NCBI RefSeq assembly: GCF_000353285.1
Contig: NZ_KB731324.1
Location: 2,436,577 to 2,500,576 of the forward strand
DNA from: Leptolyngbya boryana PCC 6306
GTDB taxonomy: Bacteria; Cyanobacteriota; Cyanobacteriia; Leptolyngbyales; Leptolyngbyaceae
Direction of reading: 5' to 3'
Length of the DNA stretch: 64,000 nt
Shown here: in pieces, positions 1 through 64,000 of the stretch
Layout of the letters: each line of letters starts with the position of its first letter
Numbering within the stretch: position 1 is the first letter of the stretch
Made by a program: the position numbers and the translations under genes
Notes under the pieces: model-generated
Databases searched by the model: none
What the model was told of the DNA's origin: nothing
What the model saw: only the letters and a program-made list of their open reading frames with translations

Positions 1-2882
1 TGGGTAAAGGCTGCCCAGTAATAAGGATCGCGATACGGCGGGTCTGTTTCGTCTATTTTACATTCAATGCTTTGAATACAACTCCGAAGATATTCTTGAG
101 CGCCGGGATCGCTTTCCGTTTTGGGGAGCAAGTCTTTGAGCCATTGGGCGAGTGCGGCATTTGAGCAGGTGCGGAGCCAGTTTTGGGCGGATCGAAGTGC
201 GATCGCGCTTTCTTGACCCGCCTGCCAAAATTGGTAGAACCGGATCATCAGATAGGCGTTTGAGGCTTCTTCGACTGTCCAAAGGGTGCTGATGATGTGT
301 GAAACTCCGGCTTGGAGAAAGGCGCTGGTTAAGCCGACGTATTCGGTATCGATCGATTGAGTCCCATTTAGTGCAGTTTCGCAGGCGGAGAGGATGACGA
401 GATGATAGTTTTTCAGATCTAAACTACTGATTTCCTTGGCTGTGAGTGTGTCTGAGTTTTTGAGTGCGAGTTCGGAGTTTTCAGGTTTGCGATCGTTATA
501 GTTGGCGTGTCCTGTGAAATGAAAGATGCCGTGATGTGTTTTGAGAGCGGATTCGACGGTTGCGCGATCGCTCTTTTCTGGTGGAATCGAGAAGGTGTTT
601 GGGGCGAACATTGCTTTCAGAATCACCGATTCGAGTTGTGCGAAAGGCATTGAATTGCCGCGGTCGGGATCTTCAACATTGAGAAGGAAAGAAGTGCGAT
701 CGCTGGATCTCGAGTTTAGATTTAAGCCAATTTGGATGCTAGGAAGATAGCTGACAGTCAGACTTTCTGAGAATAGAGCGTGAAGGGGAAAACGATGCAA
801 ATCGCGATGGGGCAGGAGAATGAGGTTTTGAATGTTTGGGAGGTGAGATTCGATCGTTTGAATTTGCAGAAGTTCTTTGAGCTTTGTCAGCTGGGTTGAT
901 AGAGCTTTGCGCCAAGAATGATCAGCTTGATTGGCTTTCTTAGTGCGATAGTCGTTGTATTGAGTGTTCCAGGATTTGATCCAGGATTGTAGTTTTTTTG
1001 CTCGATCGTAGGGGAGCGGATTTTCTAGAACGATCGGGTCTTCTGAAGTTGGGGTAAGGATAAAGGTGGTGAGGGACTCATCGCTGAAATGCCAGTAAAC
1101 GATCGCGGTTTGTGGATCGAGCAGTTGAAGTATTTCGGCATAGCTTGGGCTGATGACTTGTTCTTTCCATTCGTCGAGAATCCAAGTGAGACAGCGATTT
1201 TTGTAGCGTTCTGCGGTTTCGAGAGCGACGATAGTTTCGCCTTGAGCTAGTAGGCGATCGATAGCAATGCGGCTAAAGCTTGAGAACTTTGTTTCAAGAT
1301 TGCGCTTTTGTAATGGTGTCGATTGGGCATTAAGCAATTGCCGAAAAACTTCTAATCCTTTGATACGCCATTGATCAGCAGTTTCGGAATCGCCTAAGCC
1401 AATATAAGTTGTAATAAGGTTTTGAATGAGTTCTAAATAGAACCTCGGAAATGATTCTAACGTCTGTCTTGCAGTGTTATAAACAGTGACTGCTTGACTG
1501 TAGTAGATTTTGCTAGTTCGAATATTTTGACTGTTCTGCGCTTGGTAGAAGTAGATGTTACCTTTTCCACGCTGAAGGTTCCCCCATCCTTCAGGGTTAG
1601 CTTCCTTTAGAACGCAGGTAAGTCCTTGATCATAGTTCGAGATCGCCTCTTCGTGCCGTCCTAGATTATCAAGTGAAATGCCGCGATTGAACCAAGCTTC
1701 GTAAAGGTCAGATTTGATGTCGAGGGCTTTATCAAGGCTTGTGATCGCCTCTTCGTACCGGTCTAGAATATTGAGTGAATTGCCACGACTCGTCCAAGCT
1801 GCATAATAATCCGGGTTGATGTCGAGGGCTTTATCAAAGCTTGTGATCGCCTCTTCGTACCGTCCTAGATCATGGAGCGAAATACCGCGACTGTGCCAAG
1901 CTGCATAATAATCCGGGTTGATGTCGAGGGCTTTATCAAGGCTTGCCATCGCATCTTCGTACTGATCCAGATTATGGAGTAAAATGCCGCGATTGAACCA
2001 AGCTTCGTGAAGGTCAGATTTGATGTCGAGGGCTTTGTCAAGACTTGCCATCGCATCTTCATGCCGTCCTAGATTATCAAGTGAGATGCCGCGATTGTGC
2101 CAAGCTGCATGAGAATCCGATTCGATGTCGAGGGCTTTATCAAAGCTTGCGACCGCCTCTTCGTTCCGTCCTAGATTGTGGAGTGAAATACCGCGATTGT
2201 ACCAAGTTTGATAATCCGGGTTGATGTCGAGGGCTTTATCAAAGCTTGCGACCGCCTCTTCGTCTCGTCCTAGATTATGGAGTGAATCGCCGCGAATGAG
2301 CCAAGCTGTATGATAATCCGGCTTGATGTCGAGTACTTTATCAAAGCTTGCGATTGCATCTTCGTATCGTCCTAGATGATCGAATGCAATGCCACGAATG
2401 ATCCAAATTTCGGGAAGATCCGGTTTAGTGTTGAGCACTTTGTCATAGCTTGAGATCGCACCCTCAAAATCCCCTGCACGGTAACACTCATTTCCTCGGT
2501 TCCACCAAGCCTCCGCTTCATCTTTCGGAGCCTGAGGACACTCTCGCTCCAACCGACCCCCAATCAATCCTGCGACTCGGCACAATTCACCTTCATCCAA
2601 TCGCCCCAACCTCAACAACCGTTCTCCTAATTCCTGATGCTCTTCCCCACTCTGCAACCGTTCCCCAAACCCACGCAACCATTCTGCCAACGCCTCCCGC
2701 GTCACCCCTCGCAGTTCCAAAAATCCCCGAATCCATCCCCGACTAAACTCCGATCGCCGTTCCACCTCATCCAGCAAGGCAAACAACACCATTTCATAGT
2801 CAACCGAGGAACTTTGAGACGGAGAATGTTCGACTTCAGCCTTAGAACAATCGCCACTCTTGCGCCAGAAATTCCGAAACAT
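1..2882 (-). CDS. CHAT-domain protease with TPR repeats (3' end cut by window edge)
   Basis: The minus frame is open from ATG at 2882 (an in-frame TGA lies directly upstream) to the window edge, about 960 residues, with only a few residues missing. Residues 1-115 form a leucine/arginine-rich cyanobacterial N-terminal region. Residues about 118-430 are TPRs of about 33-34 residues with the pattern AW.NRG.SL..LGR.EEAI.S.DKAL. After a helical linker, the CHAT caspase-like domain (about 640-960) shows PHRDLHRFPLH, the catalytic His in HFTGH (H792) and the catalytic Cys in LSACET (C834), followed by the STLW segment and the terminal PYYWAAF motif. CHAT proteases are usually held by TPRs and act on partner proteins in stress, cell-death or defence circuits; the target here is unknown. 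It stands alone and is divergent from the Rpn-like gene. The reading frame was checked at several points and shows no frameshift. Confidence 0.85.
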   Translation of the reverse strand, partial: MFRNFWRKSGDCSKAEVEHSPSQSSSVDYEMVLFALLDEVERRSEFSRGWIRGFLELRGVTREALAEWLRGFGERLQSGEEHQELGERLLRLGRLDEGELCRVAGLIGGRLERECPQAPKDEAEAWWNRGNECYRAGDFEGAISSYDKVLNTKPDLPEIWIIRGIAFDHLGRYEDAIASFDKVLDIKPDYHTAWLIRGDSLHNLGRDEEAVASFDKALDINPDYQTWYNRGISLHNLGRNEEAVASFDKALDIESDSHAAWHNRGISLDNLGRHEDAMASLDKALDIKSDLHEAWFNRGILLHNLDQYEDAMASLDKALDINPDYYAAWHSRGISLHDLGRYEEAITSFDKALDINPDYYAAWTSRGNSLNILDRYEEAITSLDKALDIKSDLYEAWFNRGISLDNLGRHEEAISNYDQGLTCVLKEANPEGWGNLQRGKGNIYFYQAQNSQNIRTSKIYYSQAVTVYNTARQTLESFPRFYLELIQNLITTYIGLGDSETADQWRIKGLEVFRQLLNAQSTPLQKRNLETKFSSFSRIAIDRLLAQGETIVALETAERYKNRCLTWILDEWKEQVISPSYAEILQLLDPQTAIVYWHFSDESLTTFILTPTSEDPIVLENPLPYDRAKKLQSWIKSWNTQYNDYRTKKANQADHSWRKALSTQLTKLKELLQIQTIESHLPNIQNLILLPHRDLHRFPLHALFSESLTVSYLPSIQIGLNLNSRSSDRTSFLLNVEDPDRGNSMPFAQLESVILKAMFAPNTFSIPPEKSDRATVESALKTHHGIFHFTGHANYNDRKPENSELALKNSDTLTAKEISSLDLKNYHLVILSACETALNGTQSIDTEYVGLTSAFLQAGVSHIISTLWTVEEASNAYLMIRFYQFWQAGQESAIALRSAQNWLRTCSNAALAQWLKDLLPKTESDPGAQEYLRSCIQSIECKIDETDPPYRDPYYWAAFT

Positions 2883-3026
2883 CGATCAGAGCCTTGAAAC
2901 AATCAGATTTATTCTACAAAGCGAAAAGTAGAGATTGGGGAACTCTAGCGATCGCTTTTATCCTTTGCTGTGATGGATACACGATCGCGAACCTGATACA
3001 CTACACAAAGATTTTGATACATATGT

Positions 3027-3872
3027 ATGAGCTTCGACAATCTTTGTAAGCTGCTAGCGGAAAAGCACCCGGAGCGATTTGCAGCTTGGTTACTCGGCGA
3101 AGAAGTGACAAGCACGATCGAAGTTCTCAAAACCGAACTGAGCATCGAACCCATTCGAGCAGACTCGGTGACATTTCTGAAAACGAGCGATCGCATTCTT
3201 CATCTAGAGTTCCAGACTATTTGGACATCTGATCCGCCCATCCCTTTTCGGTTACTAGATTACTGGGTGCGGCTGTATCGGTTGTATCGATCCTCCATTA
3301 CTCAAATCGTGATTGTGCTGTTGCCGCCGAGTGAAGGAATGACGATCGAGAATTTCTTTGAAGAGGAATCAACTCGCCATGAATTTCAAGTTATAAAAAT
3401 GTGGGAGCAAGACCCAGACCCATTTCTACACGATCCAGTTCTGCTGCCTTTTGCTGCCCTGACTCGAACTCAAAATCCAGATCAACTGCTCGATCGTATT
3501 GTCCAACAAGTTGCAGAAATTCCTGAAACCGAGGAACGGCGAGAGGTTTCGTCGTATGTGCAGCTTATGGCAGGTCTAAAGTACGATAAAGATAGAATCC
3601 ACCGCCTATTTCGGGAGGACATGATGCGAGAATCCGTAATCTATCAAGAAATCCTTCAAGAAGGAGAAGAACGAGGACTCACACAAGGACTTTTACAAGG
3701 GCAACGATCGCTGATTCTCCGTATGCTGGAGCAAAAAATCGGGTCACTCTCGCAACAAGAACGTGATCGCATTTCCACACTCAACTTAGAGCAACTTGGA
3801 AACTTAGCGATCGCGCTTCTAAACTTCTCTTCTCAAACCGATTTAGAAGTTTGGCTAGCAGAGCAAAATTAG
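3027..3872 (+). CDS. Rpn/PD-(D/E)XK nuclease-like protein with C-terminal DUF4351
   Basis: The 281-residue protein belongs to the large cyanobacterial family of Rpn-type (recombination-promoting nuclease/putative transposase) proteins. The N-terminal half carries ERFAAWLLG and the nuclease-core strand RILHLEFQT, where the E-x-Q pair fits the PD-(D/E)XK site. The C-terminal 55 residues (LILRMLEQKIG... to EVWL) match the helical DUF4351 tail. These proteins occur in many copies per cyanobacterial genome and their exact role is not settled. It lies divergent from the CHAT gene with a 144-bp shared upstream region, and its stop overlaps the end of the convergent permease gene by 4 bp. Length is typical. 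Confidence 0.8.
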   Translation: MSFDNLCKLLAEKHPERFAAWLLGEEVTSTIEVLKTELSIEPIRADSVTFLKTSDRILHLEFQTIWTSDPPIPFRLLDYWVRLYRLYRSSITQIVIVLLPPSEGMTIENFFEEESTRHEFQVIKMWEQDPDPFLHDPVLLPFAALTRTQNPDQLLDRIVQQVAEIPETEERREVSSYVQLMAGLKYDKDRIHRLFREDMMRESVIYQEILQEGEERGLTQGLLQGQRSLILRMLEQKIGSLSQQERDRISTLNLEQLGNLAIALLNFSSQTDLEVWLAEQN

Positions 3873-5176
3873 GTCAACTGCTTCTTCTTCAAAGTATTCT
3901 GAAGCAAAATCAGCAATGCGCCAACTGTGATAAAGCCCAATGCGAAAATATGGCTCTTTTGCTGTGCATAGGCAATGAGCAAAAGATTGAGTAAAACCGC
4001 GATTGCAGGAACGATCAGCGGAACCTGAAACCCAGAAATGATAGGCTCTCGGCGCTTAATCACTAGCAGAGAAAGATTGGTCAGAACAAACATAATGAGA
4101 ATCAGCGTTGCGGTTGTTCCTGCTAGCAGTTCTCGTGTGCCAGCTAGAGCAATCACAATCACGATCGCTAAAATCACCAAAATTGCTCGATAAGGTGTTG
4201 CTCGTTCAGGATGTAATTTACCTGCCCAGGTCGGAATTAAGCCCTCGCGAGCCATCCCAAAAACTAATCGCGACGCAGTCACAAAGTTCAGCAATGCTGT
4301 ATTCATCACAGCAAACAGAGGAATGAATGTGAAAATCAACTTCGGGAAACTTGGCTGAGCGCGAGTGACGACATCAAGCAAAGGCGCTTTTGAGCCAGCT
4401 AAATCTGTAGGACTCAGCACATTCACAGCCAGCCAAGCGATCGCGATATAAATGACTCCCGCGATCGCCAAGGACAAAACAATTGCTCTTGGCACATTCC
4501 GCTCAGGATTTTTGACCTCTTCAGCGACATTCACAATGTCCTCAAAGCCAATGAACGCATAGAACGCGATCGACGCTCCTCCGATAATTCCTGTCCAGCC
4601 TGTTTCAGGTTGAATCGCCACAACTGGAGCCGTTGTTGCTGCACCTCCGAATATATAAATGCTGGCAAGTAGAATCACGATCAAGAGTCCTGAAGTCTCG
4701 ATCGCGGTACACACCAAGTTCAGTAACGAGGACTCTTTCATGCCTCGAAAATTGACATAGCCCAGTGCTGCAAACAGAAGAATGACCAGAAACCACTCGG
4801 GCAATACCGGGATCGAAGCCATCAGATAGCCAGCAAATGCCTTGGAAATCGTTGCCATTGAGACAATGCAGGTACAAAACATGACCCAGCCAACTAATGT
4901 CGAAAGCCAGTCAATCCGAAAAGCTTGCTGGACAAAATGCGCGACCCCTCCACACTTTGGCAATCGCCCTCCTAACTCGGCATAGCTCAAAGCCGTAAAA
5001 GCAGCAACGACGAGGGCAATGATAAATGAAACCCAAACCAGTGAAGCCGAAGGTTTCGTGATATCTCCAATCACGGCGTAAATTCCCGCCCCCAAGATGT
5101 CACCGACTCCATATATCACCAAGGCAGGTAGCCCAAACACTCGTTTGAGTGAGGTCGATTCTTCATTCGTTTCCAT
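3869..5176 (-). CDS. APC-family amino acid permease
   Basis: The 435-residue inner-membrane protein has about 12 hydrophobic segments. It begins with the APC signature region (LPALVIYGVGDILGAGIY), followed by the conserved FTALSYAELGGRLPKCGG region and the FIGFEDIVNVAEEVKNPERN loop, all typical of amino acid/polyamine/organocation transporters of the YhdG/CAT type. It most likely takes up amino acids by cation symport; the substrate cannot be read from the sequence. The gene is monocistronic, convergent with the Rpn-like gene (4-bp overlap), and has about 180 bp of upstream sequence with no other gene. Start chosen at the ATG before ETNEEST, as the hydrophobic core begins 12 residues later. 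Confidence 0.9.
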   Translation of the reverse strand: METNEESTSLKRVFGLPALVIYGVGDILGAGIYAVIGDITKPSASLVWVSFIIALVVAAFTALSYAELGGRLPKCGGVAHFVQQAFRIDWLSTLVGWVMFCTCIVSMATISKAFAGYLMASIPVLPEWFLVILLFAALGYVNFRGMKESSLLNLVCTAIETSGLLIVILLASIYIFGGAATTAPVVAIQPETGWTGIIGGASIAFYAFIGFEDIVNVAEEVKNPERNVPRAIVLSLAIAGVIYIAIAWLAVNVLSPTDLAGSKAPLLDVVTRAQPSFPKLIFTFIPLFAVMNTALLNFVTASRLVFGMAREGLIPTWAGKLHPERATPYRAILVILAIVIVIALAGTRELLAGTTATLILIMFVLTNLSLLVIKRREPIISGFQVPLIVPAIAVLLNLLLIAYAQQKSHIFALGFITVGALLILLQNTLKKKQLT

Positions 5177-5358
5177 GTCAACTTTTTTACCTCTAACAAG
5201 GGTGGAAATCTATCACTTTCGCGATCGCTCACGGTCTAGCTTAAGGTTTACACGTTGCGATTGTCTCGCGGTATGCAATGATTGCAACACTCGAACATGT
5301 TTAGGAAATGAAGCTTATAGAAGCGATCGAGTTCTTGCAAGAGTGCAAGCTGATTAGC

Positions 5359-5880
5359 TTATTTCAAATCCAATAATCCTTCTTCTTTCAGCTTCGGATT
5401 AAATCGAATCTCAGCTTGAACGTTGCGCGCTTTGAGTTGCGTCATGATCTCCGACTCCACGCGGCGGGCAACGTTTTTTAATGCTTTCATTTGAGAGAGT
5501 TCATCGATCGCGCTTTCAAAGGTCGATCGCTCTTGAGCAGTCATGAATTCTTTTACCTGAATCGGCTGTGTCCACTGTGATTCATCGCTGAGTGGTGAAC
5601 CATTTTCTTCAATCCAAGCGGCGCGAGTCGTTTCTAAAATTGTGCGATTTGGTCGATCGATTAAACTGACTTTCACCCAATAGCACTCCCGTGGACACCT
5701 CACCAAATGCTGTCTCAGGCTTAAAAAGACATCTCGCGAGAACCCAACAAATTTCAGGTTTTTCTCTTGATCAAAAATTGCATAGATGCCGATTTTGCCT
5801 TGAAACTGTTCTAGCAATTGACCAGCTTGATCAACGTAGGGAAGAAACTCTAACTCTGACAGCGATGGAATTTCGGACAT
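5359..5880 (-). CDS. GIY-YIG nuclease family protein
   Basis: A 173-residue protein. The start is placed at the ATG at 5880 (MSEIPSLSEL), because an upstream ATG at 6066 would run into the GH116 gene on the other strand. Residues about 30-90 contain GKIGIYAIFD (a GIY-like first strand), KNLKFVGFSRDV (in place of YIG..K/R) and RTILETTRAAWIEENG, consistent with a GIY-YIG fold. The second tyrosine motif is degenerate, so nuclease activity is uncertain. The C-terminal half is charged and ends with NPKLKEEGLLDLK. It is divergent from the GH116 gene with 65 bp between start codons, so the two promoters must overlap. Confidence 0.7.
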   Translation of the reverse strand: MSEIPSLSELEFLPYVDQAGQLLEQFQGKIGIYAIFDQEKNLKFVGFSRDVFLSLRQHLVRCPRECYWVKVSLIDRPNRTILETTRAAWIEENGSPLSDESQWTQPIQVKEFMTAQERSTFESAIDELSQMKALKNVARRVESEIMTQLKARNVQAEIRFNPKLKEEGLLDLK

Positions 5881-5945
5881 TGGATTCACAGGGCGAAGTT
5901 GCTCGATCGTAGTATATTGAGCATTGCCGATCGCCAAATTTAACA

Positions 5946-8300
5946 ATGACTCAATCTTCTCAGATCCCGAATTGCGCTTGGAAGCGTCCGATTGGAAAAG
6001 GATGGGAAAAGCCCTACACCGTACGCTATCCGAGCAATTTGGATGATGGGGCTTGGCATGGTGCACCGTTGGGAGGATTCGGAGCGGGATGTATTGGGCG
6101 ATCGTCGAAAGGAGATTTTAATCTTTGGCATATTGATGGCGGAGAACATGTGTTTGAGTCGATGCCAGCATGTCAATTTAGCGTGTTTGAACAGGTCGGA
6201 GAAACCGTTCAGGCTTATCAGTTGACCACGGATCAGAGTGTAGAAAATTCATATCCTGAAAATGGTGGAACTTATTCAGCTTTGTATCCGCGGAGCTGGT
6301 TCCAGTACGAGAATGTGTTTCAAGCGCAGCTAACGTGTGAACAGTTCTCACCGATCATTGCTCAGAACTATCAAGAAACGAGCTATCCGGTTGCTGTCTT
6401 TCAATGGACAGCACACAATCCAACGGATCAGCCGATCACGCTCAGTATTATGCTGACCTGGCAGAATATGGTCGGTTGGTTTACCAATGCATTGAAATCA
6501 CCGGAAATTCGCCTCAGAGATGATGGTAGCCCCGTGTATGAATATCAGCCTCGAATGCGGGAAAGCGCGGGGAATTTCAATCAGCTAACGGGTAACGAGA
6601 ATCAATTAGCGATCGTTATGTCTCGCGCTTTCGATCAACCGACTGAAGGCGACGGACAATGGGCGATCGCAACGAATCTCAATCCTTATCTGTGGGAAGT
6701 CTTTTACGATACTCGCTGGCTTGAACATTCAGAGCTTTGGCAAAGCTTCTCGCAAGATGGATCGCTTCGGGATCGAGATGACGAAACCCTTTCAAACGGA
6801 GAAACGCTCGGCAGTGCGATCGCAGTTCGCTTTACTTTGAAACCTGGTCAAACTCTACAAATTCCCTTTGTTCTCAGTTGGGATTTTCCAGTCACCGAAT
6901 TTGCTCAAGGAATTGAGTATTTCCGACGCTACACCGATTTCTTCGGTCGCAGTGGGAAGAATGCTTGGTCGATCGCTCGAACGGCTTTGAAGCATCTAAA
7001 ATCATGGCAAGAAAAGATCCAAGCTTGGCAGCAACCGATTCTTGATCGAGCCGATCTCCCTGATTGGTTCAAAATGGCATTGTTCAACGAACTCTATGAT
7101 CTGACTCAAGGTGGAACATTGTGGAGTGCTGCGGACGAGCGCGATCCCGTTGGACAGTTTGCTGTACTCGAGTGCATTGATTATCGCTGGTATGAGAGCT
7201 TAGATGTTCGGCTGTATGGCTCGTTTGGATTGCTCATGCTTTGGGAGAAGTTAGAGAAATCCGTCATGCTAGCTTTCGCGAGAGCCATTCCAGCACAAGA
7301 CGATCGCACCCGCGTGATTGGTTACTATTACACGATCGGTTCCGAGAGTCCGATGGCACTGCGCAAAGTAAAAGGCGCAACTCCACACGATTTGGGCGCA
7401 CCGAATGAGCATGTGTGGGAGAAAACGAACTATACCGCTTATCAAGATTGCAACTTGTGGAAAGATTTAGGCTCGGACTTTGTGCTGCAAGTGTATCGAG
7501 ATTACTTACTCACTGGCGCAACCGATGTCGAATTTTTAGCAGAATGCTGGGATGCGATCTCTGAAACACTTCTCTATCTCAAACAGTTCGATCTCGATAA
7601 TGATGGCATTCCTGAAAACTCTGGCGCACCCGATCAAACCTTTGATGATTGGCGATTGCAAGGAGTCAGTGCTTACTGTGGTGGTTTGTGGATTGCGGCA
7701 CTGGAAAGCGCGATCGCAATTGGCAAAATTCTCGATCGTCCGGTCGAACTCTACCAAGCATGGCTCGCTCAATCTCGTCCAATTTATCAAGAGAAACTTT
7801 GGAATGGAACTTACTACCGCTTAGATAGTGAGAGTGGCTCTGATGTTGTCATGGCCGATCAACTCTGTGGACAGTTCTATGCGAAGTTGTTAAATCTGCC
7901 GGACGTTGTGCCAACCGAATGCACCGAGTCTGCACTCAAAACGATCTACGATGCTTGCTTCGTGAAATTCAATCAAAAGATGAATGTGGAACGTGCGATC
8001 GGCGCAGCGAATGGAGTTCGACCCGATGGCTCTCCTGAAAATCCGAATGCAACCCATCCCCTTGAAGTCTGGACAGGAATTAATTTTGGCTTAGCTGCTT
8101 TCTTGATGCGAATGGGCATGAAGTCTGAAGCTTGGGCGATTACAGAATCAGTTGTCCAGCAAGTTTATGATCATGGCTTGCAGTTCAGAACCCCAGAAGC
8201 GATTACCGCCGCAGGGACATTCCGAGCCAGTCACTATTTGAGAGCAATGGCGATTTGGGCGGTTTATCTGATGTGCGATCGCAATACTCCAGCCGAATAA
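5946..8300 (+). CDS. GH116-family (GBA2-like) beta-glucosidase/glucosylceramidase
   Basis: The 784-residue protein resembles bacterial and animal non-lysosomal glucosylceramidases (glycoside hydrolase family 116). Residues 30-60 hold the conserved PLGGFGAGCIGRSSKGDF stretch opening the N-terminal beta-sandwich. The (alpha/alpha)6 catalytic domain follows, with the expected nucleophile in AVLECIDYRWYES (E409) and the acid/base Asp expected within GAPDQTFDDW (D563 or D567), then SAYCGGLWIAAL and HPLEVWTGINFGLAAF. It retains beta-glucosides with net retention in known members; the natural substrate here may be a glucosylated lipid or glucoside. No signal peptide is seen, so it is probably cytosolic. 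It is a single gene, followed by a hairpin at 8324-8365 and the convergent CsgG-like gene. Confidence 0.9.
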   Translation: MTQSSQIPNCAWKRPIGKGWEKPYTVRYPSNLDDGAWHGAPLGGFGAGCIGRSSKGDFNLWHIDGGEHVFESMPACQFSVFEQVGETVQAYQLTTDQSVENSYPENGGTYSALYPRSWFQYENVFQAQLTCEQFSPIIAQNYQETSYPVAVFQWTAHNPTDQPITLSIMLTWQNMVGWFTNALKSPEIRLRDDGSPVYEYQPRMRESAGNFNQLTGNENQLAIVMSRAFDQPTEGDGQWAIATNLNPYLWEVFYDTRWLEHSELWQSFSQDGSLRDRDDETLSNGETLGSAIAVRFTLKPGQTLQIPFVLSWDFPVTEFAQGIEYFRRYTDFFGRSGKNAWSIARTALKHLKSWQEKIQAWQQPILDRADLPDWFKMALFNELYDLTQGGTLWSAADERDPVGQFAVLECIDYRWYESLDVRLYGSFGLLMLWEKLEKSVMLAFARAIPAQDDRTRVIGYYYTIGSESPMALRKVKGATPHDLGAPNEHVWEKTNYTAYQDCNLWKDLGSDFVLQVYRDYLLTGATDVEFLAECWDAISETLLYLKQFDLDNDGIPENSGAPDQTFDDWRLQGVSAYCGGLWIAALESAIAIGKILDRPVELYQAWLAQSRPIYQEKLWNGTYYRLDSESGSDVVMADQLCGQFYAKLLNLPDVVPTECTESALKTIYDACFVKFNQKMNVERAIGAANGVRPDGSPENPNATHPLEVWTGINFGLAAFLMRMGMKSEAWAITESVVQQVYDHGLQFRTPEAITAAGTFRASHYLRAMAIWAVYLMCDRNTPAE

Positions 8301-8323
8301 TTCACCGCATGAGGTTTGCAAGT

Positions 8324-8365
8324 GGGAGATGGGGAGAATCTAGGCTCAGATTATTCCCTATCTCC
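8324..8365. terminator. Hairpin between convergent genes, no T-run
   Basis: The arms GGGAGATGGGGAGAATCT and AGATTATTCCCTATCTCC pair imperfectly (G-T wobble, one bulge) around a 6-nt loop. It lies between the GH116 gene and the CsgG-like gene, whose 3' ends face each other. There is no strong T-tract, so it may be a weak terminator or an mRNA 3'-end stabiliser. Confidence 0.45.
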
Positions 8366-8406
8366 TCAATTCCTTGATCTCAAAGAGATCGATGCTTTTA
8401 TCTCAT

Positions 8407-9192
8407 CTATTCATCCAAATCCAAAACGCCTCGCGTTCTTTCCCGACGATTTTGATCTTTCGCCTCATATTTCGCAATGCAAGAACCTTTCTCAACCATT
8501 ACGCAACTTAAATAATCTGTTGCTTCGATCAAGGCAGCACGCAGTGCTTTCCCAACCGGCGCACGTTTTGCCTGGGAGCGATCGCCACCCAAACTCACGC
8601 CACCAATACTCACACCCAAATCGCCCCCTCCCGCTTCTGAAGTTGCGCGACCTTCAATGGTTCGAGAATGGACAACTTCGCCTGTTGTCGAATCTACAAC
8701 CCGCAGATCAACTGCAATGTAAGCTTGTTGCTTTTCTTGGCGTGCTCCTCCGCCTAATCGGATGCCACCAATATTAATTCCGCCGACTCTGCCCCCGGTC
8801 GATTCTTCAGCAACTCCTTCTTCATAAGAAGTCACTTGACCGACGACAATATACTGCGATCCCGTCAACTGTCCTCTCTTGGCTTCAGTCCCTCGACGGA
8901 CTAATCCAAGCTCTGCTAATTCCTGCTCTGAAAGAACGGCTCCAAGTTTCTGACGCTCAACAACCGTAAACTTTCCAGTCGAACTTAATTCATTACTGAG
9001 TGCGTCAGCTAGCTCACGAGCTGTCGAACCGCGCCACCACCACCAATTTGTCTCATTCTTAAACTCTGGAACAGAGATGGTTAGTTTGGATTGCGCGAAT
9101 GCTGCGGTTCCAGCGCTGAGACTGAAACCCAAGGCGACGATCGTTGCGGCAGCATTCAGACTGAGTGCTCGAAAGTTAGGTGAAATTTTCAT
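8407..9192 (-). CDS. CsgG/HfaB-family secreted protein
   Basis: The 261-residue protein has a signal peptide at residues 1-34 (cleavage near AFAQ). It is followed by TISVPEFKNET, a run of four tryptophans, and RGSTARELADALSNELSSTGKF, VVERQKLGAVLSEQELAELGLV and GSQYIVVGQVTSYEEG. This order is the CsgG/curli-assembly and LpoB-like fold found in many secreted cyanobacterial proteins. Two glycine-rich GGINIGGIRLGGG-type segments (about 135-150 and 195-210) are unusual inserts. No lipobox Cys is seen at the cleavage site, so it is probably soluble periplasmic rather than a lipoprotein. Its function is unknown; a role in envelope assembly is an inference from the family. It is monocistronic. Confidence 0.75.
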   Translation of the reverse strand: MKISPNFRALSLNAAATIVALGFSLSAGTAAFAQSKLTISVPEFKNETNWWWWRGSTARELADALSNELSSTGKFTVVERQKLGAVLSEQELAELGLVRRGTEAKRGQLTGSQYIVVGQVTSYEEGVAEESTGGRVGGINIGGIRLGGGARQEKQQAYIAVDLRVVDSTTGEVVHSRTIEGRATSEAGGGDLGVSIGGVSLGGDRSQAKRAPVGKALRAALIEATDYLSCVMVEKGSCIAKYEAKDQNRRERTRGVLDLDE

Positions 9193-9365
9193 AAGTGTGA
9201 TTCATCCGAGTGATATGAGAGTTGTAGATGATCACCTTGATGAAATAAAACATAGTGCTCTATGCAACAGCATATCATTACACTCTACCTAGAATTATGT
9301 CGATACCGTGTAGATTTTGCTCGTTGACTGATTCTTCGACTAATGGCGTCGATCGTGATTTCCAT

Positions 9366-9404
9366 AAAAAAACCGCCCCTCAACCAAAGAGGAGCGGTTT
9401 TAAT
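9366..9404 (-). terminator. Rho-independent terminator after infB
   Basis: On the minus strand a stem CCGCTCCTC / GAGGGGCGG with a 6-nt loop (arms at 9388-9396 and 9373-9381) is followed by a run of seven T. It lies just after the infB stop codon (9414) and fits an intrinsic terminator for the rimP-nusA-ylxR-infB operon. Confidence 0.9.
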
Positions 9405-9413
9405 TGAATCAAA

Positions 9414-12400
9414 TTATCGAGCTAGCGTGCGACGTTTCGTGACCATCTTATAAGCCTCGATGGTATCGCCTTCGACCCAATCCTTGAAGTCATCCAGACC
9501 GATACCGCACTCGTAACCCGTATTCACTTCCCGCGCATCTTCTTTCATCCGCTTCAGTGAATCCAAAGTGCCAGAGTAGATGAGCTTACCACCGCGATGA
9601 ATCCGAATCTTACAGTTCCGAATCAGCTTACCTGACTGAACATAACAGCCCGCAACAGCACCCCGTCCAACCGGGAATACTGCCCGCACTTCTGCTTGTC
9701 CAAGTGCCTCTTCAACCAATTCAGGTTCGAGCAGACCTTCCATCGCACCCTGAACATCATCCAACAAGTTGTAAATGATGTTGTAGTCGCGGACATCAAC
9801 ACCTGCTCGATCGGCGGCTTGACGCGCACCGGGAGCTAATGTGGTGTTGAAGCCAATAATGACTGCATCAGAAGCCGCTGCTAAGTCAACGTCTGTCTCT
9901 GAGATTTCACCCGGAGCTGAGAACAAGACCCGCACCTGCACTTCGTTCTGAGGCAACTGACTTAACGCACCCAGAATCGCTTCGATCGATCCCTGTACGT
10001 CCGCCTTCAAGACGAGATTCAGTTCCTTGAGTTCGCCTTCTTGCGCCTTCGCTGAAAGCGTATTCAAGCTCACCCGACGAGAAGACATCGCTGCCAACAG
10101 TCTCGATTGTCGTTGCTCATCGGCACGATCCGAAGCCGTTGCTCGTGCTTCCTTCTCATCTTGGAAGACTTGGAATTCATCCCCTGCGGCTGGAACATCG
10201 CTCAAACCGAGGACTTCCACTGCAAATGAGGGCGAAGCTTCTTGAACGCGATGACCGCGATCGTCAACCATTGCCCGCACTTTACCCAAGGCAGATCCAG
10301 CAACCAGCACGTCACCGACACGCAGCGTACCATTCTGAATCAGCAAAGTTGCAACAGGGCCTTTCGCCTTGTCTAAGTGCGCTTCAATCACGGTTCCTCT
10401 TGCAGGACGATCCGGATTTGCCGATAGATCCTCAACTTCAGAGACGAGCAGAATCATATCGAGCAGCGTATCGAGATTGTCCCCGGTTAACGCACTCACC
10501 GGAACCATGATCGTATCGCCACCCCATTCTTCCGGCACAAGGTTGTACTCGGTTAATTCTTGCTTAACGCGATCGGGCTGTGCCCCTTCTTTATCTACTT
10601 TGTTAATCGCCACGATGATCGGCACTTCTGCTGCCTTCGCGTGACTGATCGCTTCAACCGTCTGAGGCTGTACCCCGTCATCGGCTGCAACAACAAGAAT
10701 CGCTACGTCAGTGACCCGTGCCCCACGTGCCCGCATTGCAGTGAACGCTTCGTGGCCCGGTGTATCCAAGAAGACGACCTGTTGCATCGCGTCGTTGTGC
10801 ATGACATCGACGTGATATGCCCCAATGTGTTGGGTGATACCGCCTGCTTCTCCGGCTGCAACTTTCGTTTTCCGAATTGAGTCGAGCAGGGTGGTTTTAC
10901 CGTGGTCTACGTGACCCATGATCGTGACGACCGGTGGACGGCGGTGCAGATAATCTAAATCATCCGCATCGATCATCTCAGTCAGTTTCTTGGCTGCTGC
11001 TTCTTTGGTACCGACTTCCACAAGGATGTCGTACTCTTCTGCCACCATCGTGGCAGTTTGAACGTCCAACATCTGAGTGATCGTTGCCGCGATGCCCTTC
11101 ATAAAGAGCTTGGTAATGATCTCCGTTGGTGAAATTGCCAAGAGATTTGACAATTCTTGAACGGTTAACCCACCCGTTAAGGTAATGATTTCAGGACGCT
11201 CTTGTTTTTCGGGTTCGTTGTTCCGATTGCGGCGATCGCGGAAATTATTCCGTTTGCGCTGAGTCGGCGCTGCTGTTGCAACCGGGCGAACTTGCTGTTG
11301 TCCAGGCAGATTTTTCGGTTTGGCGGGACGAGCAAGCGAGAGGCTAACTTGAGCAGAACTCACTGCTCCCTCATCGTCATTGCCGAACAGATCGAGATCG
11401 TCGTCGTCGTCATCCTGAATTCTAGGCTGAGCGCGACGCTTGCCTTTACCCAACTTCGCGGCTTTTTCGACTTCTTGAACGTCTTCCTCTTCTTCCTCCC
11501 AGCCTTTTGTGCGTCTACGAGGAGGTGTAGGTTTGTTCAGTGTGAGATCCGGAGCGGGTGCGGTTGGATCTGGAGCAGCAGGCTTCACAGGGCGATTCCG
11601 CAGCACTGGAGCAGTCGCTCCTTCTGAGGCAGATGCGTCTTCAGCTTGCGCAGGTTTGGGTCTCCGCAGTTCCACAATTTGCTGCGGTTTTGGAGCAGCT
11701 TCTCCCGGCTTCACAGGTCCGCCAGGACGGCGATTGATGCTAGGACGCTGGGGTTTTTCGCCGCTGCCTTCTCTCGTCGGGCGACGATTATCAGAACTTC
11801 CTGCCTCACTCGCGGCTGGCTTGTCCCGCTTGAGTACAGGTTTGTTCACGAGCGAAGGACGCGCTGGTGCTGGAGTAGCGGGGCGCGCTGGCGCTGGAGT
11901 TTGCAGGGTTGGAACTGGAGCACTGGGCTGTACAGCACGTTCTTCCACAGGTTCTGCCGGAGCTACAGGAGGAGCCGAAGATACTTCAACTTGAGGTTCA
12001 GAAGCGGGCGGCTCAGTTGGGGTCGGTGCTTCGGTCAGGCTCGGCCCTGAAGGAGTCGCAGGGCGGCTCGGACGAGGAGGCTCTGCTGCGCGAGCAGAGG
12101 GCGCTTGGGGTGCAGTCGGTGATTGCGGCGGGCGAACCTCTGAGGCTTCCGCTGCGGCGGTCGATCGCGTAATAGGGCGACGGATTTCGAGAATTTGCTG
12201 TTTCTTCTGAATATTCAAGGGCGTTTTCTTTCGAGATTCAACAGATTGGGGGGTAGAACGGGGTGCGCTTTTTGCCGGAGATGGGTGGCTGGCAGCGTAC
12301 TTTTGGGCAGCAGCGCGGATTTGTTCAGTTTCCGCTTCTGTAATCGTGCTGCTATGACTTTTAACCGGAATATTTAGTTGTTCGCAGATGGCGAGTATAT

Positions 12401-12461
12401 CTCGATTGTCGAGATTTAACTCTTTCGATAGGTCGTAAATTCTAATTTTGCCGTTGTTCAT
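9414..12461 (-). CDS. infB: Translation initiation factor IF-2
   Basis: The 1015-residue IF-2 is a GTPase that delivers fMet-tRNA to the 30S subunit and promotes subunit joining. Residues 1-55 are the IF-2N helical domain ([19 protein letters not shown]). Residues about 60-410 are a Pro/Ala/Arg-rich, poorly ordered linker, long as in other cyanobacteria and with an acidic DDDDDLDLF patch. A second IF2-N domain follows ([14 protein letters not shown]). The G domain carries [20 protein letters not shown] and NKVDK. Domains II-IV complete the protein, with the C-terminal tRNA-binding barrel ending in [11 protein letters not shown]. It is the last gene of the operon, separated from ylxR by a long 488-bp gap that may hold its own promoter. 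Confidence 0.98.
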
Positions 12462-12949
12462 CCACTCTTTCCCTCGTTCGATCGTTGGGTGTTACATAGT
12501 GACCTTCTGTTTTAACTAAAACGACAGGTTTTTTCGGGTTTTGATAGTATAATTGAACTATCTAAATTAATACTTGATGAAGACGTTACCCTCTTAGCGT
12601 TGCATGTTCTTAAAATTTTGTGGTCTTAACTCACAAGTTTTTAATGGTCTTTAAATAGAATGGTAGCTCAGAACGCAATTTGTCGCTGAGCAGTTTGATA
12701 AGTGCACAAGACTAGCTGAGCGATCGCAGATGGTGCGATCAATTCTTAGCAGTAATGTTGGTGAGTAGTCACCCTCCCCGCTGTACAGATCTGAGTTGCT
12801 CTGGGGCTGAAACTGAAGAGAGGACACAGAAGACTGACTCAGAGCAAGGGGCGGCAAATCTCCTAACGACAGGACAGGGAGACAAAAATAATTTGGACAT
12901 TATCCCTAGTATATCGCAGGAGAAGAGTTGGAAAAGATGTTCTGCAAGT
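12462..12949 (-). promoter_or_regulatory. Long ylxR-infB spacer with possible infB promoter and palindrome
   Basis: The 488-bp gap has no convincing gene. In many cyanobacteria an L7Ae-like gene sits in this place, but none was found here. Near 12543-12562 the minus strand reads GATAGTTCAATTATACTATC, an inverted repeat with 6-bp arms that contains a good -10-like TATACT. No clear -35 was seen. A T-rich tract and an untranslated leader of roughly 80 nt precede the infB ATG. A separate infB promoter is an inference. Confidence 0.4.
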
Positions 12950-13210
12950 TTAGATTTTCGTTTTTGGCTGAAGCGAGGGTTGTAAAGTTTGGTAGATCTC
13001 AGGCGGGACGGGGGCTTTGAGGACGCGACTGAGGCGATCTTTTTTTTGAACTGCTTTGAGACAGTCTGCGGTCGGACAGAGATAGGCGGAGCGTCCTATG
13101 CCAGTATTGATCGCGATTTCATGCGATGGATGGAGACGAACGATACGCAAAAACTCGGCTTTTGGTGCGACTTTGCGACAACAGATGCAGCGACGGTAAT
13201 TCGGGAGCAT
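12950..13210 (-). CDS. ylxR: YlxR (DUF448) RNA-binding protein
   Basis: The 86-residue protein is read from the ATG at 13210 (MLPNYRRCICCRK); an upstream ATG at 13252 would extend into the hairpin. The family signature RRCI.C is followed by the basic KVAPKAEFLRIVR strand, then the GRSAYLCPTADCLKAVQKKDRLSRVL segment with its conserved GR.AY.C motif. YlxR binds RNA and in some bacteria affects RNase P or transcription. It is placed, as usual, between nusA and infB. A strong hairpin lies immediately upstream of its start, suggesting its expression relative to nusA is controlled by termination or processing. Confidence 0.9.
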   Translation of the reverse strand: MLPNYRRCICCRKVAPKAEFLRIVRLHPSHEIAINTGIGRSAYLCPTADCLKAVQKKDRLSRVLKAPVPPEIYQTLQPSLQPKTKI

Positions 13211-13222
13211 GAAAAACAACAC

Positions 13223-13255
13223 AGGATGAGATCTCAATTTTAGCGATCTCATCCT
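13223..13255 (-). terminator. Perfect 11-bp hairpin between nusA and ylxR (attenuator or processing site)
   Basis: Arms AGGATGAGATC (13223-13233) and GATCTCATCCT (13245-13255) pair perfectly around an 11-nt loop. Read along the operon, the stem is followed by GTGTTGTTTTTC and then the ylxR ATG, so the partial T-tract overlaps the ylxR ribosome-binding region. On the plus strand the stem is followed by GCATTTTTTCT. Confidence 0.6.
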
Positions 13256-13296
13256 GCATTTTTTCTAACTCGCTTAAAGTGAGCAGCACTCAATTT

Positions 13297-14616
13297 CTAG
13301 ACTTGCTGTTCTTCGAGTTCGGGTTCTTCTTCGAGTTCGGGTTCTTCGTCAGGTTGTGGGACTGGAGGAGCGATCGCGACTTCCTCTTCTTCGTAGTCAT
13401 CCTCATCGTCATACTCATCCATGGCGGGTTGAGATTGGCGACGTGCTTCGATTAGAGCCGAAATCTTCTCAGTTTCAGCCGCTTCATCATATTTACGGCT
13501 GTCTTTGATATCAATTTTCCAGCCCGTTAAACGAGCAGCAAGACGAACGTTTTGACCTTCTTTGCCGATCGCTAAACTCAATTGATCTTCACCGACTAAT
13601 ACATGCGCTTGCCGACCTTCGGGATCAACTAAGCGCACTTCATCCACTCGCGCTGGACTTAGTGCATTGGCAATATAAGTGGACGGATCGGGCGACCATC
13701 GAATGACATCGATCTTTTCACCGCGCAATTCATTGACCACCGCTTGAATGCGAGAGCCGCGCGCCCCGATGCAGGCTCCAACTGGATCAACATCTCGTTC
13801 TAAAGTATCAACAGCGATTTTAGTCCGAGGTCCAACATGGCGGGAAGGAGGGTTCGCTTCGCGCGCCACTGCAACAATCCGCACCACATCATCTTGAATC
13901 TCAGGCACTTCGTTTTCAAACAAGTAAACGACCAGACCTGCATCTGCTCTGGAAACGAGCAACTGTGGACCTCGATGCGATCCTTCACTGACTTTTTTCA
14001 GATAAACGCGGAACGTTGCATTGGCACGGTAATTATCGTTTGGCAGTTGATCGCGTTTGAGCAATTCCGCTTCGACTTCTGGCTGCCCAAACCCGCTCAC
14101 GACTGCCATAATCACCGACTGCCGCTCGAATCGTAGAACTCGCGCTTGCAAAATTGTGCCTTCGAGGTCTTGGAATTCTTCTTGAACGAGTTTTCGCTGT
14201 TGATCGCGCAGCTTTTGCGCCAAAACTTGCTTGGTTTGGATCGCTGCCATGCGTCCGAAATCACCTTGATCGGGGGTGACATCCAGCACGACTGTATCGC
14301 CTGTTTGAGCTTCAGGTGCAACTTCTTGTACTTCGGTCAAAGAAATTTGGTGATCTGAATTATCGACTTCATCTACGATCGTTTTCGTAGCTAATACGCG
14401 GAAGCCTTCTTCTTCGACATCAAGTTCGACCTCGAAGTTATTGAAATATTCTTCGTCAAACCCATCGCCATCGATTCTCTGAGTGCGGCGAAACCGCTCG
14501 TATCCCTTCATTAGGGCTTCTTTGAGCGCGGCTTGGACTGAGTGCTTGGGTAAATTACGTTCACGGCTAATGCCGTCAATCATGTCTTTGAGTCCGGGCA
14601 AGGCGACCATTGACAT
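13297..14616 (-). CDS. nusA: Transcription termination/antitermination factor NusA
   Basis: The 439-residue NusA binds RNA polymerase and nascent RNA and tunes pausing, termination and antitermination. The N-terminal polymerase-binding domain (about 1-125, LPKHSVQAALKEALMKGYE) is followed by an S1 domain (about 130-200, GTILQARVLRFERQSV). The two KH domains follow, with GPRTKIAV, DPVGACIGARGSRIQ and LAIGKEGQNVRLAARLTGWKIDI. Instead of the enterobacterial AR repeats it ends in a strongly acidic, low-complexity tail from residue 395 (DEYDDEDDYEEEE, EPELEEEPELEE), usual in cyanobacteria. It is second in the rimP-nusA-ylxR-infB operon, 43 bp after rimP. Confidence 0.97.
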   Translation of the reverse strand: MSMVALPGLKDMIDGISRERNLPKHSVQAALKEALMKGYERFRRTQRIDGDGFDEEYFNNFEVELDVEEEGFRVLATKTIVDEVDNSDHQISLTEVQEVAPEAQTGDTVVLDVTPDQGDFGRMAAIQTKQVLAQKLRDQQRKLVQEEFQDLEGTILQARVLRFERQSVIMAVVSGFGQPEVEAELLKRDQLPNDNYRANATFRVYLKKVSEGSHRGPQLLVSRADAGLVVYLFENEVPEIQDDVVRIVAVAREANPPSRHVGPRTKIAVDTLERDVDPVGACIGARGSRIQAVVNELRGEKIDVIRWSPDPSTYIANALSPARVDEVRLVDPEGRQAHVLVGEDQLSLAIGKEGQNVRLAARLTGWKIDIKDSRKYDEAAETEKISALIEARRQSQPAMDEYDDEDDYEEEEVAIAPPVPQPDEEPELEEEPELEEQQV

Positions 14617-14659
14617 AGGGAAAATCTCCGTAGGTACTAAATATTGAATTGTCAGGAAA

Positions 14660-15121
14660 TTAGTCTTCTTCGCTTTCGGTCAGTTGAACGCTCGTGATCA
14701 GGGTTCGAGGAATCGAAATTGTACGTCCTTTTTTGCTGATGTAGACGTTGGTTTCGTCGCGTCGAATCAGATTGCCTTCCCAGTAGATATGACCTTGATA
14801 AGGTTCTGATGTCGTGACCATGGCGGGAAAGCCGCGGAAAGAAATGAATTCTCGATCGCTCGTCAGCAATTTAGAAATTCCGGGGCTAGAAACTTCCAGC
14901 ACATACTGATCCGGAATCAATTCATCCAAAATCGGTTCCAATGCCCGACTCATCCGTTCACAATCCACAAGTCCCGTATCGGCTTGTTGATTACGCACAT
15001 CAATTCTGAGGACAGGAGGATTCTGATTCGTGTGAAACACCGCATGAACCACTTCTAGACCGAGCGTCTCCGCGACTGGAGCCGCAACTTCTAAAACTTG
15101 AGGAATCAAAGGATGTGCCAT
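14660..15121 (-). CDS. rimP: Ribosome maturation factor RimP
   Basis: The 153-residue protein starts at the ATG at 15121 (MAHPLIPQVLEVAAPVAETLG), which fits family length; an in-frame ATG 33 bp upstream has weaker support. RimP binds the 30S subunit and helps its maturation. Visible family features are LGLEVVHAVFH, VLRIDVRN, DCERMSRALEPILDE.IP and YVLEVSSPGISKLL, followed by the small SH3-like C-terminal domain (GNLIRRDETNVYI). It is the first gene of the rimP-nusA-ylxR-infB operon and its promoter should lie in 15122-15260. Confidence 0.95.
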   Translation of the reverse strand: MAHPLIPQVLEVAAPVAETLGLEVVHAVFHTNQNPPVLRIDVRNQQADTGLVDCERMSRALEPILDELIPDQYVLEVSSPGISKLLTSDREFISFRGFPAMVTTSEPYQGHIYWEGNLIRRDETNVYISKKGRTISIPRTLITSVQLTESEED

Positions 15122-15260
15122 CGAACAACTTCTCCAAATAAAAAAGTGGGACAATGCCCACTTCTCATGAAACGACTGATTTCATGGAGTTCGGTCAAAC
15201 AGAGTTACTGTTCTTCCAACCCAAGTTTAGCGAAAAATTTCAGAGTCGCCCGTTTTTTAT

Positions 15261-15320
15261 GTGGGGAGTGGGGAGTGGAGAGTAACCCAACGTTCCCCTA
15301 TTCCCCACTCCCTACCCCCT
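15261..15320. repeat. GGGAGTGGGGA inverted-repeat cluster
   Basis: The arms GGGAGTGGGGA (15264-15274) and TCCCCACTCCC (15302-15312) form an 11-bp perfect inverted repeat. The left side also contains the tandem heptamer-like GTGGGGAGTGGGGAGTGG. Such short tandemly repeated, purine-biased blocks are common between cyanobacterial genes. It lies just downstream of the porin stop codon, so it may act as its terminator or 3' stabiliser. Confidence 0.6.
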
Positions 15321-15321
15321 A

Positions 15322-17073
15322 CTAGAACGTAAAGGTCGTCCGAATCACAGGCACGATCGCTGTTCCATTCGTGCTTTGCCCTTCTGGATTGAAAATAGCA
15401 AACACTCCGGGTGTAATGCTCAGATTGTCGTTGACTCGGAAGTTGAAAAAGCCTTCAACCTGATAGGGGGTGCGATTTTCAGGATTGCTTGCAATGCCAT
15501 CTGTGCTGACTCGCTTCAACGGTTGACCAAAAATCAGACCCGCTGAATTGCCCTTTTTGAGAATATCGGTCACATAAAGTCCGACCAACCAGGAGTTAAA
15601 GTTTGTTCCTGCATCGACATCGACGAGATCTGCAAAGATATGGCTGTAAGAGCCTGCTAAGGTGATGTTTTGCGAGAGGCGGAATGCGGCAGTTGCCCCC
15701 AGGGTGTTCATTTTGATCCCTTGGTTCAGATTTCCTAAGGTCAAACCGCCTGGTAGATTGACTGCGCCAATATCAGAACTGCTCAGACCCGTACCCAAAA
15801 TATTGATTTGGTGATAACTATGAGCGTAGTTCAGTGCCACAGTGAACGCCTGACTGGGTTTTACCGTCAGTTGAGCCGCTGCAACGTAGCTTCCGCCGCC
15901 AACGCCTGCGCCCAGTGGAGTCCCACCGCCTAAGCCACGGTTGCCAGGAATGTTCGCGTTGACACTTCCATACAAAGCCCGGAAGTCGATCGCGTCGGAG
16001 ATATTAAAGATCACCCCTGCTGCCGCTGCTAAACCTGTTTGAGAGGTTCCACCGGAAACTCGCTGAGCGGCTGGAAGCGACGCAAAGCGAGAGAGTGCGC
16101 CCTGTCCTTCACTTGCCCAGGGCAAGACGGATGGGAACGCGTCCGAAACTTCTGCACTCGTTCCAGCAAATGCGGTGACTTTGTCTGCAACGGGGAAGAT
16201 GTAAAGCAGTTTGTAGAGAGACAGGCTGTTGTTTGCGCCTTTTCCAGTCAGCGTTGAAGGATCAACCGTGGGAAACTGAGGCTCATAAGAAAGTCTGACA
16301 TTGCTGTTAGAGCCAAAGACGGGATCAGCATAGCCCAAGGTTTGAGCAATACTAGAGCCGCTACCCCCTGCAATTCCACTTGCACCGAAGTTTTGAGCCT
16401 GCAATCCAGTGATTAACAGGTCTTTTCCAGTGAAACTCGTGTTGAGATTGAGGCGGACGCGGTTGTTGAAGACGGTATTGGCATCATTTCCGGCATCGCC
16501 TGACTCGTAGCCATTTGCCACACTGAAAATTGCCTCTCCAGAGAGTTTGGTTGTTGTGGAGAATTGCTGTTTTTCCAGCGTTGAGGTTCTCGCTTCGAGA
16601 GAGTCCACGCGTCCGCGCAGTGTTGCCAGTTCTGCGGCAAATTGTTCTTGCAGTTTTTGTAGGGTTGCTAAATCTTCTTTCTTGACCAGATCAGCCGTTG
16701 CAGCCGCGATTAATTCGTTGACGCGATCGAGACAGGCATTCAATCCTGCTGCAAATTCGTATCGGGTCAAGGCACGATTGCCGCGATAGGTGCGATCGGG
16801 ATAGCCTGCAATACAGCCATACCGCTCTACCAAGGATTGCAATGCCTGAAACGCCCAATCGGTCGGTCTGACATCTGAAAGCTGTGATACAGAGGTCACT
16901 TGTGACATTGTTGGAGCTGTTGGACGGCTCAACTCAGAGACGGAAGGGATTTGATTTAACTCGGAGGTAGGTTCAGCCGCGATCGCATTTCCGGCAGCTA
17001 AACTGATCGATCCCGCAACCAGGCTCGCTAGGCTCACCTGCATCTCAAATTTTAATTTTTTCACCTTCATCAT
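15322..17073 (-). CDS. SLH-domain OprB-type iron-uptake porin
   Basis: About 583 residues from the ATG at 17073; the frame extends to 17199, but the signal peptide clearly begins with MMKVKKLKF and cleavage is near AIAAEP. A single SLH motif (about 90-150: VRPTDWAFQALQSLVERYGCIAGYPDRTYRG, shown in part by DWAFQAL and CIAGYP) binds the cell wall. A coiled coil follows (about 155-215: LATLQKLQEQFAAELATLRGRV in its core). The rest is an OprB-like 16-strand barrel ending in a terminal aromatic residue (TTFTF). Cyanobacterial members are outer-membrane porins used for iron and other inorganic solutes. It is a single gene, divergent from rpmI. Confidence 0.9.
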   Translation of the reverse strand: MMKVKKLKFEMQVSLASLVAGSISLAAGNAIAAEPTSELNQIPSVSELSRPTAPTMSQVTSVSQLSDVRPTDWAFQALQSLVERYGCIAGYPDRTYRGNRALTRYEFAAGLNACLDRVNELIAAATADLVKKEDLATLQKLQEQFAAELATLRGRVDSLEARTSTLEKQQFSTTTKLSGEAIFSVANGYESGDAGNDANTVFNNRVRLNLNTSFTGKDLLITGLQAQNFGASGIAGGSGSSIAQTLGYADPVFGSNSNVRLSYEPQFPTVDPSTLTGKGANNSLSLYKLLYIFPVADKVTAFAGTSAEVSDAFPSVLPWASEGQGALSRFASLPAAQRVSGGTSQTGLAAAAGVIFNISDAIDFRALYGSVNANIPGNRGLGGGTPLGAGVGGGSYVAAAQLTVKPSQAFTVALNYAHSYHQINILGTGLSSSDIGAVNLPGGLTLGNLNQGIKMNTLGATAAFRLSQNITLAGSYSHIFADLVDVDAGTNFNSWLVGLYVTDILKKGNSAGLIFGQPLKRVSTDGIASNPENRTPYQVEGFFNFRVNDNLSITPGVFAIFNPEGQSTNGTAIVPVIRTTFTF

Positions 17074-17236
17074 CTCACCACGAATAAAAACGACGAATAA
17101 ATCCTGCTGCCGCGTATTTCTTTTAGCGCAGTCTATTCTTAAAGCTATACGGTTAAGGGATCTCAGCGGGTAAAAGTGCCTTCGGGATTTGCCGGACATT
17201 ATTATCGATTAAAGTCTATGCCCAACACATTTTCTG

Positions 17237-17260
17237 GTTTTCTGAACAATGTTAGAAAAC
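17237..17260 (+). promoter_or_regulatory. Small hairpin in the rpmI leader
   Basis: The arms GTTTTCT (17237-17243) and AGAAAAC (17254-17260) can pair about 75 bp upstream of the rpmI ATG. Leaders of rpmI-rplT genes are often bound by L20 for autoregulation. That this stem is such a site is only an inference. Confidence 0.25.
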
Positions 17261-17334
17261 TGAAATGGATCGAATTTGCCTAAATCTTTAAATTTGTAGT
17301 ACGATTGACAACTGTGTCGAATTAGAGCAAACCC

Positions 17335-17532
17335 ATGCCGAAGCTGAAAACCCGCAAATCTGCACAAAAGCGTTTCAAAGCAACTGGTGGCGGCAAGATC
17401 CAACGCCGTCGCACTCACGGAAACCACCTTTTATTCCATAAGAGTATGAGCCGCCGTCGTCGGATCGCAGGAGGCGATTTGGTGAACGAGCGCGATGCAG
17501 ACAACGTTCGGTTGATGATGCCTTATCTCTAA
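17335..17532 (+). CDS. rpmI: 50S ribosomal protein L35
   Basis: The 65-residue basic protein opens with [20 protein letters not shown] and contains [13 protein letters not shown] and RRRRIAGG, diagnostic for bL35. It is a late-assembling large-subunit protein. rplT follows after 53 bp and the two are surely one transcript, as in almost all bacteria. infC, which precedes this pair in many bacteria, is not adjacent here. Confidence 0.98.
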
Positions 17533-17585
17533 GGGTTGACTGAGACACGATCGCAATATTAAAAATTAGTCAAGGATAGTGAAAC

Positions 17586-17936
17586 ATGGCACGGGTTAAG
17601 CGCGGCAATGTTGCTCGGAAACGCCGCAAGAAAATTTTGAAGTTAGCGAAGGGCTTCCGTGGCTCTCACTCTAAGCTGTTCCGCACCGCGAATCAGCAAG
17701 TTATGAAGGCATTGCGGAATGCATACCGCGATCGCCGCAAGAAGAAACGTGATTTCCGCCGGTTGTGGATCACTCGGATCAATGCTGCGGCTCGCATTCA
17801 TGGCGTGAGCTATAGCCAATTGATTGGCAAGCTGAAGAAGGCTGATATTGTGATCAACCGCAAGATGCTGGCACAACTCGCAGTTCTCGATCCCGATGGA
17901 TTTGCGAAAGTTGTCGAAAAGGCTGTTAAGGCTTAG
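17586..17936 (+). CDS. rplT: 50S ribosomal protein L20
   Basis: The 116-residue bL20 opens with [20 protein letters not shown] and carries [32 protein letters not shown] and the C-terminal globular part ([24 protein letters not shown]). It is needed for early 50S assembly and in other bacteria represses its own operon. The stop TAG is followed directly by the ATG of the solute-binding protein gene, so that gene is probably translationally coupled to rplT. Confidence 0.98.
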
Positions 17937-18704
17937 ATGCTGAAGCGATTCGTCGCAATCTGTAGTTTGTACGTTATGGGGGCGCAGTTGTTTGCGTCCC
18001 CATCTTTGTGTGCAGCCGAGATCGCCCAAAACCGTAAGCTGGTTGTTGCGGTGAAAGATAATGTTCGCCCGCTTGGATTTCGGGACGCTCAAGGCAGATT
18101 GCAAGGCTTTGAGATTGATATTGCGAAGCGATTAGCCGAGGAATTATTGGGAAGTTCAGCGGCGATCGAATTCCAACCCGTCTCGAATCGCGATCGACTG
18201 CAAGTGGTCATTGATGGAAAAGTCGATTTTGCGATCGCGCGGGTCACGGTAAACTCTTCTCGCGCTCGAATTGTTGCGTTTAGTGAACCTTACTACTTGG
18301 ATGGAACAGGATTTGTGACTAAAAATTCTGCGATTCGGAGTGAGCAGGAGTTAACGAATCAGACGGTTGCTGTTTTGAATCATGCCAGCACTATTGCAAC
18401 TCTGAAGTATCGATTCCCACAGCTTCAACTGGTTGGAGTGGATTCTTATGCAGCGGGAAAGCAGTTGCTTGAATCGGGAACAGTGATCGCGTTTGCCGCA
18501 GATGCGAGTATTCTCGCCGGGTGGGTGCAAGAATCTCCAGAATATCGAGTTTTGCCATTTCGAGTTTCAACTGAACCTTTGGCGATCGTTTTCCCGAAAG
18601 GGCTTGAGGCTGATCAACTTCGCCGCAGTGTAGATCAAGTGATTCGACGCTGGAAAGCTGAAGGATGGTTACAGCAACGAGCTAACTATTGGGGACTTCC
18701 TTGA
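17937..18704 (+). CDS. Periplasmic solute-binding protein (family 3 type)
   Basis: The 255-residue protein has a signal peptide at about 1-28 (ending near LCAAEIA) and the type-2 periplasmic-binding fold of family 3: LVVAVKDNVRPLGFRD, LQGFEIDIAKRLAEELLG, GKVDFAIARVTVNSSRARIVAFSEPYY (core piece DFAIARVTVNSSRA) and a C-terminal VIRRWKAEGWLQQ. Such proteins bind polar amino acids for ABC uptake or act as sensors. No permease or ATPase gene is adjacent, so it is an orphan. It begins at the very next base after the rplT stop, an unusual link between a ribosomal protein operon and a transport protein. Confidence 0.85.
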   Translation: MLKRFVAICSLYVMGAQLFASPSLCAAEIAQNRKLVVAVKDNVRPLGFRDAQGRLQGFEIDIAKRLAEELLGSSAAIEFQPVSNRDRLQVVIDGKVDFAIARVTVNSSRARIVAFSEPYYLDGTGFVTKNSAIRSEQELTNQTVAVLNHASTIATLKYRFPQLQLVGVDSYAAGKQLLESGTVIAFAADASILAGWVQESPEYRVLPFRVSTEPLAIVFPKGLEADQLRRSVDQVIRRWKAEGWLQQRANYWGLP

Positions 18705-18747
18705 GATACGCTGAAAAGATGCCTTTTAATTTGCGAACGATAGTCCT

Positions 18748-19278
18748 ATGGATAGTGTAGCCTCTCCAATCCTTTACATCTCGCTTTTGCTCGTTTTACT
18801 GGGCAGTGTTGCGTTCTTTGTGGTTCGGCAAGTTCTGAAAACTCGTCGGATCGAGAGCGCTCTTTCTCGACTTCAAAGCAAACTGAACAAAGAAAAAGGC
18901 ACTGCTGAAGAATATTACGAACTTGGGAGCATTTTGCTCGAGAAGCGGTTATTTACTCAAGCGATCGCTCAATTCCAAAAAGCGATCAAGCTTGAAACGC
19001 TCGAAGGTCAAGATCTTGCAGCGGTCTACAATGCTTTGGGATTTGCCTACTTTGCTCAAGAACAGTACGATCTTGCGATTAAACAGTACAAAGAAGCACT
19101 GAAGCTTTTGCCTGAGTATGTGACAGCGTTAAATAATCTTGGGCATTCCTATGAGCGCAAGCAACTCGCGTCGCCAGCATTGGAATGTTATGAGCAGGCT
19201 TTAGTGATCGAACCGAGCAATCAGACAGCAAAGCGGCGGGCTGAGTCGTTGCGGAAACGATTGGTCACTTCAGCATAA
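18748..19278 (+). CDS. ycf37: Ycf37-like TPR protein, photosystem I assembly
   Basis: The 176-residue protein has one N-terminal membrane helix (about 8-27: ILYISLLLVLLGSVAFFVV) followed by three TPRs (about 52-165: EEYYELGSILLEKRLF, AVYNALGFAYFAQEQYDLAI and ALNNLGHSYERKQLASPALE). Size, single anchor and TPR content match Ycf37, which in cyanobacteria and algae stabilises or assembles photosystem I trimers. The assignment rests on recalled family resemblance, not a search. It follows the binding-protein gene by 43 bp and is followed by a bidirectional terminator. Confidence 0.75.
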   Translation: MDSVASPILYISLLLVLLGSVAFFVVRQVLKTRRIESALSRLQSKLNKEKGTAEEYYELGSILLEKRLFTQAIAQFQKAIKLETLEGQDLAAVYNALGFAYFAQEQYDLAIKQYKEALKLLPEYVTALNNLGHSYERKQLASPALECYEQALVIEPSNQTAKRRAESLRKRLVTSA

Positions 19279-19292
19279 GTTTGATTGAGTTG

Positions 19293-19331
19293 AAAAAAGG
19301 AGGACGATTCAGCGATCGTCCTCCTTTTTTA
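19293..19331. terminator. Bidirectional Rho-independent terminator
   Basis: The stem AAAAAGGAGGACGAT / ATCGTCCTCCTTTTT with a short GC-containing loop is flanked by A-run and T-run on its two sides. It serves the convergent ycf37 (plus) and FecR-domain gene (minus). Confidence 0.9.
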
Positions 19332-19343
19332 TTTGTGCCGCTC

Positions 19344-21503
19344 CTAGTTTGGGGCAGAGTTTTGAGTGGGAGTTGAATTCTGCGGGGGCGTAGAATTCTG
19401 GGGTTGAGGAGTTTCGACTGGAGTTGGAGTTGGGGCTTGAACTGGAGCAGTTGGAGCCGGAGTTTCAACTGGAGTTGAGGGAGTTTCAACTGGAGTTGAA
19501 GGAGTTTCGACTGGAGCAGTTGGACCTGGAGTCTCAACTGGAGTTGAAGGAGTTTCGACTGGAGTTGGGGTTGGGGCTTGGACTGGAGCAGTTGGAGCTG
19601 CTTGCTCTACAGGAGGGTTAGTAGGAGATTGGGTTGGCTCGACTACTGGTTGAGTAGGTGGAGTATTGATTGGATTTGAAACTTGATTGGTAGCTGGTGT
19701 AGTAGGTGAAAGGGGAGGAGTTTGGTTTTCAGGCGAAGCTTGAATAGCTCTTCCAGGGGGTGTTGTTTCTAGAATCTGGCGGGGCTGTTCAGGTTGGGAA
19801 GATTGCCCAGGATTCGAGTTTGCTGGGGGATTTGAGTTTGCTGGAGGATTCGAGTTTGCTGGAGGATTCGAGTTTGCTGGAGGATTTGGTGCAGGATTGT
19901 TTGAAGGCTTAGTCGATTCTCCTGAAGTTGGTGCAGGGTCTGCTGATCTGGGAGTCGCTGGTGCTGAATTTGCCGGATTTGGGTTACTGGGAGTGGAGCC
20001 AGATGGATTTGGAGTGGTGGACGTTGGATTTGAGTTTGAGTTTGGTTGATTTGAGTTTGAGTTTGGTTGATTTGAGTTTGAGTTTGGTTGATTTGAGTTT
20101 GAGTTTGGTTGATTTGAGTTTGAGTTTGGTTGATTTGAGTTTGAGTTTGGTTGATTTGAATTGGAGTTTGGTTGATTTGAATTGGGATTTGGCTGATTTG
20201 AGTTTGAATTGGGGCGATTTGAATTAGAGTTCGGTTGATTTGAATTAGAGTTTGGTTGATTTGAGTTTGAATTGGGTTGATTTGAATTGGAGTTCGGTTG
20301 ATTTGAGTTTGAATTGGGTTGATTTGAATTGGAGTTCGGTTGATTTGAGTTTGAATTGGGTTGATTTGAATTGGAGTTCGGTTGATTTGAGTTTGAATTG
20401 GGTTGATTTGAATTGGAGTTCGGTTGATTTGAGTTTGTAGCGTTTCCAGCACTACCGCCCGTTGTACTCTCGGGAGCTTTTTGTGCGCCTCTGGTAGCAT
20501 CAACTTCTACAGGTTCTCTACCGTTGTTCTGTTGGGAACCAGTTGAATTTTGATTGGTTGGAGTCGTGTTTCCTGAAGTTTGTCCACTGCTAGGTGTCCC
20601 TCCAGTTCCCGTGCTCGAATTTTGGGAAGGTGGGTTTCCGGTACTTGGTTGACTTGTGGCAGTATTGGTCGGGGAGGTTTGGGCTGACTGCTGACCCGTG
20701 CCAGTAGAATTTTGTGCAGGGGGATTTGGCGCAGGATCCGGAACTGGAGTTAGCTGCACCATTCGGGGATTTTCGATCACCGGTCCCGTTAAAGGTTTTT
20801 GCTCTTGTAAAGCTTGTGCTGTTTCTGCTTGTACAGCGGCAATTCCTGGTTCTGGATGAGGCTGTGCTTCTCGCCGCTGTAAATCAAGACCGCGCACCAT
20901 ATCGCTCGTTTCATAGAAGCGGTGCATGTCAAAATTGAAAAGCCGAACTCCTAAGGGATCAACGATCGCCATTTGTCCTGCTTCTAATGGCACCTTGCGC
21001 CCAGTTGTGTTGTCCACAATTTCCATTGGACCTGCTGGATTATTCGTCAAAGCGCCAACTACGGTCGTTTCAGTTTGCTCGTCATACCGAACAAATAACG
21101 CTGATCCGCGCACTCCAGTTGAAGCATTGGGAGTATCGATCGTCGTTCTTCCCTGCCCTGGCTTAATCAATAAGAGAACCGTTCCATTTGTGAGACGAAA
21201 ATTTCGTGTTCCAGGCACAAATCGGAACACTGCCATCTCACCAACCCGTGCCCAAGAGCCATCGTTAAATCGTAAACCCACCCGTGACGCTCTCATCGTA
21301 TGCAGCGCATCATCAGGGCGCAGAATTTCTGATAAGACGGCATCTCGCGGGCTTTGTCCCTTCGGCACAAACTGAACTCGCCTTACAATTTCCCGGATCT
21401 CGGCTGAAGTGAGTGGAGTTAAGGCATAGGCTGCCTTTGTGGAAACCACAGTACCAACTCCTAGGATCAGAGAGGCGATCGTGAGGAACAATTTACGGGA
21501 CAT
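19344..21503 (-). CDS. FecR-domain secreted protein with long Asn/Ser/Pro repeat tail
   Basis: About 719 residues from the ATG at 21503 (MSRKLFLTIASL), chosen because a clear signal peptide ends near AYALTP; the frame opens 72 bp earlier. Residues about 55-200 form a FecR domain: ILRPDDALHTMRASRVGLRFNDGS (core DALHTMRASRVGLRF), GTVLLLIKPGQGRTTIDTPNAS, GVRGSALFVRYDE and VPLEAGQMAIVD. In cyanobacteria such stand-alone secreted FecR domains are common and probably bind the wall or other surface proteins. The C-terminal two thirds is low complexity: about 20 QPNSNSN heptads, PANSNP units, then proline/threonine-rich ETPSTPV units. It is divergent from the barrel protein gene at 21865. Confidence 0.8.
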   Translation of the reverse strand: MSRKLFLTIASLILGVGTVVSTKAAYALTPLTSAEIREIVRRVQFVPKGQSPRDAVLSEILRPDDALHTMRASRVGLRFNDGSWARVGEMAVFRFVPGTRNFRLTNGTVLLLIKPGQGRTTIDTPNASTGVRGSALFVRYDEQTETTVVGALTNNPAGPMEIVDNTTGRKVPLEAGQMAIVDPLGVRLFNFDMHRFYETSDMVRGLDLQRREAQPHPEPGIAAVQAETAQALQEQKPLTGPVIENPRMVQLTPVPDPAPNPPAQNSTGTGQQSAQTSPTNTATSQPSTGNPPSQNSSTGTGGTPSSGQTSGNTTPTNQNSTGSQQNNGREPVEVDATRGAQKAPESTTGGSAGNATNSNQPNSNSNQPNSNSNQPNSNSNQPNSNSNQPNSNSNQPNSNSNQPNSNSNQPNSNSNQPNSNSNQPNSNSNRPNSNSNQPNPNSNQPNSNSNQPNSNSNQPNSNSNQPNSNSNQPNSNSNQPNSNSNQPNSNSNPTSTTPNPSGSTPSNPNPANSAPATPRSADPAPTSGESTKPSNNPAPNPPANSNPPANSNPPANSNPPANSNPGQSSQPEQPRQILETTPPGRAIQASPENQTPPLSPTTPATNQVSNPINTPPTQPVVEPTQSPTNPPVEQAAPTAPVQAPTPTPVETPSTPVETPGPTAPVETPSTPVETPSTPVETPAPTAPVQAPTPTPVETPQPQNSTPPQNSTPTQNSAPN
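20027..20446 (-). repeat. 21-bp tandem repeat array (about 20 units) inside the FecR gene
   Basis: Units start every 21 bp from 20027. Units 1-6 (20027-20152) are identical (GATTTGAGTTTGAGTTTGGTT on the plus strand). Units 7-11 vary. Units 12-19 (20258-20425) are four identical 42-bp dimers alternating two 21-bp forms. Every unit encodes the heptad QPNSNSN or a close variant, so the frame is kept while copy number can change. Confidence 0.95.
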
Positions 21504-21864
21504 AGACGCTCCAAGAACAAAAGGACGGAATGCGATGGCACGCATCCAGAGGCGGGTTAGCCTAAGCAGATTCAACCCAGTTCTACTCGTGTGAGATGAT
21601 TAAGTGAAATTACACAATGTAGTCTTCATAAATACTTTACATGTCAAGCGAAAAATCTGGATTGTTTCTGCTCAAGCTTTAACTAGACTTTATACAAGAT
21701 TAAGTGAAGATACGAGGCTACTTTTGTATATGCAACAAGAATTGAAGTTCTCCGGATTACTTGATCTAGAAGTCACAAAATTATTCTTTAGGACAAGCTG
21801 TCTCTACCGAATAGAGGGCACGTGAACAATTGGTGAACGATTGGTGAACGATTGGTGAACGACT
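21504..21864. other. Divergent intergenic region between FecR and barrel genes
   Basis: This 361-bp region is AT-rich and holds no convincing gene. It must carry promoters for both flanking genes. Its only clear structure is the tandem 11-bp repeat ending at 21865. Confidence 0.6.
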
Positions 21865-21865
21865 G
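21822..21865 (+). repeat. Four tandem 11-bp repeats (GTGAACGATTG)
   Basis: GTGAACAATTG, GTGAACGATTG, GTGAACGATTG and GTGAACGACTG follow without spacing. They end at the possible GTG start of the barrel gene. An 11-bp spacing puts each copy on the same face of the helix, as in stacked binding sites; no protein can be named. Confidence 0.9.
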
Positions 21866-23358
21866 TGAGATGCTCGATTCTACGATTACCTAATGCTGTG
21901 AAATCTCTGCTTAAGGCTCGAAAACAAATTTGCAACAAGAAGCAATTATGTAAATTACGCTACCACTTATTGGGTCAAATTAGCGCCTCGCTTATCCTGG
22001 TTTTTACGGATAAAGCTCAGTGTAGTTTTATACCTAAAGAGGAGCTACCGCTAAAAGATCAGACTCCAGAACTTCAGACAGATGCATCGGAACTCCAGAC
22101 TTCTGAAGCTGCCCTAAAGTTTCCTAGGACGCGATCGAATCTCAATTCTGTGTCGTATCAAGCGCAAGATCTTGCGCCGCTCCCGTCATTGACAGCACCC
22201 GCTGCCTCAGGGTTAGACCCAACTCAGGCGATCGCAGTGCTGCCTGCCCCCGCTGAAAAAGCGAGTATGACTCGTACCTTTTCAGATCAATCTTTTCCTT
22301 CTCCTCCTTTACCCTCTAGCCGTTGTTGGCGATCGACTGCGCAATGTTCTTATACGTCTAGTAAAGCTCCACTCCTGCCGATTCCTCCTACTGAAGGACA
22401 AGTCGATCCGGAGATTGGCGATTTGCGCCTCAGTCCGATTCCGAAGTCTGAGTTAGGAGAATTGAATATTCAGCCGATCGCGGTTGATCCCCCAGCGGGG
22501 ACAAGTGATCCCGAACTAGGCACATTGCGATTGCAAGAGCGCACCGCCCCACAACCGTCGATCGCGATACCCAGTCGTCCGCGCCAAACTTCTGCTTTTC
22601 TCTTAGCAAGAGCGGACTACTTCAAAACCTCGAATGTCTTTTCAGAGCGTGATCCCGTCGATGATGGGCTAATTCGGACAGGGTTAACCTTCTTTTATGC
22701 GCCTCCGATCGGGCGGAAAACGTTTTTGATTACCTCGATCGATGCCAATCTCGTCCGCTATGCACAACTTGGGCGATATCGCGAGCGGTTCTCCGATGGG
22801 ACGTTCACGGGCAATTTTCGATCGTTGAATTATGACGAATTGCGGTTTCGCGTGGGCGTTTTTCATCGAATTACGCCTCGCGTGTCCGGGGAGATTGGGT
22901 GGAGTCATCAGAAATTAGTTGAATCTAGCCGAGGGTTACAGCAGATCTTTAGTGGGAAAGAGTTTTTTAACGATCATTCACTTCGCTTAGAATTAAGCCG
23001 TCAAGATCAACTGTCTCCGCGATTGTCGCTGAATACGTTTTATCAATTTCGCTGGAGCATTGCAGACCCGGATCAGCGCAGTCGGATCCTTAATTCATTC
23101 ATTACCACTTTGGGATATCGCCTCAACCCTCGGCTGCAAACGGCAATTGATTACCAATTTACTTGGTCGCATTTTACCCAGATAGATCGCGATGATTTGT
23201 ATCATCAACTCGTCGCGCGAGTGACCTACAATGCTACGCCTCGAACTCAAGTGAATCTATTTAGTGGCTTTAGTTTTGGGAATTCCACAGAGCGAGGCAT
23301 CAATTTCAACGGCTTTATTTTTGGGGCTGGCTTGGTGTTCAACTTACCCCTGTTCTAA
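21865..23358 (+). CDS. Predicted outer-membrane beta-barrel protein
   Basis: Up to 497 residues; the start is uncertain (GTG at 21865, or GTG near 21898 with MKSLLKARK). A hydrophobic stretch (LLGQISASLILVFT) could be a signal peptide. Residues about 70-240 are Pro/Ser-rich with two similar DPEIGDLRL / DPELGTLRL elements, which look like a short duplicated linker motif. From about 245 alternating strands are seen (FLLARADYF, RTGLTFFYA, LRFRVGVFHRITPRVSGEIGW, LSLNTFYQFRWS, ALGTL-like turns) ending in LVFNLPLF with a terminal Phe, the outer-membrane barrel signature. It lies divergent from the FecR gene, and the two may form a surface pair. I do not recognise the family. Confidence 0.7.
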   Translation: MRCSILRLPNAVKSLLKARKQICNKKQLCKLRYHLLGQISASLILVFTDKAQCSFIPKEELPLKDQTPELQTDASELQTSEAALKFPRTRSNLNSVSYQAQDLAPLPSLTAPAASGLDPTQAIAVLPAPAEKASMTRTFSDQSFPSPPLPSSRCWRSTAQCSYTSSKAPLLPIPPTEGQVDPEIGDLRLSPIPKSELGELNIQPIAVDPPAGTSDPELGTLRLQERTAPQPSIAIPSRPRQTSAFLLARADYFKTSNVFSERDPVDDGLIRTGLTFFYAPPIGRKTFLITSIDANLVRYAQLGRYRERFSDGTFTGNFRSLNYDELRFRVGVFHRITPRVSGEIGWSHQKLVESSRGLQQIFSGKEFFNDHSLRLELSRQDQLSPRLSLNTFYQFRWSIADPDQRSRILNSFITTLGYRLNPRLQTAIDYQFTWSHFTQIDRDDLYHQLVARVTYNATPRTQVNLFSGFSFGNSTERGINFNGFIFGAGLVFNLPLF

Positions 23359-24147
23359 ATATGAGCACCAATCGCTCCAACTGCCGGGGTAGAGTTTTGC
23401 GCGATCGATGCCGCTTGCTGCTAAGGCCAACAAATTCACACAAGCGGTGACACCAGAACCGCAATATACGATCGGGTCATCTTTGATGCCTGACCAATGT
23501 TTTTTCAGGGCTTCAGGCGTTTTGAGAAATCCACGATCGTCGGTGACCAATTGCCAGGGATAATTCACGGCACCGGGAATATGACCTGCGATCGGATCGA
23601 TTGGCTCACGTTCTCCCCGATATCGTTCTGCCTCTCTCGAATCGATTAAAGTTGACGTTCCGGCTTTGACGGCTGCAATATCGGCAATCCAATCGGACTG
23701 AATCTCAGGTGTAAAATTTCCGGCTCGCTCAGTCGGCACGATCGAGGTCACGGGATAGCCCAAATTTTGCCAATTCGCAAAGCCACCGTCGAGCACTCTG
23801 ACATTTTCGTGTCCGAAGTAGCGCAGGAGCCACCAAAACCGCGCCGCAAATCCAAATCGCGAGTCATCGTAAGCAACCACTAAGGTTGAAGGCGTGATCC
23901 CCAGTTGCGAGAGCTTGTGGGCAAACTGTTCGGGATCAGGTAAAGGATGCCGTCCACCGTGTTTTTGTACGGGGCTAGAGAGATCTTGATTGAGGTCGAA
24001 ATAATATGCGCCAGGGATATGCCCCTCTCTGTATTGCTGCCGTCCGAGTTCGGGTTGCATCAGCGCAAATCGACAATCTGCGATCGCCACATTGGGATCG
24101 TTGAGATGATCCGCTAACCATGCCGCTGTGATTGCAACTTTTACCAT
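23344..24147 (-). CDS. Thiosulfate/3-mercaptopyruvate sulfurtransferase
   Basis: The 267-residue protein has two rhodanese domains. The first (about 8-125) includes VAIADCRFALMQPELGRQQYREGHIPGA (core EGHIPGAYYFDLNQDLS) and is inactive. The second (about 150-265) includes LIDSREAERYRGE and the active loop YCGSGVTACVNLLAL, whose Cys carries the persulfide. The CGSGVTA loop resembles mercaptopyruvate sulfurtransferases. It is cytosolic (no signal peptide). Its 3' end overlaps the barrel gene by 15 bp in convergent orientation. Confidence 0.93.
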   Translation of the reverse strand: MVKVAITAAWLADHLNDPNVAIADCRFALMQPELGRQQYREGHIPGAYYFDLNQDLSSPVQKHGGRHPLPDPEQFAHKLSQLGITPSTLVVAYDDSRFGFAARFWWLLRYFGHENVRVLDGGFANWQNLGYPVTSIVPTERAGNFTPEIQSDWIADIAAVKAGTSTLIDSREAERYRGEREPIDPIAGHIPGAVNYPWQLVTDDRGFLKTPEALKKHWSGIKDDPIVYCGSGVTACVNLLALAASGIDRAKLYPGSWSDWCSYLEQG

Positions 24148-24256
24148 GACATTCTCCTGATCGGTCTTTTCAAATCCTACCTTCAGGAAGACGGCGATCG
24201 CCCATGATTACAGGAAAATCGGATTAACTCAAAAAATCGAAAATTAGAGACTTCTT

Positions 24257-24436
24257 ATGAACTTCTTACGCTTAGTCTTCGCTATTGTCCTGCCTCCTGT
24301 CGCTGTTTTCATGACTTCTGGAATTAGTTCAGCATTGGTTATCAACATTCTGCTGACTCTACTCGGATGGGTTCCCGGAATTATTCACGCAATTTGGTAT
24401 CTACAAAAGACCGAAGAACGACGTGGCGCTTACTAA
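24257..24436 (+). CDS. YqaE/Pmp3-family small membrane protein
   Basis: A 59-residue protein with two hydrophobic helices: MNFLRLVFAIVLPPVAVFMT, and LVINILLTLLGWVPGIIHAIW. The PP between helices and the L.LLGW.PGIIHA.W signature are typical of the YqaE/Pmp3 proteolipids (UPF0057), which are induced by salt or cold and affect membrane potential. It ends with the usual charged tail (YLQKTEERRGAY). It is a single gene followed by a strong terminator. Confidence 0.88.
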   Translation: MNFLRLVFAIVLPPVAVFMTSGISSALVINILLTLLGWVPGIIHAIWYLQKTEERRGAY

Positions 24437-24459
24437 ATGAAAGCTCACAGGCTGACAAG

Positions 24460-24491
24460 AAAACCGCTCGATCGTAAGATCGAGCGGTTTT
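24460..24491. terminator. Strong bidirectional terminator
   Basis: A 14-bp perfect stem AAAACCGCTCGATC / GATCGAGCGGTTTT with loop GTAA is flanked by A and T runs. It separates the convergent YqaE gene and the gene at 24515. Confidence 0.92.
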
Positions 24492-24514
24492 AACTAATGC
24501 GAAAAAATTAAAGA

Positions 24515-24925
24515 TTAGCTGTTTGGAGTCTTGACCGTTTTTGCCATGTCCAAGAATGCACCCATGTTTGCGCCAGGACGGCGACGAGGAGTGGTGATGG
24601 TTGGCGCTGTGGTTGAGAAACTAGCAGTCGGCTGGGGCAAATTCAAGGTATTTGCTGAAACCGGCGGCTTCGATCCATTGGCTGAACCATTCAGATCAGC
24701 CGTTGCAGGCTTACTGACCTTTTCCGTTTTTGCAGGTTCTGGTTTCGCAACTTCTGCCTCAGTCGCGGCTAACTTCTGAGTTTCTTGCTTTGTCTCTTTC
24801 GGAGCTTCGGTTGCTGACAAAGGCTCAGCTTCCATGTAATAGCCACCCGATGACTTACCGCCGAGTCCAATCAAAGAAAGAATTCCGCTAAAGAGCTTTT
24901 TAATTAAGTTAATGACACCGCCCAT
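24515..24925 (-). CDS. Small protein with N-terminal amphipathic/hydrophobic helix and Pro/Thr-rich tail
   Basis: The 136-residue protein was not recognised. Residues 1-22 (GGVINLIKKLFSGILSLIG) can form a membrane-surface helix. The middle (30-85) is rich in Ala, Glu, Lys and Thr (KETKQETQKLAATEAEVAKP) and likely disordered. A conserved-looking tail TPRRRPGANMGAFLDMAKTV (about 112-132) may be a peptide recognition motif. No signal peptidase site is evident. The layout suggests a peripheral membrane adaptor, but this is inference. Good start at the ATG before GGVINL. It lies between a strong terminator and the rhomboid gene. Confidence 0.65.
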   Translation of the reverse strand: MGGVINLIKKLFSGILSLIGLGGKSSGGYYMEAEPLSATEAPKETKQETQKLAATEAEVAKPEPAKTEKVSKPATADLNGSANGSKPPVSANTLNLPQPTASFSTTAPTITTPRRRPGANMGAFLDMAKTVKTPNS

Positions 24926-25059
24926 TGAACAATACTCCTGGGTTAGTTGCTGAATCGTGGTTGCTGATCCGTTGAGATCAACAGATGAAAAGTAGTCCTA
25001 TCTACGATTATCAGTCTGCGGTGGAACTCGACGCAAGCCTCTATCAAGATTTTCTATGC

Positions 25060-25767
25060 TTAGTATGTTCGATCCCTATTGGAGAACAATCCGAGCAGCG
25101 GTCCTAAAATTGCTCCAAACACAAATCCGCCTGCATGTGCCCAGTAGGCAACTCCGCCCCGCTCCATACCGATATTCGCAGGAACATTTAAACTGGCAAC
25201 GCCGTAGAAGGCTTGTTGAATAAACCAAATGCCTAGATATGCCCAAGCGGGAACGCGAAATGGAAAGAAGAAGAACGGCGGAATAATCGTAGTGACGGCT
25301 GCGCCCGGAAAGCGCAGAATGTATGCCCCCATCACGCCCGCGATCGCGCCACTGGCTCCCAAGGATGGAATATTAGAGTCCATTGAGAAAAACCATTGAG
25401 TTGCGGCTGCCAACATGCCACAGCCGATATAAAAAATCAAAAATCGTAGATGTCCCAGTTTTTCTTCGACGTTGTTGCCAAAAATCCAGAGGAACAACAT
25501 GTTGCCAAAGATATGGGCAAACCCACCATGCAGAAATTGCGACGTGATTAGAGTAATCCACTCTGGAAAAGGTTGATAGCGAAGAGAGGCTCCTGCAAGG
25601 TCTGCACTAAGTTCACGGGGAACAACTGCCCAAGTGTAGAAAAAATTGTCTAGTTCCGCAGGTGTAAGCGTTAATTGATAGAAAAAGACTAAAACGTTGA
25701 CCGCAATAATTCCGTATGTGACATAGGGTGTAATGCGAATTGGATTATCGTCGCCGACCGGAAACAC
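25060..25767 (-). CDS. Rhomboid-family intramembrane serine protease
   Basis: The 235-residue membrane protein has six predicted transmembrane helices and the rhomboid active site. The catalytic Ser lies in SLGASGAIAGVMGAY (GASG motif, helix 4) and the catalytic His in WAHAGGFVFGAILG (helix 6). The L1 loop carries a typical FLHGGFAHIFGNMLFLWIFG, with its conserved HGGF..H..GNM. Such proteases cut single-pass membrane proteins within the bilayer; the substrates are unknown. It is divergent from hisA with a 115-bp shared upstream region. Confidence 0.93.
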   Translation of the reverse strand: MFPVGDDNPIRITPYVTYGIIAVNVLVFFYQLTLTPAELDNFFYTWAVVPRELSADLAGASLRYQPFPEWITLITSQFLHGGFAHIFGNMLFLWIFGNNVEEKLGHLRFLIFYIGCGMLAAATQWFFSMDSNIPSLGASGAIAGVMGAYILRFPGAAVTTIIPPFFFFPFRVPAWAYLGIWFIQQAFYGVASLNVPANIGMERGGVAYWAHAGGFVFGAILGPLLGLFSNRDRTY

Positions 25768-25882
25768 AGCTTATCCCCAATTAAATAATTTTAGTCAAAA
25801 GAGTAACTGATTTTTTCGATCGCTGTCTGTTGCTCTCTAGACAGATCTATGATGGCAGTCTGTCTTTGGAAGGAGAAGCGGA

Positions 25883-26656
25883 ATGGAAGTGATCCCAGCA
25901 ATCGATTTGCTCGGTGGTAAATGTGTGCGTCTGTATCAAGGCGACTATAACCAGTCGCAAGTGTTTAATGATGATCCGGTTGCGGTCGCCCGTCAGTGGG
26001 AAGCGGAGGGTGCAACTCGATTACATTTAGTCGATCTCGATGGCGCAAAAGTTGGACATCCTGTGAATCTGGATGTGATTCGATCGATCGTGGAAGCTGT
26101 GGAGATTCCGGTCGAGGTTGGGGGCGGTTTGCGCGATCGCGATGCCGTCGCCGCATTACTTTCGACAGGGGTAAGATGGGCGATTTTAGGAACGGTTGCA
26201 GTGGAACAGCCCGATTTGGTTGCGCAATTGTGTGGAGAATTTCCTGGTCAAATCATTGTGGGCATCGATGCGCGCAATGGTAAAGTTGCCACCAAAGGCT
26301 GGCTCGAAACTTCAGAAGTCTTGGCGACAGAGTTAGCGGAGCGGATGGCGCAACTGGGAGCCGCAGCGATTATTTATACTGATATTCATCGGGATGGAAC
26401 CATGCAGGGACCAAACCTGGAAGCATTGCGGGATTTAGCAGCGATCGCGGCAATTCCGGTGATTGCTTCGGGGGGAGTTAGTTCGTTGACGGATTTACTC
26501 AGCCTATTGGCATTAGAACCGCAAGGAGTGACAGGTGCGATCGTTGGAAAAGCGATTTACACCGGAGATGTTTCTCTGAAAGAAGCGGTTCGAGCAGTGG
26601 GACAAGGGCGCTGGCAGGATATTCCTCCGGATTTTGGATCGTCAGCATTGGCATAG
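25883..26656 (+). CDS. hisA: Phosphoribosylformimino-AICAR-P isomerase HisA
   Basis: The 257-residue (beta/alpha)8 enzyme isomerises ProFAR to PRFAR in histidine synthesis. It opens with [22 protein letters not shown] (catalytic Asp in AIDL, residue 8), has VDLDGAK, the GGGLRD phosphate-binding loop, WAILGT, a second Asp in [11 protein letters not shown] (about 130-140 in its barrel) and the C-terminal ASGGVSS and [11 protein letters not shown] loops. A good AAGGAG site precedes the ATG. A small lysine-rich ORF follows 9 bp downstream. Confidence 0.97.
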
Positions 26657-26665
26657 AGGACAGTT

Positions 26666-26809
26666 ATGGGACATCACAAGAAAAAATTGGCGAAGAAGAT
26701 TGCGAAGAAAGTAGTTCACAAGCTGAAGAAAAAACTTCCGAAGAAGTTGGCGAAGCAACTTGCTAAAGAATCTGCAAAGCGTCAAATTGAAGCACTGTTG
26801 CAACGCTAG
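26666..26809 (+). CDS. 47-residue strongly cationic small protein
   Basis: The frame starts ATGGGACATCACAAG with GAGGA six bases upstream and ends TAG at 26809. About a third of residues are Lys or Arg (HHKKKLAKKIAKKVV, KLKKKLPKKLAKQ), arranged with Leu/Ile/Val so as to form an amphipathic helix broken by one proline. It begins 9 bp after hisA and is probably co-transcribed with it. It may be a nucleic-acid-binding, ribosome-associated or membrane-active peptide; no family was recognised. The ribosome-binding site and clean codon use support a real gene. Confidence 0.65.
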   Translation: MGHHKKKLAKKIAKKVVHKLKKKLPKKLAKQLAKESAKRQIEALLQR

Positions 26810-26988
26810 ATTTGTGCGAGTTTAGAACTAGCTATCCAAACTTTTGACGGGCGTGTGCGATCGCTGAAATTCGGCAAGACTCTTCGGAGATCGTTGTCCC
26901 CTTTGCGTCTTGCAGGACGTTCAAAGGGGCGCGTCAGGTCGGGTTGGATTGGTACAGATTGATACTCATACAAAATTTGGAGTTCCCG

Positions 26989-28602
26989 ATGAAGAAGCAA
27001 GTTTTCCGGCAACGCTGGCGCTGGTACTTTCCAAGATTCGTCACAGTTTGTTGTGCAATCTTGCTTTTGATTCGCCCGATCGCATTTGCAATTTCTGCCA
27101 GTGCGACGACTCCAAGCCCGACTCCGACAGTTGAGAAGCCTACAGAGTCTAAACCTGCCGAGCCAAAGCCTGCTGAGAAGCCCGAAGAGTCTAAACCTGC
27201 TGAGCCGACCAAAACCCCGGAACAGCTAGAGCGAGAGAAGACATTGATCGAAGCCGATCGACTGTACCGATCCGGTGACAAAGCTCAAGCAGTCAAGCTT
27301 TATCAAGCAGTCAAGCCTCCTTTTCAGGGTGTAGTCGAAGCGAATCCTCAAGAAGTGATCACTGATCCTGCTCAGTTATCGACTGCGGGACAAGTGTACT
27401 GGCGCGAATCTGAAGCGGGACTGGCTCAGAATTTAGAAAGTCGAATTTTTGTCCCCTTGGAACTTTTAGTCAAAGAAATTCCGCAATTCGTTCCGGGACA
27501 GCTGCGATATGCGGAGGCGCTAGAGAAGTTTGGCAAAACCGAACAAGCGTTGGCGGTACTCGAAAAAGCGGCAACTCGCTATCCCAATCAGCCAGAGTTG
27601 ATCAAAGCAAAAGTCGCAGCATTGGCAAAAAATGAGAAATGGATTGATGCGTCGATCGCGGCTCGACAATTTGCCTTACTCAACCCCAATCATTCCGAAG
27701 CCTCAGCACTGACAGCACTAGCAGATGACTATCAGAAACGCTATCAAAAGCAACTTCGTAGCAGACTTCGAGGCAATCTCGTTGGTGGAATTCTCACCGG
27801 GGCATTAGGGTACGCCCTCACTGGAAGCTTATTTGGTCCACTGACTTCGGTTCAGAATACTGCGCTACTGTTGCGAGGCGAATCTGCGGTTGGCGATCGC
27901 GTTGTTCGGCAAGCAAAACGTCAGCTTGATTTGGTTGAAGATAAAGAAGTCAATGACTATATAGCAGGCATCGGACAGAAGCTTGCGGATGCTGCTGGCA
28001 GGAAAGAATTTAAGTACGAATTTTATGTGGTCTTAGATGACAAGCTCAATGCATTTGCGCTGCCGGGTGGGAAGGTGTTTGTGAATGCAGGCGCGATTGA
28101 GAAAGCAAATTCCGAAGCTGAACTCGCTGGACTATTGGGACACGAACTCTCCCACGCGATTCTGTCTCATAGTTTTCAACTGATTACAGAAGGCTCCCTC
28201 ACTGCCAATATTACGCAGTTCATTCCTTACGTGGGTGGCTTGATTACAGACCTGACAACACTGAGCTACAGCCGCGATATGGAACGTCAAGCGGATGTGC
28301 TAGGAACTCGGCTTTTAGCTTCAACGGACTATGCAGCAGATGGTTTGTACAATCTGATGGTGACGCTGCGTAAACAAGAAGAAGAGAAGAAGCGAGATCT
28401 TCCGCCTGCTTGGTTAGCTTCGCATCCTTTACCTAACGATCGAGTGAACTATCTGCAAGAGCTAATCACTCAGACGGGTTACAATCGCTATGCTTTTGAG
28501 GGAGTGGAGCAGCATTCAGCCATTCAGTCGAAAGTGAAGCAACTCCTGAAAGAACATAAAGAGCGGGAAGAGAAGAAGGGGAATCGACGCGATCGCAATT
28601 AA
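26989..28602 (+). CDS. M48-family metalloprotease with TPR region
   Basis: About 537 residues from the ATG at 26989 (MKKQVFRQRW); an upstream ATG lacks a ribosome-binding site. Residues about 15-38 are a membrane anchor or signal (VTVCCAILLLIRPIAFAIS), then a Pro/Glu/Lys linker with SKPAEP repeats (45-90), and a TPR-like helical region (95-255). The M48 catalytic domain has LLGHELSHAILSH (HEXXH zinc site) and the third ligand Glu in MERQADVLGTRL, with GGKVFVNAGAIE before it. Homologues such as BepA and YfgC act in envelope protein quality control, and TPRs there recruit barrel-assembly clients. A strong terminator follows. Confidence 0.92.
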   Translation: MKKQVFRQRWRWYFPRFVTVCCAILLLIRPIAFAISASATTPSPTPTVEKPTESKPAEPKPAEKPEESKPAEPTKTPEQLEREKTLIEADRLYRSGDKAQAVKLYQAVKPPFQGVVEANPQEVITDPAQLSTAGQVYWRESEAGLAQNLESRIFVPLELLVKEIPQFVPGQLRYAEALEKFGKTEQALAVLEKAATRYPNQPELIKAKVAALAKNEKWIDASIAARQFALLNPNHSEASALTALADDYQKRYQKQLRSRLRGNLVGGILTGALGYALTGSLFGPLTSVQNTALLLRGESAVGDRVVRQAKRQLDLVEDKEVNDYIAGIGQKLADAAGRKEFKYEFYVVLDDKLNAFALPGGKVFVNAGAIEKANSEAELAGLLGHELSHAILSHSFQLITEGSLTANITQFIPYVGGLITDLTTLSYSRDMERQADVLGTRLLASTDYAADGLYNLMVTLRKQEEEKKRDLPPAWLASHPLPNDRVNYLQELITQTGYNRYAFEGVEQHSAIQSKVKQLLKEHKEREEKKGNRRDRN

Positions 28603-28621
28603 CGCAGCTTATTAAATATTA

Positions 28622-28658
28622 AATAAAGGGGCGATCAGGTTTGAGATCGCCCCTTTAT
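28622..28658. terminator. Rho-independent terminator after the M48 gene
   Basis: The 14-bp stem AATAAAGGGGCGATC / GATCGCCCCTTTATT has an 8-nt loop and T-rich flanks. It ends the M48 peptidase gene and can also serve the minus-strand transcript from bicA. Confidence 0.9.
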
Positions 28659-28664
28659 TCATTT

Positions 28665-28835
28665 TCAAACCCTACTTCGCCAAATACTAAGCTCTACGTT
28701 GCCACCGAGCTTATTGGTAAGATGCATCACAAGCAAAGTGAGCAGGACACCCGATAGCACGATCGTCCCATTCTCAGCTTCTACGGTGGCAAGTAAAGGG
28801 GCTAGGACAGTGATTTTTCCTATCAAAGGTTGGAC
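28665..28835 (-). pseudogene. Hydrophobic ORF fragment downstream of bicA, possible remnant
   Basis: A 56-codon minus frame without a good start follows the bicA stop by 13 bp. It reads LIGKITVLAPLLATVEAENG, SGVLLTLLVMHLTNKLGG and NVELSIWRSRV. It looks like one membrane helix with flanking polar loops, and may be the C-terminal remnant of a membrane transporter or a tiny membrane protein beginning at TTG. bicA is sometimes followed by a sodium/proton antiporter gene in other cyanobacteria, so an antiporter remnant is one guess; I could not confirm it. Confidence 0.3.
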
Positions 28836-28848
28836 TCAAAACCATCAA

Positions 28849-30507
28849 TTAAGCAGTCTCTTTGAGGTAGACATGGCTCACAGCTTGCTCTAAGGCTGCG
28901 GTACGATCGCTGAAAAAATGGTCAGCATGAATGACATCGAACAGCCCCAACTTTTGCAAGCGACGCTGAACTTTCTCACTTGCCCCAACCAGGTAAATCG
29001 CTAAGCCTTTATCACTCGCATCCCGAATGACATTCTCGATCGCTAACGAAGCCGTTACGCCCATTGTTGGAACATCAGTCAGATCCACAACTAAGGCATC
29101 TGCCTCTTTCATAGCATTGTGTTCCCGCGCGATCGCTTTCGACAAGCCAAAAATCATGGGACCACTAAGGCTGAACAATAGAACACGTCCTTGTCCTTTA
29201 TCGAGCAGTTGTTTTTGCTCCGCTGAGAGACGCGCATCATCATCCATATCTGAAATCAGTTTGACTTCTGACGATTGCATTTCACTCAGTCGCTCAATCG
29301 TCAGAATGTTAGCAATGAAGACCCCTACGCCGACTGCCACGATCAGATCCACAAATACCGTTAACAGCAGTACCCCGTACATAATCAGGGAACCTTTGAG
29401 CGAGACTTTATGCGATCGCTTCAAGAAGCTCCAGTCGAGAATATCAATCCCTACTTTCAGAGCAATCCCCGCGAGAACTGCCATCGGAATCGGTTCCGTG
29501 AGCCTTGCAGCACCCAGGACTACTACCAGAAGTACGATCGCACGCGTCAATCCAGAAACAGCAGTCCTCGCACCAGTTTGGATGTTGACCACGGTTCCCA
29601 TCGTAGCTCCAGCACCCGGCAACCCTCCACACAATCCAGAGACAATGTTGCCAATTCCTTGACCGATCAGTTCTTTATCTGATTTATGTTCTGTGCGAGT
29701 CAGACTATCTGCAACAACCGCTGTCAAGAGTGTATCAATACAGCCCAGCATCCCAAGCATTACCCCATCCACAAACATGGTGGTCAGTTGACTTGCAGTA
29801 AAGGTAGGGAGTTGCAGCGGCGGCAATCCAACTGGAATCGAACCAATCCGACGAATATCAGCGCCTTGGAACACGGTTAACGAAATGATTGTTCCAATGA
29901 TTAACGCAACCAACTGAGGCGGAACGAGTCGCTTCAGCTTTTTCGGCATTAAGAAGATGATTGCCAAAGTGACTGCACCGAGAATTGCTTCTGGTGTTTT
30001 GACATTGGCAATCAAACCTGGAATTGCCATCACTGTTCCAAGCACGCCACCTTTCGGAGCTGCCTGCCCTAGGAAGGGTGCAATCTGTAGAATGATCAGA
30101 ATTACGCCAATTCCAGACATGAAGCCGGAAATGACGCTATATGGCATCAGCGTGACGTATTTTCCAAGTTTGAAAATACCGAACACGATTTGAAACAATC
30201 CAGCCAGCATGACGACCGTAAATGCCATCGCTAAGCCGTTTTCTGGATTGCTTGCGGTCAATCCAGCGACGATCGCGGTCATGACAACGGTCATCGGACC
30301 AGTTGGCTCAGAAATCAGTGTTGGAGTGCCACCAAACAGTGCAGCGAAGAATCCAACGCAGATTGCGCCATACAGTCCACCAATGGGACCGACTCCAGAG
30401 GCGACCCCGAAAGCGAGTGCTAGGGGCAATGAAACGATAGCTGCGGTGACGCCTCCGAAGATATCTCCTCGGAGATTATTAAATCGAATTAGATTGGTAA
30501 TTGTCAT
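28849..30507 (-). CDS. bicA: SulP-family sodium-dependent bicarbonate transporter BicA
   Basis: The 552-residue transporter starts at ATG 30507 (MTITNLIRFNNLRGDIFGG), matching the family start; the frame opens 57 bp upstream. The SulP membrane domain (about 1-410) shows GDIFGGVTAAIVSLPLALAFG, LISEPTGPMTVVMTA, PYSVISGFMSGIGVILI, SLTRTEHKSDKELIGQG and GAGATMGTVVNIQ. The C-terminal STAS domain follows (about 440-550; FSLSGPMIFGLSKAIAREHN, DLTDVPTMGVTASLA). These segments match BicA of Synechococcus closely as I recall it. BicA provides low-affinity, high-flux bicarbonate uptake at the plasma membrane for the carbon-concentrating mechanism. Confidence 0.93.
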   Translation of the reverse strand: MTITNLIRFNNLRGDIFGGVTAAIVSLPLALAFGVASGVGPIGGLYGAICVGFFAALFGGTPTLISEPTGPMTVVMTAIVAGLTASNPENGLAMAFTVVMLAGLFQIVFGIFKLGKYVTLMPYSVISGFMSGIGVILIILQIAPFLGQAAPKGGVLGTVMAIPGLIANVKTPEAILGAVTLAIIFLMPKKLKRLVPPQLVALIIGTIISLTVFQGADIRRIGSIPVGLPPLQLPTFTASQLTTMFVDGVMLGMLGCIDTLLTAVVADSLTRTEHKSDKELIGQGIGNIVSGLCGGLPGAGATMGTVVNIQTGARTAVSGLTRAIVLLVVVLGAARLTEPIPMAVLAGIALKVGIDILDWSFLKRSHKVSLKGSLIMYGVLLLTVFVDLIVAVGVGVFIANILTIERLSEMQSSEVKLISDMDDDARLSAEQKQLLDKGQGRVLLFSLSGPMIFGLSKAIAREHNAMKEADALVVDLTDVPTMGVTASLAIENVIRDASDKGLAIYLVGASEKVQRRLQKLGLFDVIHADHFFSDRTAALEQAVSHVYLKETA

Positions 30508-30974
30508 AACCCAAGTGAATGAACGGTAAGTGAATCTCAATTTGAGACAATGCAACCCTGTCACCCTCTATCTGTACAAACAAAAGGTGTAGAAAATAGC
30601 TAGAAAACTCGCTATGTAGATAGAGTAAAACTAGGCTCTCCGACGAGTTCCTCTATAGAGTTCAAATTTTGGTAATAATTGAATTATTCCGATGATTTCA
30701 CTGTACGGCACTCTAGGTGACGTTGCTCAAGTGAATCCGTCAGAAACAGGACTTTTTTCCATAGAAGCTTTCTATCTTTTCCATAAGGGTTGACCGAAAA
30801 AGCATAGAGTGCGGGATGTAATGCAGCGAAATCACCTCGATCGTACTCTATCAAGCTCAGTTGAATTGATGGATGGATATTGCGTTTCTTGGTTTGGAGA
30901 GCAGGTTTGTCCCCGCTCTCCAGTTTCAGGGTAATGTCAGCGTGATGATCGATTTCACGGTGTCATGGGTGACA
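30508..30974. promoter_or_regulatory. bicA upstream region with palindromes
   Basis: The 467-bp gap upstream of bicA has no convincing gene. A near-perfect palindrome TCTCAATTTGAGA lies at about 30533-30546, and CTCTATCT (30566-30573) is repeated inverted as AGATAGAG (30618-30625). Both are placed where a regulator of low-CO2 genes could bind, but no specific LysR box can be asserted. Confidence 0.3.
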
Positions 30975-31367
30975 TTAGTTATTGACTGCATTCGCGACCT
31001 TTTTCATCGCAGCGTTTCTTATGCGACTTTCTGCGCTCTTACGAACACGATCACTCTTCCGGGTTCCGCCTGCCATTTCGTATTCGCGGCTGTCGTTGCC
31101 ATAGCGGGCAGAAACGCCATTCAGCATTTCATCGCTGAGATCTCCGAGTTCTCTTTCAGACTCGTCAATTTCATTTTTTGCGGCATCTAGTAGTTCGATG
31201 AGGTTGTTGTAGTGGTTGAGTTTGGCTTGTAGTTTCTCGATTTTGGTGGTGAAGGTGGTCATGTTGCGATCGCGTCCGAAGTCCATTGCGGGGTCGATCG
31301 CTTTGAGTTTCATGGCTCTGAGCTGTGCTTTTTCGAGAATGCGTGAGGTTCTTTGTGAGCGTGCCAT
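30975..31367 (-). CDS. Uncharacterised cyanobacterial helical protein
   Basis: A 130-residue protein from ATG 31367 (MARSQRTSRILEKAQLRAM); the ATG at 31406 lacks context. The first 30 residues are basic helices, the middle (45-85) is a coiled coil (KIEKLQAKLNHYNNLIELLDA) and the latter part has a conserved-looking segment LGDLSDEMLNGVSARYGNDSREYEMAGGTRKSDR, of which MLNGVSARYG and YEMAGG are the core. Proteins of this general form recur in cyanobacterial genomes in several copies, without a known function. It is divergent from the effector/NLR pair. A DNA-structuring or filament role is only speculation. Confidence 0.65.
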   Translation of the reverse strand: MARSQRTSRILEKAQLRAMKLKAIDPAMDFGRDRNMTTFTTKIEKLQAKLNHYNNLIELLDAAKNEIDESERELGDLSDEMLNGVSARYGNDSREYEMAGGTRKSDRVRKSAESRIRNAAMKKVANAVNN

Positions 31368-31819
31368 TGGTAGATACTCCCTGAGTGCTAGTGTGTTCTC
31401 ATTCACAGTTTGGCTTGAGCGATCGCGCTGTGAGATGGGTGATTCGCACAGAGAAGTGTGTTGCTTTCAAGAAGAATTTTTTGGGGCACTTAAGGATTTT
31501 TGAAGCGTTTGTAAGCAAAGCTGACAAGATTACGGAGTTGGTTGCACGATTCGTTGTGAAGGTCACGAAATTCGTGGGTAAGGTTGAAAGATTACTGACG
31601 AATGACGCGATTGTCGTTGTGACTGTCACACGATTTGTGGGGAATAAAGCGATCGACACAAAGACGGATGGAATTGTCATTGTGAATGAGTTGAGCGAGG
31701 TTGAGACAGATTGAGAGGGTGCGATTGAGCTTGTAAAAGATTCTGTAATTTTGCGGGAAGTGGCACAATCGAACGGAAGAATTAGCTACAACAAGAATGT
31801 ATTCTTCCGTAGGTGGCTT
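31368..31819. other. Intergenic region with imperfect direct repeats
   Basis: No convincing gene. Between about 31545 and 31670 two imperfect copies (about 65 bp apart) share CGTTGTGA..GTCAC and CGA..T.CGTGGG-like blocks. Frames on both strands stay open across it because of base bias, not because of coding. It must hold the promoters for the gene at 30975 and the effector/NLR pair. Confidence 0.4.
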
Positions 31820-32203
31820 ATGTTGGAGATGACTGGGGCAGCGATCGCGAAAATTGCTTTTGATGAGTTTGTAAAGTCGAGTGCGGGAGAAGTCGCAAAA
31901 AAAGCGGTCGGCGGTGCGATCGAACAATTGCGATCGACAATTAAGAACCGATTTAAGGGGAATCAGAAGGCGGAAACGGCGATCGAGAAGATTGAAAAAG
32001 AGCAGTCACCCGAAGCGCTGAATAAGTTATCGGTGTATTTGGATGATGAAATGGAAGACAAGGTATTTGCTCAAACCTTGCAGCAGCTTGCCGAACAGAT
32101 TACAAATGTGCAAAATACCGCAGAGCGGCAATATAACAACTACGGGCGTGATCAGTTCAACATTGAAACGATTAATGGTGATCCAAAATTGGGTGGGTCT
32201 TAG
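31820..32203 (+). CDS. Small helical effector-like protein with C-terminal amyloid-like motif
   Basis: 127 residues from ATG 31820 (AGGTGG just upstream); the frame opens at 31751. Residues 1-40 are Gly/Ala-rich amphipathic helices (TGAAIAKIAFDEFVK, AGEVAKKAVGGAIEQ), residues 40-60 are basic (IKNRFKGNQKAETAIEK), residues 62-100 are acidic helices (YLDDEMEDKVFAQTLQQL). The tail at 103-121 is RQYNNYGRDQFNIETINGD. The neighbouring NLR gene begins with RQYESHGRDQFNIETLKGD (13 of 19 identical, close at DNA level too). This shape, helical membrane-active N-domain plus shared short motif, is what bacterial amyloid-signalling effectors of the Bell type look like. No enzymatic motif was seen. It stops 2 bp before the NLR start. 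Confidence 0.75.
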   Translation: MLEMTGAAIAKIAFDEFVKSSAGEVAKKAVGGAIEQLRSTIKNRFKGNQKAETAIEKIEKEQSPEALNKLSVYLDDEMEDKVFAQTLQQLAEQITNVQNTAERQYNNYGRDQFNIETINGDPKLGGS

Positions 32204-32205
32204 CG

Positions 32206-34614
32206 ATGTCGCGTCAATATGAGAGTCACGGGCGCGATCAGTTCAACATTGAGACTCTGAAAGGAGATCTCCAAGTTGACAATCGTACTAACGCTCAGCA
32301 GAACATTGAGGTTTTGCTGAAAGGTACGATCGCGCCAAAGCATTCTTCTGAGAAGTGGGTAAAGCGTCAACAGGTTGAAGCCGAACTGATGCGACGGTCA
32401 GAAGCTCAGGTTTTATTAGAAATGCTTGGACAAGGCGGATTTGGTAAAACTGACTTAGCAGCGTGGCTATATGCTCAGAAGAAAGCAGACTTTGAGCGAT
32501 CGCTGTGGGTGGATGCGGCGAAAGTGGAATCGTTTAATCAGTTTGCACGATGGGTTTTGCAAGAACTCAGGTATTTGATTGATCAGCGCTGGGATGATGA
32601 AGCATTGGTTCATGAGTTAGCGCGGCGATTGACAGAGCATCGCTGCTTGCTTGTGGTCGATCAGGCTGAGCAACTGACGGAAAGCGCGATCGCATCCTTT
32701 GATCAGTTTGTGCAGTATTGGCAAGAGCGGGGTGAGCGGAGTTTTTTATTAGTGGCGACTCGCCGTAAAGTCGTAACAGATGAGCGATCGCGGTTGGCGA
32801 TTTCTGGCTTAACGGATGCGGAAGGGGCGGAGTTTTTGGCGAAGCAGGGGATTTGCGCGATCGCAGAACGAGGATTTGAGCGATTGACGCAGTTGGCGAA
32901 TGGGCATCCGTTGTTGTTGGGGTTGGCGGCGAGTTGGTTGCGGCAAGAGGCGGAGGGGAGTCTAAGCGAAAGGGATTTGGACTTCTTTGAGCAGTTGTTT
33001 TGTCACTATCAGGGTGATTCGGAAGCGAAGGTCGAGGAGATCTTTACGGTCTTGTTTGCGGAGTTGCCGGAGCGGTTGAGATCGCTTTTACTCGGTGTGG
33101 TTGTGTATCGAGATGCGTTTGGGTTAGAGATGGCTCAGGCAATGCTAGAGGATGCGACGATCGAGGATTTGCAGACGTTGAGCGATCGGGCGTTTCTACG
33201 GCAGGAGTCGGAGCGATGGACGCTGCACCCGTTGATGCGGGGGGTGGTTGAGCAGGAATTGAAGAAGAGCGATCGATATCGGAAATCGCATGAGAGAGCG
33301 ATCGCGTATTTTGCTGCAAACATTCAGCTTTGGACAGGCTTACTGTCTGACTGTGCTGCACAACTCGAAATCTTTCATCATCACTGTGAATTGGGAGAGT
33401 ACGCCCTTGCAGATCAAATTATGGATACCTGCTTCAATGGCTTAGACCGACACGGCTACTATCTTGCTTTGCTGTCTATCTATGGGCGGCTGACTCAAGA
33501 GTGGACGGCTGCGGAGCCTGACAACGTAGAGGAGCAACGAAACTTAGGCTGGGCATGGATACAGTTGGGAGACTTGTATCAGTCTGTGGGACAATATCAA
33601 GCTGCTATCGTCGCTCACAGTCAAGCCCAAATTCAATTTGCTCAGATTAATTTTGCTCAGGGCAAAGCGGCTTCTCTCGGCAGTTTGGGATTTGCTTACG
33701 TTCTGTTAGGACAGTACGCCTGTGCGATCGACTGTCATCAACAGTCCTTAGAGATTGAGCGCGAGATTGGTGACCGTAGGGGTGAAGCTTCTTCCCTCCG
33801 TATGTTAGGACTTTTTTACAATGCTCTAGGACAGTACGCTTGTGCGATCGACTGTCATCAACAGTCCTTAGAGATTGAGCGCGAGATTGGTGATCGTAGG
33901 GGTGAAGCTTTTTCCCTCAGTAATCTGGGCAATGCTTACGGTTCATTAGGACAATATGAATGCGCGATTGATTATTATCAACAGTCCTTAGAAATGGCGC
34001 GTGAAATTGGTGATCGTGGGGGTGAAGCCAATTCTCTCATTGGTTTGGGATTTGTCTACAATGCTCTAGGACAGTACGCCTGTGCGATCGACTGTCATCA
34101 ACAGTCCTTAGAGATTGAACGCGAGATTGGTGATCGTAGGGGTGAAGCTTCTTCCCTCAGTAATTTGGGCAATGCTTACGATTCATTAGGACAGTATGAC
34201 CGTGCGATCAACTGTCATCAACAGTCTTTAGAAATGGTGCGCGAAATTGGTGATCGTGGGGGTGAAGCTTCTTCCCTCAGTAATCTGGGCAATGCTTACG
34301 GTTCATTAGGACAGTATGAATGCGCGATTGATTATTATCAACAGTCCTTAGAGATTGAGCGCGAGATTGGTGATCGTAGGGGTGAAGCGTATTCTTATTT
34401 TAGCTTGGGACATGCTCTAGCAAAGCTCAGCCGGAAGAAAGAATCGATCGAAGCATACCAAAACGCTCGCCGTTTATATCAAGAAATGGGACTTGCTCAA
34501 GACGTTGAGGACTGCGATAAAGCACTCCGACCGCCTCGCCGCAAAATCAATTGGATTCTCTGGTTCTGCGTTGGAATCGCGATCGTCCTTCTCATCGCAT
34601 GGCTCCGCAAATAA
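32206..34614 (+). CDS. NLR-like STAND ATPase with TPRs, N-terminal amyloid-like motif and C-terminal membrane helix
   Basis: The 802-residue protein begins 2 bp after the small effector gene. Residues 3-21 repeat the effector's motif. Residues about 45-330 form an NB-ARC-like ATPase: Walker A GQGGFGKT (75-82; the next residue is Asp instead of the usual Thr), Walker B CLLVVDQ (147-153), a sensor-like LLVATRR and the GHPLLL (GxP) motif, then a winged-helix region ending about 360. Six 40-residue TPRs occupy 502-741 (LGQYACAIDCHQQSLEIERE). A hydrophobic helix (WILWFCVGIAIVLLIAW) ends the protein at about 780-800. STAND NTPases of this form are pathogen or stress sensors that oligomerise on activation. 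A C-terminal membrane anchor is unusual. With the preceding gene it forms an obvious two-gene module. Confidence 0.8.
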   Translation: MSRQYESHGRDQFNIETLKGDLQVDNRTNAQQNIEVLLKGTIAPKHSSEKWVKRQQVEAELMRRSEAQVLLEMLGQGGFGKTDLAAWLYAQKKADFERSLWVDAAKVESFNQFARWVLQELRYLIDQRWDDEALVHELARRLTEHRCLLVVDQAEQLTESAIASFDQFVQYWQERGERSFLLVATRRKVVTDERSRLAISGLTDAEGAEFLAKQGICAIAERGFERLTQLANGHPLLLGLAASWLRQEAEGSLSERDLDFFEQLFCHYQGDSEAKVEEIFTVLFAELPERLRSLLLGVVVYRDAFGLEMAQAMLEDATIEDLQTLSDRAFLRQESERWTLHPLMRGVVEQELKKSDRYRKSHERAIAYFAANIQLWTGLLSDCAAQLEIFHHHCELGEYALADQIMDTCFNGLDRHGYYLALLSIYGRLTQEWTAAEPDNVEEQRNLGWAWIQLGDLYQSVGQYQAAIVAHSQAQIQFAQINFAQGKAASLGSLGFAYVLLGQYACAIDCHQQSLEIEREIGDRRGEASSLRMLGLFYNALGQYACAIDCHQQSLEIEREIGDRRGEAFSLSNLGNAYGSLGQYECAIDYYQQSLEMAREIGDRGGEANSLIGLGFVYNALGQYACAIDCHQQSLEIEREIGDRRGEASSLSNLGNAYDSLGQYDRAINCHQQSLEMVREIGDRGGEASSLSNLGNAYGSLGQYECAIDYYQQSLEIEREIGDRRGEAYSYFSLGHALAKLSRKKESIEAYQNARRLYQEMGLAQDVEDCDKALRPPRRKINWILWFCVGIAIVLLIAWLRK
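33709..34428 (+). repeat. Six tandem 120-bp repeats encoding TPRs
   Basis: The period is exactly 120 bp (units at 33709, 33829, 33949, 34069, 34189, 34309). Long blocks such as ACTGTCATCAACAGTC and GAGCGCGAGATTGGTGA recur unchanged, showing recent duplication or gene conversion. The copies fall into two main types (CHQQ and YYQQ variants). Confidence 0.9.
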
Positions 34615-34680
34615 GCAATGTGGAATCAGCGATCGCAGTAAACTATCGAAGGCAATTCATCGATCGTAAAGGCATCCACT

Positions 34681-35034
34681 ATGACCGACAAACCGATTCA
34701 CTGGATCGGTGCATCACGTGAAGAAATCCAATCCTTTCCTGACGAAGCGCGAAAAGAAGCCGGATTTGCACTTCGGGCTATTCAGCAAGGCGAAGAACCC
34801 CCTGATTTCAAACCGATTTCAACTGTCGGCAAAAGCGTTCAAGAAATCCGAATTCGTACAGAAGATGCCTATCGAGTTTTTTATGTTGCTAAATTTAAGG
34901 AAGCAGTCTACGTCCTCCATGCCTTCCAAAAGAAGACCCAAAAGACCTCCCAAAGAAACATTAAACTGGGACAACAGCGCTACCAACAAATGCTGCAACA
35001 TCGCCAAACCTCAGAGGAACTCAATCATGACTGA
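34681..35034 (+). CDS. HigB/RelE-like toxin (Gp49-like)
   Basis: The 117-residue protein resembles the phage Gp49-like/HigB toxins of the RelE superfamily: IHWIGASREEIQSFPDEARKEAG at the start (helical lid; core REEIQSFPDEA), DFKPISTVGKSVQEIRIR, then AYRVFYVAKFKEAVYVLHAFQKKTQK. These ribonuclease toxins cut mRNA on ribosomes. The stop codon overlaps the start of the partner gene by 8 bp (ATGACTGA), as in a toxin-first TA operon. Charged residues of the RelE-like core (K, R, H) are present. Upstream lies only 62 bp after the NLR gene. Confidence 0.85.
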   Translation: MTDKPIHWIGASREEIQSFPDEARKEAGFALRAIQQGEEPPDFKPISTVGKSVQEIRIRTEDAYRVFYVAKFKEAVYVLHAFQKKTQKTSQRNIKLGQQRYQQMLQHRQTSEELNHD

Positions 35035-35323
35035 CAATCTCACGACGATCGGAGAGCCAAATGTTTTTGTAGATTTAGGGTTTCCTCCCCAAGAAGCTGA
35101 AGAACTCCGCATTCGTGCCGATCTCATGCTCAACCTCAAAACCTTGATTCAAGACCGCAATTGGACGATCGATCAAGCTTCACAAATCCTTGGAGAATCC
35201 CCAGACACTATTCAAGCCCTTCTGCAAGGTAAGATCGGTCAATTTCGGATCGACCAACTCATCCTCATGCTGACTCGCGCAGGTATGACGATTCGTATCG
35301 AAGTTCTTCCCAACGTCGCCTAG
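35027..35323 (+). CDS. HigA-like XRE-type antitoxin
   Basis: The 98-residue protein starts at ATG 35027 inside the end of the toxin gene. The middle part RIRADLMLNLKTLIQDRNWTI followed by DQASQILGESPDTIQALLQGKIGQFRID is a helix-turn-helix of the XRE/HigA type (about 45-75 in the last domain) and ends with LILMLTRAGMTIRIEVLPNVA. It should neutralise the toxin at 34681 and repress the operon. A longer frame in the same reading phase begins at 34709 but has no role as it overlaps the toxin. Confidence 0.8.
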   Translation: MTDNLTTIGEPNVFVDLGFPPQEAEELRIRADLMLNLKTLIQDRNWTIDQASQILGESPDTIQALLQGKIGQFRIDQLILMLTRAGMTIRIEVLPNVA

Positions 35324-35440
35324 ACCCATCGCAATCGTTCAGCAAATGCGTAAAGTCTACTTCTCACAAACTCGACAATCTTCCTTCTCATCGCATGGCT
35401 CTGGTCAAAATAGCGCGATCGATTTTCTGCCCCGACTATA

Positions 35441-35746
35441 ATGACAGACACAACCATCCTGGCTTACCCACCCATGGTCACCCACGTCACCCTACCCGAA
35501 GCCACCGCCAACATTACCCAACTCCTCGATCGGGTGATCCAAGGCGAAGAAATCATCATTTCCCAAGATGGACAAGCGGTCGCCCATATCTCTCCTGCAA
35601 ACCGCGATCGTAAACCTCACTCCCCAGAGAATTCACCTCGTGTTCCTGGACAATACGCAGGCAAACTGATCATCCCAGACGACTTTAACGCCCCCTTACC
35701 AGACGATATCTTAAACAGCTTTCTCAATCCCGCCGACCCTCAGTAG
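35441..35746 (+). CDS. VapB/Phd-YefM-type antitoxin
   Basis: The 101-residue protein has the Phd/YefM dimerisation domain: THVTLPEATANITQLLDRV followed by GEEIIISQDGQAVAHISPA, a typical V..LP...A......L..V..GEE..I...G..VA.L pattern. The C-terminal tail, acidic and Pro-rich (NAPLPDDILNSFLNPADPQ), would bind the toxin. Start ATG 35441; ATG 35474 also possible. VapC follows after 3 bp. Confidence 0.85.
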   Translation: MTDTTILAYPPMVTHVTLPEATANITQLLDRVIQGEEIIISQDGQAVAHISPANRDRKPHSPENSPRVPGQYAGKLIIPDDFNAPLPDDILNSFLNPADPQ

Positions 35747-35749
35747 ACC

Positions 35750-36136
35750 ATGCGTGCTTTACTCGATACCCATGCTCTACTCTGGTGGGTTACCAACAAC
35801 TCTCGACTCTCTGTACCCGTTCAAGACATCATTTCAAATCCTGAAAACACGCTTTATCTCAGCGTTGCCAGCAGTTGGGAAATTATCATTAAATCCAACA
35901 TTGGCAAGCTTCCCCTTCCAGAACCTCCGACCCAATTTATTCGATCTTGCCTAACGGCTAACCGTTTTGAGAGCCTGACCATCAATCTCGCCCACATTCT
36001 GCAAGTGGATAGCCTTCCCGATCATCACAAAGATCCATTCGATCGAATTCTAATTGCCCAAGCTCAGGTCGAAAACATCCCGATTCTGACGATTGATCAT
36101 CTCATCGCTCAGTACCCCGTACAAACCATTTGGTGA
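35750..36136 (+). CDS. VapC-type PIN-domain toxin
   Basis: The 128-residue PIN ribonuclease opens with MRALLDTHALLWWV (first catalytic Asp in LLDTH), has SVASSWEIIIKSNIGKLPLP (conserved E and K), HHKDPFDRILIAQAQ (Asp pair) and the last acidic strand in ILTIDHLIAQY. All four expected acidic positions are present, so it is probably active and cuts tRNA or rRNA as other VapC toxins do. It is preceded after 3 bp by its antitoxin and ends the island; a 170-bp gap then precedes the ThDP enzyme. Confidence 0.9.
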   Translation: MRALLDTHALLWWVTNNSRLSVPVQDIISNPENTLYLSVASSWEIIIKSNIGKLPLPEPPTQFIRSCLTANRFESLTINLAHILQVDSLPDHHKDPFDRILIAQAQVENIPILTIDHLIAQYPVQTIW

Positions 36137-36307
36137 AGCATCGCGATCACCATGATTCTCTATTCTTTCACCTAAAATCATCGATTTTGTTCTATTCACT
36201 GCATCAACACATCGATCCCTCACATGCCAGCAAGATTGATTCTCAAGCGTGCAACGTCTGTGTACGATAGAGTGTCAGACCCATTACAAGACGCAGCAGG
36301 TGTAAGT

Positions 36308-38518
36308 ATGACCGCAGTGACAAACCCAATCTCGACCAAACCCGCTTTTACAGAAGGGATTCAATACTTCAGCGACGAGTTACCAGGGTTTGAGACATAT
36401 GGCAAAACATCAGCGATCGCCGACGGCAAAACCGCGATCACTGACCCAACCGACCCGGCTGCGGGCTATCAAACACTGCTCGCTGCGGACGCACTGCGCT
36501 ATTTGATTCTGCAAATGACAGCCAGTAAAGCCTCTGGACACCCCGGTGGATTTGCCAGCCAAGCCGAAGCCTATGCAGCCTTTGTCATGTTAGGGCATAA
36601 AAACATCATCACCGAAGTCGGACATCACGCGCCCGGATTTTATAGTGCCATGTTCCTCGATCGCTCTCTTGAAGATATGGGCATCGAAACCGTACAGCAA
36701 TTGCGCGATCGCTTCCGGGAAAAGCATGGACTCTTAGGGCACTTGTCCGGTTTCATTCCGGGAATTTTGGCTCCGGCAGGGCCTTTGGGGCAAGGGCAGC
36801 ATTTTGCAATGGCAGCATCTCTCCTGCATCGCGATAAATTGTTCCCCTTTACTGTCGGGGATGGTGGATTAGGTGAGCCATACATTATGAGTTCGATGGC
36901 ACACTTCAACACCGCATTTCCAGGGGTGACGAACTTCTTGCCGATCTTGGTTTGGAATGGCTACTCGCAAGAGCATCACAGCATGGTGTCGCTCAAAACC
37001 AATGAGCAAATGATCGACTTCTGGAAAGGGAATGGATTCGAGAATGTTGTCCTAGTCGATGCGAAAGATTTTGACGATCGCAATCAGCCCAGCGAGTACG
37101 TTGATAGCACCGTGTTCTCTTTGGAGAATCGGATTAAGTTTACAAACGCAGTCTTAACCGCCGCAGATCAAGCCGCGAAATCGGCATTGGGCGGTCAGTT
37201 AACCGTCTTCATCATCAAACAGCTCAAAGGTGCAGGGGTTCACGCAAAAGGCTCGAAGTCTCACAACCTCTATGCTCAACACACGCTAGAAAATGAAGAC
37301 ATCATCACCGCATTGAAAGCGCGGGCATTGACTCCTGAAGCTTGGGCATTAGTGCGATCGAACTGTGAACGTGCAGGCGGTGGTTCTGCTAGCAAAACGG
37401 TTGTGACTGAATTCGAGCGGGCTTTACCCGATTTAGGACAGTTGCCGCTCGAAGAATATGCCGTGGGCGGAGATGCGAAAGTTTCGACGACTGCAATGGG
37501 TCGATTGGTGGGACATGTTGGACAAAGCGATCGCGCTTTCTTAGTGACCAACGCAGACGGAAACGAAGCCTCTGGGATTGCCAACATTAACCAGGCATTG
37601 AAGATCATTCACCCGACCGAAGATTCGCTCTATAACCAAGCCCCCAACGGTCAAGTCTATGAGCCTTTGAGCGAAGATGCTTGTGCGGGATTAGCAGCAG
37701 GACTGGCATTAATGGGATGTCGATCGCTGTGGTGTTCTTATGAATCCTTCGCCATTAACGGACTACCTATCTGGCAAACCGTAACGCAAGCGATGGCAGA
37801 ATTGCGTCGTCCCACCCCTTCGACCATTACATTGTTTACCGCTGGAGCCTTAGAGCAAGGACGAAATGGCTGGACTCACCAACGTCCTGAAGTTGAAGCG
37901 TACTTTGCCGCAATGCTCAGAAATGGCAACGTGTTCGCACTATTCCCACCCGATGCGAATAGCATTCAAGCTTGTTATGACTGGGCACTGACCACGAAAA
38001 ACAAAGGCGTTGTGATCACAGCGAGTAAATCCCCGTTGCCGATTCGGACAACCTTAGAACAGACGCGACAAGCGATCGAGCAAGGTGGCATCATTCTGCA
38101 TGAAAGCACTGGATCGAAAACGATCGTATTTGGTGTCATTGGCGATATGACTTTAGTGCCTGTGTTTGAAGCAGCATCGAGTCTAGAAGCTCAAGGATAT
38201 GGGGTAAGAATTGTCTCGATCGTCAATCCTCGCCGCTTATATCGTGCATCCGATGTAGCTTGGGACACCTGCTCTGAGCCGGATGGTGGATTTATTGATG
38301 ATGCAACGTTTGACACACTGTTTGGTGGCGATGCCTTAATCGGTGTCACCGGTGGCGCAAGCGGAATGCTAGAGCCAATCATGCTTCGGAGTACCGCAAA
38401 ACGCGATACCTTTGCTTGGAGACGCGGTGAGACGACTGCAACTGCAGGCGAACTGATGGCATTTAACAGCATTACCGCAGCAGGTATGGTGAACCGAGCG
38501 ATCGAGCTTGCTCGCTAA
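36308..38518 (+). CDS. Phosphoketolase/transketolase-like ThDP enzyme
   Basis: About 736 residues from ATG 36308 (AGGTG seven bases upstream; the frame opens at 36224 without one). The N-domain has ALRYLILQMTASKASGHPGGFASQAEAY (core SGHPGGF) and the ThDP motif FTVGDGGLGEPYIMSS with the Asn in VWNGYSQEHH. The C-domain has VYEPLSEDACAGLAAGLALMG, SLWCSYESFAINGLPIW, GRNGWTHQRPE and LFPPDAN, which resemble phosphoketolases (YE.F, NG.THQ.P), while the N-domain and length resemble transketolases. It likely acts on sugar phosphates, but reaction and substrates are not settled; cyanobacterial genomes label the family inconsistently. Monocistronic with a strong hairpin 3'. Confidence 0.75.
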   Translation: MTAVTNPISTKPAFTEGIQYFSDELPGFETYGKTSAIADGKTAITDPTDPAAGYQTLLAADALRYLILQMTASKASGHPGGFASQAEAYAAFVMLGHKNIITEVGHHAPGFYSAMFLDRSLEDMGIETVQQLRDRFREKHGLLGHLSGFIPGILAPAGPLGQGQHFAMAASLLHRDKLFPFTVGDGGLGEPYIMSSMAHFNTAFPGVTNFLPILVWNGYSQEHHSMVSLKTNEQMIDFWKGNGFENVVLVDAKDFDDRNQPSEYVDSTVFSLENRIKFTNAVLTAADQAAKSALGGQLTVFIIKQLKGAGVHAKGSKSHNLYAQHTLENEDIITALKARALTPEAWALVRSNCERAGGGSASKTVVTEFERALPDLGQLPLEEYAVGGDAKVSTTAMGRLVGHVGQSDRAFLVTNADGNEASGIANINQALKIIHPTEDSLYNQAPNGQVYEPLSEDACAGLAAGLALMGCRSLWCSYESFAINGLPIWQTVTQAMAELRRPTPSTITLFTAGALEQGRNGWTHQRPEVEAYFAAMLRNGNVFALFPPDANSIQACYDWALTTKNKGVVITASKSPLPIRTTLEQTRQAIEQGGIILHESTGSKTIVFGVIGDMTLVPVFEAASSLEAQGYGVRIVSIVNPRRLYRASDVAWDTCSEPDGGFIDDATFDTLFGGDALIGVTGGASGMLEPIMLRSTAKRDTFAWRRGETTATAGELMAFNSITAAGMVNRAIELAR

Positions 38519-38525
38519 GACGAAC

Positions 38526-38558
38526 AGGACTCAAAGTTCTCGAAGAACTTTGAGTCCT
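38526..38558 (+). terminator. Perfect 15-bp hairpin after the ThDP enzyme gene
   Basis: The arms AGGACTCAAAGTTCT and AGAACTTTGAGTCCT pair perfectly around a 3-nt CGA loop, 8 bp after the stop codon. No T-tract follows, so it may stabilise the mRNA end or act as a weak terminator. Confidence 0.65.
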
Positions 38559-38581
38559 CAACCCTCACGCACGACAAAGCA

Positions 38582-39049
38582 ATGATTATCCATCTCACTG
38601 CCGAACAGATTGATACAGTCGATCTCAGTCAAGTGATCGACCGCATCGAATCTCTCAAACCCAACCTCCGTGAACATGAGCAATCGATTCAATTTAAAAT
38701 TGACTACCCTTTAGACCCTAGCGATCCGCGTGAATATTCAGAGATTCCAGAGATCCGATTGTGGTTTATCCGGCTCGATGCGACCTATCCTTGGATGCCA
38801 TTTTTACTGAACTGGTCGGAAAAGGAACTGGGTCGCTATGCTGCCATGCTCGTTCCGCATCAAATTCAGAAAGATGGGATTGAATACAACCCGGAAGCCT
38901 TAGAAATCTTCGTCATGCAGAAAACGTTTGTGATGCTGAATTGGCTCACCGAACAGCAAATTGAAGCTCGATCGCGGGTCAAGTCGATGACGAAGACGTT
39001 AGGGTATGAGTTAGATGATGCCTTTTTCTTGATGCTAGAAGGACGCTAA
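38582..39049 (+). CDS. CRR6-family NdhI maturation factor
   Basis: The 155-residue protein carries the conserved blocks SIQFKIDYPLDPSDPREYSEIPEIRLWFIRLDATYPWMPFLL (cores YPLDPSDPRE, EIRLWFIRLD) and RYAAMLVPHQIQKDGIEYNPEALEIFVMQK, and a tail LGYELDDAFF. This fits the CRR6 family, which in chloroplasts and cyanobacteria helps mature the NdhI subunit of the photosynthetic NDH-1 complex. The assignment is from family recall. It is 63 bp after the ThDP gene and 28 bp before the flippase, so the three may be weakly co-transcribed. Confidence 0.8.
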   Translation: MIIHLTAEQIDTVDLSQVIDRIESLKPNLREHEQSIQFKIDYPLDPSDPREYSEIPEIRLWFIRLDATYPWMPFLLNWSEKELGRYAAMLVPHQIQKDGIEYNPEALEIFVMQKTFVMLNWLTEQQIEARSRVKSMTKTLGYELDDAFFLMLEGR

Positions 39050-39077
39050 GATAACTTTGCGTTCTAAAGGTGAGTGC

Positions 39078-40424
39078 ATGAGGAATTGGGGAGGACGGAT
39101 TGCAGAAGTTTGGCAGCGTGGATCTCGCTCGCTTCAGGGACGCGATGGCACATCTGCCATTCTTCAAACCTTGCTTGCTCGATTTCTGATCATTTTTCTC
39201 AATGTCGCAACCGGAACCATCACCGCAAGGCTGTTGGGTCCAAGTGGTCGGGGAGAACAAGCTGCAATGGCGATTTGGCCCCAATTTTTTGCATATTCTT
39301 TGTCGTTCGGCTTACCGAGCGCCCTACTTTACACGCTCAAAAAATATCCGACTGAGCGATCGAAAAGTTTCTCAGCCGCTATTCTCATTGGCGTGATCCT
39401 GAGTACTATCGGTGCTGTGATTGGAATTTTTACGATTCCAATCCTTCTGAGAAAATACTCAGTTGATACAATTCATTTTGCACAAGCGCTGATGTTAGCC
39501 GTTCCGATCGCAATGTTCACAGAAATTCTGCGATCGTCTATGGAGGCAAGTGACGAATTCGCGATCGCGAATCAAATGCGCTATGTTTTCCCACTCGGTA
39601 CTTTAGTCATGCTAGTCGGACTGGCGCTCTTGGGAAAACTGACTCCATTTACGGCAGTGATTTCTTACTGGCTACCTGGAATCCCGATTTTGGTTTGGAT
39701 GATCGCTTGTACTCGGCGGTTTTTTACAATTCGATTTGAGCGGGTTCGACGATCGACCAAACGACTGCTCAGCTATGGCTTGCGGGCTTATGGGATTGAC
39801 CTCGTTTCTACTTTAGCGGGACAACTCCAGCAGGTCTTAGCTGTCAGTTTGTTAGTTCCGGCAGCAATGGGGCTATTTGCGATCGCGTTTAGTCTCTGTC
39901 AATTGCTGTATGTCGTTCAAAGTTCATTTGTCACCGTGCTATTTCCCAAAGCGGCGGCACGTCCTACAGAAGAAGTTTTACAGATGACAGGTCGAGCGGC
40001 TCGAATTGGCGGATTTTTAGCAATTGTAATGGCAGCTTTCATGATGATCTGTGCACCGCTCGTTCTGAACTTACTCTATGGAAAAGAATACTTAGCAGCA
40101 ATTCCGGTCTTTCGAGTGTTAGCGCTTGAAACGGTTGTGAGCGGGACTTCGGTGATTCTAGCGCAAGCGTTTATGGCACTTGATCGTCCGGGGATTGTAA
40201 CTGTGATTCAAAGCTTAGGGCTAGGCTTGGGCATCCCGTTAATTTTATGGTTGACTCCGAGCTACGGATTACTAGGTCTAGGTCTAGCTTTACTCTGCTC
40301 AGCGCTCATTCGATTAGCTTCAACATTAATCTGCTACCCAGTCGTGCTAAAAACTGCTCCACCTAGCCTATGGTTTGTCCCGCAAGACATTGAGTTCATA
40401 CGGGACAAACTCTATCGGCGTTAG
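39078..40424 (+). CDS. Oligosaccharide flippase (Wzx/MOP-type)
   Basis: About 448 residues from ATG 39078 (AAAGGTGAG upstream). It has 12-14 hydrophobic helices, opening with TLLARFLIIFLNVATGTITARLLGPSGRGEQAAM (core RLLGPSGRGEQA), a stretch found in polysaccharide flippases of the MOP superfamily. Such proteins move lipid-linked glycans across the inner membrane for exopolysaccharide or O-antigen synthesis. No glycosyltransferases are adjacent, so its pathway is unknown. Confidence 0.88.
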   Translation: MRNWGGRIAEVWQRGSRSLQGRDGTSAILQTLLARFLIIFLNVATGTITARLLGPSGRGEQAAMAIWPQFFAYSLSFGLPSALLYTLKKYPTERSKSFSAAILIGVILSTIGAVIGIFTIPILLRKYSVDTIHFAQALMLAVPIAMFTEILRSSMEASDEFAIANQMRYVFPLGTLVMLVGLALLGKLTPFTAVISYWLPGIPILVWMIACTRRFFTIRFERVRRSTKRLLSYGLRAYGIDLVSTLAGQLQQVLAVSLLVPAAMGLFAIAFSLCQLLYVVQSSFVTVLFPKAAARPTEEVLQMTGRAARIGGFLAIVMAAFMMICAPLVLNLLYGKEYLAAIPVFRVLALETVVSGTSVILAQAFMALDRPGIVTVIQSLGLGLGIPLILWLTPSYGLLGLGLALLCSALIRLASTLICYPVVLKTAPPSLWFVPQDIEFIRDKLYRR

Positions 40425-40482
40425 AGATGCAGGAACTGTTTGGCTGACAAAACCGCCTGAACATTAGCTTGACTGCGTTTCT

Positions 40483-40620
40483 GTCCCGCACCGGATTGAA
40501 AACCCGGTGCTAGCCGTGCAAACTCCCTCAAGGGACTACAGAACCTAGCCAATGGCTCAGAAAGACAGCCTCTTTAGAGACTTTGCCCGGACGAGCACGG
40601 GATTTCAACCTCGTGCGGGA
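40483..40620. repeat. 138-bp element with 9-bp terminal inverted repeats and internal hairpins
   Basis: GTCCCGCAC (40483-40491) and GTGCGGGAC (40612-40620) close a region that contains GCACCGG/CCCGGTGC, AGTCCCT/AGGGACT-type and GCACGGG/CCTCGTGC hairpins. No protein is encoded. The order (outer stem, several inner stems) looks like a multi-branched RNA or a mobile-element end. Positions of the arms were read by eye. Confidence 0.5.
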
Positions 40621-40621
40621 C

Positions 40622-40645
40622 AAGTAAAACTTGCAAGTTTTACTT
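40622..40645. terminator. 24-bp perfect palindrome over the S9 peptidase stop codon
   Basis: AAGTAAAACTTG and its reverse complement form a continuous 24-bp palindrome (40622-40645). It includes the last codons of the S9 peptidase gene and its stop. It could be a terminator or simply a binding site. Confidence 0.55.
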
Positions 40646-42592
40646 TAACAAGGTCTCTTTGATAAACATGATGGTGGAATAGAACTGAAAATCAATATTT
40701 CTCTTCTTTGAGAATCCATGACCTTCATCGGTTGCCATCAGATACCAAACCGGAACATTGTTCTTTCTCACAGTTTTTACGATCTGTTCTGCTTCATTTA
40801 ATGGAACTCTTGGATCGTTTTTACCATGAATGACAAAGAGAGGTTTCTTGATTCTTTCCGCATTATTTAACGGAGAAATCTTGAGCAGAAATTCTCTCAT
40901 TTTTGGATCGCGTTCGTCTCCATATTCAACTCGGCGTAAATCCCGACGATAGCCTTCCGTCCGCTCTAAGAAACTGACAAAATTCGAGATTCCGACAATA
41001 TTAATTGCAGCACGAATACGATCGCTATAATTCGTCGCCACCGCCAATGACATATATCCGCCATAACTGCCGCCTGTGACTAAAACTCGATCCTTGTCTA
41101 ACCCCGGTTGAGTCGCAATCCAGTCTAGCAATGCGCCAATATCTTTCACAGAATCTTCGCGTAGATAACCATTATCTAGCTTCAAAAATGTCTTGCCATA
41201 TCCAGTTGATCCCCGCACATTTGGGAAAATTACGGCAACACCTAATTCATTTAAGTAATAGTTGATGCGTCCTAAAAAGCTAGGTCTGGATTGCCCTTCT
41301 GGACCTCCATGAATATTGATAATGACAGGACGTTTGCCTGTGAATTTTGCAGGCGGACGATAGAGAAACCCAGAAATTGTACGATCGTCAAAACTCTTCC
41401 AGCGAACCAATTCTGCTTCTGAGAAATTCGCAGTATTTAATCCACCTGTTTCACTCTCTGTCCAGCGATCGATTTTGTTCGTCACTGTATTCAGCGAATA
41501 TACATCTGCTGTTGAGCGCGAAGAAACTAAAGTAAATCCTAGATCTTGATTATTGCGATGCCAGATAATTCCGCTCACTTGTCCGATCGGCAACTTTGGC
41601 AAAGCTTTCTCTTGATTTGTCGCCGTATCTAGCAAATGCAGCACGCTAATGCCATCTTCATTGGTCACAAACGCAAGCTGTTTGCCATCGTGAGACAAAT
41701 CAAAATCTTCAACATCCCAAGGAATTTGAGTGCTGAGGTAAGTATGCTTGAAGGTTGCTAAATCGATGTAGGCTAAGCGTTGAAATTCCGATTCTCGATC
41801 GGTAATCACATACAATCCTTTGCCATCTTTACTAAACACACCGCCTTGATAAGAAACCTTATCTTTTTCACCTTTTGGCGTGAGTAGCTTTTTCTCACCC
41901 GAAGTCGTATCAAATAACCAAAGATAGCTCTCATTGATCGAGACGTATTCGATGACTAAAAGCTGTTTATCATCGGGTGACCAATTTAATCCACCCCAAC
42001 CGCCGCCTTCAACTTCAGCCAGTAAGCGATCGCTCTTTGGATCGGTTGGATTAATCGTATAAAAATCAGTATCCTTTCCAGTCCGCCGGGTCGAAGTATA
42101 AATCATGCGATCGCCTTGATTCGACCAAACCCCGCCGCTATTCTTCGACTTGCCATCTGTGAGTAACGTAATATCGCCTGTTGCAAAATCATAGCGATAG
42201 TTCTGGCTAAACTCATTGCCGCCTGTATCTTTACTAAACACAAAGTAATCCCCTTTCGTCGGCTGATAACTTGCCCGAAACACAGGTTCAGTAAAGAAAG
42301 TCATCTGCTGCCGACTTCCCAGTGGAAAAGCAACGCGGTGGATTTGAGGCGCGTCTCCGAATCGCGTCACAATCAAGGCTTCGCGACGTTCAGGATGCCA
42401 ACTCACAAATCCTGCGGAACGGAACTGAGTATAGCGATCGACGGTTTGTGCCAACGATTCAGGAATAGGTGGAATGCCTTCGGCGACGAGGTTATCGCCC
42501 GGCGTAATGTTGGTTGTCTGCGCTACTGTCATAGATCCAGAGATGAGAAGAACCGCGAGAACTGCGGCAAAAAAACGTGTAAGAAATCGCAT
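40640..42592 (-). CDS. S9-family prolyl oligopeptidase-like secreted peptidase
   Basis: About 650 residues from ATG 42592 (MRFLTRFFAAVLAVLLISGSM, a signal peptide ending near VAQT). Residues about 60-390 form a beta-propeller of WD-like blades (SPDDKQLL, SKDGKGLYV, SHDGKQLAFV). The C-terminal alpha/beta hydrolase has RPVIINIHGGPEGQ, FPNVRGSTGYG, catalytic Ser in GGSYGGY, Asp in HGKNDPRVP and His in DEGHGFSK. It probably hydrolyses peptides in the periplasm, as do S9 acylaminoacyl or dipeptidyl peptidases. It follows the small secreted gene by 54 bp. Confidence 0.92.
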   Translation of the reverse strand: MRFLTRFFAAVLAVLLISGSMTVAQTTNITPGDNLVAEGIPPIPESLAQTVDRYTQFRSAGFVSWHPERREALIVTRFGDAPQIHRVAFPLGSRQQMTFFTEPVFRASYQPTKGDYFVFSKDTGGNEFSQNYRYDFATGDITLLTDGKSKNSGGVWSNQGDRMIYTSTRRTGKDTDFYTINPTDPKSDRLLAEVEGGGWGGLNWSPDDKQLLVIEYVSINESYLWLFDTTSGEKKLLTPKGEKDKVSYQGGVFSKDGKGLYVITDRESEFQRLAYIDLATFKHTYLSTQIPWDVEDFDLSHDGKQLAFVTNEDGISVLHLLDTATNQEKALPKLPIGQVSGIIWHRNNQDLGFTLVSSRSTADVYSLNTVTNKIDRWTESETGGLNTANFSEAELVRWKSFDDRTISGFLYRPPAKFTGKRPVIINIHGGPEGQSRPSFLGRINYYLNELGVAVIFPNVRGSTGYGKTFLKLDNGYLREDSVKDIGALLDWIATQPGLDKDRVLVTGGSYGGYMSLAVATNYSDRIRAAINIVGISNFVSFLERTEGYRRDLRRVEYGDERDPKMREFLLKISPLNNAERIKKPLFVIHGKNDPRVPLNEAEQIVKTVRKNNVPVWYLMATDEGHGFSKKRNIDFQFYSTIMFIKETLLK

Positions 42593-42646
42593 TTCCTCAT
42601 GATACGAGAGATCTTCGATCGTGATTCGCTCTTTTGCAACCTGCAA

Positions 42647-42952
42647 CTATCTAAGGTGTTGCATTTTCGGTATCACTCTATTGCGAATCGAATCGCTTTG
42701 AAATTCCTGATCGCGTAGTTTCGGATCAATCCTTAACGGGCTTTCTTGCTGAGCTGTAAATCGCCGTTCTAAAAGTCGAATTTCGCGCTCTAGTTGGTTG
42801 TGCCCAAGATTGAAAAATTCTTGTGAGTTTGAAGGAGTGAGATCGCGGCTGAGGCGTTGGCGATCGCGCACAGATAAATTTGGAATGGATTGAGCTTGAA
42901 CAGCAGAACTGATCAGCAGCAAGGGAACGATCAGAAACGCAAATTTAAGCAT
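42647..42952 (-). CDS. Small secreted protein of unknown function
   Basis: A 101-residue protein from ATG 42952 (MLKFAFLIVPLLLISSAVQAQ), preceded by GAGGT. A signal peptide of 20-21 residues is clear. The mature part is highly charged and helical (NLSVRDRQRLSRDLT, LEREIRLLERRF), with no Cys. The family was not recognised. It lies 36 bp after the RluA-like gene and 54 bp before the S9 peptidase gene on the same strand, so it may be co-transcribed with them. Confidence 0.7.
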   Translation of the reverse strand: MLKFAFLIVPLLLISSAVQAQSIPNLSVRDRQRLSRDLTPSNSQEFFNLGHNQLEREIRLLERRFTAQQESPLRIDPKLRDQEFQSDSIRNRVIPKMQHLR

Positions 42953-42988
42953 AGTGACCTCTTTAAAATGCAATTCGCATCCTAGACT

Positions 42989-43918
42989 TCAATTATAGGA
43001 AGGACTGAGCAAAGTCGGAGGTTCTGCTTGAATCGTCATCTTTTCTTTGCTAACAGGATGAATCAACCCGACAGTATACGCATGAAGTAAATAACCACAA
43101 TCTCCAGGCACTGAGTTTTGATTGATAGCGACTCCTCCCACTCCATAAAGCGGATCACCCCAAAGTGGATATCCTGCTGCCGCTAAGTGAATCCGAATCT
43201 GATGCGGTCTTCCGGTGGGAATTGTAACTTCTAGCAACGTGGCATTCGGAATGCGATCGCGCTCTAGCACCTGGCAATGGCTGATGGCTTCTTTCCCGGT
43301 TTCCGTTGCGACATACAACTCTCCAAGCTGTGGATAGGCAACCTTGCCAATTCGGTGAGTGACAGTGAACTGATCTGCATCAGGAATTCCAGTAACGAGC
43401 GCCCGATATCGTTTTTCAAACGTACGATCGCGCAAATCCTTCGATAACTGAGATCGTGCTAGCTCTGTTTTTGCTAAAACAATCACTCCCGAAGTTCCTC
43501 TGCCTAATCGGTGAATTGGAACTGGAGGAGTCGCATACTCGCGGCGTAGCCATCCCCACAATGTATTTTCCAGAAAGCCTGCGCCGGGTAAGACAGGCAA
43601 TCCAGACGGTTTGGATAAAATAAGCAAGTGCTCATCCTCGTATAGCGATTGAATCTCGAATGAAACATCTGGCTCGATCCAAGGCGAGCGCTGATAAGAC
43701 AGCAGTTGACCAGGCTGCAATGGCATTTCGGGATCGCTGACTGGAATATCATTGATCGAAATTGCGCCAGACTGAATGCGATCGAGCCAATCTTGTCGAG
43801 AAGAATGCGGATAACGCTCAGCATAATAATCTAGTAACGTCCTTCCTTGCCGATCGATTCGATCTGTGTACACCCAACCCTGATTGAAATGACTCAAAAA
43901 AAGATTCTCCAAATTCAA
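42989..43918 (-). CDS. RluA-family pseudouridine synthase-like protein lacking the canonical catalytic Asp
   Basis: The 309-residue protein has an N-terminal S4-like segment (about 35-70: RQDWLDRIQSGAISINDI) and the RluA core: DEHLLILSKPSGLPVLPG, then IHRLGRGTSGVIVLAKT, FEKRYRALVTG, and RPHQIRIHLAAAGYPLWGDPLYG. In RluA enzymes the HRLD motif supplies the catalytic Asp; here the fourth position is Gly. Similar HRLGRGTSG motifs are known to me from plant RluA-type proteins, so the change marks a subfamily rather than a sequencing error. Function may be RNA binding without, or with altered, catalysis. Its 5' end overlaps the divergent hydrolase gene by 30 bp. Confidence 0.8.
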   Translation of the reverse strand: MNLENLFLSHFNQGWVYTDRIDRQGRTLLDYYAERYPHSSRQDWLDRIQSGAISINDIPVSDPEMPLQPGQLLSYQRSPWIEPDVSFEIQSLYEDEHLLILSKPSGLPVLPGAGFLENTLWGWLRREYATPPVPIHRLGRGTSGVIVLAKTELARSQLSKDLRDRTFEKRYRALVTGIPDADQFTVTHRIGKVAYPQLGELYVATETGKEAISHCQVLERDRIPNATLLEVTIPTGRPHQIRIHLAAAGYPLWGDPLYGVGGVAINQNSVPGDCGYLLHAYTVGLIHPVSKEKMTIQAEPPTLLSPSYN

Positions 43919-44728
43919 CTCGATTTTGACGGATTACCAGACGGATCAACCTTGCTGCCTGCTGCTTATCTCGATGTGGGTGAAGGCACTCCCATTGTCA
44001 TGCTACATGGGTTTATGGGTAGCGCAGCCAATTGGTTGCCGCTGATCGAACTGCTCAAACCAAATTTTCGCTGTATTGGCATTGATTTGTTCGGCTTTGG
44101 AGCTTCTGCCCGTCCTATCATTCGCTATGACATCGCCAAAGAAGTCACATTCTTACGCCAAGTCGTTCAAGCCTTAGAACTAAACTCTTTTTATTTACTC
44201 GGACATTCTTTTGGCGGATGGGTTTCGGCTGCCTATACGTTGCAATATCCTGAATCGGTGAAAGGTCTAATTCTCGCGGCTCCCGCTGGAATTCGCGATG
44301 ATAGTTTCTGTGGACGATATGATCATCTGCGTCCTCTCCTCTGGCAAACTCCTGTGATTGATTGGGCATTAGCCTTGATTAAACCGATCACAGTTCAGAT
44401 TGGACAAGAAAAAACAATTGCTCAAATTGCTTGGATGCGGCAAGAATTAAATGCCCAACCTGCCGCCCGATCCTTTTTAGTCGATCGCTTAAGACCCGAA
44501 GATGCGATCGATACGGTTGAAAAAGAAATTCACCAAATCACCACACCGACTTTAGTGATCACAGGCGATCAAGATGAAACGATTCCACTTTGGCATAGCG
44601 AAACGTATGCTCGTGAAATTCCAAACGCCAAGTTCTCTATCCTGAAGGATGCCGATCATAGTCTGCCACAAAATCATTTTCCCGAACTTGCCTCACTCAT
44701 CTCTCAGTGGCGTTCACTCCATCCTTAA
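43889..44728 (+). CDS. Alpha/beta-fold hydrolase
   Basis: The 279-residue protein from ATG 43889 (MTQKKILQIQLDFDG) has the hydrolase pattern TPIVMLHGFMGSAANWLPLIELL, nucleophile Ser in LLGHSFGGWVS, Asp in ITGDQDETIPLWH and His in LKDADHSLPQNHF. It is a cytosolic esterase, haloalkane dehalogenase-like or similar enzyme, and no more can be said. The start lies inside the first 30 bp of the divergent RluA-like gene, so their promoters and reading frames overlap. Confidence 0.85.
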   Translation: MTQKKILQIQLDFDGLPDGSTLLPAAYLDVGEGTPIVMLHGFMGSAANWLPLIELLKPNFRCIGIDLFGFGASARPIIRYDIAKEVTFLRQVVQALELNSFYLLGHSFGGWVSAAYTLQYPESVKGLILAAPAGIRDDSFCGRYDHLRPLLWQTPVIDWALALIKPITVQIGQEKTIAQIAWMRQELNAQPAARSFLVDRLRPEDAIDTVEKEIHQITTPTLVITGDQDETIPLWHSETYAREIPNAKFSILKDADHSLPQNHFPELASLISQWRSLHP

Positions 44729-44834
44729 CGTTCACTCATCTCTGATCGTGGGCAGACTGAATCTATCAATTTCAGTTGGATTTGTGCTGCTTTTATTAAG
44801 CAAAACTTAGCGATCAACTTCTATAGATTAAGCG

Positions 44835-44850
44835 TGGATAAAATTATCCA
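44835..44850. promoter_or_regulatory. Palindrome upstream of the GGDEF-EAL gene
   Basis: TGGATAAAATTATCCA is a 16-bp near-perfect palindrome (7-bp arms) about 85 bp before the GGDEF-EAL start. A regulator site is possible; no regulator can be named. Confidence 0.35.
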
Positions 44851-44920
44851 TTTGCAGTTAAGCTTTATCGCCTTCAACGTGAACTTCTTAATGAGTGTCA
44901 ATTTCCAAAGGTAAGCAGGC

Positions 44921-47086
44921 ATGGCAAAGTCGATCGACCTGGAGACATCTCGCACTCCAAGCACAGCAGTAGAGCCAAATCGTCCTGCAATGCTCAGAGA
45001 AGCCGATTGGCTCTTGCAGACTGTGGTCGAAAATCTCAATGATGGCGTTGTGATCACAGATTTGCAGGATGAAGTGCTGTATGTCAACTCGCGTTTGGCG
45101 AAATTAGTCGGCTGTTCTGTTGCCGAAATGGTGGGGCGACCCGCCCATCAATTTTTTCATGAAATCGAAGGATGGTTAGAATTTCAAGGCTCCGCCGATC
45201 AATCTCAGCCGTTTTATGGCTGGAAGGAAGGACAGCTTCGCCGCAAAGATGGCAGAAAGTTCTGGGCGGAAGTCAACTCCACGTTACTCTGTAACGCCGT
45301 GGGAGAAGCCAGCGGAACGTTAATCACGGTCAAAGATATCACAGAACGCAAATGGCTTGAGGAATATCTCCGACTGCTTGAATCGGTCGTGGTCAACGCA
45401 AATGAGATCGTCATGATCTCGCAGACGGAAGAAGCGATCGACGATCCCCTGGGTTTGAGAATTGTTTATGTCAATGATGCCTTTTCCCGAGCAACAGGCT
45501 ACTCTTCTGGTGAAGCGATTGGAAAGTCTGCTTTGCTTTTGCTAGGTGAAAAGACTTCGATCAGTGAAGTTGATCGCATTCGAGATACGCTCAATGCTCA
45601 TGAACCCGTTCGAGCCGAAGTGATTCTCTATCGCAAAGACGAGTCTCATTTTTGGGTCGATGTCAACATGGTTCCGATTCGCAACGAGCAGGGGCAAGTG
45701 ACTCATTTTGTTTCGGTCATGCGGGAAGTAACAGAACGCAAGATAGTTGAAGAACAACTGCGTCGGAATGCGTTTCACGACTCTCTGACTGGTCTGCCGA
45801 ATCGGCTTCTCTTCATGGAACGGTTGAGTCAGACTGTTGAGCGTGCCCATGAAGATCCGAACTATCGATTTGCGCTCTTGTTCTTAGACCTCGATCGCTT
45901 CAAAGTGATCAACGATAGTTTGGGGCACATGATTGGGGATCAACTGTTAATTGCGATCGCCCGACGACTTGAATCTTGTCTGAATAAGCATGACACGGTT
46001 GCCCGACTGGGTGGAGATGAATTCACGATTTTGCTGGAAAACATTAAGAGTGATGCGGACGCAACGAAAGTTGCAGAGCGAGTTCAGAAAGCTCTCTCTA
46101 CCCCATTTAATCTCAGCGGTCATGAAGTGTTTACTTCAGCCAGTATTGGCATTACGCTCTCTTCAACTGATTTTGATCGCCCAGAAGATTTGCTCCGCGG
46201 TGCAGATATCGCCATGTATCGTGCTAAAGCGCAAGGAAAAGCTTGTCATGAAGTCTTCGATCACGATATGCATACGCATGTTGTGGCGTTGATGCAGCTT
46301 GAAAATGATTTGCGTCGAGCGGTTGAACGCCAAGATTTTGAATTGTACTATCAGCCGATTGTTGCTTTAGCGACGGGGCGGATTATGGGATTTGAGGCGT
46401 TAGTGCGCTGGCAACATCCAGAGCAAGGCATTATCTCACCTGCAAAATTCGTGCCGATCGCAGAAGAAACTGGCTTAATTATTCCATTAGGGCAATGGGT
46501 ACTGCGTGAAGCCTGTCGGCAATTAAAACAGTGGCAAGATGAATTTTCATCAGAACCGCCCTTGACAGTGAGCGTCAATCTTTCGAGTCGGCAGTTTTCG
46601 CAGCCAAGTTTGATTAATCAAATTCGCCAGATTCTGGTAGAAACTGGGATTGATGCTCACTGCCTAAAGCTCGAAATTACTGAGAGCGCGATCATGGAGA
46701 ATACTGAATCTGCGATGGATATGTTGCTACAGCTTAAAGCGATGGGCATTCAGCTTTCGGTAGATGATTTTGGCACAGGATATTCTTCGTTGGGCTATTT
46801 GTATCGATTTCCGATGGATGTACTGAAAATCGATCGCTCTTTTGTGAGCCGGGTCGATGTCGATGGTGAAAAGCTAGAACTCGTTCGCACCATTATTACA
46901 CTGGCTTGGAATTTGGGGATGGATGTAGTCGCAGAAGGGGTAGAAACGACGAAGCAGTTAGCGCAGTTGAAAGCGCTGAAATGTGAGTATGGGCAAGGGT
47001 TTTTATTCTCGAAGCCATTGCCTCGACTTGAGGCTGCCAAGTTAATTCCTCAGCCCCATCCGTTCTTACATTTGATTCAGACTTGA
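44921..47086 (+). CDS. PAS-PAS-GGDEF-EAL cyclic-di-GMP signalling protein
   Basis: The 721-residue cytosolic protein has two PAS domains (about 25-150 and 150-280, each ending in a T.RK-type PAC motif), an intact GGDEF (about 285-450; LGGDEFTILLEN) and an EAL domain (about 460-715; GFEALVRWQHPEQG, DDFGTGYSSLGYL, VVAEGVET). The usual I-site R-x-x-D before GGDEF reads NKHD, so product inhibition is doubtful. Both active sites look intact, so it may make or break c-di-GMP depending on the PAS signal. No membrane helix. A good AAAGG site precedes the ATG. Confidence 0.93.
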   Translation: MAKSIDLETSRTPSTAVEPNRPAMLREADWLLQTVVENLNDGVVITDLQDEVLYVNSRLAKLVGCSVAEMVGRPAHQFFHEIEGWLEFQGSADQSQPFYGWKEGQLRRKDGRKFWAEVNSTLLCNAVGEASGTLITVKDITERKWLEEYLRLLESVVVNANEIVMISQTEEAIDDPLGLRIVYVNDAFSRATGYSSGEAIGKSALLLLGEKTSISEVDRIRDTLNAHEPVRAEVILYRKDESHFWVDVNMVPIRNEQGQVTHFVSVMREVTERKIVEEQLRRNAFHDSLTGLPNRLLFMERLSQTVERAHEDPNYRFALLFLDLDRFKVINDSLGHMIGDQLLIAIARRLESCLNKHDTVARLGGDEFTILLENIKSDADATKVAERVQKALSTPFNLSGHEVFTSASIGITLSSTDFDRPEDLLRGADIAMYRAKAQGKACHEVFDHDMHTHVVALMQLENDLRRAVERQDFELYYQPIVALATGRIMGFEALVRWQHPEQGIISPAKFVPIAEETGLIIPLGQWVLREACRQLKQWQDEFSSEPPLTVSVNLSSRQFSQPSLINQIRQILVETGIDAHCLKLEITESAIMENTESAMDMLLQLKAMGIQLSVDDFGTGYSSLGYLYRFPMDVLKIDRSFVSRVDVDGEKLELVRTIITLAWNLGMDVVAEGVETTKQLAQLKALKCEYGQGFLFSKPLPRLEAAKLIPQPHPFLHLIQT

Positions 47087-47196
47087 TCTGGATTTCGCCT
47101 TTAGCGGATAACGTGAAGACAGAACGAGCTTGTTTTCAGTTGATGAAGTGGGATCGCTCAATTGTCTGCATCAAGCTTGAGAAATTCCTGGCTGCC

Positions 47197-49869
47197 TTAA
47201 AGTTCAGTAAAAATGTCAAGTTGTTGGGCTGGTTCTTTCGCTCGCTCTGATGGCTTGGCTTTGCCTTTACGCAGTCCGATCGCGATTTTGCTATGTTTCT
47301 CGATTTGGGTCATGACTTGCCGGGCACGATCGATGACTGAACTCGGCAGTCCTGCGAGTCGTCCAGCTTCAATGCCATAAGAGCGATCGGCTCCTCCAGG
47401 TTGAACTTTATGCAGGAAAATAATTTGCTCGGGCATTTCTCGCACTGTGACTTGATAGTTTGCGACATTCGGCAAGATCGAAGCGAGTTCATTCAGTTCG
47501 TGATAGTGCGTTGCGAAAATCGTTCTGGCTCGAATCTCAGTTGCGAGATGTTCGGCGACTGCCCAAGCGATCGACAATCCATCAAACGTCGCAGTTCCTC
47601 GTCCAATCTCATCAAGTAGCACGAGCGATCGCTCTGTTGCATGGTTCAGAATATTCGCCGTTTCATTCATTTCAACCATGAATGTCGATTGTCCAGTTGC
47701 CAGATCATCGACTGCACCGACCCGCGTGAAAATGCGATCGCAAATGCCAAGTTGTGCGGATTCAGCCGGAACAAAGCTCCCAATCTGTGCCATGAGTTGA
47801 ATTAAACCAATCTGGCGCAGGTAGCAGCTTTTACCACTTGCATTCGGACCAGTCAGAACAATCAGATCGGGTGCAGGAGAACCCAGTTCTGCGGAGTTTG
47901 GTACAAAGAATCCTGAGGGAATCGATTGTTCAACAACCGGATGACGACCTTCCACGATCGCAATTTCTCGTCCTACTGACATTTGAGGGCGACAAAAATT
48001 TTGATAAACGGCTAGCTCTGCCAGTCCTGCTAAAGCATCTGCTGCTGCGACTGCATGAGCCACTTTACGAATGACTTCGGCTTGTTCTCCTACTTGCGAT
48101 CGCAGTCCCGCAAAAAATTCATACTCTAGCTCCCCGATTTCTCGCCGAGCGTTCATCACCCGACCTTCTCGAACTTTTAGTTCTGGAGTCACAAAGCGTT
48201 CTTCATTCGTTAAGGTCTGCTTGCGTTCATAGCCTTCGGGACATTGATCAGCTTTGGCGCGAGAGATACTAATGAAGTAGCCAAAGGCTTTGTTATAGCC
48301 AACTTTTAGCGTTTGAATGCCGGTGCGATCGCGTTCTTTTTTTTCGAGTTCGGCTAACCATTTCTCGTCGTCTACAGCTTGCTGGCGCATTTCATCTAGC
48401 TGCGGCACAACGTTTTCACGAATCAAACCGCCTTCTTTCAGACCTAGTGGTGGACGATCGACTAAATGCGCCTGAAGATGTTTGCCAAGCTGCTCCAGAA
48501 TCGGTGGAACATGCTGCAATGCTTTGAGATAGGGAGATTTTGCCTGAGCGACAAGCCTCGCAAGTTCGGGTAGTTTACTCAACGACTCAGCTAAATTGAC
48601 TAAATCGCGCGGGTTGGCAGTTCCCGATCCGGCTCGACCTGCTAAGCGCTCCAAGTCATAAATCTGATTGAGCATGGCTTTGAGGTCTTCGCGAAGGATG
48701 CCATTGCGGACGAGTTCTTGAATCGTGTCGTGTCTGGCTTCAATGTCGTCAATGTTCAGCAAAGGTTGCAAGAGCCATCGTCTCAAAGCACGGCTTCCCA
48801 TCGACGTTTCAGAGCGATCGAGTGCCCACAGCAATGAGCCATGAAATACACCATCTCGAACGGTTTGCGTGATTTCTAGATTGCGCCGAGTCTGGGGATC
48901 AATGGTGAGATATTCACTGATGGTGTAAGTACAAATCGGTTGAAGTGGGACTTGAGTGAGTTCGGGTGTTTTTGATTTGGTTGTATCAATCACACTGCGC
49001 TCTGAAGTAGTTTCGAGATATTCGAGCAATCCTCCTGCGGCGCGAACTGCTAAGGGGAGATGTTCACAGCCTAGACCTTCGAGCGATCGCACTTTGAAAC
49101 GTTCGAGCAATCGCTGTCGAGCTTCATGTTGATTAAAGGGAGCTTGCGATCGCAAGGTATAGCAAAACTGGGTTGGCAAGCTTTCTGGAACATGGGGAGA
49201 GCGCTCTCCGGGTCGAAGTAACCCGCCTAAATCAGGTGCATTGGTTGGGATCAGAACTTCCGCAGGCTGCAATCGCATTAATTCGCTACAGAGCTGATCG
49301 AGTCCGGTGGCTTGCGTCGTTAAGAATTCTCCAGTTGAAATGTCCGCATAGGATAATCCCCAATGATTTCCAGCAATCACAATTGCAGCTAAGAAGTTAT
49401 TTCGCTTCGCATTCAACATTCCTTCTTCAAGAATGGTGCCGGGCGTAATCACACGGGTAATTTCTCGCCGAACTAATCCTTGTGCTTCGGCAGGATCTTC
49501 AACTTGATCGCATACTGCGATCGCATATCCTCTTTCGACTAACGTTGCAGAATAGCGATCGAGCGCGTGATGAGGAATGCCTGATAAGGGTACGCGCCCA
49601 ACTTCTTTGCCGCCGTCTTTGGAAGTGAGAACAATTTCTAGTTCTCGCGAGACAATCAGTGCATCTTGGAAAAACGTTTCATAAAAGTCCCCGACTCGAT
49701 ACAGGACAATTGCATGAGGATATTGATCTTTGAGATCCGCGTAATGTCGCATCATGGGAGTGAGATGCTCCCGCTGGACAGCACGATGATCCGCATATCG
49801 CACTGAATGTTTGATTAAGCGATCGGGAACTCCATGAGTCGGATCGGGCTGAGTCGAGGGAACAGTCAT
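47197..49869 (-). CDS. mutS: DNA mismatch repair protein MutS
   Basis: The 890-residue MutS1 recognises mispairs and starts repair. It has the mismatch-binding motif with Phe-x-Glu ([12 protein letters not shown], residues about 55-66), the connector and lever/clamp regions, the Walker [17 protein letters not shown], and the ABC-type [19 protein letters not shown] (its D-E and signature segments), plus ATHYHEL. The C-terminal tail ([18 protein letters not shown]) contains the usual QLDIF-type end. It is a single gene, with about 190 bp and a structured inverted repeat separating it from the gene at 50062. Confidence 0.97.
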
Positions 49870-49894
49870 GAAAGAATTAGTACTCTTTTACTAA

Positions 49895-49993
49895 ATTTTA
49901 GCCTGCCTCAATTTATTATGCGGGTTTACGATTCAAAGTGGGGAAAGATTATGCGATCGTAAACTTTCCCTAGGATTTACCGCAGGCTAAAAT
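49895..49993. repeat. Nested long inverted repeat between mutS and the 50062 gene
   Basis: ATTTTAGCCTGC (49895-49906) pairs with GCAGGCTAAAAT (49982-49993); inside it TGCGG pairs with CCGCA and GTTTACGAT (49924-49932) pairs with ATCGTAAAC (49956-49964); a GGGAAAG/CTTTCCC pair lies inside that, competing. The whole is a roughly 100-bp, MITE-like or RNA-hairpin-like element. Confidence 0.55.
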
Positions 49994-50061
49994 TTCTCGA
50001 GACTAAGGTAGGATGCCATGCGCTAGAACCAGGCTATCGAGTTTGCCAGACCGCTGCCTTA

Positions 50062-50622
50062 CTACCGCACACTCACTTCGTAACTCATTTCCACCGCAGA
50101 TTTCGGTGCGATCGCTCGATCAAACACCCAACGGAGATGGCTGTAAGTATCAGCAGGCGCAGGCTGCATTCCCGTTCTACCATCGGGCAAAGTGATCAAA
50201 ATCATTGGATTTTCAGAAAATGTTTTGCCGCCATCAATGCTGTAGGTTAATTCTGCATCCCCTTTGACTGCGGAGTTGAGGCTATAGATTGTTCCTTTCG
50301 GAATCGGTTGAGTCACGACTAATTTTTCAGCCGGACGATCGCTTGTATTTTTGCCGATAACCTGAAATCGCAGCACCGTACCTTTTTTCACCATCGTATC
50401 TTGTTTAAGCTCGTTCCAAATGACTTGCTCTTTGCCTCGTGCATCTTTCTGCACTTGCTTTTGCTTAGCAATCAGCTTCAATTCAACTTCTGTTTGATGG
50501 ATGGATTGTGCGACAGATCTGCCCTGCTCAAAAAAACGAGCCGCAGCAGGGGTTCCATCGACTGGGATCATGGCGATCGCAGCTGCAATTCCCAAGCCAA
50601 ATACCACATAGCGACGTGTCAT
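50062..50622 (-). CDS. Small secreted DUF11-like protein, paralogue of the 56377 gene
   Basis: The 186-residue protein has a signal peptide (about 1-28: VVFGLGIAAAIAMIPVDGTPAAA) and a beta-sandwich DUF11-like domain: VIWNELKQDTMVKKGTVLRFQVIGKN (core GTVLRFQVIGKN), KLVVTQPIPKGTIYSLNSA, LTYSIDGGKTFSENP, TYSHLRWVF. It aligns along its whole length with the protein at 56377 (TQPIPKGT, NSA, YSID.GKTF, PAPA, HLRW or HVRW), so both are one family. It probably ends in a short secreted module working with the large DUF11 proteins. It is divergent from the regulator at 51054. Confidence 0.8.
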   Translation of the reverse strand: MTRRYVVFGLGIAAAIAMIPVDGTPAAARFFEQGRSVAQSIHQTEVELKLIAKQKQVQKDARGKEQVIWNELKQDTMVKKGTVLRFQVIGKNTSDRPAEKLVVTQPIPKGTIYSLNSAVKGDAELTYSIDGGKTFSENPMILITLPDGRTGMQPAPADTYSHLRWVFDRAIAPKSAVEMSYEVSVR

Positions 50623-51053
50623 TGTTCTCTCCTAGGGGTTAGTGAATCTGACAACGGAAGAAGAATGTTCTAGCAGCGTCGATCGCAGGCTGAAAGTCGG
50701 TTAGACTACTTCTGAGTAGAGAACTTGCGGCTAGGAACTGATGCAGATTTTTCATGATGAGCAAGGGTGAGTGAGCGAGAACATAGCTCGCAAAACTCGT
50801 CAGCAGAACAACACTTTTTACATTTAAGAGAGTCCCCAGGTTTTTGTAATCTTTATCAAACTCTTGGAAAATTCCGTTAGAACACGGAAGAGATTGCGCA
50901 AAACTTTGGGGTAGTTGCGCTCGGTTAAGTTCGCTGATTGATCTGAGGCTGAAACTGATCTCAACCGTTCAATCACCGAAAGTCTGAATAAAAAACCGTG
51001 ACAAAAAAAAAGGCGGTGCTAAAACGGTTTAGCGAATTGTGTGATGCAAGCCT
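50623..51053. other. Divergent intergenic region before the multi-receiver regulator
   Basis: No convincing gene. Small hairpins are seen: TTCCGT/ACGGAA (50872-50889) and GCGAG/CTCGC around 50780. AT-rich stretches near 50825-50870 and 50985-51010 could carry promoters for both divergent genes. Confidence 0.4.
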
Positions 51054-53393
51054 ATGCGAGTTTTGCTAGTAGAAAATGATGAGCAAGTTTCTACAGCGAT
51101 CAAAGCGGCGTTAACCAAGCAACTTTACACGGTTGATATTGCGATCGATGGTCAAGCAGGTTGGGAACTCGTCGAAGCGATCGAATACGATTTGATTTTG
51201 CTGGCTGTGATGCTTCCTAAAATCGATGGCATCCAATTTTGCAAGCGCTTACGAAATCGAGGTCATTCAACCTTGGTGATGATGATTACTTCCAAAAGTG
51301 CGATCGCAGATCGAGTACTAGGCTTAGATAGTGGTGCTGATGACTATATTGTGAAGCCGATTGCTCTAGCAGAGCTAGAAGCTCGAATCCGGGCGTTGTT
51401 TCGACGTAAAACAGCCGCAATTTCAACGATTCTACGCTGGGGAAAATTGCAGCTTGATTGTCATACTCGCGAAGTTCTTTATGATCAGACTCGGTTAGAT
51501 TTAACCTCTAAAGAATTCGCGCTGCTAGAGCGATTGCTAGAGGGTCGAGTATATAGTCAAAGCGATCTAGTCGATCATCTCTGGTCGCTGGATGAAGACC
51601 CGCGCAAGGAAGAAGCCGTTCGGGCATTGATTAAGCGATTACGACAGAAATTGAAAGCGATCTACGCAGAGGAGCTGATTGAAACGGTGTATGGACAGGG
51701 ATATCGCCTCAATCCTGAGTTACGAGAACCGATTCGATCTTTATCTGTCAAAAGTGAAGTTTCTGCAACGCTCAAGCCTTATCGAGTACAACAGCAGCCC
51801 CAAGTCTTAGTCGTCTTATCCGATCAGCACTTGCTCGATCAAATTATTCAAGAATCAGATCTGTATTCCATTCAAGTGACGGGTGCTCCGACAAGCGCGA
51901 TCGCCCAGATACGACTTCAGCATCAACGCTTTGATCTCATTGTGCTGGACTGCGATCTGGTTCTGCCTGAATCATCGATTCAGAACACGCCCGTTTTGCT
52001 GCTCAAAAGACTGAATCCAGAGTGTGAACAAAACTTGTCTACTCAAATCCGAGGCAGCTTGTACTACCCGATTACACCAACTGAGTTGCTCAAGGCGAGT
52101 CTAGATCGGTTAGAACCGTCGCAACCTCTGATGCAGCGGGTCATGATTATCGATGACGACCCTATGGTGGTTCGTTTAATTAAAGGAATATTGGAGGACT
52201 GTAGCATTCAGGTCAACGCCATCACGAATCCTTTAAGACTCTGGGAAGAACTTGAGTCTTTTGCGCCTGATTTAGTCATTCTTGATGTCAAATTGCCGCA
52301 TATTGACGGACTTCGTTTATGTCAGGCAATTCGCGAGGATGTGCGGTGGTCTTGGCTACCCGTTTTATTTCTAACAGGTCTACATAATCTTGATATCATT
52401 CGAGAAATTTTTGCAGTCGGGGCAGATGATTATGTCAGTAAACCCATTGTTCCGGCTGAATTAATCGAGCGAGTCTCTAAACGATTAACTCGAATGCAGC
52501 ATATTCGGCATCAGGCTGATGTTGATCCATTAACCAATTTGCCGACGCAACAGCAAGCCCGAGGAATGCTCAGACAATTATTGCATCTCGCCCATCAGAA
52601 CCAACAGGTGCTATGCTTTGCTGTTCTCAGGCTGAATGACTTGCAAACCCTAAATCAGCAGCACGGATATCGCTATGGCAATCAAGTTTTACAGCAAATT
52701 GCGACTTCTCTTCGGAAATCATTTCGTATCGAAGATGTGATTGCTCGTTGGAGTGGATCAGAATTTGTGGTTGGAACCTACAATCTGACGCAAGGTGAGG
52801 TCGGAGATTGGCTCGCACAGATGCTAGAGTCCCTACACCAGACAGAATTAAGATTGCCTATGGGTTCGATTGCGATCACATTCAGGGCAGCAGTTGCCGA
52901 GTATCCCAAGGATGGAGTCGATCTTTCCTCACTTTATCAAGCCGCGATCGCCACACTAGAGCAAACAAAAGCTGACATGATCGATCGTGTTCTACCTGCG
53001 GGCTGGCAACCTGATGCAACAGATCGGGATGTCATTTTGCTGCATCGACCCTCCACGTTTGCTGAGGAGATGGTGCGCGCGCTCTTGACGCGGGGCTATC
53101 GGATTCGATGGCTCCAAGATGGTCGATCGGGATTAGAAGAATTACAAGCTGAAGGCGCAAGCAAACAAGTCCTGCTTCTTGAAGCACAATTACCTAAATT
53201 AAACGGGATCACACTGCTACAGCGTTTGAAAAAGCAGAAGTTTTTGCAAACTACCCCCGTTATTTTACTGGCTACCCAACCTGCAGAAGCAGAAATGGCA
53301 AGGAATTTTGGCTGTTTTGATTATGTGATTATGCCTTGTGCAATCCCACTGCTGATGCAGAGTGTATGCAAGGCGCTGGACTCGATCCGTTAA
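51054..53393 (+). CDS. Multi-receiver hybrid regulator with degenerate sites (REC-wHTH-REC-REC-GGDEF-REC)
   Basis: The 779-residue cytosolic protein is built of receiver domains. REC1 (1-118) has LVENDEQ but its phospho-site reads LLAVMLP, Ala in place of Asp. An OmpR-type winged helix (120-225) follows with WGKLQLD, SKEFALLERLLEG and TVYGQGYRL. REC2 (about 240-350) is divergent (LIVLDCD). REC3 (about 362-480) is canonical (IIDDDP, VILDVKLPHIDG, FAVGADDYVSKP). A GGDEF-like domain (about 490-640) has SGSEF instead of GGDEF. REC4 (about 655-779) has LLLEAQLP, Glu at the Asp position. It is likely a transcription factor with one working phosphorylation site. It sits between two surface-protein paralogues. 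Confidence 0.85.
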   Translation: MRVLLVENDEQVSTAIKAALTKQLYTVDIAIDGQAGWELVEAIEYDLILLAVMLPKIDGIQFCKRLRNRGHSTLVMMITSKSAIADRVLGLDSGADDYIVKPIALAELEARIRALFRRKTAAISTILRWGKLQLDCHTREVLYDQTRLDLTSKEFALLERLLEGRVYSQSDLVDHLWSLDEDPRKEEAVRALIKRLRQKLKAIYAEELIETVYGQGYRLNPELREPIRSLSVKSEVSATLKPYRVQQQPQVLVVLSDQHLLDQIIQESDLYSIQVTGAPTSAIAQIRLQHQRFDLIVLDCDLVLPESSIQNTPVLLLKRLNPECEQNLSTQIRGSLYYPITPTELLKASLDRLEPSQPLMQRVMIIDDDPMVVRLIKGILEDCSIQVNAITNPLRLWEELESFAPDLVILDVKLPHIDGLRLCQAIREDVRWSWLPVLFLTGLHNLDIIREIFAVGADDYVSKPIVPAELIERVSKRLTRMQHIRHQADVDPLTNLPTQQQARGMLRQLLHLAHQNQQVLCFAVLRLNDLQTLNQQHGYRYGNQVLQQIATSLRKSFRIEDVIARWSGSEFVVGTYNLTQGEVGDWLAQMLESLHQTELRLPMGSIAITFRAAVAEYPKDGVDLSSLYQAAIATLEQTKADMIDRVLPAGWQPDATDRDVILLHRPSTFAEEMVRALLTRGYRIRWLQDGRSGLEELQAEGASKQVLLLEAQLPKLNGITLLQRLKKQKFLQTTPVILLATQPAEAEMARNFGCFDYVIMPCAIPLLMQSVCKALDSIR

Positions 53394-53788
53394 TCTGCAA
53401 ATGCAAGTGAGAGAAGACACAATTCTTTGTGATTGCAATCACTCAATCTCGCACTTTCACGGAAGATTTTGCGAAGCTCAACTTAAAATCAAGAATCTTA
53501 CTGAGTATCTTTTTTTACAATCAGGATTTTTGTCACAACTTTGTCACAACTTATTGCCTAAACTCCTACTTGAGCTAGATGCTGACTGGATATATCTACC
53601 AAATTCAGTATTCGGCAATTCAATTAGAGATTCATTTTATACTCGCAATTTAAAAGGGTGAGCATTCAATGAGTCCTACAGGGTATTGCATATGAAATTG
53701 CCTATCTGCCTAGATTGCCCGTAACCGATAACGCGGAGCGGTTTGGCATAGGTTCAGCAGAGTTTGTCACTTATTTAATTGGTCAATC
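53394..53788 (+). promoter_or_regulatory. Upstream region of the DUF11 operon with 11-bp direct repeat
   Basis: No convincing gene in 395 bp. The decamer TTGTCACAAC occurs at 53530-53539 and 53541-53550, spacing 11 bp, as stacked binding sites often do. A promoter for the gene at 53789 must lie downstream of this; no clean -10/-35 is recognised. Confidence 0.4.
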
Positions 53789-56272
53789 ATGCAACCACGA
53801 CGCACCCCCCGGCGAGCGAGTCAACTGCTTGCTGCTACATTTTTACTCACCACTGGATTCCCTCTCGCACCTGTATTTGCAGAAGGAACTCAAGCCGGTA
53901 CTTCGATTAGTAACACCGCCAATGTTACCTACCGTTCTCCCAGAGATCCGGGAACGACCATCAATGCAACCTCGAACACTGTCTCAGTGCAAGTTGCAGA
54001 AGTGGCGGGGATTACGGTGACAGCCTCAGGGGTTACAGATGTTGACGGTGGACAGGTTGAGGTTGGAGACACCCTTTACTACACCTACAGCTTGACCAAC
54101 GTTGGTAACGATCCAACGAGCTTCCGGATTCCAAACTTGGCAAGAGTGACTGGCCCAGGTACACCTGGCACCCTAGAGTACAGCATTGATGGGGGAGCGA
54201 CTTGGACTGCGTTTCCAGGAAGTGAATTGCTCACCAACACAATCCCAAGCTTAGCGAACGGGATTGTGCCGGGCGGTTCAATTCTAGTACGTGTGCCTGT
54301 GACGATCGCAGCTGGGGCACAGGCGAATGATGTGGTTTCTGTCACCTTAGGGGATACTCCTGGAGATGCCCAAAACCAAGCCCGAAGCCCGAATGGAGGC
54401 GACGTTTATACCGTCGATAATCCAGACGGAACGCCAGGCGGAGAAGTGACAGGCGCACCTGTCAACGGCGTTCGAGAAGCGAGCAGTACAGCACAAGCAA
54501 CGGTCAATCAAACGGCAAGAACCTATGCGTTAGCAACATTGCTGAAGACCCGGACAGGCTATACCCCCACTGGAGCGCCGGGTCCCGGTGATGATCAAAT
54601 CTCCTATGGATTGAGCTTGCGAGTTGAAAATACTGATCCAACCGGACTTGGAATTACGCCTGCGCCTTTGGCTGGAACGACAGTCAATGGTGTAGCTGGC
54701 TCAAATATCTTAGTCTCGGATGCGATTCCTCTAGGCACAACGTTTGTCAGTGCTGTTGCTCCACTGGGTTGGCAAACAGTTTACACTAGCTCTGCGATTT
54801 CAATCGATGCAAACCAAGCGACGTGGAGCACAACTCCGATCGCGAATCCAACCCGGGTTGGTTTTGTCAGAACGGGCACGATTGCGCCTGGAACGACAGT
54901 CACCGGATTCCAAATCACCGTAGCCGTAGCAGGAACTCCTGCGTCTATTACAGTTGCAAACATTGGCCAATTGTTCGGTTCGACTCCAAGCCAAACGGTT
55001 GGACAACCTGGTGTACCAGTTTACGACGAATCTGGTGACCAGAATCCAAGTAACTACAGCGACGATGGAACTCCTCCTGGAACAGATTCAAACGGCGATG
55101 GTGTGCCTGATGCTTTGCCTGATACAGACATTGACGATGGTTTCGTCAATACTCCAGCTAGCCCTGAAACAGGTATCGATTCCGGCAACAATAATTCGGG
55201 TCAAGACAGCACCCCAACTGAAGGGGGTGGTGAAGCCAGTGTTTTCACCCTAAACACGCCTGTCCCGGCTGCTGTGAGCAATGGTCCCGATGGCGCACCC
55301 ACCGCAACGGGTCCTTCTGGTACAGACAATGACGACTTTACGAATGCTTCGTCTCCTGTTCCACCGAACCTCGTTGCTGGAACTAATGCAACGCTTGACC
55401 CTGCTCCTGTTGCCTTTACAAACACGGTGCTGAACAGTGGAACGAGTCCTGGCAATATTGTGCTGACTCCACAACCTCCAGCGACTCTGGATCATCTTCC
55501 TGCAAATTCTACGGTGACGATTACGGCTGGTAGCAGTTCTGTGACTTATCAGTATGACGGTGCAGGGAACTACACGATCGTATCGAGCAACACAGGTGGA
55601 AACCCGATTCAAATCAACAATGTTCAACCGGGTCAGCAGGTGAACTATGGGGTTGAGGTCAATCTTCCGCTGAACACGCCGCTGTCAACCGATATCAATC
55701 GAGGTTTCCCGGTTCCAATTCAGGCAGGGATTGATACAGATAGTAACATTGCGACGATTGAGGCGACGAATTTGACCATCGATCGAGTCTATACAGGCTA
55801 CCTCAGAACGGTCAAAGAGAGCCGCATTCTGCCGGGTACAGGTCCAGCACCGACAGCTGCGGATTCCACGTTCAGCACTACCCAAAAAACGCCTGCTCCA
55901 GGCAACGTCATTGAGTATCGGATTACCTACACCAACATTTCAGAACCGCAATCCGGCACAGGCAACATCATCCTGGAAGCTGAGCAAGTGGTGATTGATG
56001 AAAATGGCGTATCCGGTGCAAACAACACGAACAACTGGGCAAGAGACAATGATGGCAATGGCATCATTGACACGAGCAACATTGTAGGAAGTGCAGCGGA
56101 TTCTGGTGCTTCGACGGTTAATTTCTTTAGCGGCAATCCAGCAACGACTGGGGCTGTTGATCAGACGGGAACGACGGCAACTACTGATGTGACGCGATAT
56201 GTGAACACGGTAACTGGCATTGTTGCACCTCAGCAATCTCGAACCTTCACGTTCCGCCGTCGCGTGAACTAA
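53789..56272 (+). CDS. Large secreted DUF11-repeat protein
   Basis: The 827-residue protein has a signal peptide at 1-32 (RASQLLAATFLLTTGFPLAPVFA). The mature part opens with GTSISNTANVTY and goes on in DUF11 style: VGDTLYYTYSLTNVGND, SNTVSVQV, LEYSIDGGATW, DAIPLGTTFVSAVAP and NVQPGQQVNYGVEV. TSP3-like Ca-binding stretches (DSNGDGVPDALPDTD, NDGNG) occur near 430. It ends SRTFTFRRRVN without membrane helix or sorting motif. DUF11 domains are extracellular beta-sandwiches. It is the first gene of the surface cluster and is followed by a hairpin at 56285-56324. Confidence 0.85.
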   Translation: MQPRRTPRRASQLLAATFLLTTGFPLAPVFAEGTQAGTSISNTANVTYRSPRDPGTTINATSNTVSVQVAEVAGITVTASGVTDVDGGQVEVGDTLYYTYSLTNVGNDPTSFRIPNLARVTGPGTPGTLEYSIDGGATWTAFPGSELLTNTIPSLANGIVPGGSILVRVPVTIAAGAQANDVVSVTLGDTPGDAQNQARSPNGGDVYTVDNPDGTPGGEVTGAPVNGVREASSTAQATVNQTARTYALATLLKTRTGYTPTGAPGPGDDQISYGLSLRVENTDPTGLGITPAPLAGTTVNGVAGSNILVSDAIPLGTTFVSAVAPLGWQTVYTSSAISIDANQATWSTTPIANPTRVGFVRTGTIAPGTTVTGFQITVAVAGTPASITVANIGQLFGSTPSQTVGQPGVPVYDESGDQNPSNYSDDGTPPGTDSNGDGVPDALPDTDIDDGFVNTPASPETGIDSGNNNSGQDSTPTEGGGEASVFTLNTPVPAAVSNGPDGAPTATGPSGTDNDDFTNASSPVPPNLVAGTNATLDPAPVAFTNTVLNSGTSPGNIVLTPQPPATLDHLPANSTVTITAGSSSVTYQYDGAGNYTIVSSNTGGNPIQINNVQPGQQVNYGVEVNLPLNTPLSTDINRGFPVPIQAGIDTDSNIATIEATNLTIDRVYTGYLRTVKESRILPGTGPAPTAADSTFSTTQKTPAPGNVIEYRITYTNISEPQSGTGNIILEAEQVVIDENGVSGANNTNNWARDNDGNGIIDTSNIVGSAADSGASTVNFFSGNPATTGAVDQTGTTATTDVTRYVNTVTGIVAPQQSRTFTFRRRVN

Positions 56273-56284
56273 GCTCAGTAGCCT

Positions 56285-56324
56285 TTTTGCAAGGAGTGAT
56301 TTTCTAACGCTGCTCCTTGCAAAA
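56285..56324 (+). terminator. Intercistronic 12-bp hairpin
   Basis: TTTTGCAAGGAG (56285-56296) and CTCCTTGCAAAA (56313-56324) pair perfectly around a 16-nt loop, 13 bp after the stop of the DUF11 gene. No T-tract follows on the plus strand; it may tune the mRNA ratio between the two genes or act as a weak terminator. Confidence 0.5.
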
Positions 56325-56376
56325 GGTCTGATTGTTCATCCCATCATCTGCATTCATTTTTTACCGGAGAACCTTT

Positions 56377-56940
56377 ATGAAACGTTGGTCTATTAGTTTA
56401 GGTGCAGTAGCTCTCATTGCTGCAACATTGCCATTCCTCAACGGTACGCCTGTGATGGCAAGCCTGCAACAGGCAGGAGCCGCGATCGCAGAGCGCCTAC
56501 AACGCCCAGAAGTCAAACTCAACCTTGCAGTTGAGAAGCAAACCGTCATGGTCAATGAGCAAGGGCAAAAACAAGTGAAGTGGAATGCTCTGCAAGGCAA
56601 AGCTCTGGTTGAACCCGGGAATGTTCTGCGGTACAGCTTGACCGGGAAAAATGCGGGAGATCTGCCTGCTCAAGGCATTGAATTGACCCAACCGATTCCG
56701 AAAGGCACAAAATTTGTGTTGAACTCAGCCACAACAAACAGTGCAGGACAGATCACTTACAGCATTGATAACGGCAAAACTTTTGTGGAAGCACCGACGG
56801 TGACGGTGACCTTAGCAGACGGCAAGACGGTCGAACGTCCTGCACCTGCTGAAGCTTATACCCATGTGCGCTGGAACCTGGCTAAAGATTTGAATCCTCA
56901 AGCTGCCCTGATGGCTGCTTACCAAGTCGAAGTCCGCTAG
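56377..56940 (+). CDS. Small secreted DUF11-like protein
   Basis: 187 residues from ATG 56377 (GGAGA upstream), signal peptide about 1-24 (ISLGAVALIAATLPFLNGTP). The domain matches the protein at 50062: VLRYSLTGKNAGD, IELTQPIPKGTKFVLNSAT, ITYSIDNGKTFVEAP, ADGKTVERPAPAEAYTHVRW and MAAYQVEVR. Family members look like single DUF11 beta-sandwiches; the role is unknown. It lies in the surface cluster, between the large DUF11 gene and the protein with SdrD-B-like domain, and a terminator follows. Confidence 0.8.
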   Translation: MKRWSISLGAVALIAATLPFLNGTPVMASLQQAGAAIAERLQRPEVKLNLAVEKQTVMVNEQGQKQVKWNALQGKALVEPGNVLRYSLTGKNAGDLPAQGIELTQPIPKGTKFVLNSATTNSAGQITYSIDNGKTFVEAPTVTVTLADGKTVERPAPAEAYTHVRWNLAKDLNPQAALMAAYQVEVR

Positions 56941-56955
56941 AGCGAAGTTTGGACT

Positions 56956-57016
56956 AGAGGGAAAGAGCGAGCTTAGAAATAGAGCGCTTCTATCGGTTTC
57001 TTTTCCCTCTTTTTTT
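56956..57016 (+). terminator. Terminator after the 56377 gene
   Basis: The stem AGAGGGAAA (56956-56964) / TTTCCCTCT (57002-57010) with inner short stems is followed by a run of at least six T. This splits the cluster into an upstream pair and a downstream group starting at 57084. Confidence 0.75.
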
Positions 57017-57083
57017 CATACATTCAATTTTTTCAACTGTTATAGCTTTATTCCCCCAAGAGTTAGGGACTAAGAGGAGCCTC

Positions 57084-58586
57084 GTGAATCGTCCTCAGAT
57101 GAGAGAAAAAATATATCGAACTTGGCAGAGTGTGCTGTTAGCGATCGTTGCTAGTGGAGTCACAGCCCCTGCTACGTTTTCCCAAAGTCGTCCTCTCTTA
57201 AGCAATCAAGCCGAGTTACGTTATGTCGATCGGAGGTCGCAGCGCCCCTATAGTCTCATTTCTAATTCCTTGGGAACGGTTGCTAGTGGACTTGTTGATC
57301 CATTAGGACGGGTGCTTGGGTGTAATGGTGAATTGCTGCCAGACTATCGCGGATTCTCGGTCGCTCTATATGAGCCAGATCCAAGCGATCCGACAGGGAC
57401 AGAGCTGGGTCGGTTAGTTGATCTGACTCCTACTGAGAGTCCCGACATTCCGGGGAATGGAATCCGTCCAGGACTGGCACCCAATCTGAGTAACATTAAT
57501 CCTTTCTTTCTCACGAATGGCGAGGGCGGTCGATATAACTTCCTGTTTGACCCAAATCGTGGTCAAACAGATCCAGGAAAAACTTACATCCTTGTGATCA
57601 ATCCGCCTGCCAATTCAATCTATCGACAACGCCGCATCAAGATTGAAATTCTCACACCTACTGGAACAGTCAATAACAGCATCGTCCGCTATCTGGCAAC
57701 GTCGCTTGATGATCAACCGATCAGTACGACTGGCGGAACGAATATTACAAGTACAGTCGTGTTTGTTCCAGATGCTGAGCAAGTTGGCTTAGACCTTTTA
57801 TCGTTGCAGTTTAACTCTTTGCTTTGTCAGTCTGAGCAAATGCAATTAGTCAAGAGTGGCGATCGCGCAACCGCAGAGCCGGGGGACTCTGTGATCTATC
57901 GATTGTCGATTCGGAACCAATCAGATGCAGGCTTAACTCAAATTCAAGCGACCGATACTTTGCCAACTGGGTTCAAGTTCTTAGCGAATTCAGTGCAGGC
58001 AGAAGTCGGCGGGCAGATTGTGCCTGTCACGACTGAAACACAAGGTTCGACGGTGATTTTCCGCTCGACTGCGACGATTCCACGGGGCAGTGTCATGAAC
58101 ATTGCTTATGCAACACAGCTTACGCCTGATGCAATTCGAGGATCGGGACGCAATAGCGCGATCGTCAATGGGCAACGAGTGGATAACGGGTTTGCTGTGA
58201 AAGATGGCCCGGCAACTCATCAACTCCGCATTCGTCCGGGGATTACTTCCGATTGTGGAACCATCATTGGGCGAGTGTTTGAGGATAAGAACCAAGACGG
58301 AGAACAGCAGAAGGATGAACCTGGAATTCCTAATGCTGTAATTTTCCTTGATGACGGAAATCGAATTACGACGGATAAAGATGGATTGTTTTCGGTCGCG
58401 AATGTTTTGCCTGGAAGCCGATCTGGTGTTTTGGATCTCAGTAGTATTCCGTCTTATACCCTTGCACCAACTCCCACGTTTAGAGAGCGCCGGAGTCAAT
58501 CTCGGCTAGTTCGTCTTGCTCCGGGCGGACTGGTACGAATGAATTTTGGTGTCGTTCCAGTCTCGCGTAAAGAGGGCAAGTCATGA
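57084..58586 (+). CDS. Secreted protein with DUF11 and SdrD-B-like domains
   Basis: The 500-residue protein has a signal peptide (about 14-34: WQSVLLAIVASGVTAPATFS). Residues 35-230 are an unrecognised beta-rich region that includes SLYEP-like strands and NFLFDPNRGQTDPGKTY. A DUF11 domain lies about 255-370 (RATAEPGDSVIYRLSIRNQ, ATDTLPTGFKFLANSV). A CnaB/SdrD-B-like domain follows at 395-450 (GTIIGRVFEDKNQDGEQQKDEPGIPNAVI; core VFEDKNQDG.Q...EPGIPNA). The gene overlaps the barrel gene by 4 bp (ATGA), so their translation is coupled; the protein may be the periplasmic or surface partner of the barrel. Confidence 0.82.
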   Translation: MNRPQMREKIYRTWQSVLLAIVASGVTAPATFSQSRPLLSNQAELRYVDRRSQRPYSLISNSLGTVASGLVDPLGRVLGCNGELLPDYRGFSVALYEPDPSDPTGTELGRLVDLTPTESPDIPGNGIRPGLAPNLSNINPFFLTNGEGGRYNFLFDPNRGQTDPGKTYILVINPPANSIYRQRRIKIEILTPTGTVNNSIVRYLATSLDDQPISTTGGTNITSTVVFVPDAEQVGLDLLSLQFNSLLCQSEQMQLVKSGDRATAEPGDSVIYRLSIRNQSDAGLTQIQATDTLPTGFKFLANSVQAEVGGQIVPVTTETQGSTVIFRSTATIPRGSVMNIAYATQLTPDAIRGSGRNSAIVNGQRVDNGFAVKDGPATHQLRIRPGITSDCGTIIGRVFEDKNQDGEQQKDEPGIPNAVIFLDDGNRITTDKDGLFSVANVLPGSRSGVLDLSSIPSYTLAPTPTFRERRSQSRLVRLAPGGLVRMNFGVVPVSRKEGKS

Positions 58587-61500
58587 AGTCGCAGTTTTTC
58601 TTGTATGTCTCTCTCTTCTTGGCGGGAGTTTTGCTCGCTCCAGTACAAGCTCAGGAGGCGAATTCTAAACAGCAATCAACCCCGACATCTCTTGAATCAG
58701 TTGATGCAGCAAAACCGAGTTCAACCGCAGTTGAGGTAAAGCCTGAACGGCAACCCAACCCGGAATTCTCTGCGCAAAGCACAACTGATGAGGTCAAGAT
58801 TCTTTCACCTGCGATCGATGCGGTTATTGATGTGCCTGCTGCAATGGTTGTTGTTCAAGCTCCAGAAGGTAAGCAGGTCGAACTGCGAGTCAATGGTGTA
58901 CTTGTCTCTAATCAACTGATTGGACGAACCGAGACGGATCAAAAATCAGGTCAGGTGCTCCGAACTTACTATGGTGTTTCGCTGCAACCAGGTAGCAATA
59001 CAATCTCTGCGCAAATCATTGGTGCTAGTCAATCAGCGCAAGTCACCGTACAGGTACGTGGGGAAGCTGAGAAACTCTCTGTACAAGCCGCAGAAGCCAA
59101 AATTCCTGCAGATGGACGATCGACTGCGGCGATTCGAGGCGAGCTTCTGGATGGACAAGGCAATCGATCGAATCGAGACGCATTAATCACGCTTTCAACG
59201 ACCGCAGGCGAATTCCTAGATACAGATGCAGCAGCGGATCAGCCTGGCTTTCAAGTCAAAGCAGAGCGAGGACAATTTACGGCGCGATTGAGATCGGGAT
59301 TAGAAGCAAGGACGGTGACCATTCGCGCGGCTGTTGGAAAGCTAGAAGACTTTACTCAATTGCAGTTTGAGACGAACCTGCGTCCTTCGATCGCGACGGG
59401 GGTGATTGATTTACGATTCGGTAGACAAGGCACGGATTTTTACAGAAGCTTCCGTGATTTTCTGCCTGTGAATCGGGATAACAACTATCAACTCGATTTC
59501 GGTGCAGCCGTTTTTGCGACGGGGCGCATCGGAGATTGGTTGCTCACAGGTGCATACAACAGTGCTCGTCCTTTGAATGAGACGTGTGATGGCACGAATA
59601 GTTTGTTTCGACCCAATGACCAATCCTGTGATCAGAACTATAGTGTTTATGGAGATAGCTCTGAATCAACGATTCTCACGCCTTCGATCGATAGTCTTTT
59701 CCTGAAGCTAGAACGCACCTCACCTGTTGCTGGAGCCGGGACAGACTATGCCATGTGGGGTGATTACACCACTGAAGAATTTGCGACGCGATCGCAAGAA
59801 TTCAGTGCGACAAATCGCCAGCTTCACGGCTTTAAGACGAACTACAATTTCGGCAATCTCCAAATCACAGGACTGTTTGCGAACAATATTCAGGGATTTC
59901 AACGCGATACGCTTGTTCCTGATGGCACAAGCGGATTTTACTTTCTCTCTCGTCGGTTGCTCGTTGAAGGGAGCGAGTCGATTTTTCTGGAACTCGAAGA
60001 ACTCAATCGACCCGGAACCGTGCTCAAACGTCAGCAACTGAGCCGTGGAAAAGATTATGAAATTGATTACGATCGAGGCACGATTTTATTTCGTGAGCCG
60101 ATCACTCGAACTGATGTTGGAGAGGTTGGAGAAACGCTGGTTCGTCGTATTGTTTCGACCTATCAATACGATACGCCTGGCTCAGATTCTCGGATGTTTG
60201 CGGGTCGAGTGCGATATCATTTCGCCCGTGGCTTAAATCGTGAAAGTTGGCTAGGTGCGACTTATCTTCGAGAAGATCAAGGCACGAGAGATTTTGAGTT
60301 GTATGGAGCCGATGCGTTTGTTTCCCTCGGTCAGAATAGTCATGCTTTAGCAGAATATGCTCGATCGACAAATCTCTCTGATGTGCTGGGATTAGTCAGC
60401 GGGTCTGCTTATCGGTTTGAGCTAGAAAGCAAACTTTCGCAAGGCATTGATGCGCGTGCCTACTATCGTCAAGCTGATACAGGCTTTGCAAACAATGCAA
60501 CGGTTAGTTTTGTTCCAGGTCAAACTCGCTATGGGACTCAACTGACAGCACAAGTTGGTAAAACGACAAATTTACGATTTCAATATGACCATGAGGATAA
60601 TCGCGGCATTGCACCGCGTCCGTTAACCACACTCGAAGATCTCTTTAGTCCTCGAACAGAGCCACTCCCAGGGACACAGGTTGACAATTCGCTCACGACG
60701 ATTTTGGCAGGGATTCAGCAGAAAATTGGCACAGCGGATTTAACCGTCGATTGGATTCATCGCGATCGCGAAGATCGGCTGAATTCTGGTTTGGATAGTA
60801 ACTCGGATCAATTGCGATCGCGCCTCAATGTCCCGCTGACTCGCGACTTGACGTTTATTGCTCAGAATGAGACGACGCTTTCTCAAGAAACAGATGCGAT
60901 TTATAGCGATCGCACGTTACTGGGTCTAAACTGGCAAGTTGTTTCTGGTATCAATGTTCAGTTAGCCCAACAATTTTTCACTCGTGGGCAATTTGAAGGA
61001 CAATCGATCACTAGCTTAAATGTGATTGGCGACTATAAATTGGCGCGAGACACGACGTTGAGAGGGCGCTATACGCTCTGGGGCGGTGCGAACGATTTAA
61101 CGATGCAGGGCGCAATTGGAATTAACCAAGGCATCGTGATTTCTCCTGGGTTACGGCTTGACTTAGCATACGATCGCATCTTCGGCGATTTTCTTGGTCG
61201 AAGTGCTGCTGGTTCTCGATTTGCTCAGCCTTTTGCGTTTGGACAAGGTGCTTCGGCGCTTGGACTTGAAAGTGGTGATAGTTATAGCGTTGGGCTTGAA
61301 TACACGGGTAGTCCAGACTTTAAAGCGAGCGCTCGCTATGAGCATCGCTCGTCTTCACAGAGTCGCAATACAGTAATTTCAGCCGCAGCGGCTGGAAAAA
61401 TTAGTCCTGAGCTAACCGCGTTGCTGCGATATCAGCAAGCGAATAGCGCGAATCAGACCTTGGTTGGGTTGCCAGACACAGCGAACTTGAAATTTGGTTT

Positions 61501-62110
61501 AGCTTATCGCAATCCACGCGACGATCGATTCAATGCCCTACTACGGTACGAATACCGCAAAAATCCTGCGACGATTCCTGACAGTATTTTATTCAGCACT
61601 GGCACTGGCACAAAGGATCATCTATTTGGACTCGAAGCAATCTATGCCCCGGATTGGCGATGGGAATTTTATGGTAAATTTGCTCTGCGGAATAGTCGCT
61701 CTTATTTAGCAAGTGATTTGGCAGGAACAAGCACTGCAACGTTAACTCAGATTCGCGCAACTTACCGTTTTGCAGAGCAATGGGATATAACGGGTGAGGC
61801 TCGTTGGATTCATCAAACTGCTGGATTTAGTGAAACTGGCTTAGCGATCGAAGCGGGCTACTACCTCAATCCAAATCTTCGGCTTGCCGCAGGCTATAGC
61901 TTCGGGCGTGCCCACGATCGAGACTTAACCGGATCGCGTTCTGCTGGAGGAATCTATCTTGGCTTAACCATGAAAGTGAATGAACTTTTCAACGGCTTTG
62001 GATTGCAAAAAGTGCCACCTCCACAAAATGTCAAAGAGGATCAAGTCACTACCCAACAAGCCACACCAGCAACGCCGCAAGCAAATTCCTCTACCGATAC
62101 GCCACGTTAA
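58583..62110 (+). CDS. Outer-membrane beta-barrel with N-terminal Ig-like domains
   Basis: The 1175-residue protein has a signal peptide (1-24, QAQ). Residues about 70-158 form an Ig-like domain (VKILSPAIDAVIDVPAAM, LQPGSNTI), and about 165-265 a Big-1-like invasin domain (LSVQAAEAKIPADGRSTAAI, GNRSNRDALITLST). From about 275 to 1130 there are many alternating strands with aromatic girdles (SLFLKLER, YQLDFGAAVFATGRI, LTAQVGKTTNLRFQYDHE, LRLDLAYDRIFGDF, LGLEYTGSPDFKASARYE, LRLAAGYSFGR) ending in LGLTMKVNELFNGF. A short disordered tail follows. Known barrel families with this order (Ig before barrel) were not recognised. Overlaps the previous gene by 4 bp. It is the best candidate exporter or anchor of the DUF11 proteins. 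Confidence 0.8.
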   Translation: MKSQFFLYVSLFLAGVLLAPVQAQEANSKQQSTPTSLESVDAAKPSSTAVEVKPERQPNPEFSAQSTTDEVKILSPAIDAVIDVPAAMVVVQAPEGKQVELRVNGVLVSNQLIGRTETDQKSGQVLRTYYGVSLQPGSNTISAQIIGASQSAQVTVQVRGEAEKLSVQAAEAKIPADGRSTAAIRGELLDGQGNRSNRDALITLSTTAGEFLDTDAAADQPGFQVKAERGQFTARLRSGLEARTVTIRAAVGKLEDFTQLQFETNLRPSIATGVIDLRFGRQGTDFYRSFRDFLPVNRDNNYQLDFGAAVFATGRIGDWLLTGAYNSARPLNETCDGTNSLFRPNDQSCDQNYSVYGDSSESTILTPSIDSLFLKLERTSPVAGAGTDYAMWGDYTTEEFATRSQEFSATNRQLHGFKTNYNFGNLQITGLFANNIQGFQRDTLVPDGTSGFYFLSRRLLVEGSESIFLELEELNRPGTVLKRQQLSRGKDYEIDYDRGTILFREPITRTDVGEVGETLVRRIVSTYQYDTPGSDSRMFAGRVRYHFARGLNRESWLGATYLREDQGTRDFELYGADAFVSLGQNSHALAEYARSTNLSDVLGLVSGSAYRFELESKLSQGIDARAYYRQADTGFANNATVSFVPGQTRYGTQLTAQVGKTTNLRFQYDHEDNRGIAPRPLTTLEDLFSPRTEPLPGTQVDNSLTTILAGIQQKIGTADLTVDWIHRDREDRLNSGLDSNSDQLRSRLNVPLTRDLTFIAQNETTLSQETDAIYSDRTLLGLNWQVVSGINVQLAQQFFTRGQFEGQSITSLNVIGDYKLARDTTLRGRYTLWGGANDLTMQGAIGINQGIVISPGLRLDLAYDRIFGDFLGRSAAGSRFAQPFAFGQGASALGLESGDSYSVGLEYTGSPDFKASARYEHRSSSQSRNTVISAAAAGKISPELTALLRYQQANSANQTLVGLPDTANLKFGLAYRNPRDDRFNALLRYEYRKNPATIPDSILFSTGTGTKDHLFGLEAIYAPDWRWEFYGKFALRNSRSYLASDLAGTSTATLTQIRATYRFAEQWDITGEARWIHQTAGFSETGLAIEAGYYLNPNLRLAAGYSFGRAHDRDLTGSRSAGGIYLGLTMKVNELFNGFGLQKVPPPQNVKEDQVTTQQATPATPQANSSTDTPR

Positions 62111-62161
62111 ACTATCGCGATTCTTCTCACTCTGCCCCGAAACTGAGCCAGGATGTTACCC

Positions 62162-64000
62162 ATGTATTCCTTTCTACGATTCTTTAGAGCATTGCGTCGC
62201 GCCTTTCAGAAGCAACGGCGAAACATAAAATATCGAAAAACGATTTATCCAGTATTATCACTCATTGCCTTCTTATTCTCATCATTTGCGTCAGTGGCAA
62301 ATGCCCAAGTTACGCTTAACAGTACCAACGTCTATGCTGTATGGGGAAGTACTGCGGGTACTGCAAGGAATATTAGTACTCTCAATGTAACAACGGGTGC
62401 ACTTTCTTCACCACCATTTACTTCATCTAGGATTACGGCTACAGCAGCAATGGCGTTTGATCCGAATGGATCTGCCTTATATTACTCCGATCGTACTACT
62501 AGTCCTAATAACCTCATTCGGTACACTAGTGCTGGTGAATCAGCTAGCCTTGGAACATTTCCAGGAAGTGATAGCAATGTGCCAATCTTACGCATGGGAT
62601 TTCGTGGGACAACAGGATATGCAATTTCTAGTAACAATACAATCTATACCTTTACAACAGGCACTCCATCCACAATTACAAACCTAGGAACAGTCAATTT
62701 TCTTGGAACTTCTCCATCAGGAACGACAGCTAGCGGTGACATTGCTTTTGATGGTTATGGTAGAGGGTGGGCAATCTTTGGAAATTCTTTGTATCGCCTG
62801 AATATGAATGTTACTCCTCCTGAAGCAATTCCGATCGGGCAAGTTTCGGTTGGGGGAACACCTCTTGCGACTAGCTTCATAACGATTGGAAGTATTGCGT
62901 TCGACAGTAATGGTAACTTATTAATTGCTGGTTCCCTTACGGCAGGAGGTGCTAACGTTTACAGGGTTAGTATCAATGATGCATCGGCTGTACAAGTTGG
63001 CTCAACCTTGGTAAATATATCTCTTCCTGATTTAGCAAGCGGTAATTTTCCGCTGATTGATCCCCAGATCCAGGCGACGAAAACGGTTAGTCCTACAGGG
63101 TCAGTGCTACCGGGTGCAACATTGACTTATACGATCGAAGTCGAAAACATTGGGAGTGCGCCTGCGGTCAACCTCGACTTCATTGATCCGCTTCCTGCGG
63201 GAACCACTTATGTTGCCAACAGCGCAACTTTGAATGGCACAAACCTGAACGCGGCAACCTACCCCTTCGCAAGTGCTTATCGAATTACAGGTCGTAATGC
63301 TTCTAACGGCACCTTGAAAGTTGGTAATGCGAACCGTGCCACTCTCACATTTCAGGTTACGGTTAACACTACAAACTTGCCCTCTAGTATTACAAACCAG
63401 GGTACGATCGTTTATCTGGATAGTCCCATCAGTGGCGTTTCCACTACCAATGCCACAACAACTATTACATCGCCTGTATCTGGCTACAAGTCAGTGAGAT
63501 TAACCACCGACGCGGATGGCAGTGGTACTGTCACTCCTGGCGATACGCTGACTTGGACGATTTCTTATCGCAACAATAGTACTGCTGCCGTCTCTAACGT
63601 TCAGATCAATGATCAATTACCGACTGGCTTGACAACTGCGACGGGTTCTCAAACCGTTACCGTATCGGGTATCGGAACCAGTGCTACAAGAAACAGTGCC
63701 TACACAGGTGCCTCTGCGGGTGCGGTCAGCAACTTGCTCAACACGGGGGCAACGCTTGGCGCAAGTGGGGTGATTACGGTGAGTATTCCAACGACTGTGA
63801 ACAGCGGATTTAGCGGAACCCTTAGTAATCAGGCAAATGCAACAGGTTCTAGCATTCCGGGAAGCGGCACACTCACAGATAACGTAGATAATACGAGTTC
63901 CCTGCCTTCGGGTGTTACTGTTCCTGCTGGCAGTATTACGCAAATCCAAAATTCCACGATCGATCCTACAACCGCAACTGTTGTTACTCCTGCTGTTATT
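62162..64000 (+). CDS. Large secreted DUF11-repeat protein (runs past right edge)
   Basis: The frame is open from ATG 62162 (AGGA upstream; ATG 62153 also in frame) to the edge, over 612 residues. A signal peptide lies about 30-52 (PVLSLIAFLFSSFASVANAQ). Residues about 53-300 have strand repeats with FDPNGSALYYSD, IAFDGYGRGWAI and IAFDSNGNLLIAG, resembling a six-bladed propeller. From about 300 DUF11 domains follow: ATKTVSPTGSVLPGATLTYTIEVENIG, NLDFIDPLPAGTTYVANSATLNG, then LTTDADGSGTVTPGDTLTWTISYRNN (cores GATLTYTIEVEN, GDTLTWTISYRN). It ends the visible cluster 51 bp after the barrel gene and probably is its co-exported cargo. Confidence 0.82.
   Translation, partial: MYSFLRFFRALRRAFQKQRRNIKYRKTIYPVLSLIAFLFSSFASVANAQVTLNSTNVYAVWGSTAGTARNISTLNVTTGALSSPPFTSSRITATAAMAFDPNGSALYYSDRTTSPNNLIRYTSAGESASLGTFPGSDSNVPILRMGFRGTTGYAISSNNTIYTFTTGTPSTITNLGTVNFLGTSPSGTTASGDIAFDGYGRGWAIFGNSLYRLNMNVTPPEAIPIGQVSVGGTPLATSFITIGSIAFDSNGNLLIAGSLTAGGANVYRVSINDASAVQVGSTLVNISLPDLASGNFPLIDPQIQATKTVSPTGSVLPGATLTYTIEVENIGSAPAVNLDFIDPLPAGTTYVANSATLNGTNLNAATYPFASAYRITGRNASNGTLKVGNANRATLTFQVTVNTTNLPSSITNQGTIVYLDSPISGVSTTNATTTITSPVSGYKSVRLTTDADGSGTVTPGDTLTWTISYRNNSTAAVSNVQINDQLPTGLTTATGSQTVTVSGIGTSATRNSAYTGASAGAVSNLLNTGATLGASGVITVSIPTTVNSGFSGTLSNQANATGSSIPGSGTLTDNVDNTSSLPSGVTVPAGSITQIQNSTIDPTTATVVTPAVI

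Follow-up and report, generated by a model that had tools for sequence, protein, structure and literature searches.

The 138-bp structure in the window, the 64-kb stretch of DNA that was analysed here, is probably an old REPIN-like, non-autonomous doublet of two inverted arms, and the enzyme for which it most likely serves as substrate is a TnpA of subclass 1.2. The structure is present in many copies, its arms have a common architecture with covarying stems, and these arms lie specifically near one clade of tnpA genes and co-occur with it across genomes. By analogy with IS200/IS605 and with REP/TnpA-REP systems, we infer that this TnpA would bind, cleave and mobilise the arms: it would recognise the hairpins that single-stranded DNA folds into, and would cut and rejoin the DNA beside them. 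A DDE transposase, acting via the inverted-repeat shells that enclose copies, may contribute to their spread.

The features of the window copy are collected in Table 1. Its outer repeats, GTCCCGCAC on the left and GTGCGGGAC on the right, are exact inverted repeats of 9 bp, as the preliminary description had it, and longer arms at 40482-40506/40598-40622 show a complementarity of 84%. Three hairpins had been described inside these repeats, and here the count has to be corrected, because reading of the sequence gave five: hairpins A and B of each arm and a small one in the spacer. The predicted fold of 40475-40650 has a z-score of -6.2 on the plus strand and -8.1 on the minus strand, and it was equalled by none of 200 shuffles on either strand. 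With an HMM that was built without this genome, the left arm scored 36.0 bits (E 3.3e-10) and the right arm 28.4 bits (E 8.3e-8), and there was no match in the reversed window. The same genome has one unit that carries tnpA, and there the gene stands where the window copy has the spacer between its arms. The element lies, as had been noticed before, in a gap between convergent genes, which encode a polysaccharide biosynthesis protein on its 5′ side (plus strand, stop codon 40422-40424) and an S9 peptidase on its 3′ side (minus strand, stop codon 40640-40642).

Table 1. Features of the element and its surroundings in the window (positions in the window; a dot marks features given without strand)
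Feature	Position	Strand	Basis or remark
Outer-shell left remnant	40444..40482	+	begins CTGACAAA, as shells of other genomes do; without matching right end
Outer 9-bp inverted repeat, left	40483..40491	+	sequence
REP-like arm, left (comprises hairpins A and B; minus-strand reading)	40484..40537	-	arm HMM 44.1 bits, E 1e-12
Hairpin B, left	40488..40510	-	sequence and family covariation
Linker, left	40511..40523	-	GGCTA end is the counterpart of the conserved box preceding hairpin B
Hairpin A, left	40524..40535	-	minus-strand loop TTGA; base mismatched in window copy
Inter-arm spacer	40538..40566	.	contains small hairpin AGCCAATGGCT at 40547-40557
REP-like arm, right (comprises hairpins A and B)	40567..40619	+	arm HMM 37.3 bits, E 1.3e-10
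Hairpin A, right	40567..40582	+	sequence
Hairpin B, right	40595..40616	+	sequence
Outer 9-bp inverted repeat, right	40613..40621	+	sequence
Perfect 24-bp palindrome	40622..40645	.	contains S9 peptidase stop codon

The window copy is old, and it is best regarded as decayed and probably immobile. Six long copies are present in this genome, the window copy counted, and four of them share the left flank from 40444 onwards. In the window copy, only this left end of a shell is present; a right shell end was looked for and none was seen. Among relatives, 20 peptidase loci were located and 19 of them were read by eye 3′ of the stop codon, none of which gave an exact empty site. The only relative with a recognisably similar neighbour (G004, locus L051) is without the element and without the palindrome that follows it; approximately 100 other bases are located at the place of the element, and the junction is not exact.

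A genome-wide copy search, which the preliminary description had proposed, found the element at many places. In its own genome (7.26 Mb, five contigs), a DNA search gave five more copies of nearly the full core, which are 83-91% identical to the window copy, together with partial and weaker matches. A covariance model built from 21 cores gave 120 matches at E <= 0.01 that reduce to 62 distinct places, which take in the window copy and two single arms flanking a transposase gene. Thus the case that would have spoken against the preliminary description, a single copy with no covariation among relatives, does not apply, neither for copies nor for covariation (see below). Among 291 cyanobacterial genomes that were sampled, the core was matched at E <= 1e-4 in 68, which belong to 42 of 130 genera, in a survey that scored at most 11 candidates per genome. 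From 30 loci read in the own genome, five duplicated others on the opposite strand, leaving 25 distinct copies. By a crude ORF call, 21 of these 25 overlap no ORF of at least 100 aa (L306, L311, L312 and L325 do), and 13 are located in convergent gaps, 10 in co-directional gaps and none in divergent gaps, with two unresolved.

In each arm, a linker joins hairpin A (as AGTCCnnTTnAnnGGACT) to hairpin B (as GCCcggaatTTnAttccgGGC), which is followed by GCGGG, and two such arms in inverted orientation form the doublet. The linker ends in ATTAG, GTTAG or ATGAG in 63 of 87 arms. The arm alignment comprised 92 half-elements from 46 cores, and the arm HMM was made from those 46 cores; for covariation, 260 arms were aligned, 230 with at most six gaps were kept, and 87 of them were non-redundant (<85% identity). 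In these 87 arms, the ten top covarying column pairs all fall in hairpins A and B, so the covariation of stems among relatives for which the preliminary description had suggested a search is found in both hairpins. Over 13 pairs, 85% of cells were paired, compared with 62% on average and 64% at most in 500 shuffles, and 301 cells were doubly changed compared with a shuffle maximum of 127, the shuffles being of a kind that does not keep relatedness. Controls in which the pairs were slid had 35-58% of cells paired, and further pair types, of which there were 42, were not in excess of those in the shuffles (maximum 43). Because pairing within an arm is just slightly above pairing across arms (82% and 77% for hairpin A, 73% and 69% for hairpin B), a full-length foldback and local hairpins are indistinguishable by this measure. 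The covariation could alternatively have its source in template-switch correction of quasi-palindromes. The RNAalifold consensus of a MAFFT alignment of 21 cores is weak, with 20 pairs and a covariation term of -0.72 kcal/mol, which we read as a result of stems being out of register in that alignment, and the arm-wise test was used instead; model R1 retains the weak RNAalifold structure.

A canonical GTAG REP was considered and is ruled out by the missing GT[AG]G tag, which on the arm strand is present before hairpin B in 0 of 87 arms and before hairpin A in 0 of 87. On the opposite strand, it was found in 0 of 87 arms before B and in 3 of 87 before A. In three copies of G010 and G026 (L132, L152 and L153), a stretch of ∼24 nt (ACCCTTCGGGAAGGCAAAGCCTA or close to it) is located within hairpin A of the right arm; it resembles the cyanobacterial very small dispersed repeats.

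The transposase gene flanked by single arms is a tnpA located at C1:2740776-2741207, ∼264 kb from the window copy. It encodes 143 aa and is the only intact gene, and the only match, of its clade in the genome. Its flanking arms, at 2740648-2740700 and 2741206-2741259, are inverted relative to each other, and the right one overlaps the stop codon of tnpA and is 93% identical to the left arm of the window copy. The protein scores 84.7 bits against PF01797 and 74.2 bits against the NCBIfam model transpos_IS200 (cut-off 55), which matches 24 of 24 proteins, and against REP_Tyr_transpos it scores 22.3 bits, below the cut-off of 80. It is similar to solved TnpA structures, that of ISHp608 among them. 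These results bear on the proposal that the structure is a non-autonomous mobile element which might descend from an IS200/IS605-type end, and support it in part, in that the arms flank an IS200-like tnpA here and in many genomes.

The motifs of this TnpA are DHVH, WQ and YVNHQKRHH. In an alignment of 24 rows, taken from the 30 clade loci after three with stops and three distant ones were left out, H53, H55, W94, Q95, Y114, Q118 and H122 are invariant, and H121 and the D preceding HxH are variable. The sections of Quentin et al. (2018; PMC6006769) that treat TnpA-Y1 subclass 1.2 define it by the motifs DH[IV]H, WQ and Y---Q--HH and a length near 148 aa. Judged by motifs and length, our TnpA appears to fit this subclass, and judged by motifs, so do 23 relatives. 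The same sections describe subclass 1.2 as low-copy, with 'no' in the REP column and with IS200-type terminal structures generally absent (PMC6006769). Since the subclass was thus described there without REPs and generally without terminal structures, its substrate was open.

The arms accompany this clade of genes beyond the one genome. In a first set of 30 clade loci (L188-L217), with proximity defined as an arm within 300 bp, an arm was present on at least one side at 25 of 30 loci and on both sides at 17 of 30. At the other five, which are tnpA relatives (L193, L212, L215, L216 and L217), no arm was detected; L215-L217 are more distant and may represent another subclass. A second scan took the best 80 of at least 554 relatives, 47 of them cyanobacterial and 33 from elsewhere (mainly Chloroflexota and Desulfobacterota). 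Within these best 80 of at least 554, an arm lay within 300 bp at 41 of the 47 cyanobacterial loci, on both sides at 17 and on neither at 6, and among the 33 non-cyanobacterial loci an arm was found at 5, on both sides at 3. Seven of the 47 loci repeat the first set, and arms were found at 35 of the 40 that remain from these best matches. DNA shared with the loci used in HMM training was present at none of the 80 loci of the second scan and, in the first set, at L208 only. No arm was matched in the reversed decoy, which comprised 317,332 bases. In three Chloroflexota records (L270, L273 and L297), the cyanobacterial HMM finds a tnpA homologue with arms on either side, and this suggests an old or a transferred pairing of arm and tnpA.

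For comparison, 30 loci (L156-L185) were taken from 68 Y1_Tnp matches in 15 genomes. Arms were found among them only at two loci of the clade (L168 and L169), and at none of the 28 loci outside it (12 genomes); likewise, no arm was found at any of the 20 peptidase loci. When the core list and the tnpA list are taken as the same draw of 291 genomes, with cut-offs of E <= 1e-4 for the core and E <= 1e-10 for tnpA, the core is present in 68 genomes, tnpA in 46 and both in 32 (odds ratio 13.3, p 1.7e-13, a value that is only a guide because the genomes are related). At these cut-offs, tnpA was not matched in 36 of the 68 core-bearing genomes and the core was not matched in 14 of the 46 tnpA genomes. 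Arrays of doublets surround tnpA at L199, L203 and L208. In the own genome, the arms beside tnpA are clearly nearest to its own dispersed copies (score 46, compared with 32 for the next genome), and across 12 genomes such a match was seen in only 5, of which 3 were ties. This count speaks against regarding cognate pairing within each genome as settled.

Copies of the core are enclosed by shells of several kinds, whose terminal inverted repeats are CTGAGATCTTGCACC in G011, CCACCTGTAAATTTCGG and GAGGATGTTTGAAAAGTATC in the own genome, and CTGACAAA...TTTGTCAG in G010, G026, G040 and others. Matching 3-bp flanks beside terminal inverted repeats are a mark of DDE transposases. For the GAGGATG shell of the own genome, whose origin may be IS5/IS1031-like, identical 3-bp flanks were read by eye at 7 of 15 inspected loci; these seven thus show the terminal inverted repeats and target-site duplication of a DDE-type MITE, and the window copy does not. 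The presence of many copies inside such shells indicates that a DDE transposase probably helped to spread them. Three short GAGGATG shells (C1:974053-974162, 1932224-1932315 and 4473110-4473193) are without the core and contain at most one B-type hairpin, and it is possible that they are excision footprints or ancestral empty shells. The CTGACAAA shell also holds unrelated inserts. At L131, L134, L137, L139, L141, L144 and L151, it encloses another hairpin family (GTAGGTTGGGTT or similar ... AACCCAAC) and not this core. Doublets at L192, 3′ of tnpA, and at L010 are located within a further type of shell, with ends like TAGACCTCTTGCA.

At L115, L120, L122 and L124, the core stands without a shell visible by eye. 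One common inverted-repeat shell for all copies is therefore ruled out, by the several shells and by these apparently naked copies. Because the same core is found in unrelated shells, and shells are found with or without the core, the core is a module whose surroundings change, and it has either been placed repeatedly into hairpin tips or been captured by shells.

The shells could also be understood if the copies were ordinary MITEs of DDE transposases, in which the terminal inverted repeats of the shells move, the core is a passive filler, and the arms beside tnpA are further MITE insertions. The diversity of shells with terminal inverted repeats, the matching 3-bp flanks at those seven of 15 own-genome copies, the GAGGATG shell without core at three loci, and the unrelated inserts of the CTGACAAA shell are all consistent with this explanation. 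We nevertheless regard it as unlikely, because shells that are unrelated contain the same conserved core, which is also found at the four loci where no shell is visible and forms arrays around tnpA. Moreover, a passive filler would not be expected so near one clade of tnpA, as found at 41 of 47 loci (47 among the best 80 of at least 554) compared with 0 of 28 outside the clade.

The preliminary description had also considered a structured RNA. The hairpins might then have a role in transcripts, such as terminating them or stabilising their 3′ ends, and the copies would be kept for this role. This is very improbable. The strong fold and the covariation are in line with it, but both are equally explained by folding of DNA, and the placement of the 25 own-genome copies that were read (13 in convergent gaps and 0 in divergent ones, by the crude ORF call) would also be expected if insertions into promoters were selected against. 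A mobile element fits the copy number, the shells and the nearby transposase gene. Across the whole window there was no Rfam match at the gathering score, and the weak matches were all far below it; a structured RNA of a known family is thereby ruled out.

The 24-bp palindrome that follows directly after 40621 is present and perfect, as had been described, and it is the only perfect palindrome of at least 20 bp in the window; among windows generated by a first-order Markov model, 3 of 200 contained one of at least 24 bp. It had been named as the ending of the element and at the same time called separate. We consider it a separate feature, since no second copy of it was found in the own genome and it is absent from seven other aligned copies of the element. 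It is possibly a bidirectional terminator, and it is not among the terminators listed by a terminator scan. It is hardly credible that the whole folds back by chance or is a local bidirectional terminator that has no relatives. The palindrome alone, with no second copy found, could be such a terminator, but the presence of the core at 62 places of the own genome and in 68 of 291 genomes rules out a chance structure for 40483-40621.

The preferred reading, a REPIN-like doublet, can be placed among known systems. As in IS200/IS605 elements and their non-autonomous derivatives, there is an IS200-type HUH/Y1 transposase with hairpins on both sides of its gene; unlike in those elements, the genome has one tnpA of the clade, there are two hairpins on each side, and doublets are far more numerous than the gene. 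IS200/IS605 insertion sequences have defined ends and insert next to a fixed tetranucleotide without duplicating the target; for the window copy, the locus of G004 was the nearest to an empty site, and its junction is not exact. Cyanobacterial MITEs such as Nezha are small and have terminal inverted repeats. The shells share both properties with them, whereas the core is common to several unrelated shells and is also present where no shell is seen.

REPINs, as characterised in the relevant sections of Bertels and Rainey (2011; PMC3116915), resemble the present element in being inverted doublets whose palindromic arms fold into one long hairpin (here predicted), in having many, mostly extragenic copies, and in having a transposase gene with the same arms at its flanks. 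In contrast to the REPINs of those sections (PMC3116915), each arm here has two hairpins with no GT[AG]G at the foot of A or B, and the partner is an IS200-like transposase of subclass 1.2 and not a RAYT (class 2 TnpA-REP). Because the GT[AG]G tag and a RAYT partner were both tested for and neither was found, we call the element REPIN-like and not a classical REPIN. Di Nocera et al. (2013; PMC3733652), in the sections that concern us here, describe REPs tagged with GTAG or CGTC that form palindrome dimers, cyanobacteria included, and report that some REP dimers are located within longer palindromes, which is a precedent for the shells here. Compared with those tagged REPs as described there (PMC3733652), our arms are longer, have two hairpins and are without GT[AG]G, the tag that our count covered.

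A further-reaching reading is possible, though we would not bet on it: the arms may constitute a new class of REP that is untagged, has two hairpins per arm, is read by TnpA of subclass 1.2 in cyanobacteria and some Chloroflexota, and has its doublets inserted into the hairpin tips of other mobile elements. Insertion into hairpin tips would account for the location of the core in the middle of several unrelated shells. If this were true, mobility would have two tiers, with one element riding on others. In the literature searched, we found no earlier link of this arm family to TnpA-Y1 subclass 1.2. The arm family beside subclass 1.2 genes provides a defined DNA for in vitro tests, by which the job of the enzyme becomes testable, and the link to tnpA would account for a large class of hairpins that are dispersed in cyanobacterial genomes.
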